A stretch of DNA of 64,000 nt from Neolentinus lepideus HHB14362 ss-1 (Eukaryota > Basidiomycota > Agaricomycetes > Gloeophyllales > Gloeophyllaceae). Shown here piece after piece: positions 1 through 64,000 of this stretch; the stretch's first letter is position 1; every line of letters starts with the position of its first letter. The stretch spans positions 228,498 through 292,497 of the forward strand of contig KV425578.1 of the NCBI GenBank assembly GCA_001632425.1, written 5' to 3'. The translations under genes were made by a program, and so were the position numbers. The notes beneath the pieces are model-generated. The model was not told the origin of the DNA, ran no database searches, and worked only from the letters and a program-made list of their open reading frames with translations.

Positions 1-321
1 AGGAATGTACCGAGCTCCATGAAGAGGCCGATGGAGGAGGAGCCTCCGGGACCTTTGCAAGCAGGATGGTCAATACACATTCCCTGACATAATAAACGTT
101 TCTAAGCAAAGTACCTCCGTTGGTCCAGAAGATCACGTCGTCCTCGGCGGGATCGTTCCTGCTTTCGAAGAAATAGAAGAACAGGTGCCTCGCTTCGACG
201 TCGATATAACCAGTATACGCCCTAGAGTCACATCAGTTCGCGATTCGCGATCACAGCTAGACTGTACATACGCGACAGTTCCATCGCAGAAGTCGCTCTT
301 TTTGACCCGTACACTGTGCTT
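1..321 (-). pseudogene. S10 serine carboxypeptidase copy A, inner part (disrupted, partial)
   Basis: This is the downstream part of a minus-strand secreted carboxypeptidase gene that runs off the left edge of the window. Read on the minus strand it encodes the end of exon 1 (the SDFCDGTV segment), an intron, an exon with the [15 protein letters not shown] segment, and an exon with the oxyanion motif written GPGGSS instead of the family's usual GPGCSS. It is nearly identical to 16539-16860 in copy C, so A and C are recent duplicates. The reading frame is interrupted at 321 by the left end of a transposon; the rest of exon 1 resumes at 9204. The catalytic Ser, Asp and His exons lie outside the window. 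Confidence 0.85.
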
Positions 322-368
322 CAGTGTTGTGCCGGTTCACATTTGCGAGGTTCGGTTTACACGTCAAC

Positions 369-416
369 CCCAGTGAAAAGCGGCGCGAGGCTGCTCGTTT
401 TCCCTCGCTTTATCTC
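369..416 (+). repeat. Left terminal inverted repeat of the Tnp2 element
   Basis: 48 bp, perfectly complementary to 7920-7967. The flanking 7-bp repeat CGTCAAC is at 362-368. Confidence 0.95.
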
Positions 417-692
417 GTTACGAACGAGATAAATCCAACAAAATAGAAAAACTGGCAATACGTTAGAATCGGAATATGATGTATTCAATTAACCTCGTAT
501 CTCCTCTCTTCCGAGAGATTATAATACAATGAAATAGAATACTTCAGGTTGTAGCTCGCATTTCAGATTCAATTTAAATCGATTACATTCGATTTTCAGA
601 GTTTATTGTGCATTCAAATATTCGATTTTCTCCGATTATCCTATAATGCCCCGTTCGCGGTCCCCCCCCCCGCTCCTCCCACTTGACTCACA

Positions 693-3370
693 TCACATCG
701 CTGCCGCTGCTGCCCCACCACTCACCGCGTTGTTGAGGTCCTTAGGTATTTCCGCCCATGTTTTCACACCTCCCGCCGCCTTCTATAGAGGGATAGAGAG
801 CAAGAAGTACGTACATCAGAATAGATTGTATACGAAGACAATATGAAGACATACCTGAATAGCCCTGGTGCGCCTTTCAAACTCCTGGAGAAGCAAATCA
901 GTAGATACTAGCTCTACCCGCACATAAGACTCACCTTCAGTGATTTGTCATCAGCTTTAACCTTGCCCCAGTACTCTTGCCACATCTCCGGACTCCCATC
1001 CTGATGCTGCCGCTTCCATTCCCTCGCGCAAAGGTTACTGAGGATATGTCAGGGTAACTGCTGCCAACGAGAAGACATCACGTACCGTGCAGTGATTTTA
1101 CTCGTTTCAGGTACTTCAAATGTGCGTTGAAGCCCCTTTTTGTTTCTTGCGATGCTCGGGCGAGTCTTCGGAAGAGAACTACTATTCGGGCCAGCATCAG
1201 TAGAGATGGCGTTTGTAGCAGCGGAGGCCTGGACAGCAGTGGTAGCAGCAGAATCGGAAGACACAACTGTGACATTCAGAGGGGCTATACTGGAAGTCAG
1301 GTCCGTAGCAGAAACATCAGCTCTGGTGGTGATAGTTGAGACAGAATCTTGTCCAGTTCTAGTGAGATCCATTGAAGACGCGAGAGCTACGGTCGCTAGC
1401 GAAGCTAGAGCTTCAATCGAGCTTGCGGCAGAAGCAGTGGTCCAACCCAGAACGCTAGTCATCGGAGCAGGAGTGCTTGTCGAAGGCAGAGGTTGAGTCA
1501 AAGTGGACACAGTCGCCAAAGCAGGAGTCGCGGTTCTCGAAGTAGGAGAGGCAATCGTTACAGTAGGAGGAGCAGTCGTCGGAGTGGCAGTGACAGGCGT
1601 TATAGCATGACTAGGAGTCATCGTAGCAGAGGCAGTAGTCATCGAGGCAAGAGTTGGAGTTGTTGCAATGGGATCGGTCATTGTAGCAGAGGCAGTAGTC
1701 GTCGAAGAAGTCGAAGCCGCAATAGAACTTGAAGTGATGGTTGCAGGTAACCCTTTGGTGACCGTCTCCCGTGTACCTGTGACATTTGCGCTCCAGTCGA
1801 CACGTCAGTGCATCGGCATGGACAGCAACGAACCAGGGATGCACTTACAGTGGGTCCTTGATTTGTTATGGTGCAATTAGACACGGCCTTCAGAATCTAC
1901 GGTACAGAAATTAGAGTCATACCTTGAACTTCGGGCGCGGCTTCACTGGTCTCTGTGTCGATTCGGCTTTGGCAGCAGATGGTCCCGGGTCTGGAAGGGG
2001 ACTGATCCTGGCCTTCTTCTTCACAACAGGTGGCGCAGCTCTAGTATCTTCGTCCTCCACCTCTGAATCTGCTGGCGGTATGTCCTCACCCTTGATATGT
2101 CTGTTGGCATCGTCCTTGCTGGCCTGCGACAACCTCCTATGTCTAAGCCATTGCGGGTATGCATCACGGGCTAATCGCATGGCCTTCCAGCCACCTGCGC
2201 ACAGTCGTAGCTCTCAGAATCGTGAGTGCATTTCATGTTTGTATTGATCTTGTATACCAAGCCCATTGTCAGTCATCCAGCCGTCTGGTGCAATGCCCTT
2301 CGCATAGATAGAGTTGAAGAAACCACGCATTGCCTCGCGCATTTCCTCTACGCGTGCCGCGGAGACTGGAACACCATCGATGTCAACTATATACTTAGTG
2401 GCTTTCTTCTCCTCCTTTTCCGAAGCAGAAGGTCGGCCGCGTTTCCCTGTCTTACCCATCTCTGGAGACCACGATCCTTTGTCCCAAAAAAGTAACTTCT
2501 TGTGGTCTTGACTGAAATCTTTCTCCATTACCCAGCACTCTGGCGGTGTAGTAGCTCGAGGTATCAGAGCGACGATAGGCATGCCCCCACTGGACCCGGT
2601 AGATATAGCCTCGTTACCAGCCCAAGCGAGCAGTTGCGGGACATGAGCAGCGAGTCCTTCGAATGACGATCTGTGTAACAATTTTGGCAGGTCAGGGATT
2701 TTGTAAGACAAGAATAACATCACAGTCCTTACTTGTATGCGTTCCCTTCCCTCAAGAGCGCATAATTCTCCTTTTCGAGCTGAGATATGCGACCCTTCAA
2801 TTGACGCACTTGATGCTTGAGCTGCGTGTATGCATCTGGTGCACCCTGCAGGATCTGGCGGTCCACAAACAGTACAGACGGTGTTGACAGTGACCGAGAC
2901 GTGTTGTTTAGTGAAGACAGACCCAGTGCATTACCATGAGGAGACCAGTCGTCTTGCATTCCAGCATCGAGGAAGGTGGTATTGGTGACCACAGACGCTG
3001 AGTGAGTTCCGGATGGTGTGATGTCTCTGATGTCGTCCTCATCATAGTCCAAATGATGTGTCTGCAAGCGGATGCTGGAGGGAGCTGACCTAGACGGCAC
3101 AGGAGACCACAATTGCGAAGTAGAGCTGAGATCGGACACAGACCTCTTGCGTAAACCGTGGAATTCTCCAAGAGGTTCGGAGATGTTTCCGAGTGCAGTC
3201 TGTCCAGGCAACGGTGTCCAAGTCCCAGAGAGGCCACTGTATTCCCGGCGAGCATGCTGCGAGTAGTGTTCCAAGAACTCAAATGGGGGGGACGCTGTTC
3301 TACGAGGTGCTGGTGTTGCCGTCATGGTCTTGCAGAAGGACAATGTTTTCACTGACTTAGATGCATTCAT
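693..3370 (-). CDS. Second protein of the Tnp2 element (function unknown)
   Basis: A multi-exon minus-strand gene wholly inside the transposon. The first exon (start near 3370 or 3325) is Ser/Thr/Pro-rich and ends in a coiled coil around 2735-2830 (heptads with QLKHQVRQLKGRISQLEKEN). The next exon (about 2220-2670) has a lysine-rich GKRGRPS stretch and aromatic residues. Later exons give an acidic and proline-rich linker, a very Thr/Ala/Ser-rich block (about 1100-1680), then short exons with REWKRQHQDGSPEMWQEYW and AAGGVKTWAEIPKDLNNAV, stopping at 693-695. Exon edges are inferred. It may be a DNA-binding accessory protein analogous to TNPA of plant CACTA elements, but no homologous domain is recognised, so that is inference. 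Confidence 0.55.
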
Positions 3371-3784
3371 ACTATGTGGCGCGTCATCACATCCGTGGGA
3401 ACTGGTGGATATAGCCAGCGTAGACACATACAATTGGAATTATAAGTTCCCAATGTGATTAACGTCTACTTCGACCATCAAGACATTTGAGAATCACGGT
3501 AAATATCGAATAAATAAAACAATCTGACTCCAGCTGATTTTGTGCTGCCTCCCCAATACTTCTCTCCTCGGCCCAATGATGCCACCTCCCTTCAATTACA
3601 TGCTGCACCACAGCCTTGAGATTGAAGAAACCCGTGTCAATTCGATATGCACCGAGGGCGAAGTCGAGATCGAGATCACTATACGACCTAAAGATGCTAG
3701 TGCTGCGGGTGTAGTGGTGAGTACAGCACAATGGCAGCCACTTTTACAGAGGCACTCACTCTACTCCAGCTATTCACACTCAAA

Positions 3785-4394
3785 ATGAGCTATCCTGCGC
3801 ATGCCGACATCAATCTGTGTGCAAACGGCGACACTAACGACGACACTATCATCGAACCCGAACAACCCAGCAAGCGTGCTGAGACGCCTAATGATGACAC
3901 TATCATCGAACCCGAACGACCCAGCAAGCATGCTGAGACACCCAAGACACAAGCAGTCATTTCGCAATGGCTTGCGCAGTCCTCAGGCTCGCTCGATCAA
4001 TCACCAAGGTCCCAGGATTCACCACCGCCATTCCCAGGAAGCCCCCCCCCAGAGATTGCCGATGCGGCCTCCACAGCAACCTCAAAGACTGAGCCGCCCG
4101 ATACGTACTGCCCCTGGGAAGTCCAGGAGCACCTCAATCGGCTCTGGCTGACTGGGCGCATGCCATGGCCTTTCGTGAGTGACCTCCACTGAACCTAGAA
4201 CCTTACTAACATTGTTGTTTACTATATAGATGCCACCCACCGGAGACAAAAGCTCTCGGTTGCCAGCGCCCATCCCTCAAGTGGCCCCTGCGGTGATCGA
4301 GGGCAAGGGCAGTAAAAGAGCTGCTGCGCATCTTGATGAACAAGACGGGAATGCTGGAGAGGACCGTTTGAAGCGCAGTAGACATTGTCCCTAG
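3785..4394 (+). CDS. Small plus-strand protein of the Tnp2 element
   Basis: Two exons read from ATG 3785: exon 1 to about 4173, an intron starting GTGAGTGACC and ending ACTATATAG, then an exon to the TAG at 4392-4394. The product is hydrophilic and includes two near-identical tandem 18-residue units (N-D-D-T-I-I-E-P-E-x-P-S-K-x-A-E-T-P) encoded at about 3835-3945, followed by a Pro/Ser-rich stretch and a basic C-terminus (GSKRAAAHLDEQ, LKRSRHCP). It converges tail to tail with the transposase, whose last codon is 33 bp away. No known domain is seen. It could be an element-encoded accessory protein or a captured host fragment. Confidence 0.5.
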
Positions 4395-4426
4395 GTAGTC
4401 AAATATATATGCTGTCGAATGTAATT

Positions 4427-7400
4427 CTACTCATTATCGTCATCATGAGCACCCTCAGTATCTGCTTCATGCCCCCCCTGCATCATAGAGATGTCTAAAC
4501 CTGGCTTTTCTGCAACAAACCATCTCTTGATTGGTTCATTTCCAATCGCGGCAGGATGTGGTATCATTGCAACCACTGATTTGATGTCTTTCACATCGAC
4601 AATCACAGGGCTGTCATCACCCAGATGGGTGCAAGAGAGAAACGTCTGGTGGGATTCGGCAAGGAGCCTTGGATCTGGGAGGCTGTACAGACATACGACG
4701 GCAACATAGTGATCCACATCATTGACTGTGAGGATCAGGTAGTATAGCACTTCAGCGAATCGCACCGAGCCCTGAAAATGTAACTGAGAGATGCATATGA
4801 GTGTCCATTCTCACCCTCGATGAGATATGTATGGTACCTTCACATTGCGGGCAGTGCGAAGCTTCCTGAGCGGTTTGGGTCTTTCTTTCCAAGCAGACCG
4901 CGCGACCTGCCCAGTGGGAAGACTCAAACGAGCCCAACGAAATATCTTCTCGGGACGCTCATTCGAACCAGCCTCTTCATAGTAGCGATGAACTGCAAGG
5001 AGCTCACATTGCCGAGGAACACGTGCATATTTGTCTCGTGCGTGCATGAGGACATAGTTATCTCCAAGATTGACTGCACCTCGCACTAATCGATCAGAGC
5101 AGTCAAGACCAGGAACCATGGCCTTCAATGCATTGGTTTGCGAGCGTAGAAGACCACGCTGCGACAGATTGGCAAAGGGATTAGATGGCTGCCTGACTTC
5201 TCCTCCGAGATCACCTATCAATCTTTCCATTGGATACTGGCTACAGCCAATCAGGGGACCAATACGGGTTGTTTCTGGGCCCATATGAGCCAAGCCATGG
5301 ATGGACGGGCGCACCATGTGTAATCACGATATTTTCCGCTGATAGTATAATGCTTCGAAATCGTAAACAAACTCCAGAATTGCTGCGTGAGCAAACTGCA
5401 GCTCAGAGACTGAGATGGACCGCTGAGACATGATTCTGATGCCATAAACGAGCTTACAGAAATGTCTCCAGTACTTGTCTGGGAGGACACCGTAGAGCAG
5501 AGCAGGGCCCATAGCGATCAGCCACAGTGTATACTCCCATGATTTGTATCCGCTACTGATCTTCTCTGCAGGGTTTCGAGGTGGACGATCGAATGATCCT
5601 GGCAGATACGGGGTTGTGTTCGCAACTGTCTCGCCGTGGCATTTCCAGACATCTCCTTTGAGTACAGCCCACGGCCAATTTGCCTTATCATCTCCAGGTT
5701 CACAGTGGAGTGTTCCACGCCAAAGAGGTACGAACAAGTCTGGGAGGTTGAGAGCAAGAAGGTGCATGATATCTGGGCCCCACGTGCTAGGACACCCGAA
5801 GCTACGGGACAAACCACTGAAGAGACTTGGTTTGCAAATTCCTGTCTCAAGTCGTCGACGTTCATACTGTGTTTGATTTGGAGATGCCTCGACTAACCGG
5901 AGGTTGGTATTGTAGTCCTGCCCCGACCGCTTGACTACTTCAGATAGACATACGTCAGGGTGATCACATCCTTCAACCGCAGGCCCATCTGGCTTGAGAA
6001 GCGCAGGATAATAGTGTGTCCCATCAGGCTTTTGGCGTCCAAGGAGGGGACAGTAGTGCCGGCAAGCTCGATGACCATGATGTCCGACCTGACCATTCAA
6101 CATCGCCATGGCAGGTCCATCGGCTAAACCAAGCAGAAACCACAAGAATGATGTGAAGACACGATCACGAGAAGCATCCCAGACACGAAGGCCTTCAATT
6201 TGTAGTGCGGCAAGATGGAAGAGTCCCAGAAATATGAACGAGTCGAGGTTCTTCGGTTTGTTCAGACCAGGGATAAAACCACCGGGGAGGATGTGCTTCT
6301 TCTTGTACCGAAGATCTGGTGAGAGGTCGCCAACAACCCAGATATAGATCCACGTATCAGAAGCTTTGTTTTGATATAACTGGGCACCATCCGTCGAGAA
6401 CAACAGTACCATATCATCGTCTGTAATCTTCCCATCCGCAACCGCTTCGAGGTAGTCGCTGCCGCTGATGAGGTCGACAAATTCTTTCAGCTCACCGTCG
6501 GTTGCCTCCATTTCAGCCATGACGGCATCCGTGGCCTGACGTCGGTAGGACATATTTTCTGCGCTCTCGGGTATTCGCCACAGAGCCTGTAGCTGCGGGC
6601 CAATGGGTATTGTATAGAATTCTTGTCGTGGTACCTTCTTGTTGCCCTTACTTTTGACAGGGTCGTATCTCTCCTCATTACAGTATGGACATTTTTCTTT
6701 GTCGACCCACGGACCAGTGAAAGCAACACAGCTATTAACGCACATGTCATAGACCACCAGGTAGACACCACTCAGCTCGGCAACTCGACGCTTGATCCGG
6801 TCATAGGAGTATATGTTGGAGTCTGGGTAGCAGCGAAGAATTGCGTCTCAGACAGAATTATATGTCTTTATTGAAGCATTTTGGATAGCCAAGTAGATCT
6901 CGAGTGAGAGCCGAAGGTCAGGGTCGCTGACATTGACAGGGCTCTGAGGAGGATCACGGAGACGCTCTAAGACATGAGCAGAGAGTCCAGAGTGCTTCGG
7001 GTCATCAAGAGTTGCGTTCTTGAGAAGCCGGATGAAGTCCCGTGTAATTTGTATCTCTTCAAGATGACAGGTGTCGTCCTCGAGATCCCCATGGGCATGC
7101 TGTCTCTCTTCTCTGTCATTACCAGTTCCTGGAGGTGTATTCGGGTGCAAGTCATCTTGACGCTGATTATCTTCGAAGCTCCCAGGATCCGGTTGCTCAT
7201 CAAATTGCTCTTCTGTGTCTTCATGAGATCCAGAATTCTCGCCAGAAGTAGACAGAGAGGGAAGAGGACTGGCGGCAGCTTCGCAGAATGGGTTTCACCT
7301 GAGACAGCGTCATCTAGAGATCCAGTCGGCACATCTTCAGGAAACAAGTCAGGTACGCCAGTGCTCGCTTGCAAATCAGGTGCTTCATTACTCTGATGCG

Positions 7401-7674
7401 TGCGAGCAGGAGTCGAGGGTCCTGGTAAGGTGTTGGCACGAGCACGTTTGCGTAGCGTAACATCTCCCGGTGCCGATTTAGCAGCGCGCTTGAGTGCGTG
7501 CAGCGCGAAGAAGTTCTTCGTGCTCTGAGTGGTATTGTCGTCTTGCCGGGCCTTGGCGTGGTTGTACCATGTTCGAAGAGGTATTGTTTTCTGTTTATCT
7601 CCGTTACAGTACTTTGTGCATCCACAAATCTTGCGCGGATTACTAGGCCCAGCCTCTTGTGCATCACCAGGCAT
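4427..7674 (-). pseudogene. Tnp2-family (CACTA-like) transposase with two in-frame TGA codons
   Basis: The likely start is ATG 7674 (MPGDAQEAGPSNP). The N-terminus has a Cys-rich segment (CGCTKYCNGDK), then an acidic region, then the core transposase at 5324-6757: MVYDMCVNSCVAFTG followed by a CPYCNEERY zinc pair, IPIGPQLQALWRIPESAENM, the catalytic-site segment STDGAQLYQNKASDTWIYIW, and LADGPAMAMLNGQVGHHGHR. The C-terminal part (HMVRPSIHGLAHMGPETTR, PMERLIGDLG) continues past a TGA at 5324-5326. Another TGA is at 6848-6850. Both interrupt conserved stretches where Arg (CGA) is plausible. The family cuts and pastes DNA using an RNase H-like DDE fold. The two stops make this copy probably inactive. 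Confidence 0.85.
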
Positions 7675-7919
7675 CTCTAAGAAATAGTTTGAATATGTAG
7701 GTAAATCAGAGAACTGAGTGTAACGAGGTATGCACAAGAAGATTTGGACTTAGTGCAATCAATGTAGCCAACAATTTCGTGATCGGTGCCGAAATTCTTC
7801 ACTCACGAAAACAGAAAACAAATCGAACACTTTTTTCCTACAATCTCAGCCGATTTTCGAGAAGAATTAGAGGTAAATAGAGATTTAAAGAGGAAATTCG
7901 AGACATGGCAAAACTATTA

Positions 7920-7967
7920 GAGATAAAGCGAGGGAAAACGAGCAGCCTCGCGCCGCTTTTCACTGGG
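7920..7967 (-). repeat. Right terminal inverted repeat of the Tnp2 element
   Basis: 48 bp, perfectly complementary to 369-416. Followed by the target duplication CGTCAAC at 7968-7974. Confidence 0.95.
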
Positions 7968-8377
7968 CGTCAACTTTAGAACTAGTTGACTACGGTTTGA
8001 ACAACCGAGATTTTTGGACAATTCTTCCCACGAACCGAACCTTGCCACTATACCGGGTGGCTGAAGATACATTATTGATGTCTGCCCTCTGTGATGCTCG
8101 TACAACTACAGAAAGATATATATAATTGTTATTAGATATTAAAATAGTGAGGTAGTAGTGAGGTCTTTCTAATGCAGTCAAAACATCGCATTAAAACCGG
8201 TCAATAGCACCTATTTTTGCCTTTTATTAGTGATTTTCTGGCTGGGCCCAATACCTGGGGCTTGGGCTGGATTTGACATAGCTCAGGCTCTGCCAAAGTG
8301 AGGCCCTATCCCGGAGGTCGGGTTAGGCTGGGTTTGTGCCCGGGTCGGGCTAAGCCCTGGGCTCCTGGGCTTGTATA

Positions 8378-8707
8378 CTGTACCATTTCGATCAATTCGC
8401 CGTGTCACGCGTCACGCGTCCCTCTAGCGTGCGAAATTTAGGTATTGTCACGCGTCATGTAGCTAGGTGGCGAAATGAAATGCCAATGTCGGAAATTTCC
8501 GAACACCATTATAAGTGATTACCAGCAGAAAGAAGGTTTAAAATGGATTAAATTGGGATTAAAAGTCTATACGGAAATATCCGACATGTCTGGGACACTT
8601 GCAAAGTTGGGAGCCTGTCACGCGTCGTCCGGCGAGGCGGCGGGCTGGCGAACTGATTCCGGTTGTCACGCGTCATGGCCGGCGGCGAATTGATCGAAAT
8701 GGTACAG
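8378..8707. mobile_element. 330-bp Tc1/mariner-type MITE inside the hAT-like element
   Basis: Perfect 25-bp terminal inverted repeats (8378-8402 and 8683-8707, starting CTGTACCATTTCGATCAATT) are flanked by TA on both sides (8376-8377 and 8708-8709), as expected for Tc1/mariner target duplications. There is no coding capacity. The motif TGTCACGCGTC recurs at about 8403, 8448, 8618 and 8664, giving extra inverted symmetry inside the TIRs. Confidence 0.9.
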
Positions 8708-9203
8708 TAGCAGATCTTGTAAGTGCTTTGGAGGCACAAGAAATTATCAGACATGTAATTATTAATGATAGATATCTATTATGAATGCATCCCGCCTCCC
8801 AAGTGTCTACTAGGTCACAGATACAACCTTCATAACCGTGACTGGTGCATAGTGCATAGGAGTTGCAGTCCGGTAGCACGTGGTTACGGACATCACCGGA
8901 GATCCCAATTTGGCAGTGAGTCATCATTCAAGGTCAAATCCGGGTGATCTGTCCTTTGTAGCCTGATCCCATCCAGTAAATATACATAGAAAGTTCAGAA
9001 AATATGGAAGGATATAGACAAGGAGTCTACAGACACTATGCTAGGTATATAATGTACTTTATTGTGTTATTCGAGGCAATATAGGCCGTGGGTAACCAGC
9101 GCTACAGTTGCCCGGTTTGGTGACCGAAAATGTGCGTCAACTAGTTGCCCAGTTGACGGTTTCGTCAACCGATGTCAACAAGTTGCGAACCGGCACAACA
9201 CTA

Positions 9204-9433
9204 CTGTGCTTTGGGAACGCCGGATGGTCCAAGGTAGTAAACTCGCTGCTCAAGGTGCTCAGTTGACCGAACGGCTTGAACGCCTCTGGATCAAACGACG
9301 CGAGTCGATCATTCTTGGAGTTGTGTGCTTGGATTCCATATACACCCAGATTCAATGTTCCGAACGGGTTTTGATGATGTGTCGCGACGGCCGAGGCATA
9401 GAGCAACCCTACTAGAAGTGCGAAAGACCGCAT
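9204..9433 (-). pseudogene. S10 serine carboxypeptidase copy A, 5' part of exon 1 (cut off by transposon)
   Basis: From ATG 9433 the minus strand encodes a signal peptide (MRSFALLVGLLYASAVATH) and the propeptide-like N-terminus shared with copies B and C (LASFDPEAFKPFGQLSTL, then DHPAFPKHS). At 9211/9204 the coding sequence meets the 8-bp duplication CTGTGCTT and the transposon; the same codons continue at 321. The original gene would have been a secreted or vacuolar carboxypeptidase like copy B. An ATG at 9457 is in frame, but the start at 9433 aligns with the paralogues. Confidence 0.85.
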
Positions 9434-9760
9434 ACTGAAAACCCGGTATGCTTTCAAGCTCGGTGAACGCTGCAGTGCAGGGCTTCGAAACCGCGTCCCC
9501 GCACCTGCGTGATTCAGTTTCGGATATTATATTATGCGGGGCACTAGTGATGCGTCTTCGTTATCGTATCGGCCCTTCGATGATATGACGGAGAGAATGC
9601 ATGCCCCGTGCCGGGCGACGCCTGTTGAGAAGAACCGGAAGTTTGCAAGACTGTTAGCCTCTAGAAAGCGTTGACGAAGAAGGAAGCAGGAATATTGTCA
9701 AACATACGCACACGTGAAGACGAGCCTATCGAGTCCATGCATATGTAAGGAGGCCTGCCA
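9434..9760 (-). promoter_or_regulatory. Upstream region of copy A, homologous to those of copies B and C
   Basis: The 5' flank shares with 14391-14790 and 17091-17440 a GTTTCGGA(T/G)ATTAT TATA-like stretch, a GTCTTCGTTATCG block, and a distal block around GCGTTGAC...CAAACATA...CACAC/GTGAAGACG. Such conservation across paralogues shows the tandem duplication included the promoters. No specific transcription-factor site is claimed. Confidence 0.6.
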
Positions 9761-9816
9761 AGGTGATGCCCAGTCGAATGATTTCAAACAGGCAAGTATG
9801 GAATCATTAACGTCAT

Positions 9817-10707
9817 TCACTCATCGGTAATATTTCTACGGGGCGTGAACCGTCGGAGCATGAAACTGTTCAACAAAGCTCGGTCTGCCTCTGCCTCCAG
9901 TTCATATGCAAGTATGAACCTATGTACCCACGGATACCACTCCCTGTTGTCCGAACGCCAGTTCCCCCAGTTCATCGTCTTACAGTACTCCCAATGCGCA
10001 GGAAACCAACCTGCACATTCCCAGTCAATGATGCCGGTAATCGTACCGTCCTCCCTTGCCATGATATTGCGCGTCATAAAATCGTTGTGAGTGAACACCA
10101 GGGGGTGGGATTTAGCGTGAGCTTCTTTCACGACGTCGGCAAACACGTCGACTGGCTGCAAATTGCGCAGCTGTAAATTCATGTGCTGCTCGTCCCGGAA
10201 AGGTCCTGTCAGCGGCTCCCACTGATGCAACCGCCAGCAATATACCGGCCCACCGAGGATGGAACAGATCGAGGTTCCTGGGGGCGGCGGAATGCTTCGA
10301 AGCTGCCTGATATACTCAGCAAGCTGCACGACCACTTTATCCTTACTGGCCTCAGAGAGACCCCACCATAAATCCACAAGAGCCTTGCCACAAACGCGGT
10401 CCATGATGATATGCGTAGCGCCATCCCAACGAAACTGTAACCTCGTCCGCGGGATGGGAATGCCGGTCTTCGCTGCTGTATAAAACGTATTGTAGTGCAT
10501 TCGGCTTCGGCATTCTTTGCGCGTTCCACAAACAACCAACGGCTTACTAGTGTCACTTGATGGGTAAAAAATAATAAACGAAGGAGAGACTACTATCTTC
10601 ATCCAATCCAAAGGCCTTGCCCACCCGAACACTGCGGGCAAGGTACCGCAGTGAAACCGTCCATGTGCATAATTAGACATCATGCGTATCGGACATGCAT
10701 TCGCCAT
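9817..10707 (-). CDS. APH-fold (aminoglycoside phosphotransferase family) kinase-like protein
   Basis: A single-exon gene of 296 residues from ATG 10707. It has the family's catalytic loop as FTHNDFMTRNIM, where the second residue of the Brenner motif is Asn (HND) instead of the usual Gly (HGD), with the catalytic Asp and Mg-binding Asn kept. The metal-binding segment GIIDWECAGWFPAHWEYCK follows, replacing DFG. The N-lobe is less clear, with IPIPRTRLQFRWDGATHIIMDRV marking the hinge. In fungi this expanded family phosphorylates small molecules of mostly unknown identity; drug resistance should not be assumed. A decayed relative lies at 18838-19180. It sits directly downstream of a truncated PSD1 fragment. 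Confidence 0.85.
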   Translation of the reverse strand: MANACPIRMMSNYAHGRFHCGTLPAVFGWARPLDWMKIVVSPSFIIFYPSSDTSKPLVVCGTRKECRSRMHYNTFYTAAKTGIPIPRTRLQFRWDGATHIIMDRVCGKALVDLWWGLSEASKDKVVVQLAEYIRQLRSIPPPPGTSICSILGGPVYCWRLHQWEPLTGPFRDEQHMNLQLRNLQPVDVFADVVKEAHAKSHPLVFTHNDFMTRNIMAREDGTITGIIDWECAGWFPAHWEYCKTMNWGNWRSDNREWYPWVHRFILAYELEAEADRALLNSFMLRRFTPRRNITDE

Positions 10708-10780
10708 GGCGCGACGCGTCTAAAGGCTGAGCTATAGCTACTAGTAAAGCTGTCTAAAGCTTGTTTCATTTGCTTCCGAA

Positions 10781-11841
10781 TCAGGTCATGTGATGCTCCA
10801 CGGACGCGTCGATCCGCTCGCCGTGTTTCTGTGGCGCGGGGGGTTGGCCCTCGGAGGGCTTGCTCTGGGAGGACGAGCCTAGGAGGTGGTCGAGACTGTA
10901 TTGGATCCCATTGACGTTGGCGAACTCTTCGTCGTGTACGACAGCCATGTCGCGCTGCGGGAACTCTACAGGTGTAGCAGGCGGGGAGACGGCGGGTGAC
11001 TCGACACCCAGGAGAGCGTCGAGGGAGTATGTTATGCCCTTTACTTGTTCGATACGCGATCCTTGGATCGTGCCAAAGTGGAGAACGCGGCCGTCTGCAG
11101 GGCTCACCTGCGCATCACATTGAGAATAGGTCGGAGTAGGGTAGAGAATGGGGACATACGAGAGGCGCGTTAGCTACTGGTCTCACACCAGGTTTCAGCT
11201 TCCTATAGAAAAACTCGCCGAGACTACGATACTGCGTCAAGTCCTCCGGGTCGATTTCCTCGAGGTTGCACCCAAATATCTAGGCGTAGAGCCGAAAGCC
11301 AAACGGGCGGAACCAAACGGGCAGCTCGAGTCCGTTTAGATATCCCCATAACCGGGACAGATTTTTGAGCGGAAGGGCACCAATGACATGAACCTGAGGC
11401 AAAAGCAAAGGTCTGGATTCAGAATCAAGGATGCGAATGGACGCCACGCACATGCCAGGGCCCCTTCAGTCTGACGACCTCGTTCCCGTTCTCGTCAACG
11501 TGTACTTCTTTCGCTAGGTGATTTTTGCGATAGTCAACGGCTACGAGTAGTAGTGCCCCGACAGCTATGGGGAGGGGGTACCATTTCGTTGGTGTGTCTC
11601 GCCAGACTGCCGATAGTCTTTCTAGCCAAAAATTTCGCGTTTAATGTTTCGATAATAAAGGGTAGCATAAACGGAGACACTGACCGTACAACGGGCGACT
11701 TCTATCCTTTGCACTTTCAGGACCAGGGCCCGTAGCGTACAACCGCCGTAGACACTTTACTTTGGGATATGTTTGAGTAGCACGATGTAGACGAAGACTT
11801 TTATAGAGGTTTGGTCGTTTCTGCCGTATTATGGCGGACAT
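10781..11841 (-). pseudogene. Mitochondrial phosphatidylserine decarboxylase, 5' part only (truncated)
   Basis: From ATG 11841, exons encode a basic, mitochondrial-type presequence, then (after an intron of about 65 nt) a membrane anchor YPLPIAVGALLLVAVDYRK, then [56 protein letters not shown] and SPADGRVLHFGTI...EQVKGITYSLDALLG. These are the ordered landmarks of PSD1, which makes phosphatidylethanolamine at the inner mitochondrial membrane. A TAG at 11280-11282 replaces the Trp/aromatic codon expected in RLY-x-x-FG. The sequence ends at 10781; the catalytic C-terminal half with the LGST-type self-cleavage site is missing and replaced by the APH gene. The functional PSD gene must be elsewhere. 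Confidence 0.85.
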
Positions 11842-12272
11842 TTTTGGTCCATAAGTCTGGCCAACAAGGTGGAATCAGACAGTGTGGAACTGCCTTGTAA
11901 CAAGCCGAATATTTTAAACAAGAGCGGTGTCTGAAGTCCAAGATAGCGTCATGCAATCGGCAAGGACGGATGACAGGGGTCTTCTACGTGATTGATGTGA
12001 AGAGTGGAAGGGAGACGCGCTTGTGGCACTTAGTTAGTATGCACGCGTTCGAATCACGCTGTTGCATAGCGGTATACATATTTTCTGCCGAAATAGAGAA
12101 TGCAGCACGCTTGCCGAGAGCAAAAGAGGGTGGTTTCATGTGGCGCAGGATGAAGTAAGGATTCGAATTAACGAACTACAAAGTAAGGACCATAGATAGG
12201 AGAGCGTCGCTCCATGAATCCATTCAACATGCATTTATCACGCCCTCAAACATCGTAGACGAAAACGAGAAC
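11842..12272. other. Intergenic, nothing recognised
   Basis: About 430 bp between the PSD1 fragment start and the end of carboxypeptidase copy B. No open frame with coding character, repeat or RNA gene was recognised. Confidence 0.5.
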
Positions 12273-14390
12273 CTATAGCTCTTCTCCTGCCAACCACCTG
12301 TTCACCAGTTCAAGCGATTCCTTGGGCTTATCATATGGAGCCTGTCTCATCATCATGAGCATCGAATCCATAATTATCACTTAAGAAATCCAAGCCTACC
12401 ATGTGCCCAGCTCCATAGATCGTCGCCCAACTCAACGTCCTCGCCGACCGCGTCTTCCCCACCTCCTTCCCATCGACATTCCACCCTCTCAACTCCGCCT
12501 CCGCCAACTCCTCCTTCCCGCTCCACTCCAACGCCATCAACCATCGCTCATTTCCAACCCAATTGCACACCCAGTCGAACGTGCCCACGAAGATGAGCAC
12601 CCGCACGTCGCGCTCGAGCAGCGCCGCGACGTGGTCGTACGAGGTGCGCAGCTCGTCGCCAGAGGCGTAGAACATCGCCCCAACGAGTTGGCTTACCGTA
12701 GTGTGGTTGCTCGTTACGGCGCGGTCGACACCGAGCGCCTTCCGGAGGGAGGGCTGGGCGAGGTACTCGTCGATCGTGCTACACATAATACGGTCAGTGC
12801 GGGCTGTAAAGGTTGAAGGGTGTGATGCTATCGCGCACTTGATGATCGGGTAGCAAAGGCCGCCCTCTTCCAGAGGCGTGCCCTCACACTGTCTGCTCAG
12901 ATCGTATGGGTTTACGCCTAAATATACACATCAACCTCAATCTGAGAACATTTTTCATCAAGCGAGGATTTACCACTGGCTATGAACGGATCCTCGAGCT
13001 CCGCCCGACAGATAGACATGGCTTCCGAGCAGCCTATGAAGTCAAAAACGTCGATACACGACGCCTGCATCAGTTTTTGGCATCTAAGAACCACCTGTCT
13101 CATGCGAACACAGGTACTGGCCGAATAAAGGTGAGTACAATATCCGTTGGCGACATGTACAAACGAGTACCTGATGTCTAAAATGGGCGGCACGGATGCG
13201 GGCGTGCACTGCATGTCGTAGTACGACAGGATCATCTTGTATTGGTCTGTATAGCCACTGCCTGTACACATATTTCTTCCATACCTTTCACCATGAAGAG
13301 GGAGAGCGAGAACAGACCTATCATGATGGACGAGAGATTGACAGGCGTCATGCTAGCTTCCACGAGCTTCGCGTTTTGGTCGTACACTGCTGAAGCAAAC
13401 AGCGGGATATATCGACCCTATCATGAATGGGCGAATATGATAAGCGCTCTGGAGGAAGAGATGGAACTAAGTAGGCTGACTGACACCGTACGACTCTCCG
13501 GCCATGTGGAAACCTCGGTTCTTGAACTGACTGAAGTGTTCGAAGAAAATGGCGACAAACGCAGCGATGTCGACTGCTGCTTCCTCTGTCGTGCTCTAGA
13601 ATCCGATTCAAGTACGTGAATACTGTTTTTATGCCGGCGTCATTAGGACGTACCACGGTCTCTCCGTACTCTGCGTATGAATAGCCCACGCCAACAGGCT
13701 GGTCGATAAAGAAGACATTCGCGTTGGAGTTCCATGACTCTGGGTGGAACTTTGTGGCGGTCGAGTTGACCACTCTGCACGGACCTTCGCAAACAACGAT
13801 GAATGTCGACGAAAAGATACCACACGTAGAAATGTACCGAGTTCCATGAAGAGGCCGATGGTAGAAGAACCACCGGGACCTATACAAGCAAAAGTGCTCA
13901 ATAGATATTCACTAGCAAGACCTTTTTCAGTCACCTCCGTTGGTCCAGAAGATCACGTCGTCTTTGTCGGGATCATTCCTACTTTCGAAGAAATAGAAGA
14001 ACAGGTGCCTCGCTTCGATGTCGATGTAACCAGTATATGCCCTAGAGTCACATCAGTTGGCGTTTCGAGATCACAGCTAGAGTCTGCATACGCGACAGTT
14101 CCGTCGCAGAAGTCGCTCTTCTTGACACGGACGTTATACTTTGGGAACGCCGGATGGCTCAGTGTGGTAAATTCGCTGCGTAAGGCGCTCAGTTGACCGA
14201 ATGGCGTGAAAGAGTCTGGATCAAAAGACGCGAGCTTGAGCGAGGTCCGATCATTGGAGTTGAGCGTCTTGATTCTATGTCCCACATCCAGTCTTTCTCG
14301 CCCCAGCGTGAACGGGTCTTGACGATTTGTCGCGACGGTCGAGGCACATAGCAATCCAAGGACGGCCATCAAGACTGCAAAAGGCCGCAT
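12273..14390 (-). CDS. Secreted serine carboxypeptidase, family S10 (copy B)
   Basis: This copy is intact by inspection, about 515 residues. Exons (minus) include 14092-14390, 13935-14041, 13838-13879, 13654-13784, ..., 12400-12778 and 12273-12341, the same architecture as copy E. It has a signal peptide (MRPFAVLMAVLGLLCASTVA), a propeptide-like region, SDFCDGTV, the oxyanion motif NGGPGGSS, FFIDQPVGVGYSYAEYG, the nucleophile in GESYG, the Asp in GTFDWVCNWVGN and the His in GAGHM. The product would remove C-terminal residues from peptides in the secretory pathway, vacuole or outside. The Cys of the usual GPGCSS motif, which in carboxypeptidase Y forms a disulfide, is Gly here, as in copies A and C but not D and E. 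Confidence 0.9.
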
Positions 14391-14790
14391 ATTGCTGCGG
14401 AGGGATGCACACTGAAAAACAGGTATGCTTTCCTTTAGCTTTTAAAATCCTGATGAAAGCTGCGGTTCAGGAAGATCAGGGACACTAAACTGCGCTCGCG
14501 ATGGACGTGCATGATCTAGTTTCGGAGATTATAAGGGAGTCTTCGTTATCGCATGGGCGCGGATTGCGCAACGAAATAATTCGGAGATATGAGGAGAGAA
14601 TGCAGTTATTAGGATAAGCCGGAAATCCTTTTGTGGCAAATTGTCCAGCTTGTCTGGAACTTTGACAGTTTACAAGCCATAAAATCGTTTGCGGCTCTAG
14701 AAGCGTTGCCAGAAGAAAGAAACAATAATCTTGCCAAACATAAGGACACGTTTGGAAGAAGAGTAGCCTTGTGGGTCCATGCGGGAAAGG
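14391..14790 (-). promoter_or_regulatory. Upstream region of carboxypeptidase copy B
   Basis: Shares blocks with the flanks of copies A and C: GTTTCGGAGATTATA, GTCTTCGTTATCG and a distal GCGTTGCC...CAAACATAAGGACACG block near 14700-14755. The remaining stretch to 15009 holds no recognised feature. Confidence 0.55.
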
Positions 14791-15009
14791 GACCCGGAGT
14801 ACGTACCATCACCCAGATGAACTTGACATCGAGCCTTGACAGTGGCCGGAATAAAAGACTAAAGCTCATTCACAGAAAATAAAAGAGTATCGTTTCTTTT
14901 CATTTGGCTCAGAATAATGAACTACAGGTTGAGGACTAATGAGCGCAGCGCGTCGCTCCATCAATCCGTCTAGCACACCGTATCTGGTATGTTGTACATG
15001 AAGCTAAGC

Positions 15010-17090
15010 TTACAGTTCCTGTCCTGCCAGCCACCTGTTCACCATTTCAAGCGATTCCTTGGGCTTATCATACGGAGCCTGTATCATCATCGTGAGTATG
15101 CAATTCACAAATTATAACTTTAAGAAATCCAAGCCTACCATATGCCCAGCTCCATAGATCGTTGCCCAAGTCAACGACCTCGCCGACCTCGTCTTCCCAA
15201 CCTCCTTCCCATCGACATTCCACCCCCTCAATTCCGCCTCCGCCAGCTCCCCCCTCCCGCTCCGCTCCAGCGCCATCACCCACCTTTCGTTTCCGACCCA
15301 GTTGCAGATCCAGTCGTACGTGCCCGTGTAGATGAGCACTCGCACGCCGCGCTCGAGCAGCGCCGCGACGTGGTCGTACGAGGTGCGCAGCATGTCGTTG
15401 GAGGCGATGAACATCCCCTCGACAGGCCGGCTCGTCGTTGTGTCGTTGCCCGTCACGGCGGGGTCGACGCCGAGCGCCGTCCGGAGGGAGGGCTGGGCGA
15501 GGTACTCGCTGATCGTGCTGCAGTGTTGAAAAGTCAGTGCGGCTGGAAATGCTGTGTCGCTGTTACGCACTCGATTCTCGAGTAGCAAAGGCCGCACTGC
15601 AGGCCCTCACATGGTTTGCTCAGATAGTGCAGGTTCATACCTGATATGCATGTCAGCCTCGACATGGGAATGTCCGTGCTACGGTAAGGATGTACCGCTG
15701 GCGATGAACGGGTCCTGAATCTCCGCCGGGCAGATAGCCATGACTTCCGAACAGCCTATGAAGTCGAAAACATCGATACACGATGCCTGCATCCGTTTCT
15801 GGCATCTGGGGACGACTTGGCTCATCCGGACGCAGGTACTGCCCGAGTAACGTAAGCACGGTAGGCATCGCCGGCATTTCTGAGGGGGTACCTGATGTCT
15901 AGGATGGGCGGCAAGGACGCAAGAGTGCACTGCATGTCGTAGTACGACAGAATCATCTTGTACTGGTCCGTCCAGGCGCTACCTGTGCCCGTATTTCTTG
16001 AGTAGTCATCTTCACGAAGATAGAGAGTGAAAACATACCTATCATGATAGACGAAAGGTTGACGGGCGTCATGCCGGCTTCCACGAGCTTCGCGTTTTGG
16101 TCATATACTGCTGAAGCAAACAGCGGGATGTAACGACCCTGTCATGGATGAGTGAACACCACAATTGCTCCAGTGGAACTACACGGACTAACACCGTACG
16201 ACTCTCCAGCCATGTGAAAACCTCGGTTCTTGAACAGACCGAAATGTTCAAAGAAGATGGCGACAAACGCAGCGATATCGACCGCCGCTTCCTCCGTCGT
16301 GCTCTAAAATCCAATTCGCGTACATGATTGTGTTTTGATATCGGCGTCACGAAGACCTACCACGGTCTCGCCGTACTCCGCATACGAGTGGCCAACGCCG
16401 ACAGGCTGGTCGATGAAGAACACATTCGCGTTGGAGTGTCATGACTCTGGGTGGAACTCTGCGGCGGTCGAGTTTACCACTCTGCACGGGCCTTTGTGGA
16501 CGCCATTGAGCGTTGTTGACAAAAAACAATACATGATAGGAATGTACCGAGCTCCATGAAGAGGCCGATGGAGGAGGAGCCTCCGGGACCTTTGCAAGCA
16601 GGATGGTCAATACACATTCCCTGACATAATAAGCGTTTCTAAGCAAAGTGCCTCCGTTGGTCCAGAAGATCACGTCGTCCTCGGCGGGATCGTTCCTGCT
16701 CTCGAAGAAATAGAAGAACAGGTGCCTCGCTTCGACGTCGATATAACCAGTATACGCCCTAGAGTCATATCAGTTCGCAATTCGAGATCACAGCTAGAGT
16801 CTGCATACGCGACAGTTCCATCACAGAAGTCGCTCTTCTTGACACGGACGCTGTACTTTGGGAATGCCGGATGGCCCAGGGTAGTAAATTCGTTGCTCAA
16901 GGCGCTCAGTTGACCGAATGGCTTGAAAGAGTCTGCATCAAACGTCGCGAGCTTGAGCAAGGTCCGATCGTTCTTGAAACTGGGTGCATTGATCCTATGT
17001 CCCAGACCCAGTCTTTCTCGCTCCAGCGTGAACAGGCTTTGCGACGGCTGAGGCACAGAGCAGCCCTACTAGGAGTGCGCAAGACCACAT
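15010..17090 (-). pseudogene. S10 serine carboxypeptidase copy C (frameshift and nonsense)
   Basis: A paralogue of copy B with the same exon order and all catalytic motifs still visible ([17 protein letters not shown]; last exon 15010-15078 ends at TAA). Two lesions are seen. The ATG at 17090 opens a signal peptide (MWSCALLVGLLCASAVA), but about 11 bp are missing relative to copy B just after it, so the frame hits TAG instead of entering the LFTLERERLG segment. In the exon carrying [14 protein letters not shown], the Trp codon TGG is TGA (plus 16439-16441). The segment 16539-16860 is almost identical to copy A at 1-321. A start downstream of the frameshift would lack a signal peptide and still meet the TGA. 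Confidence 0.88.
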
Positions 17091-17440
17091 ACTGAAAAAC
17101 CGGTACGCTTTCAAGCTGCGATCCTGCGATTTGAAACCTCCTGCATGATTCAGTTTCGGAGATTATATTGTACGGGAACACTAGTGATGGGTCTTCGTTA
17201 TCGTGTGGGTGGCGCAGTGACTCGCAAGATCATTCGGTGATACGACGGAGAAAACGCATACTCCGTGCCGGGCGACGGACCGGCAGAAGTTTAGTTATTG
17301 CAAGCTATCTCGTACTTTGATAGTGTATAAGGCACAAAGACTTGCAAGACTAGCCCGTAGAAAGCGTTGACACTGGAAGATGGAAACAGGAATCCCGTAC
17401 GTCAAACATATACGCGCACATGAAGACGGGACAAGGTGCG
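17091..17440 (-). promoter_or_regulatory. Upstream region of carboxypeptidase copy C
   Basis: Contains the blocks shared with copies A and B: GTTTCGGAGATTATATTGTA, CACTAGTGATG, GTCTTCGTTATCG and the distal GCGTTGACACTGG...GTCAAACATATACGCGCACA. The similarity to A is clearly closer than to B. Confidence 0.55.
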
Positions 17441-18078
17441 TACCCAGCAATATCCCCCTCTTCTGCGGCTTGTTTCTGCACTTTGTTGCTATGTGCCATG
17501 CAGAAAGCAGTGCCACCCACTGGCACTTCGCGAATAAGCATATGTCCACAGTCCGGAAAACAGACTCGGGCCAGTGCTCAGTGCGCTTCCTTCCCGGAAT
17601 CTACTGAGCTCGTCGCTTCCATTGGCCTCGCAACTGCTCTGTTCGCCGTCCCCGAGTCGGGGTAACCGGGCTTCCCTCAACACACATGAAATCGTGCGGT
17701 CGATTTTCAATCTATTTTATTGTCTCGACCAGCGACCTTGAGAAGGCTATGGGACACAACGATGCTACAAGGTTGCTATCCTTTTGGTTTGTAACATGGG
17801 AATCTCCAATATCGACGGTCTTCACGGTGCATTTACACAATCAATCTTCTTCTAGATGCTGTGCCCTTGTGTTCAATCGATCTCTATAAGAACTTTTGTG
17901 GGCATCATTACTCAGAGTTTGACCAACGGCTTAATTAGAAACCTCCTCGCGAGCTCGTGGATTGCATCAAGAAACAGTTCAGCCTCCTCGGAAGCTCGTG
18001 AGTACCTCTGCCCTTTTTCTCCACTTTCCATATGATAATCTGGCTTTGTCGAGGCAGCATTCGAATATACATACCAGA
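17441..18078. other. Intergenic, nothing recognised
   Basis: About 640 bp without a convincing gene. It includes the presumed promoter of the small gene starting at 18079. Confidence 0.45.
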
Positions 18079-18588
18079 ATGACTGACATATACATTGCGT
18101 TGCATTCGACGGGCCAGCGCGGAAGATACCACTGGCAGCTAGTCTTCCCAACGAGCGCCGGTCATATCGGCAATGCGAATGTCTTCCAGGTTCGCTTGGA
18201 CAGCGTGTGGGTCACTGCGCACGCCAACAACGCGGACATCCTATCGAGCTCCGAGTCCTCGTTCGTGTGTGCTGTCCGACTCCCGCCCGTGAGCGACATC
18301 AAGAGGGCGCACCGGATTGCTGCGACCGAAGACCCTGGTCAAGGCAGCACTGCATTGCTGTGGATACACAGCGCCGCGGGCTTGGGCTGGTCGTGTGCCC
18401 AGTGGGTTATACGCGTGTTGAGAATTTTCATCGCCGAGGGCATCATGACCAGTACTTTGACAGCTGGGGCCGAGGATAATGGGGCCAGCTTTTATCTGCA
18501 GATATGTGGTGTGGGCGCTAAAGCTGAGGACGACAGGGATCTTGGGCAGGTAGTAGATGGTGTTCGGATCATTCCATTGGACGCCTAG
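18079..18588 (+). CDS. Hypothetical protein, 169 residues (DUF6914-like?)
   Basis: A single open frame from ATG 18079 (MTDIYIALHSTGQRGRYHWQ). The N-terminal Y-I-A-L-H-S...Y-H-W pattern, a central stretch ending in VRLPPVSDIKRA, and SCAQWVIRVLRIFIAEGI, where a Cys precedes Trp-Val in a predicted helix, resemble the layout of a family of short fungal proteins beginning L-Y-x-A-L-Y...Y-H-W and ending C-x-x-W-V. That match is from memory and tentative. No signal peptide or membrane segment is seen. The frame is open further upstream (to 17962), but the start at 18079 fits the pattern best. Confidence 0.55.
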   Translation: MTDIYIALHSTGQRGRYHWQLVFPTSAGHIGNANVFQVRLDSVWVTAHANNADILSSSESSFVCAVRLPPVSDIKRAHRIAATEDPGQGSTALLWIHSAAGLGWSCAQWVIRVLRIFIAEGIMTSTLTAGAEDNGASFYLQICGVGAKAEDDRDLGQVVDGVRIIPLDA

Positions 18589-18837
18589 GTGTTCTTCAAG
18601 CTTCTGCTCGACGCAAAGTTGAGATGTATAACTCCTGTGATGCAGTTGAATGGATGGATCTTTCTGTTGTGTTTAATTGTACGATCCGTTTGAGTTATAT
18701 CCATGATCTCGTATTTCTGAGCCGCACACGTCGCATCAAGGATAGATTTTATAGACCACGTAACGGAAGACAAGCAGCCGACGTAGAAGCCATGCCTCGC
18801 TGCACACATCGACACCTCTCTGACAGCGCCGCAACAG

Positions 18838-19180
18838 CCTTTCACGACGTCGACACCCACGTCGACTGGTTGCAGCTGTCAGTTCGTCCTGCAAAGGTCC
18901 TGTCAGCGGCTCCCAAGTACTGATTCAGCTGCCAGCATTAATATTATACTGGCCCGCCGGTGACTCTTTCGAGTCCTGCGGGCGTCGAACCTGCACGCCC
19001 GCTGTTCTAGGCTCGTGACCCGCCTGTCGTACCACCATTGGGGCAGAAAGTTGGACAGACATTCTGCCTCAATGCAGACTGTACGACAGGCGGGTCACGA
19101 GCCTACCGCTGTTCCCTTCTACGCTCTGATCTTCATGCACGCCATAATTAGACATCATATGGTGAGCGACAGGGGCGAAT
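18838..19180 (-). pseudogene. Decayed APH-family kinase remnant
   Basis: The plus-strand stretch 18838-18960 aligns with 10126-10255 inside the intact APH gene: shared blocks TTTCACGACGTCG, ACGTCGACTGG, AAAGGTCCTGTCAGCGGCTC and CTGGCCCGCCGG. A second block near 19138-19160 (CATAATTAGACATCAT) matches the start region of that gene (10668-10684). The order is preserved but most of the middle is gone and partly replaced by a 96-bp foldback, so no product is expected. It marks an older duplicate of the APH locus. Confidence 0.7.
19009..19104. repeat. Perfect 24-bp inverted repeat (foldback)
   Basis: The arms 19009-19032 and 19081-19104 are exact complements (starting AGGCTCGTGACCCGCCTGTC), with a 48-bp loop that itself contains a weaker GGCAGAA/TTCTGCC pairing. 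It lies inside the decayed APH copy and is absent from the intact gene, so it was inserted or generated later. Confidence 0.9.
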
Positions 19181-19323
19181 GACATATGTCCGAGGCACTT
19201 GAATCTTATCTTATCTGATGGCTTCTCCCATAAAACCGCCAAATTTGCCATGACTCGGCAGTGACTCCTTCACACAAATCTTCGGATCCCTCCCACCCAC
19301 TCAAGCTCAATATTCAATATTCA

Positions 19324-20828
19324 ATGGCTGCAAACGGCAACGCAGCGGACCCGGAGGGAACCAATTTCTTCAACGCGGGTGCACTTGCCGGGCTAGATGT
19401 ATGCACATGTTTTTTTCGTCGTCTGCAGCGTTCTTTCTCATCGAGCGGTTATATATTATAACACCAGGCCTCGAAAGTCACTATTACAAAAGCTAAAACG
19501 CTAAAACCCATTCCAGCCGTCGAGGATCTCGGGATGGGGAATGTACGTGCATACCGTTTACTTTACTTCGAGTTTGTTTTAATGAAGCAATGGGGCAGAC
19601 TATGACGGACCACATGATGGTCGCGACGTTCCACCCCGCGCGCGGGTGGTCCGCGCCTGAGATCAAGCCGTACGGACCGCTCGAGCTCGACCCTGCGAGT
19701 TCGTGTTTCCAGTACTGCCCGAATGTGTTTGAGGGGATGAAAGTGCGTGTCTACCCATACCTTTTACACGGAGGATGCCACTCACCGTCGTCCAGGCATA
19801 CCTCGACCCCGAAGGCCACCCCCGCCTCTTCCGCCCCGACCTCAACATGGCGCGCATGCGCCAATCCGCCGAGCGCGTCGCCCTCCCCGTACGTCCCCCC
19901 CTGTCCCCCCTTAAGTCCTACTAGCTAACACCCTCCCTCCATATACAGCCCTTCGACCCCGCAGAGCTCCTCACCCTCATCAAGCGCCTCGTCACCCTCG
20001 AGCAGCGCTGGATCCCCACCACCCCCGGCTGCGCGCTCTACATCCGCCCCACCCTCATCGGCACGCGCCCCGCGCTCGGCGTCTCCGCGTCCGACCACGC
20101 TTTGTTGTACGTCATCCTCTCGCCGATGGGACCGTACTTCCCCACCGGGCCCCGCGCGATCAGCCTGCTCGGCGTGCGCGCGCCGGCGCGCGGGACGGGC
20201 GCGTGGAAGCTCGGGCTGAACTACGCGCCGGGGTTCCAGGCGCAGCGCGCGGCGGCGGGGCGGGGGTATCAGCAGGTGCTGTGGCTGGAGAAGGCGGGCG
20301 CGGGGCTGGGGGGGATGAAGGTCACGGAGGCGGGCGCGATGAACTTTTTCGTGGTCGTAAGAAGGGACGACGGCGGTGTGTCTTGGTTGGTTCTCTCTTT
20401 GCTTGCGCGAGCTGATTGGGGTTTGTGGTGGAGGCGTGGACGTGGTTACGCCGCCGCTGGACGGGACGGTCCTCCCCGGCGTCACGCGCGCGTCGTGCCT
20501 CGCGCTCTTGCGCGCGCCCGCGCCCTTCGCGCCGGGGCTGCCCAAGCTGCATGCGCACGAGCGCGCGCTGAGCGTCGCGGACCTTGTGCGGTACGCGGAG
20601 GCGGGGCGGCTGCTGGAGGCGTTTGGCGTGGGGACTGCGGTCGTTGTGGTGCCCGTCGGGCGGATTGGGTACGAGGAGGAGGGGGCGGGGGAGGGTGAGG
20701 GGGGAAGAAAGGTGAGTGACATCGTGCTGCCCGAGGGGGTGGGCGTGGCGCGGGCGCTGTGGGAGGCGCTGGTGGAAATCCAGGAGGGGAGGCGGGAGTG
20801 GGAGGGGTGGAGTGTGCGGTGTGCGTGA
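19324..20828 (+). CDS. Branched-chain amino acid aminotransferase
   Basis: Six exons (19324-19398, 19468-19542, 19599-19742, 19796-19888, 19949-20375, 20434-20828) give a 402-residue class IV PLP aminotransferase that interconverts Leu, Ile and Val with their 2-oxo acids. Landmarks in order: FHPARGWSAPEIKPYGPLEL, CPNVFEGMKAY, RMRQSAERVALP, ALYIRPTLIGT, the PLP lysine in GAWKLGLNYAPG, YQQVLWL, EAGAMNFFVV, and TPPLDGTVLPGVTR. There is no obvious long mitochondrial presequence, which would favour the cytosolic isoform, but this is uncertain. The 3' half is very GC-rich, with Ala, Gly and Glu-rich insertions near the C-terminus (GYEEEGAGEGEGGRK). Confidence 0.93.
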
Positions 20829-21781
20829 GGGTGAGGGAAGTTAAAAGTATAGAAAGAGTCCAGGGTGTAATATTAGATAGCACGGTCCGTCGAGTTTACC
20901 TTGGGCGACACTCCGATGTTATGTGGTGTTGATCTAGACGCCGGAGCCGAGGCAATGCAATCCTCCCAACAAAATGAGGACGCGGAAAGATCCGAAATTA
21001 TGTAATGTATTCCCGTGAGCTACGCCGTTGCCCCGCGGGAGCGGCCACTGTCCTACTGCATCCCACCATGTTATAAACCAAGAATATTTACGGCGGGAAA
21101 TGAGATAAAATGGTAACGAGTATCTGTAGAAACAAAATAAGAGCAAATAAAACAACTGGATAGAGAGAGATATCTCTTTAAGAGCAGCAAAGGCTTTGCG
21201 AGCATCCTAATATAGATAGTATTTAAAGGTCGGAATACTATACTCCTTGGTGTATTGGTTATATCGTCGGGTAGTCCTTAGTCTCGCTTGTCACGCTAAA
21301 GTTTCCAGGGATGGCAATTCAATTCTTGCTCATTGTATGAATATATTATTGCCTCAGTCGACATAAGTGTGCATCTCAAGTCATCGTGCATGTTATACCA
21401 CTTTTTTAAATTTACCTTTTTACCTTTTCAATGATGGGGCCTGGTTTTCAGTCCCAATGATTAGCTAGATCAATTATGGTCCCTCCACCACTATGCTTAT
21501 TTTGTTCATTTGTCCCAGAGCCAGAACCCAGAGTACTAAGTAATACACTGTACCACTAATAACCGAGACTTAGAAAAATCTGATACTCTCAAGCAGTGTG
21601 CGTGCTCTGGCACAGTAACTCGCTAGGCGCACTGCAGTTGCCACACGGGCGCCACGACCTTCCGTTTCAGGGATTCCGGATCTTGCCGAGTCCTCATTTT
21701 GTTGGAGGATTGCATGTTCTCCGGAGCCATTTTGATGGCCGGCCATGTATTCGAAGCTTTGAAGGTCGCAGTCCTGCTTGA
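20829..21781. other. Intergenic with an imperfect inverted duplication
   Basis: No gene recognised. The stretch 20941-20995 reappears in inverted orientation at about 21671-21730 (shared core TCCTCATTTTGTTGG and AGGATTGCAT), roughly 80% alike by eye over about 55 bp. It could be the eroded ends of a small element. The region ends with the target duplication TGA at 21779-21781. Confidence 0.5.
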
Positions 21782-21858
21782 CACTGTGGGAGTCTTACTC
21801 TTTGAGGACCTGCAAAATGTTGATCAAAATGGATATCCCATATAATTACTTTGGCAAA
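21782..21858 (+). repeat. Left terminal inverted repeat of the CACTA-type element
   Basis: 77 bp, three mismatches to the complement of 33343-33419. Confidence 0.9.
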
Positions 21859-22174
21859 TCATTCTGTCAAAGAGAAAAGTTTATACTAAGGGAATAGCCA
21901 ACAGACTGGATGAAATATTATCCATTTTATTACCTTCAAGATCACTTGAATGTCTATAGTTAAACATCAAGCAAAACTGATAGCAAAATATTTTCTCTGA
22001 GAAACATTTTTGTAAGTGAGTTTGTTTTAAATCTTTGCCGACTCTTAAATGGTAAATAATTATATATATTACCATAAGGGCTATTTAGGTGTTATATTAT
22101 GTAATACCATATATTACCTTTTGACAGTATAAAAAAGTATATAAAAAAGTATATATTTGGGACTGAGTCAGAAT

Positions 22175-22290
22175 GTATTGCCCGGTGATCGCCCAGTGAT
22201 TGCCCATAGGGGGCCCAGTGGCCACCCACAGAGCACCCGGTGAGTGCCCAGTGATCACCCACAGAGTGCCCACAGCTACGCCATAAGCAC
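22175..22290 (-). repeat. Subterminal repeats of the CACTA-type element, left arm
   Basis: Several degenerate copies of a motif around GCCCAGTGATTGCCCA / GTGCCCAGTGATCACCCA. They are the inverted counterpart of the block at 32930-33030. Subterminal motifs of this kind bind the transposase-associated protein in studied CACTA elements. Confidence 0.65.
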
Positions 22291-22319
22291 CCACTAATCG
22301 CATGACACCCAATACTTGC

Positions 22320-24227
22320 TGTTACGAAAATAGCAGGTCACGGGATGGAGCGCTGAATCATATTTCAAATTCCTTTATCACATGCCTATTGCTTCGCTTA
22401 CACATCATTCACATGCTTCAGCATGGACAGAGTCATTTTCCTTATATGTATGAATATTCCCTAGATGTCAGAGGATCTCGGGATCCATCATTCACATGCC
22501 TCGGCATGAACATTCTAGTTCATTCCATGTAGTTCTTTTCTCTGACTCATACGGTCTAGATCAGTCTAGGTAGTTCTTTCTCTGCATAGAACCACACACG
22601 ACCAAGCATGCACAGCTGGTCCGTGCACAGGGGACTGGGGTATATAAGGCGTACCATATCTTGTACTTTCCCTAGTTCTACCTTCTTGTAATCTACCACC
22701 TACTCTGAACTCTACCCTCAGCTAGTGAGACTACCTCACGTAGAGGACTCACAGAACTATACTCTATGGCTAAGCCTTGAGATAGCAGTACACTTTGCTA
22801 AGTGTACAGTACATGAATGTTGATAGGCCTCCAGCGTCGCTAGCCTCTGAAAACACGTTTTCGGCATGTTCGACATGATGCGGAAAGCGCTGACATCACC
22901 GACGTATCTTCAAGCGTTCACTGAGCTACAACTCAATACATCAGCGATCCCCGAGGACGCGCACCTCCGGGTACTGATGTCACCGCCGAGCATTGGACAC
23001 TTCGCTGCGCCGCATGCCTACTGGTGCTATACAGGGGACTCTATTCGATGACTCAGGATACTCTGAGGTTGTCAAATGTTGCTTATGCGCTCGGACGATG
23101 GAACCGATGGCATCGGCGACGTTTACTCAACACCCTGCCCCTTTCATACGATATGACGATCCTTGGAACCTCCAGAACTCAGCCTACTCACCCCGCAGCA
23201 ACGAATGGCAGCACTCGGTGCATCTATCAAGCGCCAACATGCGCTGAGTCACTCATATCGGCCTTCCTGATGCAAACCAGCTGATCTTACCTTCCATCTG
23301 ACCTCACAATAACTCGGCGTTCATTGGTCATCATACGATAGGATGCCGTGGGCCCTCGTTTTGGTCCGGCACCATCGCAACACTCGGTCAGCCCTCCTTA
23401 TGAAGTTCAAGTCAATTATCATCAAGCACGAGTCGTCAAAATGCACCGAGGTGCCATACAGGCTCAAGATGGAAGGATCTTCCCTGGGGCGGCAGTTCCT
23501 GACCTGTCTAGAGTGCTTCGGAATGAGAGCGGTATGCGGTGGATGATTGGCGAGCAGCTTGGGAGTTTAGAGAGACTTGGCAGTGCATTTTTGGTTGTAT
23601 TTTCTGATTGTAGATGCATGGAGCATCAGGCTGTCTCGGACTTAGCAGTTTCTTAGACTTCGGGTCACTTAGTACTTTAGGCGTCCTGTATATTCCTTTC
23701 CAGCAGTGAATTTTACCTCACAGCTCACATCTCAAAGCCTCGTTGCATCCGAATTGTGTTCTAAGAAGACCTCGGCATGAGGTCTTGCATTTACCTCTGC
23801 GTTTATCGTCTCTATTGCGTTATCCCTGTGTCTTCTGCACCGGCGTTCCATCTTATTGCACCATTGAAGTCCTCCGACGTGGAGGAACCTGTCAATCTAT
23901 CGTCCGATTATCGTCCAAGTCCCCAAAAAGGACAGCTGGTCTAGCCTGGCTCTGAGAACCCTCCGAGAAGTGCTGAGTCAGTGCTGAGACGCGTACAGCA
24001 AGAGAGTTAGAGAGTTAGGAGTGTTGCAGAGCATCTGGGTCTACTCACAAAGAGATATACGGTGCCATTTAGTGTTCTGTTTTGTCTTCCTCACCTCCCC
24101 CGAGCTTTACCCTTCTGCCCTTCGACTACTGACACTATTAGATGGAGTTCCCTCCGTGTTGTCTAGGTGTTTTTGGTGGTTGTTGTGTGTTGTAGCCTGT
24201 CAACGTGTTCAGGGTCACTTCCTAACA
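22320..24227 (+). repeat. 5' LTR of the Gypsy element, interrupted
   Basis: The LTR halves 22320-22820 and about 24207-24227 correspond to 32328-32849. A TATATAAGG box lies near 22640. The intervening 22821-24202 is a separate insertion. Confidence 0.88.
22821..24202. mobile_element. 1.38-kb TG...CA insertion (probable solo LTR) in the 5' LTR
   Basis: Comparison with the 3' LTR shows foreign DNA between ...ACATGAATGT and GTTCAGGG. It starts TGATAGGC and ends GCCTGTCA, complementary but for one base, as LTR ends are. The flanks ATGT (22817-22820) and ACGT (24203-24206) look like a 4-bp target duplication with one change. No coding region is seen, so a solo LTR of another retrotransposon is the simplest reading; a complete small element is the alternative. 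Confidence 0.7.
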
Positions 24228-24364
24228 TTAGGTAGAACTCTTCTACACCACACGCTGACTTCTCTCAAGTCTAGGCACAGACACATCGCAACAACATTGT
24301 TGCCAGGAACCAGGACTAGGAGTGGTATTGATAGCTATCGACCACCCTACAGCTCACCAACATC

Positions 24365-25459
24365 ATGGTGGCTACCCCAGGAGAACAAGGGTTAACACTG
24401 AACCCCTTGAGAGATGACAAAGAACAATCACTTCCAGGAACCCCAATCGTCACTGCACCCCATTCACTGATAACAATGCCTGAAGCAAAGGAGCTCAAAA
24501 TTGGTCAGCCCGACCCCTTCAATGGGTCGCATGACAAGCTCAGAGGCTTCTTGATCTCTGTCAACCTCTACACTGTGGTCAACTGAGCCATCTATGATAC
24601 AGATGAAAAGAAGATCGTATTTGCACTATCCTTCATGAAAGGAGGAAGTGCAGGACCATGGGCAGAATCCTTCATGTTATCAAAGAAGGATGAGAATGGA
24701 AGCATGCAGCTAGGGGAATACAAGGAGTTCCAAGCTGCCATAGAAGGATCTTTCTTGGAGATGGACATGGCAGGCAGTGCTATCACCAAGCTGCGCTACC
24801 TCAAACAGACCAAGACGGCAGACGAATATATCCAAGAGTTCTGCATCTATGCCTCACACAGTGAGCTCAAAGATGATGCAGCTCTTATTGAGTTTTTCGA
24901 AGATGGGCTTTAACTGAAGCTACTCAACTGTATCTACAGTCTCGAGAAGATGCCTACCACCATCAAGGAGTGGTACGAGATCACTGCTCGACTGGACAAC
25001 CAGTATCGAAAGAGGCTGGCTCATCTCAATGCCAGCAAAGGCAAGGCAATGACAACAATGACCTTCACTCCCTGATACTCAAAGGCCAAAGACCCTGATG
25101 CCATGGATGTCGACAGGCTCACCGAGGCACAGCAGGAGCAGTACAAAAAGGAAGGTCATTGCTTCATATGCGGAAGCAAAGAGCATCTAGCCATTGTGCA
25201 CAAGACAAAGGGTAACACCAAGAAACCTTTTACCAAGGTGCACAAGGCCAAGGATGATGAAGATCTCAAGAGCAAGGAAGAAGAGTCTGACAAGGACAAG
25301 GAAGAAGAAGTCATAGTCAAGAAAGTTAGATGTGACAAGAAACCTCACGCTAACTCTGACAAGACTGAACACATCCAAACACTCCAAGAGATGTTCAAGC
25401 AACTCACCCTCAATGAAAGGGTCGAGATATTTGGAGAATTAGAGGGTTTTGCCTAGGGT
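24365..25459 (+). pseudogene. Gypsy gag (broken)
   Basis: One frame from ATG 24365 interrupted by TGA (24584-24586), TAA (24911-24913) and TGA (25073-25075). It has the Ty3-type capsid pattern (KIGQPDPFNGSHDKLRGFL, FMKGGSAGPWA, TADEYIQEFCIYA) and a nucleocapsid knuckle CFICGSKEHLAIVH, in which the last metal ligand is His or lost rather than the usual Cys. A Lys/Glu-rich tail follows. Confidence 0.85.
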
Positions 25460-27047
25460 GACTCAAATTGACGCTGAGTTCACCCCTTCTCGCATGTTGA
25501 TGAGTCCTGTAGCTGGATGATCACAAAATATAGGCTCGAAGGTCTGCAGTCACTGGTGCCCAAGGGGAACAACCAACACCAACCCAGAGAGAAAGGGGAC
25601 AAAGGGGAGGCAAAGGGAGGCAGAAGTGGAGGGTGGATAGGGGGAGAACCCAAAGGTAGGGTGTACCAGCAACAGAGAACAAAGGGGAGGTGAAGAACAA
25701 GTAGTACTAGATGGATACCACACACCTAGAGAGTCCCTCGGGGGTAAACCTAACCAACCACTAAGGAGGATACCTCTAAAGCGAAAGGGATCGTCCAGGA
25801 AGTGGTCCAAGGTGATGGACAAGACTCCTAAGTCTATGAAAGAACCCTAGATGACAAGTAGAGGCAAGCGAAGGCTGATCCAGATGAGGTAGAGTGCTGT
25901 AAAGTCGAAGTACTGCCAGGAGGACTGCCTAGAGGGGGATGCTGGATGGCGATGGAGCAGTCAGAATAATGCTGGAATTACAGGGACAGGTCTGGGGAGT
26001 CACTGAGTAGCCTCGGACGATGAGACAACATGAGTCTGGGTGCTGTAGGACTCTAGATAAGTCAAAAACTGCAAAAAGGTCGAACTGTGGCTGAGGCTGG
26101 ACTGGACTGAGGCTGAGGCTAAGAGCGAAGCTAGGAACTGTTGCTGAGGACTAAGGAAGATGGAGGACAACTGTATAGGTCATGTCTACTACACTGAGGA
26201 GGGCAGGAGACGAAGTGGGGGGAAAGTAGCTCTCCCTTTCCTTGTGGAGGGAAAGGGACCTATGTACCTAAAGAATGGTGCATAGGATGAAGACGCTGAG
26301 GTCTGGACTGTGTCCAGAGGCATGGAAAACAGTAGGGGAACAAATAGGGGGTCAATCGGACAGATGGGAGACAAACTGAGGATAAAGAGAAGGAGAGTAG
26401 CATGTGGATATGAGGTGAATCATAAATCTAGACCATAAAATATAAAGGAAGCAGTGTGGAGTGATGTAGGATGAAGTATGATGCCATAGAAGTGGGGGTG
26501 AAGGCACATATCAAAGGAGGAAGCAGTGGAACATCATACCCGGACATCCAAGTACCATACAGGGATAGCTTCCCAAAGAGGTCATGGATCAATGATCTCT
26601 TCTGGGAACCCCAAAGTGAACAGTGGGAAGCACCCAGAGACTAAGGATAGCTTCCCAGAGATGACATAGAGGCTCTAGGACGATCCCTGACTTGCCCTGA
26701 AGTGAATGGATGGGAGGTAGTGTGGCTGCTGGGAGACTATGAGGGAATAGGGGGCTAGACTGCTATCCTGGGTCAGGGGACAAGACCTGGGAGGCTAGAG
26801 CATGATGATAGATAGCCAGTAGAGTCGTATAGGGCCACTAGGATGCATAGACAAGTGACTGATGTAGTGCTGCGGACAGCGGACACGATGCATAAGCGGT
26901 GGACGGTGGACACGATGCATAAGCGGCGGACATGGACAGTAAGAGGTGGACATGGACGATAAGCAGATGGACACAGACAGTAATCAAATGTGATGGACCA
27001 GGTAACAGAGTAGAGGCGAACCCTGAGACTAGCTGATGTGAGCAAGA
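25460..27047 (+). other. Gag-pol spacer of the Gypsy element, 1.6 kb
   Basis: A strongly purine-rich stretch (long AGGGGA/GGAGGA-type runs) between gag and the protease. No known domain was recognised. Parts look translatable (around 26500-26640), but TGA, TAA and TAG codons interrupt every frame. It may be an extended Gag C-terminus, an untranslated spacer or remnants of another insertion. Confidence 0.5.
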
Positions 27048-30000
27048 ATGCAAAATCCCAGCACAGAAACATCTGGTGCGTATCAACGTTCAATTGTAAT
27101 ACTAGGAGACTTGGTCAATGAGCAATCATTATTTATCCCAGTAATAATTGGATGGCAAGACATTGAAACCAAAGCCCTCATCGACTCTGGATGCATGGGA
27201 AAGATCATGAGCAACAAATTTGCTCGGGAACACAAATTCCCTACACATCGACTCCCTAAATCAATCATAGCAAGAATGGCAGATGGGACCATCATGAAAG
27301 GAGGTCTCATCACACACTGTGTCTATGCCAAAATGAAGATCAAGGGCAAAGCAAAGCTACACCGCTTTGTCCTAGCCAATGTCGAAGATGATGTCATCTT
27401 AGGCTATGACTGGCTGAAGAAGGAAGATCCAATGATCCGATTCAGCACCGGGGAAATCAGATTCCCTACAGTCGAAGAAGTTGATGATGATGAAGACCTG
27501 TGGTACAGGAATCAACCCCATGCCAAAGATGGATTAATGGAACCCTCTGAACATCCTGACGCATGGCACACTGACCAAGGTCAGAGGTGGACATGTGAGG
27601 ATAAACAAGGGGGGACCAATCCAAGTGTGCACTGGACGGGGATACAATTTCCTAGAATCACAGGTTCAAGACATCAACAGGACTATCACAAAAGGATTGA
27701 GGGAATCCAAAGGCGCTACCAGTGAATTTACCTCCAAGAATCCTTTCAGAAACTTTACATGGATGATGAATTCTTATTCTGATACCTAGAGGAAGGAGAG
27801 TCCATCGAAACAGGCTTAGGCAAAAAGGTCAACCCAGCAATGTGCATGGCTCAGGAGGCAGAGAAATCTGCCATACATGAGGAAGTCCCCAAACAGTACA
27901 AGAAATTCACTGATGTCTTTGACAAGAAGAAATTGGAGCGATTCCCTGGACATACCGTGTATAACCATGCCATCGATCTAAAACCCAGTTTTATTCCCAA
28001 AAAGGCCAAACTGTACCCAATGTCTCCAAAGGAACAAGTCAAGCTTGACGAGTTCCTTGAGGAGAATCTGCAGAAAGGATATATTTGACCATCAAAGTCA
28101 CCCATGGCCACACCCTTCTTCTTTGTAGGAAAGAAGGATGGCGACCTATGGCCTTGCCAAGACTATCGGTACCTGAACAACTGGATGGTGAAGAATGCAT
28201 ACCCAATCCCTCTCATTAGTGAAATTCTGGACAAGCTCCAAGGTGTCAAGATTTTCACCAAGCTTGATGTGCGCAAAGGATACAACAATGTGCACATCAA
28301 GGAAGGAGACGAATGGAAAGCAGCATTTATCACCAACAAAGGTCTATTTGAACCCACGGTCATGTTTTTTGGTCTATGCAATTCCCCGGCGACATTCCAA
28401 TTGATGATGAACAACATCTTCCATGACATGCTGTCAGAAGGATGGTTGATCATCTACATGGACGACATCCTTATATTCTCGACAACCCCAGAGGAAGATG
28501 AACAGTGAACTAAACAAGTGCTTCAACACCTTCAGGAAGCAGATCTGTACCCGAAGAAAGAGAAGTGCAAGTTCGCCAAATCTGAAGTTGAATATCTCAG
28601 AATGATTGTCAAGGAGAATTACATCGCCATGGACCCAGTCAAGCTCAAGGGAATTGCAGATTGGCCAACACCACAGAAGGTCAAGGATGTTTGATCCTTC
28701 CTATGGTTCTGCAACTTCTATAGACGGTTCATTCCACATTTCGCTGAAATCAGCAAACTGCTAATGTTGCTCACCAAGAAGGATCAATCATGGCAGTGGG
28801 CAACCACACAGGAATGGGCATTTAGGACATTGAAAAAGCTATTTCAAGGAGGACCAATGCTTTTGTTGCCTGATAAAAGCAAACCCTTCATCCTGGAAAC
28901 GGATGCATCCAAGGTCACATCAGGAGCTGTCCTATGACAACAAGACAGTAATGGCGACTGGCATCCTTGTGGGTTTATCTCAAAATCATTTGACCAAGCC
29001 CAACAGAACTACGAGATATACAACAGAGAGATGCTGGGCATCATTTGCAGACTAGAAGAATGGAAACATCATCTCAAGGGTTCCGATCATCCCATCATGG
29101 TACATTGCAACCATTGCAATATCAGGTATTTCCGATCAGCACAACGACTCACCCGATGACAAGCCAGATGGTCTCTGTACCTTTCACAATTCAATCTGAA
29201 CCTCAAGCATGTTCCTGGATGACACATCATCCAGGCTGATGCACTCTCTCGACGAGCAGACCATGTGGATGGGAATATGGACAATGAGGATCAAATCCTG
29301 TTGCCATCATCAATGTTTACTCTCCCACAGGCCTCACACTCAGAACCTATGAAACCCAAGCCAGTGAAACACGAAGCACTACCAACTGTGCATCCCACTC
29401 CTATGGAGCAGGACCCTGTAGAACCCCCTGCCTCACTCAGGGAGTATGAACCACCAGTGCAATCAGAACCTATGCAGACCATGGATCCCTTAGACTCCAT
29501 GGCTCCACCATCACCTACCATCAGTGAATGGTTGGACACCTCTATGGATATCATAGAGTGACCCCTCACACCTCCACCGAATCCCCTAATACTTCCATTA
29601 CCTGATCCCACAGAGGAATGGATTGTAGGTGACAGTCTGAACCACCCAGACATTATGGACATAAGTCCTGCTATGAAGCGTCCTTGATCACCGCTATCAG
29701 AAGACCTCGTACCTTTAGCACCACCCATGAAATGTCAAAACACATCCACTGATGACAGCTGTATCGCAACCATCACCATCAAGGACAATACCTGGGAAAA
29801 GGCACTGAACACGCTGAAGCAGGGTGGTCCGGCCCCTTTCAAGACTCAATTGTCTGACTGGTCGGTGGAGGGAGATTGTATCTTCTTCAAAAACTGTCTT
29901 TATGTTCCTGACAATAGGGAACTGCAGTGAAGTCTGATCCAACAGAATCATGACAGCACCCTAGCAGGACATCCTGGAGTCTATAAGACTTATGAACTTC

Positions 30001-31193
30001 TCCGCCAACACTACTGGTGGCTGGGAATGTTTATCTTCACTCAGCATTATGTGAAGGGCTGTGCCACCTGCCAACAGAACAAGGTTAACACACACCCAAC
30101 ATGACCCCCCCTCATGCCCATCAAGGGCCCTGACTGGAATGAACCATTCTCAACCACGTCAGTTGATTTCATCACTGACCTGCCATTATCCAATGGCTAT
30201 GATTTGGTCATGGTCATGGTAGACCATGGATGTACAAAAGGGGTGATTCTAGAACCATGCAACAAGACTATCAATGCGGAAGGCACAGCAGAAGTTTTTC
30301 ACAGAACAGTCTTCTGACAATTTGGACTTCCAGACACTATCATTTCAGATAGAGGCCCACAATTTGCAGCTAAGGTTTTCCAAGAAACCTGCCAGCTACT
30401 GGGCATCAAATTGAAGATGAGCACAGCTTATCACCCTCAAACTGATGGGGAAACAGAATGAGTCAACCAAGAATTGGAGACATATCTGCGCATCTTCTGT
30501 GCCCAAGACCCTAACAACTGGGCAAATGTCTTATCCGAAGCAGAATTTGTGCATAATCAACACATCCATTCAGCAGGGCCTGCATCCTCCTTCTATCTCC
30601 TCATGGGATACAACCCTCGAACATCACCTCGCATCCCAGGATCGATGATTCCATCAGTCGAGGATAGGCTGAAACATCTAGAAAACATCAGAAAAGAAGC
30701 AGCAGCAGCACATGAGGTTGCTAGGAGAAGAATGGAGGAATGACAGCAAACCAATTTCAAACCCTTTGAAGTCAGAGAAAAGGTCTGGCTAGACTCATGG
30801 AACTTGAAGATTCCATACCCCTCACAGAAATTAGCACCTAAATGGGAAGGACCCTTCAAGATCAAGAAGCGTCTAGGCCCCTTGACCTACCAACTGGACA
30901 TTCCATGGAAGACTAGAATCCACAACATCTTCCATGCCTCGCTCCTTCTCAGGTATCATGAGAATGAGGTGCATGGCCCAAATTACCTACAACCACCACC
31001 TGAGGATATAGATGGAGATGAAGAATATGAAATAGAAGCCATCATGGAACATTGTGGGACCAAGGCTAGAAGACAATACCTAGTCAAATGGTTCGGCTAC
31101 CCATCAGCGGAAAACCAGTTCCTTCCAGAATCTGAATTAGGAAATGCAGCTGAGCTCCTCAATGCTTATAAACGTGCAAGGAACCTAAGCTGA
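27048..31193 (+). pseudogene. Gypsy pol: protease, RT, RNase H, integrase, chromodomain (about 15 stops)
   Basis: A single frame from 27048 to the final TGA at 31191-31193. In order: retropepsin with ALIDSGCMGKIMSN; reverse transcriptase with [29 protein letters not shown] and the YMDD box at about 28455; RNase H with ILETDASKVTSGAVL; integrase with a zinc HHCC-type segment (HPGVYKTYELL...CATCQQNK), [27 protein letters not shown] and [10 protein letters not shown]; and a C-terminal chromodomain YEIEAIMEHCGTKARRQYLV. Internal stops are TGA, at sites such as VKDV-*-SFL and FGLPD preceded by *-Q, where Arg is expected. The chromodomain places it in the chromovirus group. Confidence 0.92.
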
Positions 31194-31228
31194 ACAGCAT
31201 TTCCTCACTCACTCCCAACTACTTAAGC

Positions 31229-32293
31229 ATGCCCTCCCTCCATCGAATGCATGCATCCACTGACCTCCATGAAATTGCTCGACCACTACCACCCATTCCT
31301 TTGACTGTCTCCCCAACCTCCTCATCCACCTCTTCGACTTCAGTTTCCAATCCTGCCCCTCCACCATTAGCCTCCAACTCACCCTCAGAGTCCACATACT
31401 TAGGCCATCACCTTCCCTCACCCCCACTATCACAATCTGGAGAGTGTCACCTCCACAACGGCCCCTACGTCAACCGAATCCATCAAGTTCTCATCGACCA
31501 CCTCTCCAACCCCAGATTACACACTATCCTTGCCACTGATCCCATTGGCCATGTCATTGCCAGAGAGATTGGAGAACTCAAGCACATCCGAGCCCAGCAG
31601 GAGTCCACTCTCATAATCATTGAGGGTGCCCTCACCAGTATCAGGTGGGAATGCGGAGGACATGAGGACATCGGACAATGCCTCATCCACCGCCTCATTC
31701 ATTGAGGCATCCCCGATCCTCTCACCACCTTATGCCTACATGAGGCTATGAGATGCTCTCGACTCCACCCTGATGGCACAAGAGCCAACCCCATTGATGT
31801 CGACCAACCACCTCCTCCCTTCACTGATGAACCACGCTTTCCCTTCCAAGAACACTTGGGCCCATGGGACTGGCCTACACCCCAACATGTTCCAATTAGA
31901 TGGAACGTGGCATCACGACCACCCACTCCCCATCCAGCGCCGCCCCAACCTTGGGCCCAACGCTCTCAGTATGCTCCTCGGCGTGAACCTACCGTCTACA
32001 GGTCGTCGAGCACAGCATGCTGCTGGAACTGTGATGGGCTGGGACACATCACAGTTCAGTGCCCCACATTCTGCTGCCAAGTTTGCTGCCAACATCAACC
32101 TGGCCACTACTCTAGCGGTTGCCCTCAATCGCACCCCATGCTACCAGCTCTGGCTGTCATGGAAGTTATCCGTGATACTGGCCATTACCAGTTTGCTAGG
32201 CATGATGACTCTCCTCTCCCTGACTATCAAAGTTGGGATGCTACTTCTTCGATCAACAATGGGAGCAATACCAGTGTTCATGGCCATGATTAA
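31229..32293 (+). pseudogene. Third Gypsy frame between pol and 3' LTR, with zinc knuckles
   Basis: From ATG 31229 one frame of 355 codons runs to 32293 with a single TGA at 31703-31705. The N-terminal half is Pro/Ser-rich. A middle part (HQVLIDHLSNPRLHTILATD, REIGELKHIRAQQESTLII) looks helical. The C-terminal part has CWNCDGLGHITVQCP, a perfect CX2CX4HX4C knuckle, followed by a second Cys/His cluster (CCQVCCQHQPGHYSSGCP). It is not env and not a repeat of gag. It may be a nucleic-acid-binding accessory protein. Confidence 0.7.
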
Positions 32294-32327
32294 AGATCAG
32301 TGATCTTTAGTCTAGAAGCGGACCTAA

Positions 32328-32849
32328 TGTTATGAAAATAGCAGGTCACGGGATGGAGTGCTGAGTCATATTTCAAATTCCTTTATCACATGCCTATCAC
32401 TTTGCTTACACATCATTCACATGCTTCAGCATGGACAGAGTCATTTTCCTTATATGTATGAATATTCCCTAGATGTCAGAGGATCTCAGGATCCATCATT
32501 CACATGCCTCGGCATGAACATTCTAGTTGGTTCCATGTAGTTCTTTTCTCTGACTCATATGGTCTAGATCAGTCTAGGTAGTTCTTTCTCTGAGTAGAAC
32601 CACACACAACCAAGCATCCACAGCTGGTCCGTGCACAGGGGACTTGGGTATATAAGGCGTACCATATCTTGTACTTTCCCTAGTTCTACCTTCTTGTAAT
32701 CTACCACCTACTCTGAACTCTACCCTCGGCTAGTGAGACTACCTCACATAGAGGACTCACAGAACTATACTCTAAGGCTAAGCCTTGAGATAGCAGTACA
32801 CTTTGCTAAGTGTACAGTACATGAATGTGTTCAGGGTCACTTCCTAACA
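32328..32849 (+). repeat. 3' LTR of the Gypsy element
   Basis: 522 bp, TGTTATGAAAATAGCAGG to ...CTTCCTAACA, with a TATATAAGG box near 32650. Uninterrupted, so it defines the LTR structure. Confidence 0.92.
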
Positions 32850-32929
32850 CTTGCCAAGGTAGTGGTTAGTTGTACATATTCATCATTATCTATTACTACA
32901 TAGTGTAGTTGTCATGGGCATAGCTCTTG

Positions 32930-33030
32930 TGGGCAGTCAGTGGGCAATCACTGGGTGGTCAATGGGCAGTCAATGGGCAATCACTGGGCAGTCAGTGGGC
33001 AATCACTGGGCAGTCAATGGGCAATACATT
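32930..33030 (+). repeat. Subterminal repeats of the CACTA-type element, right arm
   Basis: Four to five tandem copies of about 22 bp around GGGCAATCACTGGGCAGTCA, alternating AATGGGCA and AGTGGGCA. Inverted relative to the left-arm block at 22175-22290. Confidence 0.75.
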
Positions 33031-33342
33031 TTGACGGAGTCAGGAATATGTATTTTCTGACTCACTTTTGGATGACACCAAAATGTGAAATAATATATTA
33101 TATCATAATGTAATTAAAAAGGCTGAACATTATTAAAAGTATGGATAGCCACTTAGGCGGCTACCCAAACCTGAAATATATCCATTCCATAAATGGATTT
33201 TGAAAGCAAATCTTTTGTTACTTCTTTTCCATTCTGTTTATATTTAATCATTGTGGTCATCTTGAAGGTAATGCTGTGGATAATATTTTGTCCAGTCTAC
33301 TGAGCATTCTCTAAATATTTAAGTTTTCCCATTACAGAATAT

Positions 33343-33419
33343 TTTGCGAAAGTAATTATATGGGATATCCATTTTGATCAACATTTTGCAGGTCCTCAAA
33401 GAGTGGGACTCCCGCAGTG
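33343..33419 (-). repeat. Right terminal inverted repeat of the CACTA-type element
   Basis: 77 bp, three mismatches to the complement of 21782-21858; followed by the TGA duplication. Confidence 0.9.
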
Positions 33420-33653
33420 TGAGTTTCTGACGCGGTCGGGAGCGCATCGTGCTTGCATATTCACTATACTCGGATTCGCGTTGATCTCTGGGTCTTTGTA
33501 TCTCTTCTAGTCTGAGCAAGAAGATGTGTGCCTGATGGGAAAGAGGTATCCGTAAGATCAGAAACCCGTTTCCGTCCAACCAGCGCAGTAAATGTTCAAA
33601 ACCGCCGAAATCAAGCATCTTCAATTGAACCGTCGTGACTCGCGATAGTAGCC

Positions 33654-35761
33654 ATGAAGACCGCGTTCCTCCTAGCGTCTGTTTGCCTCGTCGCAGCGAG
33701 CCACGTCCAGCAGCCTCTCCACAAACCATACGACGCAGCCCTCGGGCAGTATGAACCCCTCGGGACCTTGGACGCGCTGAGCGAAACCGCGTTTGCGGTG
33801 CTGAGACACCCGGCGTTCGGGGCGCACGCGGTGAGGGTGAAGAGGAGCGACTTTTGCGATGGAGGGGTTGCGTGCGTGCTTCTTTAGTTCTCCCTGTTAC
33901 TTCAATAATCCAATCCCGACCGCTGATCAGAGCGTACACGGGCTACGTCGACACCGGCGCGCGCCACCTGTTCTTCTATTTCTTCGAGAGCAGGGGCGCG
34001 CCGGACGAGGACGACGTGGTGCTATGGATGAACGGCGGGCCAGGGTGTTCAAGTAGTATGGGGCTGTTTATGGAGCTTGGTGCGTGTTGTCCGATTGCGT
34101 GCCTTTACATTTCTCGTAGATCTGTGTTTGGGTTTGGGGCGAGATAGACATGGAGGACGGTGTTGATGTGTGCGAGCGAGGACGGTGCTAATATTTACTT
34201 GTATGTCGCAGGTCCGTGCAGGGTGACCTCGTCGAACACGACCGCGTACCACCCCGAGGCGTGGAACGAGAAGGCGAACGTGTTCTTCATCGACCAGCCG
34301 GTGAACACTGGGTTCTCGTACGCAGAGTATGGGGAGGGCGTGGTGAGTCCCCCTCTCTTCCCCTTCCCCTTCCCTTCCCCTTTCCCGCTCTTAAGTCCTT
34401 TACCCCAGACGCGCTCGGAAGACGCCGCCAAAGACATCGCCGCCTTCCTCGCGATCTTCTTCGCGCACTTTCCGCGCTTCCAGGGGCGCGCGGTGCACCT
34501 CGCCGGCGAGTCATACGCGGTCCGTCCAAGTCTCCATGCCCATTCATGGCCGAGTCTCATATATCCCCACTTACTCGCAGGGCCGCATGGTACCCGTGTT
34601 CGCATCCGAGATTTACGACCAAAACGCGCGCCTCCTGCGTGACGGTCTGACTCCTATCAATCTCACGTCTATTATGCTCGGTACGTCTCTGTCTAGTTAT
34701 GGGTGTTATTGGTATGTTCAGGGATTGTGGGATGCAGGGAATGGGCAGACGGATATATTCAGCATGACGCTGAGTTTCTACGATATGACGTGCACGGCCG
34801 CCTCTCTACCGCCGGTCCTGCCTATCAGGTATGTACAATGCATTTCGCCACCCCACCCCAACGCTGATGTTTATTTGACTTTAGTACATGCGTGCGGATC
34901 AAGCAGGCGGTCCCGAGGTGCGAGAAGATGATGAGGGAGGCGTGCGTTGACCGCTTCGACTCGATCAGCTGCGAGGACGCGGTGGCGGTTTGTCGGGCCG
35001 AGATCGGGTTTCCGTATGTCGCGACTGGTGCGCCTCGGGCTTGGGTTCGCTGGGGAGGAGGCTGACGGCTAGGGTGGGTTTGTTTTTGTGCAGGCGGAAA
35101 CCCGTATGATATCAGCAAGAAGTGCGAGGGGGAGTACGACGATACGATGTGTTATCCTCTCACCAAGTCCGTCTCTCTCCTGCCTCTCTCCTATGCCACA
35201 CCTTACGCCTACTGATGGACACCCCTCCCGGATCTCCTCCTGCACCAGAGACATCGCCGCGTTCCTCAACCTCCCCAGCACGCGCGCGGCGCTCGGCGTC
35301 GACCCCGCCGTCCCGTCCTTCGCGTCGTGCAACTACGACATCCTCAACGCCTTCGCGCGCGCGGACGACGCGCTCGCCCCGCCGTTCACGACGGACTATG
35401 TCGCGGGCCTGCTGGAGCGCGGCGTGCGCGTGTTGGTGTACGCGGGGAGCGTCGATTTTATATGCAACTGGGTGGGAAACGCGGCGTGGGTGGAGAAGCT
35501 GGAGTGGAGCGGGGGGGAGGCGTATAGGGGGCAGGAGATGAGGGGGTGGGATGTGGGTGGGAGGGCGGCGGGGCTGACGAAGGGCGCTGAGGGGTTGAGG
35601 TTTGTGAGTATATATGGGGGAGGGCATATGGTGAGTTCGGTGGTTTAGGGTGGGAGAGGGAGAGGTGCTGATGTGTTGTCGCTTTGGTGCAGGCGCCGTA
35701 TGATAGGCCGAAGGAGGCTCTGGAGATGGTTAAGAGATGGTTGGCGGATGAGCCATTCTAG
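33654..35761 (+). CDS. Secreted serine carboxypeptidase, family S10 (copy D)
   Basis: Ten exons (33654-33871, 33931-34079, 34212-34342, 34409-34519, 34581-34680, 34738-34828, 34885-35027, 35094-35166, 35249-35630, 35693-35761) sum to 488 residues in frame. Signal peptide [60 protein letters not shown]; nucleophile in GESYA; Asp in [13 protein letters not shown]; His in GGGHM. It keeps the Cys lost in copies A-C, and the intron that splits the oxyanion motif in B, C and E is absent. It is GC-richer and more diverged than the other copies, with a shorter N-terminal region. Orientation is opposite to A-C. Confidence 0.93.
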
Positions 35762-35914
35762 GTCGGAAGCGTTGCGATTGGAGTCGGGCGTGCGATGACC
35801 TAGGTGTCATGAGCCTTGTTTGTCCCAAATCCAGCTGTAAGCTAGTTTCGTCTGAACACTGAGCGCTGCGGCGCCGTGTGCGAAGGAGGTGACCCCAAGA
35901 GCAATGCAAAGACG

Positions 35915-35976
35915 GTGTTGGGAGGCCTCGACGCGAGTCCAGCTATTGGACTCGGGTTGAGGCCTCCCCACACCAC
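35915..35976. repeat. Hairpin-forming inverted repeat
   Basis: The arms 35921-35941 and 35947-35967 pair over 21 bp with two mismatches around a 5-nt loop (GGAGGCCTCGACGCGAGTCC / loop GCTAT), and GTGT...ACAC pairs outside. It lies about 150 bp past the end of copy D. It could be a foldback element or an RNA hairpin. Confidence 0.75.
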
Positions 35977-36804
35977 TGTTCCTTCTGCCCTGGACCCTGA
36001 TGACAATGGTCGCTCCAACACTCGTCCATCCGTATTGTGTGCTCCTCCACGGGCGCGTTCAGTCTGGTAGACTCACTCGCTCTGCTCACCAACATCACTC
36101 CTTTTCTTGCGCATTGGTGTATCAGTGGACAATGCAGTACGGCGAGAACCCTGATCAGGTGCGCTAGTATCTTAGTGTTTCATCTGTCGCTGCTAACTTG
36201 CGCCATAAACTAGAAATGGGATAGCTATCTGGCCCACTACACAAAATACCTGCCCAACGTGAATGAGCTCCTGTTCTGATAACCAGTCACTCCGGACTCC
36301 CATCCTATTTACCGCCCACCAAATACGCACTATTGTCTTGTCAAATCCTGCATCCTCATACCCCTTAGACCTGCCCTAGAGTAGCGTTCTGTTGCGCCTT
36401 GTGTGCAGCGTGTCGAATCCGACCATTAACGAGTTATCAATACTGGCGGCTTTGTCATTGATTAGACGCGCACACGCAGTGGATCCGCTATGTTATTCCT
36501 CAACGGAAAAAGCTTATTATCCCGGAACTGCGCAAACTCGAGCGGAAGGTTGAGTCATACCGCGCTCAAGTTGAAAGGGAGTATTAGGGCGCCGTCACTA
36601 CGCTCCTTCCATATTTTACATTTGCTTTGGGTACACTTAGAGGAACATAGAAAGCGGTTAAATATTAGTTCAGCCTGTTGTATTTGCATGCCAATGAGCG
36701 CCAGCTTCCGAACTTTGCAGAGTTTGGACACTGGTCTCCATCGTGTGCGGCAAAGGCGGGCCGACGTACCGGACTAATGATAATGAGTCAGTTAGGTCTC
36801 AAGC
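35977..36804. other. Intergenic, no supported gene
   Basis: About 830 bp. A short spliced-looking stretch (36134-36280, ending in YLAHYTKYLPNVNELLF and a stop) resembles a gene fragment but was not identified. Nothing else recognised. Confidence 0.4.
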
Positions 36805-37562
36805 GAAGTAGTGTGAATCGCGCCTCGGCAAACGCCGATTCACGCGCGGATTCACAGCGCGGGCGCCAAAGACTTTGCCTGCGCGGGAGCGCAATTCACA
36901 CTTTTGCGCTCTCCCACAGGCAAAGTCACAGAATTGAGGGCCTCAATTCACACTCTCGGGGCCCCAATTCACACTTCAATTCACACTTTTTGGCAGGGGA
37001 CCCGACGACTTTGCCTGTGGCGCAGGCGACTTTGCCTGGGCGCCCCTTTCGGCCGCTTTCGGCCCCGTTTGCACGGCGCGCCACGTGTCACCGCTGTGGC
37101 CTTGCTCTGCGCGCCGCGTTCGCGTTCGAGTGCGCGCGTTCGTTGACCTGCTTCACGTGGCCGCTCCCTCAGTCCAAAAATTAGTCAAAATTATGTAAAT
37201 ATTGGCGCTTAGGGCTCAGGATGGAAATATATATGTAATTTAATTAATTAACCGCTCAATCCTTCGAAATTAAGCATAGTTTGCCTGTTCCTGGCTGTAG
37301 TTTCTGTTGATAGAAATGGAGAATATAGTGCTTGTTCTGCTTAAATCTGCTTAAAGACATCGTTTACAGTAATTGTGTGTATGGAATACAAAGTTAAACG
37401 AGCAAAAACATTCAACTGACGTGCCACGTGAGCCAGTTACCAAATTAGGATGGCGCGTCGGCTTTGCCTGGCGAATCCGGGGAAACAGCCAAGTCACACG
37501 CGCGGTGTGAACCGCCCGCCAATTCACGGAGCCAGCTCCGTGAATTCGGCTTTTTGAGTTCA
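36805..37562. mobile_element. Repeat-rich non-autonomous element (candidate)
   Basis: A stretch of contrasting composition built from repeated short motifs: CAATTCACACT at about 36892, 36946, 36965 and 36978; GACTTTGCCTG or its complement at about 36871, 36917, 37010, 37027 and (variant) 37459; and palindromes such as CGATTCACGCGCGGATTCAC and ATTCACGGAGC...GCTCCGTGAAT. The outer ends TAGTGTGAATC and (complement) TAGGTGAACTC are loosely inverted. No coding capacity and no clear target duplication were found, so the class and exact limits are open. Confidence 0.5.
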
Positions 37563-37655
37563 CCTAGGGTTTTTAGATCCTAGATCAGGCCTGCAGAGTC
37601 TAGCTCGTTATTCAGTTTGACTGCCCAAGGTCGTCTATATACAATCGTATCAGGA

Positions 37656-39361
37656 ATGGCAGCATCTGCAATATTGCTTCCCCCGCCGGTCACCCCTCCA
37701 GACTACCATAGAATTGTCTCGCCGACATTGTGGATACCGACGGATACTAGCAAGCCTGTCCCGGTAGGCCTGCTCGCGTGCCAGCGTATGTCAGACGTGA
37801 ATCCGAATATGTATCTAATACATCACTGATTGCTTATTTAATGTGGCACAGGAGACCCCCTGCTACGGGAACTCCCAACGACCGTGGTCAGTGCTCGTGT
37901 CTCGCAACCAGCTGCCTCTGGACCAGGCAAGAACAAGAAGAAAGCCTCGAGTTCAGCTAGTGCTACAGCGACAGAACCTCTTATTGAGGTTATCCTTCAT
38001 GACACTATATTATTTCCCGAAGGCGGAGGACAGCCATCAGATATCGGGATTATAACTTCCGAAGATGGCACAATATGGGACGTCGTAGAAATAAAGAGAC
38101 ACGGCGGGCATGCTGTGCATTACGTCCGGGCTAAGAGCTCAGACCCCGGCGTATCCCTGAGTGCATTTCCAGTGGGTGCGAAAGTCGGTGTCGCCCTGGG
38201 CGAGGAGGGATGGACGAGGAGGCTTGATCATGTAAGTCAAGTCCTGTCTCACTGTTCCTCTTTTTAGTGACTCCGGCGCACCCAGATGAGCATGCACACC
38301 TCGCAGCATCTGCTTTCTGCTGTATTGGAAACCCATCTCAAGCTCCCGACCCTCTCTTGGTCTCTGCCTGCATATCCGTCGTCACACCCCGGATCCGTCG
38401 AGCTCCCGCGCGCGCTCACGGCCTCTGAGCTTACCTTTGCACAGACGCTCGCGAACCAGCATGCATTTGAGGGGCGTAAGGTGCACGTAGAAGTCTCTGA
38501 ACTCGCGGATGAAGAGCACATTAAACTCCAAGACGTGGAGAAACTCGAGAGTGGGAGAGCCGTTGGTAAGGGTGTGCCGAAGGATTATACTGGCGGTGTC
38601 AAGCGGGTAGTAATCATCGACGGGGTAGATAGGAATCCGTAAGCACCCTCGATCCCGTGCAGATCGTCCTGATAACCAATGTTCGTCCTGCTAGATGCTG
38701 TGGCACTCACCTTCCAACAATCCACTCCGTTCCCCTCTTCCTATTCCCCTCACCTACTCCGTCCACCTCCACCTCCTCGAGCCGACTATACTTCCTCGCC
38801 GGTCCGCGCGTGCTCACCCACCTCGCATCCCTCAACTCCCTCCTGAACAGCACCTCGGCTACCCTGAGCTGTGGCATTCCGCTAGTCCCAGAGCGCGTCG
38901 TGCAAGTCGTGGACGAGCGGCGGAGGGCGGAAAAGCGGGTGGGGGACGTTGAGGAAGAGCTGGCGGGGATGATCGCGAGCCAGATGAGAGGGGACATGGA
39001 GAAGGCACAGGACGCGTATGTGGTGCATCGGCATCGGACGGACGACACGGCGGGTGCGCTGGCATTCTTGTCGTCCATATCTTCGGCTTTTGTGAACTTG
39101 AATGCGGGGTCGACCAAGCCGTATGTGGTGGTTCTGTCGTCTTCGCCATCCTCGCAGACGTCCGGTAGCGTCAGTGTAGTGGTCGTGTCAGGCTCAGATG
39201 ATAAGTTGGTAAAGAAGGTCGGGGATGCGCTGAAGGCTAAGGTTGGGGTGAAGGGCGGCGGGAAGGGGAATCGATGGAGTGGCAAGTATACGGGTGTCTG
39301 GAGGGACAAGGAGAGTGTTGCTGTGGATGAAGTGATAAGAGAGGTCAGCACCAAATTGTGA
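37656..39361 (+). CDS. Alanyl-tRNA editing protein (AlaX/Aarsd1 type)
   Basis: Four exons (37656-37785, 37852-38231, 38286-38638, 38695-39361) give 509 residues. The free-standing editing domain hydrolyses Ser (and Gly) mischarged on tRNA-Ala. Landmarks in order: LLACQRDPLLRELPTTVVSA, LHDTILFPEGGGQPSDIG, the zinc motif HxxxH in DHMSMHTSQHLLSA with the first H-pair spanning the exon 2/3 junction, and the second zinc site CCGTHLPT. The C-terminal part (VVQVVDERRRAEKRVGDVEE, then SGSDDKLVKKVGDALKA) matches the alanyl-synthetase-like C-domain, as in Aarsd1. There is no aminoacylation domain. The gene is followed 500 bp later by GPI18 on the same strand. Confidence 0.9.
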
Positions 39362-39860
39362 CAGGACTGCAGCACTCAGCGGCGGCGAACTGTGGGCAGG
39401 AGATCGAGTCAATCGCTCGTAATGAGTCCTTGTATATTGTGTATATTGTGTGTTAACATTCAATTAGAACGCCACGGTGTGAATTTTGGGCGTTGTCATA
39501 TTTAATTGCAAAGTAGATGCAGTGTAGCTGCAATGTGGGAGGAGAATCTCTCGCTCAGACAAAACTAAATATGACTGCCTACCTAGGCTTACCTCCGCAC
39601 ATCATGTCCCCCAATTTTTCTCTTGATTCCGAGACTGTCCCATCTTCTCTACGCGATGAAATATTACTGTTAACGTTCGACCCGACTGTGGTCTTCCTCA
39701 AACTGCAGCTAGCCACTGGTAAAGTAGCTCCTATGGTGTGCTTCAATGGGGGTTATTCCGACCTCTCTGGAGGGCCTTGGTCCAGTACCGGTTTCCACCG
39801 CGAGGGCATGGTAGCCGAACACAAAGAAGCGCTCCGAGTCGCGGAAATTGCCTCACTTGG

Positions 39861-41347
39861 ATGGCTTCTTCCTCAACGACCATCTCAATCTCTCGCTCTC
39901 ATCTTTACCTGCTATCAATCGCATCCCGCATATTCATCCTATGTCTCGTCTACATCTCCTCCTTTCTCCCAGTCTTCGACTCCGGTGTTAATGTCGTTCT
40001 GTCGCCTTCCACCAACCGTCTGACGTCCGCGCTGCTCAGATGGGATACATTCCACTTCGCTCACATCGCGAAAGAAGGATATGTCTATGAATATGAGTGG
40101 GCGTTTTTCCCTGGAATAACCATGACCATGCGATATGCTGGTCAAGCGACCGGACTGCTCAAGCATTTCCTCGGTATTGAAGGAGATGGCACGGTGAACA
40201 TCTTGCAAGGAGCGGCAATATTGGCGATGCTATGCGACAGCACAGTCGCTCTGTACGATCTGAGCTTGGAGGTGTTCGCGTCTGAGAGGATTGCGCGTCT
40301 TGCTGCTTTGCTGTCTTTGATTCCTAGCAGTCCTGCTGCTTTGCGGTATGCGCCGTATACGGAGCCGTTTTTCACGTATTTGTCGTACAAAGGCGAGTCA
40401 CCCATCGCAGCATCATATGTTAGCAGTAGTGCTGATAATAGAGGCAAGGAAGGTATGCTCGCCAGCATGAAGTCGCAATACCTTGAGGCTGCTGTCTTCT
40501 TCGCACTCGCGAGCACTTTCCGCTCGAATGGCATCCTGCTAGCAGGCTACATCGTCTGGCCACTGGTTGTGCAACCACTTCTACAACGCGCAATTGTAGG
40601 TCGCTGATGTTCACCCTCGGGATCTACTCACTCGCCCTCCAGCCTCGCCGTGCAACAGTATATTATGCATTTTCTCTCAGCATATTCATTGGCCTCCCGT
40701 TAATCTTATACCAAGCCTCGGCATACCGTCTCTTCTGTTCATCATCTTCTCGGCCCTCATGGTGCTCCAACTTCCCGCCATCTATCTACACCTACGTGCA
40801 GGCTGCGTACTGGGACGTCGGCTTCCTGCGCTACTGGCAGCTCAGCCAGATTCCGAACTTCCTTATGGCGGCACCTGTCTATGTCCTGTTATCCTCGTTC
40901 TACTGGTTCCATCTGTCTCGTTGGATTTCAGACATGCTAGCGAGTCTACAAAGGACTGAGAGTGTGACGCGAGTTCCGAAAGTCTCGTCTGATCCGTTCC
41001 TTTCTCCGAAACTGACGCCTTTCGTCATCCACGCGTTGATATTGACTTCAACTCTACTCGTCTCCTCGCACGCACAGATTATCCTCCGACTAGCCGCGTC
41101 TATGCCTGTTGTCTACTGGGCGGCTGCATGGTTACTAATCCGAGACAACGCTGTGAAGCAGAAACGCCGAGTTCAAGGAGGAGTGAAGAAAACGTTTGAA
41201 GAGCAAGTAACGGAGAAGGGGTCGAGTCAAGAGACCAGACCGCCTGGGCAGTGCGGGTGGCATTGGGGAAGGGTATGGGTCTGGTGGTCTGTGGTCTGGG
41301 GCAGTGCTAGCGTTGTTCTTTGGACTACGGGGTTACCCCCTGCTTGA
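39861..41347 (+). CDS. GPI18: GPI mannosyltransferase 2 (PIG-V family)
   Basis: Two exons (39861-40595, 40643-41347) give 479 residues. The enzyme adds the second mannose to the GPI anchor precursor in the ER lumen, using dolichol-phosphate mannose. Seen: a first membrane helix (HLYLLSIASRIFILCLVYIS), the family motif ALLRWDTFHFAHIAKEGYVY with the catalytic-type Asp-containing RWD, WAFFPGITMTMR, YAPYTEPFFTYLSYKG, FRSNGILLAGYIVWP, and later helices with YWDVGFLRYWQLSQIPNFLM. Multiple hydrophobic segments run to the C-terminus. A stretch at about 40394-40450 (ESPIAASYVSSSADNRGKEG) is poorly conserved and could be a retained in-frame intron or a loop. The start at 39861 places the first helix correctly; upstream frame is open but unlikely. 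Confidence 0.88.
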
Positions 41348-42018
41348 CCGGTTCGGCCAGTAGCCGTAGGCTTCTGCTCTTCTCTGTATGTACCTTGTAG
41401 AAACGGATGATTAACGTAACATCTACAGGATGCGTGGAGCTCCGTATTTTATCACATCAGTACTTCTGAAGTTACTACTAGTACTGATACTCAAGCTTGA
41501 GAGTCGACACCCCTCTTCTCTTGCATTCATCTACGGTTTTGAATTCCGGATTTCATTGGAACGGGATCAGACTAGACTCGTGTCCAGTCTCTGCGGCTAG
41601 CACGCGTCTACGAGAGGTTGTGCAATGCTATGTACGAGCGCGGAAGGAGGAGAATCGGCGGAGGAAAGAGGGTGGGCGGGATGGCTTAGATATATATTTC
41701 GTGCGTAGCACAAGTATCATACAAAGAGTTTGGTTACGAGACTAGGATCAGACTCAGATATCCTTCATGAATCTATGACCGTCTCCATTTTTCAGGGGGA
41801 ACTTGCCTATCATCGGCATTTGTAGAGGTCCATATGGCCTCCCATAAGATGTACTTCTTATCTACGAGACGTAGTCAGCACGGGAAAGGATCGGGACAAC
41901 CTAGCTATAGTGGTGAATGTGATGCCGATGAGAGTTCTAGTTCCCGAACATCGTTGATACGGTATACATAACACCGCTATAGTCGGCCAGAGACAACATC
42001 GACGGCACACGAACAACC
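41348..42018. other. Intergenic, nothing recognised
   Basis: About 670 bp between GPI18 and carboxypeptidase copy E; presumably holds the promoter of copy E. Confidence 0.45.
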
Positions 42019-44162
42019 ATGAAGGCTGGTCTTGCGCTGGGAGTACTCGGCACGTTTGTGGCGTCTGTAGTGGCTGCAGGACAACACCCATTTTCTAGTC
42101 TTGGTGGCAAGTCTTCTTTGGGGACTTCTGGATTCAGGCCGCAGAAACAACCTGCGTATAATGTGGACTACAACCTGGCGAGTTATGACGCCGGGTTGTT
42201 CACGCCCGTGGAGAGTCTGAGCTCCTTAGGGAGTGAATTCACAATTCTCGGGCATCCAGCGTTCCCGAAGCACAGCGTAAGGATCAAGAGGAGCGACTTC
42301 TGTGACGGAACTGTAAAGTAAGCGGATATCAGTCTGGTCTTCTAGCTAAGGGACATACAAGGTAACATTGACCGTTCACTATTTGCGCAGTACATACACC
42401 GGCTACATCGACATCGAGGCGAGGCACCTATTCTTCTACTTCTTCGAAAGTAGGAGCGACCCAGACAAGGACGATGTCATATTCTGGACGAACGGAGGTG
42501 CGCTCATAGGCTGTTCACTACTACCAAAACCCTCTTAATCCTCCTTCTAGGACCTGGATGCTCTTCGTCTTTGGGGCTGTTCATGGAGCTCGGTACGGTT
42601 CCGATCTCATGCTATATGTCCCGTTCAATGCCAACAGTAACTGCGTTCATTTATTTCAGGTCCCTGCAGAGTGCCGAGCTCCAACGGCACCGTCTTCCAC
42701 CCCGAGTCCTGGAACTCCAAGGCGAACGTCTTCTTTATCGACCAGCCTATTGGTGTGGGTTTCTCATACGCCGAGTACGGTGAGGCTGTCGTAAGTATCT
42801 CCTAACAAAAACTGTCATTGGCACGAAGTGCGGTCTGATTGAATGGTGTTCGACGTAGAGCACCACAGAAGAAGCAGCCAAAGACATTGCCGCCTTTGTC
42901 TCCATCTTCTTCGAGAACTTCAGCAGCTTCAAGGGAAGAGGTTTCCACATGGCAGGAGAGTCTTACGGTGTAAGTTGTATCCAAATGAACTGTAATTCCA
43001 CCGCTCAAACCTACTCGTGCCGCTAATAGGGCCGCTATATCCCCGTATTCGCCTCTGCCGTGTACGACCAAAACGCCAAACTTGTTGATGTTGGGCTGAC
43101 CCCGATCAACCTGTCCTCTGTCATGATCGGTAAATCTCCTCAACAGCCATTGTACTGAATCTACAAGTCTCACATACACGGTAGGAAACGGTATGACCGA
43201 CACCTTCACGATGATGACATCCTACTACGACATGGAGTGCACGCCTGCATCAGTGCCGCCTATCCTCGATATCAGGTAAACGCTATCATCGTGTTTCTGA
43301 GAAGTCATTTGTTCATGGGATGTATACTACAGCACCTGCGTCCGCATGAAGCAAGCGATCCCGAGGTGCCAAAAGCTAGTGAAGGAGAGCTGCACGGACG
43401 TATTCGACGCCATCGGCTGCGAAGAGGCTATGGCTATCTGCACCATGGAAATCTCAGAGCCCTTCTTCGCCAGCGGTCAGTAGATCATCTCCTTCGTTTC
43501 ACTTACACACCCATTTTTAACCTCGCCCCCAGGGATGAACCCCTACGACATCAGCAAAGTCTGTGACGGGCCCATCGAAGAGACGCTTTGCTACCCCATT
43601 ACCAAGTACGTGGTCATCGGCTAACATCATGTGTTAAACACTTGACACCGCAACTCGACAGGACTATCAGCCAGTTCCTCGACCGCCCTGACGTCCGCGC
43701 ACAAATCGGCGTCGATCCCTCCATCACCGCCAACTTCTCTTCCTGCAGTGACACCGTCGGATACGCGTTCCTGACGGCCGACGACTCACTGTTCCCGACG
43801 TACCTCTACGTCGCAGGCTTACTCGAGCGTGGGGTTAAAGTCTTGATTTATGTCGGCTCGTACGACTGGATCTGCAATTGGGTGGGCAATGAAAGATGGA
43901 CCCTCGCGCTCGAATGGAGCGGGAAGGAGGAGTTTGGACAGCAGAGCCTCAGGGAATGGGAGGTGAATGGGAAGGCTGCGGGTGTGACGAGGAGCGCTGG
44001 TGGGTTGACTTTTGCCACGATTGAGGGCGCTGGGCATATGGTAGGCGATGGCGTTCCTATGGGTGAGCGGACCGTTGACCTATATCTTCCAAGGTTCCGT
44101 ATGACAAGCCGAAAGAGTCCCTCGAGATGGTTAACAGATGGTTGTCGGGTAAAGAATTGTAG
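42019..44162 (+). CDS. Secreted serine carboxypeptidase, family S10 (copy E)
   Basis: Eleven exons (42019-42317, 42391-42497, 42551-42592, 42660-42790, 42859-42969, 43030-43129, 43185-43275, 43333-43475, 43533-43605, 43662-44040, 44094-44162) sum to 514 residues in frame. Signal peptide [26 protein letters not shown]; oxyanion motif [17 protein letters not shown] split by an intron; [17 protein letters not shown]; nucleophile in GESYG; Asp in [13 protein letters not shown]; His in GAGHM. Closest in exon structure to copies B and C, but it keeps the oxyanion-motif Cys and is on the opposite strand, so it probably resembles the ancestor of the A-C array. Expected role is extracellular or vacuolar C-terminal peptide trimming. 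Confidence 0.94.
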
Positions 44163-44500
44163 GGCTATTTCTGTATCGTTTATGTCGACAATGGGAAGCA
44201 TCACCATCTTTACATGCACTCCTGTGTTGAACATCCACATTGAGCGAGAGTTGCTGGCTTTGTCCTGCTATCACCATCACTTCGCAGGCCGTAGGCGAAT
44301 TCGAGAGATCTTGCTGATGCATCATGTTCATGATACATCTTGGATTGACACCTTATCACGAAGGACAAAAGCTCAGACAAAATATAGATATTCATACATC
44401 AGCACCAGTACTTACTATTGATCCACATGAATGACTGGAAAAGATGACTGTCCGTCCACTCAGCTGAAAGAGAAGCGTCCGCGAATCTCCACCCGTGTCA

Positions 44501-46146
44501 CTATTGCACGGGGCTAGTCGGTGTGTCCGAATTATGGGCATCCGAGTTATGATCGATGTCTCCAAACTCCACGTCTTGTATTTGCTCGAATATTGCCAAG
44601 AGCCCGGGCACGTCAGGGCGTGATGGATTATCCTCATCCTCTACGATTTGTTCATGTTCGCTGTCGAACGAGGACGATGTCGACGACGTACTCATCGCGA
44701 TATAAGATTCATCCCCGTCTGACTCCTCAAACGAGAGTTGACTGGTGGCAGAGACAACCGCGTCAACGCTCAGGTCTTCCTCAAGCCAGTTATCGTCTCT
44801 CCGAATCATGTCATAGGTTTCCAAAATCGTAGCGCCAGGTACATGGATCTTGAACTCCTCACCACCCGTCTTCGGATGTAGTGCGACCGCCAGGTGAGAC
44901 ATGGCAGCGAGCTCGGGGTCGATGAGCCTCACGCGCTCCAACGCAGGAAAGCCGTCAGGGGTGAACTCCTTGATACGCTTCGCCCAATCTGTGGGAGGCT
45001 CCGGCGCGTACGGATCTGAGTAGTCTTCCGTGGGGTGCCAGTCACTGAAATGTCCCCGCGCAGGCCACGACGCGGTGTTGGGACTCCATGCGAGGACATC
45101 GATCCAGCGCAGGGTGGGATGACACGAGGGGAAGGCGATATCCGCCATGAAGACGAGATGTTCGAGGACAGGACAGTGCTCCATGAGCGGCTGAATGTCG
45201 TATGGGGCATAGTGCAGGTGGTAGTGTGGAATCATACATTTGAGGGAGAGGAGGCGGAGGGTGCGGCCTTGGCTGGCGATAAGCGGGAGGACGGATGACC
45301 AGAGCGGTCGGTGGAGGTATGAGCACCCAATGCTCCTCAGGCTGGGGAGAGCAAGGACCCTCGGAAGCCGAAGGATATCCGACATGTCTCCCGGAAGTAC
45401 ATGCAGAGACAGGTGTTCCAGGTATGGCAGACTTACGGGGGTTTCCGTCACTTCTGTGGGTGCCAAGTGAGTCAAGCCGCCGAGAACGAGGGCCAGTGAT
45501 TTCAACTGTGTCGTATCCCGCAAGAGATCAACTAAGGTGGACGATATATGAATATCCTCGCCAAATGCCAGATGCGTGAGGTTCCGGAAGTAGGGGGACA
45601 GTGTCGACATTATGAAAGAGTTGCCATGGTTCTCGTCAAACAAAGGCGCATAAGTGATTGCCGTCAGCCGAGGACATTTCGCGAGCAAGCAATCCAGGGA
45701 CGCAGTAAAAGCGTCAGAACAGATATCAGGCACAGCACACCCCACCGTGATACTAGAGATTAAACTTGACAGCTGTGCCTCTGTAGCCTCCTCTAGGGTA
45801 CGCAGTAAAGCTGGAATCTGACCAACACGACGCAGGGCGATACTTTTATACAGAAATTCAACGCCTACAGCCCACCATGGCTTGCATACGCGAACGACTG
45901 ACTTCTGATCGCGCAGCGTACGTGACCAAAGGGAGTTGGGTCCCTGAGTGATCGACGGCTCTAGCAGATCGAGTGGTCCTGCGAAACAGTAGTCCAGTAT
46001 AATCCTTAGGACTTCGGGAGGTAGTTTCAGAATTGCGCTCCTATTGGATAAGGGGGTATCTGAGGACAAGAATTATCCTGTAGTCAGTGACAGTGCATTA
46101 TGGGGACTTACGATAGCCACTCACCAGCCTCTTCGCGAGCAATCAT
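44501..46146 (-). CDS. F-box-like/LRR protein
   Basis: Two exons (46125-46146 and 44501-46059) give 526 residues. The short first exon MIAREEA joins to LSNRSAILKLPPEVLRIILDYC, a typical fungal F-box-like N-terminus (L-P-P-E-V-L-x-x-I), followed by VVRVCKPWWAVGVEFLYKSI, the usual second half. Leucine-rich repeats follow (LTHLAFGEDI, LPYLEHLSLHV, ALPSLRSIGCSYL, CPVLEHLVF). The C-terminus is acidic and Ser-rich. F-box proteins select substrates for Skp1-Cul1 ubiquitin ligases; the substrate is unknown. It is divergent from the cullin-4 gene with 234 bp between start codons, so the two may share a promoter region. The ATG 46146 start requires the 65-nt intron; no in-frame ATG precedes the F-box without it. 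Confidence 0.8.
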
Positions 46147-46380
46147 TGTCGCAGTCCTTGGTTAAAGTCTGAAACTAACTGGTAGAAGCGGCCACTTAAC
46201 CGCAATATATCCCCAGAGTCCGTATACCAAACCGGAAATGAAGGCAGTCAACTCCTTGGTGGTTACTTTGAGGAAAGCCTGCCACTACATGAGCTCCTGG
46301 ATACTTCCGACCTTTAACATTATATTTATAAACTCCGCGTTTCGTTCCTCAGATACTTCAGACACTGCATTTCCACTGCG

Positions 46381-49333
46381 ATGGATGTAATAACGCTGCT
46401 GACCTTTCCTAAGACGTCGAGAGCGTTCTCGACGTTCCAGACGGCGGTCGCAGACAACGGGTCTGCATCTCCTCCAACCAAGAAAGCACGTTTGGATCCT
46501 GCATCTGACACTGCTTCTGCATATAGATCGAGACAGAATGACCACGACGAAAGTAGAGGACCACGCAGTATAAGGATAGTCGGCGAACCTAGTACGTCCA
46601 TGTGCTACGGTGGATAGTGCAGTCGCTGAGATTCAGCAGTCAATCCGGTATCGGAGCGTCGGTTCGATGTCACATCAAATCAACTGAGGGCGTGCATCCG
46701 AATACTTTTGACGACAGATCCCCAAGACAAGTTACCTTTGACCTATGAAGGCATCTACACTGCCTGCCAATCGCTGGTGGACATCGCCGACAGAGGTGAA
46801 GATGTCTATCAAAAATTCAAGATGGAGCTGGACCAGTGTGTCGGAAGACTGGCTAGGCTCCTTGCCGAAAGCGAGGAAGAGCACACCAAATGGATTATTC
46901 CCTTCGTCGGGGTCTGCGCTTGGTTTGAGAAGCAAGTGGTGCGTTCATCGCAATGTTGACGAATGTCTTGAACGAAATGGCTATGTTAGGGTTTACTGCA
47001 ATCTCTCCTGGCCCACTTGGATCAAAAATATGTGATCTTGAAGAATGTAGAGCATGTTCGGTTCGTGCAGACAGTTGTGATGGCATCACAAAAGTTAATA
47101 ATCTGCTTTACAGTCAACTCGCCAATGAAATGTTCACCGCACGCATATTCGCCAACACGGAGATACAGAAACGATTGAATACAGCCGTCGAGGACTGGCT
47201 CAATTATGAACGTCAAAACAGGTTAGTATTATCTGCATTTTGGACAGCCTATATCTTATTTTTCAGAGTGGTACACGAGCTCCGTCCACGCTTTCAAGAG
47301 CTCATCAATCACCTCTACATTTACGGGCAGTATGTCCCAATTATGGAAAGACCATACTTGGAGTTCACGGAAGCGTATTATATTGCCGAGTCACAGCGCC
47401 TTTACGAGACGTGCGGGCATGCGAGGGAGTTTGCGAAGGAGTGTAAAAGGCGAATCCAAGAGGAAGAGCAGCGCTCTAGGGAGGTGCTATCTCCCGCAAG
47501 CTGGAACTTCATCAAGGAGATGACCGAGAAACAGCTTTTAAATGGACGGCTGAAGTGGCTGGCTGCTAATGGTAAGTCCCAGTTCATAACCTGGAAACCA
47601 TAGTCCTGACAGGCTTTCGTAGCCGTGCCCGCATGTATGGACGATAAAGCTCTCGACGAACTAGCCGATTTGTACGACCTTTTCTCCAGAACGAGCGGCC
47701 AGAAGGTCCTGGCGAATGCTTTCAAGGAATATGTGCAGGTATATCGTGGACCTACTGCTTTACTAGCCTTCTGACCAGCAATCCCCCAGAGCAACGTGAA
47801 GGCGATTGTGAAGGATGAGGCCCGGGACGACGAGATGGTCGATCGCCTTCTCGAATGTAAGGCGTTCGCTGAGTCCGCCATATCGACTGCCTTCGTCGAC
47901 GTCATCCACAACCCTATCGTCGACGAAAGTCACGCGTCTACCTCGAACGCACCACAAGTGCCGTCAGTCAAACGAGCCAACAAAGAATTCAGCTATGCCA
48001 TGTTCGATGCGTTCCACCACGGTTTCAAGGCACGCAGGAAGAAGCCTGCGGAGATGATCGCGAAATACCTTGACAAGGCAATGAGGCGCGGACAGAAGGG
48101 CGCGAGCGACGAGGAGTTTGATCGTGCTCTTGATGCGGCGCTGTCACTATATAGGTTCACAGATGATAAAGACGTGTTCAGGACGTTTTATCGGAGGGGT
48201 CTTGCGAAACGGCTGTTGTTGCAGAGGAGTGCGTCGGATGATTTTGAGAAGGCTGTGCTGAAGAAATTAAAGGAACGTGAGTGTATCTACATTGCTGTCC
48301 GTCTTAGGGTTGAGAGGCTAACACGCTGGCTGTTAGAATTTGACCCGGAGTTTGAGACGGGTGATGACATGTTCAAGGATCTTGCCTTGTCTAAGGACAT
48401 GCTAATCGAGTTCCATGAGAAACTTCCGGAAGACTCTCCCGCGCATAAGCTGTCCGTGACCGTGCTGCAACAGAGTGTCTGGCCGTTCACTACGAGTGCC
48501 ACCGTTGACCTACCTGTTTCTGTACGTACACATCAGCTCCAAACTTCTACAAGTCCTAATCATGGTCATAGATGCAAGATCAGCTGAACAGGTTCAATGT
48601 CTTCTATAAGAACAAGCACCAGGGTAGAAAGCTCGAATGGGACCACAACCTTGGCACCGCCAATCTCAAGGCGCAGTTCAAGGCCGGTCCGAAGGATTTG
48701 TCCGTTAGTCTTTATCAGGCTGTGATCCTACTATTGTTCAACGACGCCGACGAGATCGCGTTCGCTGACATCCAAACATTAGTGCGTATGGGTACGTACT
48801 TCCAAGACTACCCATGTCCCTTCATACTTAGACGGAGGTATCGTCAGAGAATGCACAGTTGCGTCGCACACTGCAGAGTCTTGCATGTGGCAAGAAGAGG
48901 GTTTTGAAGAAGCGACCTGCCGGACCTGACGTTGATGACAAAGATGTTTTCTATTATAACGCCGACTTCACGGACCCAAGGCCAAGGGTGCATATCAACT
49001 CCATCCAAGTGAAAGAGACGGTACGATATACTGCTTTCGGCATCCAAGCCGCGGAGTCACTAACGTACTGCTATCTAGCCCGAGGAAGCGAAACGCACAC
49101 AGTCGGCAATTGAAGGCGATCGGAAGCACATCCTCGATGCTGCCATCGTTCGTATTATGAAGGCAAAGAAGCAGCTGCGCTACGAGCAGCTAAAGAACGA
49201 CACGATCGACGCCGTCAAGAAGCATTTCGTGCCGGAAGTGAGTTCTATCAAGCAGCGCATCCAATCGCTCCTGGAGCAAGAGTATGTGAGACGAGATGAT
49301 GATGATATGAATTTGTATATCTATGTTGCATAA
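46381..49333 (+). CDS. Cullin-4, scaffold of CRL4 ubiquitin ligases
   Basis: A multi-exon gene of roughly 780-830 residues. After a low-complexity N-terminus with a basic patch (SPPTKKARLDPASDTASAYR), cullin repeats follow: YEGIYTACQSLVDIA, LLQSLLAHLDQKYVILKNVE, YLEFTEAYYIAESQRLYE, FKEYVQ, NKEFSYAMFDAFHHGFKARR with KPAEMIAKYLDKAMRRG, FRTFYRRGLAKRLLLQRSAS, then the cullin homology domain (LNRFNVFYKNKHQGRKLEWD, LRRTLQSLACGKKRVL). The C-terminal winged helix has DAAIVRIMKAKKQLRYEQL, containing the neddylation lysine, and ends MNLYIYVA at TAA 49331. Spacing and the VRIMKAKK context fit CUL4 better than CUL1 or CUL3. Exon edges before about 46700 are uncertain. Confidence 0.88.
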
Positions 49334-51376
49334 GTGTCGTTACATATCGGAGTTTACCTTCTACTGTCAAGTCAGCAGGGGTTTTATCGTTAGTTACTAG
49401 TTAATAGTCAACCTCGCATACAAGTTAACAGTTGATCAATGAATGACTTTAACGGGTGGTTTCAACATTCCAGAGAGCAATAACATGGTAGATAATGTTT
49501 TGTTTGTGATTCAAGGCAAAGTATTGATGATAAATAGTGCAAAAAAAAATCAAAAAGGCACAAAAAAGGTGGTTATTGTCCCCACGCTGCGCTTCAAACA
49601 TTCAGACAGCTTCCTGGACAAGCTTGCCCTTCATCTTGGTTCTGAGCAAGTGCATCAAAGAAGCTTGCACACATTCAAATATTCAAGACCCCACCTCATT
49701 CACCAGAATCTCATCTCACCATTGCATTGCAAGAGGCAGATGTTCAGATGGGTAAAAGTGCGAAAGTTGGATGCACAGCTGGTATTAGAGCGTATTTGCA
49801 GCGCCCAAACGGCCAATTTTATTCAGAAATTTGGAGCTTCCGATTCATAAAAACGTGGCAAGCCAGAATGCCGTAACCAAGGGTCAATTGTTGCAAAGAC
49901 TTGCCCATAGCACTCGCGTTTTCCACTCTTTTGACTTCATTTTTTTTCAGGGATGAAATATCGATACATACGACTCTGATGCATCCAAGAATGGTCTTGA
50001 TATGCTGAGCTTTGGAGGAAACCGAGCATCAGTGAAACATCAGTTGCGCTATTTTTAGCCATCACTCGCGGTTGACCCCAAAAATTGGAACTCTCTTTCA
50101 CAAAACTTTTGGGCGCTGCGAATATTATGCCACAACAACTTCATGTGCAGACGCTCAAACGCTCAAAATGAAGCGATGCCAGAGAATTAACTTGAACGCG
50201 TGGATAAACACTTTCACGACCCTGCAGCGTTGAATTGCATGCGGTACTATCCCCACTCAGTCAGGTAGAACATGTTCCGTCGGTTCCGTACGTAGGAAGT
50301 CCGTTCGCTGATGGCCGCCTTAAATGTGAGTTTGTAACGCACTCTATTGAAGGGGAGGCGTCTTCTGCGAGTCAGTCTAAGGGCCGATACAGGTCAGCTT
50401 GACAGAGTAACAACGGCAGGCATGTCATTTCCCGGTATTTCAATCGCCGGCTCTACCAAGGTGACCGTTGATCATCGATCATCACTCAGGCGAGAGCCCG
50501 CATAGCCCGGATGATATCGCGAGAATGAAACCACATACCCATGCGAGCGATGTGATCACATGATGCCTAAACGGGCGCACGTATAAAATGCAGTCGACGA
50601 AGAAAAAATAAGATTGTAGCCGGTACTAGCAAAGTGAGAGGTGATAAGCGAAGAATGGAAGGGACAAGGGTGGTAAGGGATACGACAGGTATGTAGACAA
50701 TGATACAATACTGCGATGGAAGTGCAGCAGACAAACAAACGACGATGCATCTGGCATGAATAACTCGGTATCCATCAGTCCGCTTCACAACAAACAGGGC
50801 AAGTACCGTCTCACGGATAAGTTAGAGAAAACAACTGAGGTACATGGGAAGAAGACGAAAAGGAGCAAGATGGAGGGATGTCAGGTTTGACTGGGCCTTC
50901 AACACAGTTTAGCGGGGCGTCAAGCGCAAGGCAAGAATCAGCGGAGTTCTGAGAGCGCCAATTCAAAGCATGATTTCTCGAATCTAAGAGGGTTGAGCAA
51001 AAATAGCCGAGCAGACCATGTGAGCGTTCTCGCACCCTGAGAACAAGTCGAGGCAACTCACATTCTTGCTTATGATTGCACTGCCCACATTGGGAAGCAA
51101 AGAATTGCATTCACGCCCGATGAAGCGCCGAAAGAGTTGATCGAAGGAGGAATTGACATGGAGTTTATCGCGCAAACATAGCAAAAGGAAGAGAAAAATG
51201 AGTTAACCATTAACGACGGGACAACGCATGCAAGACAAATCAACGCGTGAATGTGTGCCGCCCCCGAGTTGTGGCCAGCTCAGCGGGGAGGTCGGAAAGA
51301 AACCAAGAGAGTGAATGCATAGTACAAGTGTGAAAACATGCAAGCGAGAAAGGACGTCTGAACGTCGTGAACGCGA
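49334..51376. other. Intergenic, nothing recognised
   Basis: About 2 kb between convergent cullin-4 and G-alpha genes, presumably including both 3' untranslated regions. Short A-runs near 49540 and scattered small palindromes only. No coding or RNA gene is supported. Confidence 0.45.
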
Positions 51377-53128
51377 TCATATGAGCGCAGCATTCTCGAG
51401 ATTGCTTCGCAGAGTGATACTGCAGCCCAGGTGAGAAGGGCGCACGATAAGCGGGGGTAGCGGCAATGAACAATCGAAACATGAGAGGCAGGAAAGGATC
51501 ACTCACTCTGCGAAGGAAGAACGGGAGGACAGGATGGTCAGCACTTTGATACCAAATAGGGAATATGTTTAACATACCTTCTACTGCGGCCATCACCACC
51601 CGCAACATAGCCGTGTCCGTTGCTGTTGTTAGGCTGGGGAACATGTCAAGCGTCAACCACTGGGAACCAACTACAATACAGCGCAGCGTTAAAGTCCGTC
51701 TTCACTCACTGGATGTAAATCTCCCGTTCCTTCGCTCCCGCCTTCTGTGCTAACTTCGCGAACCGTCTCTTGAAATACTCGCGGCCAGCACGTACATCAC
51801 CCGATTCACCGTCAAAATCCTACATTGACAGGCTGGTAAATCCCCGAGGAACAGGTCAATACGTGACATATACTTACAGGGAAATAGTTCTTGATATCAG
51901 AGTGTGCAATCTTCTTTTCGAAAAGATCGTTCTTGTTAAGGAACAAGATCTAGACACCGCGTTATCCAAACGGTCCACAGTCCTCGGCAGATAAAAAAAC
52001 GCACTATAGACGTCGTCTTAAACCACTGTGAATGGCATATCGAGTCCCATATAGTCATAGCATCTTGCATTTGATTCTATGATGCGAACATCATCAGAGC
52101 CAATCAGCACAGGCACACGCCACGAAGCTTACCGCATCCTTGTCTTCTACCAGGCATTGATCGTAACCACTCAAGCTCACCAGAAAGAGTATACTCGTAA
52201 CGTCCTGGAAACAATGAATCCACTTGCGCCGTTCACTCTTCTGTCCACCGACGTCTACCATGAGCATCTCGTGGTCCTTCAGCTGGAACATCGTCTCTGT
52301 GATACCGATTGTCCGTGCACGACAATGTACAATGTCCAATTCATGTGGTTGGTAATCTGGCTTGAATAGACGGTCAAGTTGGGGAAAGAAGTACTCGAGG
52401 CTTTCGTAACATGAAAGCGGTCAGATCGAGTACATGAAAGATAGACGAACGACTCACTTTTCGGGCAGCGCAGCCTCGTTACCTCTGCTGTACGCCTTTT
52501 GTAGATTCTCGTCTCCCCAAAGGTTATTCAGAGGCTCATAGAAAGACTCGGGAAATGGTTCGTGATCCTTGATGTCCGCAGCGTTCTCAATAAGTTCAAG
52601 ATATGGCTGATTCGCCTCCGACACTTGGAGTTCCATATCCTCCATCGCTAACAGGACAGATTGCAGGCCGTGAGTAAGGTTGTTGAAGACAAGTTGGCGA
52701 TACGACTCGACTTCTTGGGGAGTGAAGGGGACTTTGTGAATGAGGCGCATTTGCTTTGAACGATCATCACGTTCAGCGCCACAATTCTAATGATTTCGAT
52801 GCGGACGAACTTACCTTTAGGATCGTTGATTTGCCGGAGTCTCCGGAACCTAGCAGCAAGACCTGAAAGACCTCAATAATGACACTGATGTACATCGGGA
52901 ACCGCTCCATACCTTGACTTGCGATGCTAGCTTTGCTTTCGCCTGGACAATGCCGTATCAGCACGCATATTGAAGCAGGTTTAGGAGACTCAGCAGATGT
53001 TGCCGAGAGCGGCTGTAATGTCTGCCACAGGTTATGCTCACCTCCCTCAACTCCTTTTCCACCTCCTTATTCCGCCTCTTCTCGTCCTCCGAAACCTCTA
53101 CACCACCCGAAGACATGCACGCACCCAT
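51377..53128 (-). CDS. Heterotrimeric G-protein alpha subunit
   Basis: Eleven predicted exons (minus): 53042-53128, 52913-52942, 52815-52862, 52458-52753, 52133-52400, 52005-52076, 51878-51949, 51710-51819, 51578-51633, a one-nucleotide exon at 51507, and 51377-51419. They sum to 1083 nt, 360 residues. MGACMSS gives an N-myristoylation Gly and a palmitoylation Cys for membrane attachment. G1 is LLLGSGDSGKSTILK (GAGESGKS in most family members), switch I RARTIGITET with the arginine finger, switch II DVGGQKSERRKWIHCFQDV, G4 FLNKNDLF, G5 TTATDT, and the receptor-contact C-terminus NLENAALI. It couples GPCRs (nutrient or pheromone) to cAMP or MAPK signalling. The frame closes only with the micro-exon. 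Confidence 0.92.
51507..51507 (-). other. Predicted single-nucleotide exon of the G-alpha gene
   Basis: Minus-strand context CTTCCTTCGCAG | A | GTGAGT: a pyrimidine tract with a CAG acceptor directly abutting a consensus donor. The preceding exon ends GTA GAA G (51578) and the last begins TATCACTC (51419). Joining G + A + T makes GAT, giving AVEDITLRSNLENAALI, the canonical G-alpha ending. The flanking introns would be 70 and 87 nt. Confidence 0.75.
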
Positions 53129-55671
53129 GATTAAGCAGGTATACTAGAGTAACGAATAGAAGTAGGCGGACGCCGGATCCAGGGGGGCGCTATACAGGGG
53201 CGGGATGGGCAAGTGAAACGCTTGAGGCCTTAACGTAGAACCAATAGAGCTATTCGTCCTCGCTGTTCGAGCCGTCGCAGTGAAGGCTGTGGGTACGCGC
53301 AATCATGATCAGACAGCGAATCTGATGCAGATTACGCAGAACTTACCGCCCGTGACCTCTGCGAGGCAATAATTAGACGAATGCAAGAGATAAATTAGAG
53401 CCGAAAGACTGTGAACGGAAAGGAAATATGGGGACAGCAGCGACGCGCTGAAAAAGGAGAAAAATACAAGGGCAACGCTTGTAATGAAGGGATGCACTTA
53501 GGCGCTACCGTCGATGCGGCTCGTGCCGGCCGGACTCTGACAGTTATGAATTACCTCCTTAATTGGCTATTCCCGACCCTTGTTCGCGAAACTGCTTCAT
53601 CGGACGCCGTTTCATCTACGGAATTGCGGACAAACACACAACGCTGCGAATCCTACAATCCAAACATACAGGATCCCATATAAGTATCACACTGGCGTTC
53701 AACTCAAGTCGTTCCTCAGGACCGAACTTCAGAAACAGAACTTCTATCAGAACTCCATGTTTCGGACAATCGATACCCAGACGCCGAGGCGTCAATGACC
53801 GGAATCATGATCGCTCTCAAGGCACTCGCATAAATAGGTCAGTAGTTGATATACGGACCGAGTAATTAATTGGACCTATAATTAATGGCACTTCTTCACA
53901 ATCAGGAGCCCGGCCTTGGGAGTTCTTGTCGACGTACTTATCGCACCCACAGTGAGCACAAAGCCCACGCGCGCCTGTGGAATGACATCTCTCGACAAGG
54001 CTGATGATGGTCAGTGACTAACATCACCGATGGACAGCCAAACTGGCCCCTGAGCACTGCTATCGGAGACCACTTTCAAACGTATAACACAACGGATGCA
54101 AAGCTTGTATCACAATGATACACAATGTCTCCACTATTAGCTGTTGTCAATGGCAGCAACTACCTTCATCTCATTATCTTACTCCTCTAAACCATAGAAT
54201 GAATACCCTATTCTACTACTTTCACGCCATCCGTGAGTAACAATCTCTTCACGGCACTGCGCCTTGATGTTCAGGTGGCGCCCTAAACACGAATCCTCCA
54301 GCACGATCATGTCGATGCCCCGCGCAGTTCTCCGCGCACGTCCGAACCGACGTCGAAAATTTGTCGCCTACTGGTCTTGCAATCCCTGAGCGACTAAGAG
54401 TAAGTCCTGATGCTGCTGATTCACTGGTTCGTTTTGTAGGCGCGAATTCCAATGCATGTATGAGGGCTAGGAGCTGGTCATTGACGTACAGACCACCAGT
54501 TTCTTGTCGGCAATCTTCGAGTCGGCGAGAGAAACCGCACTCGTCAATATCACTATTAAGAATACCTTCTGAATCTCAAGTCAGACCTCGGTGTATCGCC
54601 CGGAGGTCTATTAACTGAGAAGTATGCTCTTCAACTCTTCCATTTAGAACGCTCTTCGCCAAGTCCCGGCGATTCCCTTCGGTAAGCAAGGTGCAATCAA
54701 TTATCGAGTGTCCTTTCATTCAGAGCCTTCGCCGGTCATACTATTGTGGCCAGTAAGCGAAATAAGCGAATTCTTGAGGAAATATATATGTCACGACGCC
54801 TCCCATTGATTGCCATAGTAATAATCTAAGGCATTCGCTGACAGCTGTTGTCAATTACGCTATGAGTTCGTTGAACACTGTCAATGGACCTTCGAGGCCG
54901 TGGCGATCGCATGCTTGCGAGGAGGCCGTGAATCTTCGGCTGGTTGTTTGAGCGTTCGGATTACCGCTCGATTTCAGAATCTGGACAGTGTTCTTACCTT
55001 AGTGCTTCATTCGCCACGTTACATCGTTGGTTCGCACTCCCTTCGCTGATGCCGCCTTAAGTACTATCGTGGAGATGGGATCGAGTTTTGAAAAACGGTA
55101 TATCGCCTCCTGAACCTGACACAATTGCACGATTCCTTTCGGCGTTCATATATATATGTTCTATACAAGGTCTCTAGCTAGTTGTGGTAAGATATTTCCT
55201 CTGTGGAGGATGCCTGAAGACGAATATTATATGGTCGATACACCTGATGAGGAAAACAGGTATTGAGCAGATCTCAGCTGATATTGCTAATCTCTTGTAA
55301 AGAAAAAGGTTAATTAATGTTAAGTGCCGGGTTTTCAATGCAAATAGAGTTTGCCGATTGTCGACAGAGAGGATAGTTGCTTTTCAGTGGAGATGACAAG
55401 TGACTGAAATGATTATCTTCAGTAACGGCACGTCGAAAGCAGTATTTTGCTGCCGTACAACCCTTGTTGCCACTTTTCTCTCAGTGTTTTTCTTTGACAG
55501 GATTGTGGAGCACGTAAGATTGCATAGTTCTATCAAGACGGTACCCATAGATATTCAGATTTGACGGAGATATGGGCGCGGGATAATGAGACCTATAATT
55601 CCCACCACTGTGGCGGCGTAAAGTGTTTTCAATTGTGTTTGCGTCTGCTAACTTCTTCTCTCACAGACGCG
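53129..55671. other. Intergenic, no supported gene
   Basis: About 2.5 kb between the divergent G-alpha and UTP18 starts. On the minus strand 54250-54620 reads through for about 120 codons with a CAENCAGH stretch that vaguely recalls a cysteine-rich secreted domain, but frame and splice support are weak. Nothing else recognised. Confidence 0.4.
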
Positions 55672-57677
55672 ATGGGGAAACATGCACGCAAGCGACAACG
55701 GACAGGAAAACCACAAAATGAAGAGGTGCAACCATTAGGTTCCGTGATCTCAGTACTCGATGACTCCAGCAAGGACGATGAAGAACGCAGGTTGGAGAGC
55801 ATGCTGTTTGGAACGCAGTATGTTCCTTCGAAGAGGTCAGAGAAAAATGTCCTAGCTGTGTCGGATGAGGAGGACGAGGACTTGCAAATCGATGTTGGAG
55901 GAAGGGAACTTGGGCATCTTTTAGACACGGATGTGAGTTGCTACAATGTACACTATGAATTGTCCTGAACTAATAATCCAGCCGTTCGCAAGCTGTTCTT
56001 CGTAGATGACGCAGCACCATCTGCGTTGGAGCCCCCTGTACCAGACGGAGCAGAAGAAGACGAGGAGACGTCTGAAGCTTTCAGCGCCGGTAGCTCGAGC
56101 GAAGATGAATCAAGCTCCGAAGGACAGGAAGAGGACGGGGGAGCCCCTTCGGAAGCGCAGCCTCCTACGCCAGAACAGACCGCCTTCCATAAATCCCGGA
56201 AGGCACCGGCATGGACCGACCCCGACGACCAACAAATCCAAGTCTCCCTTGCTTCCGACAAACGCCTCCGCAAACTCCGCGACGCACCTTCCGAGGACTT
56301 GGTCGGCGGACGTGAGTATGAGCGTCGACTGCGGCGCCAGTTTGAGAAGATTAATCCGACACCGGAGTGGGCAATCAAGGCACGAAGAAAGGCGAAGCGG
56401 CGGAGAACGTCTGTATCTGGAGACGAGAGTGAGAACGAGGTGGTGGAGGATTTGTTGACATCGACAAATGGAATATTGAGCGCTGGAAAGAAGTCGAGAG
56501 GGCTGCCGCAGGGTACGCTGGCGATTGAGCGGTTAAGGGATGCGAATATCACTGCCAAAGCAGAGGGGGAGGTGAAGACCGTACAGTTTCACCCGTCGCC
56601 CCGAATACCGATCATGCTGACGGCCAGCACAGATAGGCGGCTGCGGTTGTTCAATGTGTGTAGTATCGCGATTATTTGGTAACTACTAATAATTTGTATT
56701 GTGCAGATCGATGGCCACTCGAACCCCCACCTGCAAACATTGCACATCCCATCTCTCCCTCTCACCAACGCGCTCTTCCATCCTGACGGCACATCCGTCC
56801 TCCTCACCGGTCCCCGCCCGTTCTACTACACCTACGACCTGCAGTCGGGCGCAAGCCGCCGCTCGCCACGCGGGCTGTGGGGCACGACTTTCGCGAACAA
56901 CAACCCGTTGGCTCAGGATGCGAGCATGGAGACCTGCGCGTTTAGTCCGAGCGGAGAAGTGCTTGCCGTTGGTGGTAGACGCGGGTACGTCCATCTCGTT
57001 GACTGGCAGAGTGGCGCGGGACAGGTTGTGGGGAGTGTGAAGATGAACGCGGGAGTCAAGAGCGTGTGGTGGGCGCGAGGCGGCGAGGCAAGGGAGTTGA
57101 TGACACTCAGCGAGGACTCGGAGGTGTATATATGGGACGTGGGCCAGCGGAGATGCATCAAGCGATGGAAGGAGGACGGGGGATTTGGGAGTCGTGTAAT
57201 GGTGGGTGATAACAAAGGGCAGTATCTCGCCATTGGGTACGTGCTTTCAACACTTGTTTGTTGTTCTTACTTCTATTGACCGCATACGCCAGCTCGAATA
57301 CAGGTTTCGTCAACGTTTACAGTCCCGCCTTGTCTACCTCGGACAAGCCTTTGAAGACGATTGGAAACCTGACGACGTCCATATCATCTCTCCAATTCAG
57401 CCACGATTCCCAGATTCTTGCAATGGCCAGCAACTCGAAAAAGGATCAAATGCGCCTGGTCAGTGGCATTTTCCTTCTACAGAACTGCAGTGTCTAACAA
57501 GTGCACCCGCAGATCCATTTACCGTCGTTAACAGCATTCTCTAACTGGCCTACGTCCAGCACACCACTCGGTCATGTTACAGCCATGGATTTCTCCCGAG
57601 GGAATGAATATGTTGCAGTCGGCAACAATCGCGGTCGAGTGCTATTGTATCAATTGCGAAATTATATCAACCAGTGA
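55672..57677 (+). CDS. UTP18: UTP18, U3 snoRNP / SSU processome WD40 protein
   Basis: Five exons (55672-55932, 55993-56655, 56707-57236, 57293-57458, 57513-57677) give 594 residues. The N-terminal third is charged with acidic Ser runs (SSEDESSSEGQEEDGG) and a UTP18 signature (LRRQFEKINPTPEWAIKA). Then come WD40 repeats: VKTVQFHPSPRIPIMLTAST, LTNALFHPDGTSVLLTGPRP, MGKHARKR start-proximal basic patch, METCAFSPSGEVLAVGGRRG, LMTLSEDSEVYIWDV and VTAMDFSRGNEYVAVGNNRG. It works in the nucleolus in the t-UTP/UTPB part of the SSU processome for 18S rRNA maturation. The last exon lies 250 bp from the convergent SPO22 stop. Confidence 0.92.
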
Positions 57678-57926
57678 TACTTGGTAGCATCGCATTCCAT
57701 ATAATTATTGACATGTATTCAGGTATATTGTGATGAGAGCAGCAGATACAGATGCAAGACGACAAGGTATACGGTGAGATGCGCTCAATTAGTCCGGCAA
57801 TGTCGAAGACACAATATAACAACGCAATGGTCGAGAGTGCCTAGAGGAGTCCCACATGCCGCCAGCCAGGAGGAAAGGGTAGCCGAGCTAGAGATCGTGC
57901 CGAATAAGAACAGTGGTCGCCACAGG

Positions 57927-60900
57927 TCAGGAATCCGAAGCATAACGAGACAACAAATGTGTATAGGTTTCAGAGATCTGAAGACTAGGTTAGTAATCCA
58001 GCAACGCTGTATGGCTTGTATAACCTTTTCCGCGCGTCGTTCGCCGTTAGGGACAAAGCGGCAGATGATAGTGGAGGCTTCAAACCACCGTTTTGCTTCG
58101 TCCAACAAAGATGCGCTGAGATAAGAGGACGGTTAGTAATAAATCCCGACAAAGCCCTGACCATCTGTTCACGAACTGCAAGCATTCTATACCGGTATTA
58201 TACGCCGTCGCAAGTAGCCATTGGCGTTCATCCGCCGGATAAATCTACGGTGGTTTGCGGTAGTGAGCCTAAAATAACCATAAGCCCGTAAAGTTACCTC
58301 TACGACAGAGTTTTGATCACTTCCGTGAGTTTCCAACACGGTAGCCGCTTGCTCGACATAACCAATGGCTTTAAGTCGATCAGCAAGCGTATTTCGAGAC
58401 AAGAGGATCGTGCAGATAGCTCTCAGCCATCTTGCAAACTTCTCCACCGATATTGAATTTCGATCGAGACTCGCATGTAAGATAGCCTAGGCAGCTCAGT
58501 CGAATCTCGAGAAACCAGCGAGACATGAGTTACCTCGAGTGCCATGAACAGGACTGAAAGCATATCAGAAGCAAGACCGGAAGAGTGTGCACGGGCCCTT
58601 ACTCTCTGTTGGACAATCCTTCTCTACCCACTGTTATGCATACCAAGTTAAGATGTACGGAGAAGCTGACGGAAGAACAAGTAGCACATACAAGGATGTC
58701 TGCGATAGCCTCGAAAGTATTGGCAACCAAAGCATCCGCTGTGGCAACCTCCTGTGGGAATAGTTTCATTAGCAACAATGGAGAACGCACAATGCTTCGG
58801 AAATATTACCCCAACAACGTCTAGAAGGTGATTCCAGTCTTTGAGATGGCACAGCATTTCCACTTCAAAGACGCGCAATACGTGAAGGAAGGAGCGAACC
58901 CGGAGAACATCGTCATCCCGCCGAATAAGACCTTTGTGAAGTATATCCTTAATTCTGGACTTCGCGTCACATATAGCTTCAACTGTTGTCCGTAATCGAT
59001 CATCCTAGAGAACCTTGCCAGTGTAGGGGATACCGCGGATGAGATTAATGAACCATACTCGATTCGTGACCGCCTGCGAGATTATTTGGCGGGTTGAGAA
59101 CACTGGCGAGATGTTAGCACAAGGAACTAGAAAACCCTGAAAGAATTCACCTCTCCCTGAAATAGCGGCAAAGGAAGCGTTGACAATGTATTGATATACA
59201 TCTGAATCTGCTTCGACGAGAGTGGCATGACAAAATATTTCCAGGAGCTATACGAACATGGAACCTTGTGAGGCGATAGACTCCACATGAGCACCTTACC
59301 TCTCTAGAGATATCGAATAAATCGGAGACTGTGTCTTCCGGACTATCCCACTCCGAACATCCTTGTACACCGCAATTATAGGCGGCCCGCCACATCCACG
59401 AGAGATCCTTGCTGATCATGGCTCCCGCCTTTCGAGCCACGGCTTTCTCGCAGCACGACCTGGCTGCAGCAAGTATGGATACGAGGACCAATAGCATCTG
59501 CAACTTGTACGTACCCAACCTCAGATGCCTTATTAAGGTCTGGACTAATACCTTTCTGTGGATAATTTATAAAAACAGTGACAGCCGGAGAGCAACTTGG
59601 GTTCACCTGTTGGCACCAGGCTCGCATAGTAGTTTGAGCACTAATCTGACGAGGCATCGTATCACGGTTATCGCTTCAACCTCGGTCTCGATACTCGCTC
59701 CATCCTTCAGCGTCTGGAGTAGCGCTTCTAGAACAGATAACAGCAAGCGTTTCAAATCCATTTCGTGGGCCATCTGCGTGGCCAAGAGGAGCATTTTCCG
59801 GTCGAAGTCAGAAGCATTCACCATATCTTTGATTGCCCGGGTGGCTGAGAGCCCACTTGTGAAAGCACATTCATCACATGATGGAACAGCGCTACATACC
59901 TTCCTCTTCGAGACCTAACGACATACACGGGAGTTAGTCAAGAGCCTGGAATGTCTCCGCGAGCTCACTGCATTGACCTTGATACACGGCCGTGAGGAAT
60001 AAGACATAATGGGTGGCCGATTCCTCTTTTGGGCAGTGCCGGATAGCGGCGTATGCTCTGGCGTATTCCTTCCCTTGGATAAGTGACAAGGCTGCTTTCC
60101 TATAGCATTTAGCTTCGGTAGATCGGACCATGCTGCTGAATATGCTGTGAGCCCCCGCAAGAAACCAGTCTGCAGCTTGCGACCAGCGTTTGGCATGATA
60201 GTGACGATCGCCGAACTGCCAAAGAAGCTGTGACACCCATCACTCCATCATGTGAATTTAGATAAGCAAAACGAGCTGTGAGACCTACCGTTAGAGACGC
60301 TACTGTGGAAACTTTCGGCAACTTGACGTCCCCATTATGGAGATCTACCCAGTATTATTAATGGCGCGGGAAAGTGAGACGGAAATACCAACCCGTGAAT
60401 GCTTCGGACATATCCTTCATAGCCCGCCCGTGGTCTTGGTCCTTGGAACAATGGTGGATCAGGGATAACAGTAGTCGATCAACAGAAGGGATAATGTGTT
60501 CCCTGTCCAACTCTAGAGTTCGTTTGAGAGCATGTTGATGGATCGTTGTGACTAGAGCGCTGTCGATGAGAGTCAGCAAAAGGCAGATGGCGGCGTGGAT
60601 TTGAATCACACACTGATGTTGGTGAAGAGTCCGAAGCTCTTGCAATAAACTAAGGACAGCGTTCAGGTCGTTTCCAACATATCGAAGAGGCATACTTGTA
60701 TATCTTACTCCGTAAGGTCAGCATCTGTCAGGTTCGAATGATCCATGATGGACCGAAACGCTGAGCGCAACACATTCACAGTCAGCGAGAGCGTGCTTGA
60801 AGAGCTCAAGAGAAGTATCACCTTCCATAAGCATAGACTCAGTTGCTCCTTGACGTTTCAGCACAGCTATCCTCATCCATCTGAGTTGCTGGTACTCCGG

Positions 60901-62635
60901 ACATCCCTAGTATATGTACTATAAAAACGAAAGTCATATCCGTGGATGGAATTACTCTCACACTTTCGGCACTGGAATCCAGGGTTGTAATAAGTTCATT
61001 CAAGGAAGCTTCAGCACGATTCAGATTCTCCGGCTCTAGGGAGGAAGACAGGAAATACGCTCGAGCTGTAAAGAAGTAAGCGTCGGAACAGAATCACACA
61101 TCTCTGCTGTTCACCTAGGCTGCGCAGGATTGATCGCTACAGGTCAAGAAAATGCGTAAGTTTACGCAGGCTTGGACCCATATTTCTCGGGAGAACGCCT
61201 CACCTTGAGTTCTGGCAGGCCAGGAGATGCGGCATCCTCGAGGTGTTCTATCATGGCGAACGCCTTCTGCAGCCACGCCACAGATTCTCGGGCCGCATTA
61301 GCGTCCAGGGCTCCGGCGTCTCGCGCAAGACTACGGAGAAAGGACTTCCCTATCTCCAGCAATTTGGACGCTATGCGTTCACGCTACTCGACGGACGGAA
61401 ACATATTTACCCTGAGATGATAGATAAACCAGTGTGAAGACGACCTACATCGAGTGGCTGTAGTAAACATAGCTGTGATTCATTGTCTGCAGTCGCGCAT
61501 CAGAATATGCCCTCTCAGGGGAATATTCCCAATCGAACCTGTAATTTTTTGGAGCATGAATTGCGCCACGCCGTCATTTCCCTCCCTCCATGCCTGATCC
61601 AGTATGTAAAGGTTGTTCAACAGAGATAGGGGAAATATTGATTGTCAAGTGCCCACCGCTTCCATTCTGCTTGCATAATAGATCATGGTCGCCTGAGCCG
61701 CGCCTTGCGTGTGCCCGCACTCTTGGTCATCTGCGCTCCGAAGTAACTCTTCATACTGTTCCAGATACGACCCATGATAGTCAGGTATACGATCAGCAGA
61801 GTCCAAATGATCAGGTATGAACGATGGTAACCTTAGCGGCGGACATGAGAACCCTGGCTGCCGTGTCCCTCTTCCCAGTCTCTGATTTAAGTTTCAGGAT
61901 TGGGCTAGAACTGACGATAAATTTCGCTAATCCAGTCCGACACTGACCTGATAAGGCACTGCCAACTTTGCTTGCAAGCTGAAGCATGTGCAGAAGCGCT
62001 AAGGTTTGAGAGACAGAGTTTCATGATCATAGAATCGGCGAATAAGACTATGATGCACAACGACTCACTTTGCAACCCGGGTTTACTCTCCAAGCCGGCT
62101 TCTATCAGACGATAGCCGGCGTACTTCACTATTCGGGTCATGTATCGAATGATCATCTAGCTTGCGCGCCACCTAAAATAGCACCGAGGGAAATCGGACG
62201 TACACGCAGCAGACAGGGTTCGGCCATCCGAATCCGGCTCCTTTTCGTGATGAACAGTGCCTGACAAATTCCACAGAGCAACACCTACTCAAACAATCAT
62301 ATTTCTATTACTCATTGAATAAGCAACAAGATGGCACGGCCTGACCTTCTTGATCCAAGGAATCCGCCAAATCCTGCCAATTCTTGTTGGATCTAGGGCG
62401 TTGCTCAATGAACGACTCCGCGAGCATTGCCATTTGACCTAGTTCCTCCACAAGCATATGATCCATTGTACATCGCTGATCGTTCAGACGAGGCTTAGTT
62501 TTCAGCAGAAGGCCTTGGTTTTGTCGTCAACTCGGTTCAGCGTGAGCAACTCTGTAGATCAACCGTACCTGTAATTTTCTGGTGTAATTCCCGTAAATTG
62601 GCATTCAATATACTTCTCTTCTTATTTTCTGCCAT
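57927..62635 (-). CDS. SPO22/ZIP4-type meiosis protein (TPR, ZMM group)
   Basis: A long multi-exon gene on the minus strand from ATG 62635 (MAENKKRSILNANLRELHQK) to TGA 57927-57929 (ISETYTHLLSRYASDS). Segments in order: MDHMLVEELGQMAMLAESFI (about 62400-62460); EIGKSFLRSLARDAGALDA and AWLQKAFAMIEHLEDAASPG (61200-61360); VGNDLNAVLSLLQELRTLHQ (60620-60690); LWQFGDRHYHAKRWSQAADW and YRKAALSLIQGKEYARAYAA (59980-60230); FDRKMLLLATQMAHEMDLKR and IRCLVRLVLKLLCEPGANR (59600-59820); SLLDEAKRWFEASTIICRF (58050-58110). These are the tetratricopeptide-like landmarks of the family that promotes class I crossovers with ZIP2 and SPO16 on meiotic chromosomes. Introns are numerous and not all exon edges are resolved; no definite inactivating lesion was seen. 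Confidence 0.85.
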
Positions 62636-62803
62636 AGTTAACAGTAAAGAGCAAGCACGAAAGAAGGCAGTAAGTAACGCTCAAGACGCTCAGAATAACT
62701 GGCCTACTCAGTGGAATCACGGTCACGCCGCGTCGTCTCCGTGACGCCACGCGTATTTGTCACGTTCCATTTCCTTGCATATACCGCTACAACCGCCGGG
62801 AAC

Positions 62804-63264
62804 ATGGAATCCGAAACCTCAGGACTTCCTCCTGAGGCCGTTCAAAGATGCAAAAAGGTAAGGAGTTTAGTCACAGCTCTGCGCGTGCGCACGCGGTGAT
62901 AAATGAATGTGTTTCACTTATAGGAAGCCCTGAGAGACGGAGCGTTTGCGGGCTTGACGTGCGGATTGACTGGAGGTAAATCTGATACTGATATTTTTAT
63001 TTCTACCGATACAAACCGTTCTATAGCCCTCGTCGGCGCGAGAATCATGCGACTCAGCCGAAATCTTACCATCGTTTCTGGGTGTCGTAAGTAGTCTTGT
63101 CCACAAGTAATATCGCGCAGTGACTGATCCACGCAGTTACTGGAGTTCTATCAGGATATTTGTTTACTTTGGCCTTTCGCGACGCTAACATAGCTCAGCT
63201 GAAAAAAGATGTCCGAATTGCGGCTGCACGCTCACCCTTTGTGCCGGACGATCGTCCCCAATAG
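62804..63264 (+). CDS. Small two-helix membrane protein, 97 residues, unknown function
   Basis: Four exons (62804-62857, 62924-62975, 63027-63086, 63137-63264) sum to 97 residues. The N-terminus LPPEAVQRCKKEALRDGAF leads into two glycine-rich hydrophobic segments, AGLTCGLTGALVGARIM and GCLTGVLSGYLFTLAF, joined by RLSRNLTIVS, then a charged tail ending FVPDDRPQ. The C-x-x-E-A plus two small-residue helices loosely recalls OCIA-domain mitochondrial proteins, but this is a guess. All four introns begin GTAAG/GTAAA and end AG. It is divergent from SPO22 with 168 bp between start codons. An upstream in-frame ATG at 62711 would add 31 residues. Confidence 0.7.
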
Positions 63265-64000
63265 AATGGGTTGTACTATTCGCTTGAATGATTCATAACA
63301 GCTCTCAACATGAATCTTGACGCGCAGTGGGCTATTAGATGACATTTCTGTACACCAACCAGTATTCGATCGCAGATTGTCATGTATGCTGCCAAGTCAT
63401 CCAAGCCCTGCCGTTTCCCTCGCCCTGCCCTCGGCAGCTAACATGGCAGGCATCTCGTGATCCTAACATACTGCGAATTACAGCCGCTGCGTCAAACGTC
63501 CGGTAAGAGTCTCGTTACGAAAGTAGGACGTGTATGCCTCCTCTGATAAAAGTGTCTTTCCAGAATTGTCATTGGTCGGGACCTCCGTTGATCCCGCTTT
63601 ATACTAAAACTGTTGCCCCTGAGACGTTCTAATGCATCTAGTGACGTGCCGCAGATGAACAAGCTGTCTGCATCGGAGGTCTGTCTAGAATCCGGTGAAG
63701 GTTAATTTTGAATTTCTCCCATAAATGATCTCCCAATGGCCCGCTTTCGATCAATCCTATCCAGAGCTGAGCTGGTAACGTCCTCTCGGAACACAGACCA
63801 AAGTCGGCGAAAATCATTGCAAGGCATGTAACCTGGCTGCGTGAGGCTTGGACCGACGTTCACGATGGACCAGTTACGACAACTGACTGCGTTGCAAGCC
63901 AAGCCCATGGCGCACGGACGCTGTAAGTACGACATGCGTCTCGGAATTCTATTCTTATGACTAATTTATATTTACATGCACACACACTACACGCAGATAT
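63265..64000. other. No supported gene to the window end
   Basis: A minus-strand frame 63702-63935 (RRLWSVFREDVTSSALDRID) with a CTTACAG acceptor-like site near 63930 could be the last exon of a gene entering from the right, but it is not recognised. Confidence 0.35.

Follow-up and report, generated by a model that had tools for sequence, protein, structure and literature searches.

The gene for a G-protein alpha subunit (Gα) in the window, as we call the whole 64,000-nucleotide stretch of Neolentinus lepideus DNA that was analysed, raises the question of how its reading frame is carried into the C-terminal tail, as the exon ending GTAGAAG at 51578 is out of frame when it is joined straight to the exon that opens at 51419. 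The original prediction answered this with an exon of exactly one nucleotide, the A at 51507, and on re-reading of the sequence all the positions it gave proved to be correct. It is very likely, judging from the sequence, that a genuine exon of one nucleotide is present in this GPA2-like Gα gene, that it feeds two alternative tails and that the introns around it are removed sequentially.

The Gα gene and its reading frame

The gene lies on the minus strand from 53128 to 51377 and consists of nine ordinary coding exons, the single base and a final exon, with ten introns of which introns 1 to 8 span 50-99 nt. All features given here and below are on the minus strand. Exon 1 starts from the ATG (87 nt, 53042..53128) and is followed by exon 2 (30 nt, 52913..52942), exon 3 (48 nt, 52815..52862), exon 4 (296 nt, 52458..52753), exon 5 (268 nt, 52133..52400), exon 6 (72 nt, 52005..52076), exon 7 (72 nt, 51878..51949), exon 8 (110 nt, 51710..51819) and exon 9 (56 nt, 51578..51633), which has GTA GAA G at its 3' end and thus stops in phase 1. 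The coding sequence sums to 1082 nt without the A and to 1083 nt with it (360 codons and a stop), exactly as had been calculated before. The 360-residue product matches the Pfam G-alpha family (PF00503) with 396.8 bits over positions 1-332 of 333, at a cut-off of 48.8, and among the matches listed for the full-length protein query its best match is a GPA2-like Gα of Gloeophyllum trabeum (P0001; Agaricomycetes, order Gloeophyllales) with 94% identity.

Besides the window gene there are 13 other Gα-like loci in the genome (L010-L022, on contigs C48, C13 (two), C29 (two), C39, C121, C43, C3, C42, C44, C2 and C9), which form an enlarged family whose C-terminal tails vary; L023 was dropped from this set since it resembles an Arf-type GTPase. 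When the 13 loci were inspected by eye, 12 were found to read through the Asp/Glu region unbroken, L019 being ambiguous, and the interrupted codon therefore seems to be specific to the subfamily of the window gene.

An acceptor and a donor around one base

Between exon 9 and the final exon lies an interval of 158 nt, in which CTTCCTTCGCAG-A-GTGAGT places a complete acceptor and a complete donor (CGCAG-A-GTGAGT) around exactly one base. The A (51507..51507) divides the interval into intron 9 (70 nt, 51508..51577, GTATGT...CGCAG) and intron 10 (87 nt, 51420..51506, GTGAGT...CTGCAG), after which the terminal exon of the first tail ('LR' type; 43 nt including the stop, 51377..51419) opens with TATCACTC (T ATC ACT) and ends with its stop at 51377. 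The A is the second base of an Asp codon, and with it the protein ends in AVED-ITLRSNLENAALI, which bears out the earlier claim of a completed Asp and a canonical Gα ending; the Asp of AVED aligns with Asp in three solved Gα sequences (Gt/Gi, Gq and Go). The acceptor before the A has 21 pyrimidines in the preceding 25 positions, the maximum in the gene, the other nine acceptors of the form with the first tail having 12-17 and the two acceptors of the second tail 15 and 19. The branch-point-like CTGAC that had been noted in the upstream intron was also confirmed, with its A placed 30 nt ahead of the acceptor.

Enumeration of splice solutions with GT or GC donors, AG acceptors and minimum intron lengths of 30-40 left the one-base exon as the only in-frame solution with no added residue, among the micro-exons and single introns enumerated, and no AG-N-GT other than the one around the A occurs between 51577 and 51081. 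Other micro-exons in the 158-nt interval were rejected because they insert at least five residues or introduce a stop. If the donor after the first acceptor is read through, the protein ends in AVEE. No second copy or allele of the junction with up to two mismatches was found in this genome besides the one in the window.

A zero-length recursive splice site has an acceptor AG followed immediately by a donor GT. As one base must stay at this junction, we rejected such a site, although the stepwise action may proceed in a similar manner, and for the same reason we rejected a stwintron, in which a splice signal is interrupted and no exonic base is left. The enumeration also brought out an alternative that the original prediction had overlooked, a single intron from a donor at 51573 (GTTAAA, 4 nt further on) to 51420, which joins the exons as GGTATTATC and gives AVEGIITLRSN in frame with no one-base exon. 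GTTAAA is a weaker donor than GTATGT, the Asp common to animal Gα would be lost, and CAG-A-GTGAGT would be left unexplained. Removal of the whole 158 nt as one intron has a good donor and a good acceptor, and would yield an altered tail of 38 residues (AVE followed by VSLCEAI...). This frame-shifted product, or a gene in decay, is highly improbable, as the remainder of the gene is intact by its Pfam G-alpha score and the tail is in frame in the relatives.

The motif is improbable by chance. In 20,000 dinucleotide-preserving shuffles of the 158-nt interval, YAG-N-GTRAGT occurred in 0.075% and YAG-A-GTRAGT in 0.02%, while the minimal motifs were less rare (YAG-N-GT in 18.9% and YAG-A-GT in 3.4%). 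Counted over both strands of the 33.8-Mb genome there are 933 YAG-N-GTRAGT sites, from which about 0.002 are expected per 158 nt of one strand. The full window has three against 1.8 expected, and thus no excess. As an observation on the genome as a whole, YAG-N-GTRAGT is scarcer than its reversed control (933 versus 1431 sites), and contacts between acceptors and donors of this kind are perhaps avoided. The low chance of the motif also speaks against a one-base assembly error within an exon. Single-base errors do occur, but the models of annotated orthologues go wrong at this junction in several orders, and we find this explanation hardly credible.

Transcript-like and annotated orthologues

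We collected 173 distinct orthologues from three overlapping searches, taking the best 120 of 3868 matches to the whole protein and 111 of 111 and the best 120 of 142 matches to tail queries; as two of the three queries were tails that included the Asp, the set is biased toward Asp-bearing proteins. Among these 173, 69 come from short contigs of 1.1-3.2 kb. Since the window gene has ten introns, a reading frame that runs this far without a break in so short a contig points to transcripts, from which these 69 proteins probably derive. AVED followed by the tail is present in all 69 of the transcript-like orthologues listed with no inserted residue in any, and from the Asp onward the tail has 14 residues in 41 of them, 13 in 27 and 12 in one (P0115). 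Among the 104 named annotated orthologues listed, 103 of them with a listed contig, none has AVED with a normal tail. The whole-protein query alone gives the same picture, with the AVED tail in 53/53 transcript-like versus 0/67 annotated proteins (best 120 of 3868).

Many of the errors in the annotated models are those that a one-base exon would cause. The ending AVEE, found in 34 of the 104 annotated orthologues listed, is also what the window gene yields if splicing at the first acceptor is followed by read-through of the donor. In 11 (P0003, P0006, P0019, P0033, P0040, P0045, P0067, P0074, P0111, P0119 and P0120) Gly stands in place of the Asp with no other abnormality, which might reflect a read aligner that placed the isolated A on a flanking G of one long intron. 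In seven, AVE is followed at once by the final exon in a frame one base off (Athelia psychrophila, Daedalea quercina, Heterobasidion irregulare, Boletus edulis, Somion occarium, Coprinopsis cinerea okayama7 and Psilocybe cubensis), five of them spanning five orders (Atheliales, Polyporales, Russulales, Boletales and Agaricales). Six of these seven fit the shifted exon at every compared position (9 to 13) and one at 11/12, a fit reached by 0-20 of 5000 tail shuffles and by none of 56,435 body 13-mers; the same decoding gives a weak signal for P0024, P0063 and P0102 and an offset one for P0025, all outside the seven. The other 52 of the 104 also have wrong endings, outside these three classes. 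Two kinds of error can occur side by side, as in Somion with both AVEE (P0038) and the shifted exon (P0136), on contigs listed with equal length, and in two strains of Coprinopsis cinerea with one each (P0031 AVEE, P0150 shifted). Seven annotated proteins listed have Ser before I[VT]LR, as expected where AG is joined to T or C before ATC.

One inserted residue in an otherwise normal tail was found in five annotated proteins listed, including the closest one, that of G. trabeum (P0001), and this is the observation that favours the donor at 51573. The insertion is absent from all 69 transcript-like orthologues listed, and the five may therefore be gene-prediction compromises; the single intron from 51573 is very unlikely. 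Some sequences count against the one-base exon. Two Mycena models (P0171 and P0172) and one of Serpula (P0075) fit no simple scheme, the latter alone among the annotated proteins listed in having the Asp, with unrelated residues after it. P0068 of Flammulina, for which no contig is listed, ends in AVEE and might be derived from cDNA. A search by pattern for orthologous genomic DNA returned 4 stretches in viral contigs and 28 in genome contigs, none of which was confirmed.

The one-base exon as the interpretation of the locus is thus supported by the Asp in 69/69 transcript-like orthologues listed, by the annotation failures and by a second tail, which is described below. It appears to be conserved in the relatives, as the transcript-like sequences and the failures of the annotated models together suggest. 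With 0/104 correct among those listed, the public Gα models of this subfamily would seem to have a wrong receptor-contact tail.

A second encoded tail, probable stepwise splicing and known systems

The original prediction had the exon feed a single ending, and this part seems not to hold, as a second tail that needs the same base is also encoded. The second ending, DAIISKNIREIML, lies about 300 bases past the first stop. It would be reached by an alternative intron 10 (426 nt, 51081..51506) that runs across the exon of the first tail, and it consists of a 19-nt exon (AIISKN, 'SK' type; 51062..51080), an intron of 78 nt (GTGAGT...CTTAG; 50984..51061) and a 21-nt exon that includes the stop (IREIML; 50963..50983). 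In the DNA, GGGCAG precedes and GTGAGT follows TGCAATCATAAGCAAGAAT in the first of these exons, and CTCTTAG precedes ATTCGAGAAATCATGCTTTGA in the second. After the A the two exons read D-AIISKNIREIML-stop, the same as the tail of P0085, whereas without it the first exon, which begins TGCAATCA, leads to VQS and a stop. Both terminal exon sets (51419-51377, and 51080-51062 with 50983-50963) are in the same phase, as alternative terminal exons should be; the Asp codon takes its third base from whichever tail is joined, and neither tail is in frame unless the A is present. That two unlike tail exons share a phase and need the same base adds an independent line of support for the one-base exon.

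The 69 transcript-like orthologues listed have 41 tails like ITLRSNLENAALI and 28 like AIISKNIREIML. On a tree of the protein bodies, built from the 69 Asp-tailed proteins only, the two kinds are mixed, with at least 18 changes, 7 of them forced by well-supported branches, and a single origin of tail kind was seen in 0 of 200 bootstrap trees. Such mixing suggests that the receptor-contact tail is spliced alternatively, and the one-base exon looks to be situated just upstream of the fork. Even with a real one-base exon, the tail of the second kind could instead be an unused relic in this species, or the tails of the relatives could come from separate gene copies. Copies do exist in Armillaria solidipes, in which P0119 and P0120 have one tail each and different bodies, and tail kinds are slightly clustered on the tree, as shuffled labels average 22 changes and 22-25 of 500 shuffles are as low as observed. 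Against this stand the label changes on the tree, the position of both tails downstream of a single gene, where they agree in phase, carry splice signals and read without interruption, and the Suillus-like bodies of P0032 (first kind) and P0073 (second kind), which are 99.1% identical over 348 residues and bear different tails. We consider a relic or separate copies unlikely.

It is likely that the one-base exon is spliced stepwise. U2AF and U1 can hardly sit on the shared AG-A-GT simultaneously, and as the acceptor and the donor could thus hardly be occupied together, the two flanking introns would leave one after the other. The upstream 70-nt intron would go first, after which GAAG+A faces an intact GTGAGT donor; we prefer this order because the acceptor of that intron has the pyrimidine-rich tract in its favour and a full donor remains in the product. 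Removal of the downstream intron first is a possible alternative order. The GTGAGT donor would then be joined either to the near acceptor (first tail) or to the 19-nt exon beyond the 426-nt intron (second tail). The resulting two Gα proteins would be identical up to their final 12-13 residues, the stretch in contact with the receptor. The tail of Gα ends helix α5, which contacts the receptor in animal Gα, and the likely effect is therefore an altered choice of receptor. What the sequences show directly is the anatomy and the frames of this gene and, in the relatives, both kinds of tail; the order of splicing, both isoforms in this species and the differing receptor choice of the tails we infer. 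The arrangement may have originated from an older intron after GAAGA, with a second intron gained later between GAAG and A. A wider idea is that the exon is a mushroom-wide gate, where inclusion would lead to one of two receptor-specific Gα proteins and skipping to a frame-shifted null, with specificity and dose set at a single base; this we regard as speculative and rather doubtful.

One-base exons had been described as extremely rare in any eukaryote. The case is not unprecedented, as APC11, VPS55 and CYP621A show; one-base exons are already known, and the window gene is a further case of the kind, in a setting that is new. In Arabidopsis APC11 a single-nucleotide exon, also an A between ordinary introns and needed for the frame, was shown with cDNA and mutated constructs, and sequential removal was proposed (PMC4674806); it differs in being in a plant and constitutive as described, with no alternative-tail fork described in the accessible part of the paper. 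The same paper cites removal in downstream-first order around a 9-nt potato exon. The 1-nt microexon of plant VPS55 similarly is one base with a GTRAGT donor and missing from annotations, that of VPS55 having long been conserved, while it lies near the N-terminus in another gene and kingdom and has an intron-retention alternative in some plants, according to the accessible text (PMC8831610). The Fusarium CYP621A exon, by its authors' own description the first in a fungal gene, resembles the present one in being fungal, in supplying the middle base to a conserved codon, in resolving a long apparent intron into two of normal size and in having wrong annotated models; it differs as an ascomycete P450 with the base G, one product and support from RNA reads (PMC12940212, from the part available). 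Fungal stwintrons (spliceosomal twin introns) likewise have two introns in contact that are removed consecutively, but a splice signal is divided by the inner intron and every base in between is lost, whereas the window gene has to keep one (PMC6616335, as outlined there). Vertebrate GNAO is, like the window gene, a single Gα gene with two endings in the receptor-contact region, and its alternative exons encode regions required for receptor coupling; in the portion of the source at hand the pair is of full-size final exons with no one-base exon at the fork, in an animal (PMC5896119). The present case was not found among the papers listed in searches on one-nucleotide exons, fungal micro-exons, stwintrons and fungal Gα splicing, most subscription journals being outside their scope.

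If the reading is true, it would place a basidiomycete case, apparently across several orders and in a central signalling gene, beside the three published nuclear genes found. Since a single base cannot accommodate internal signals and neither tail can do without this exon, the gene would provide a clear-cut experiment of nature on the stepwise removal of introns. The existence of two tails points to a single Gα gene that may be retuned to different receptors through splicing, in a manner comparable to vertebrate GNAO.
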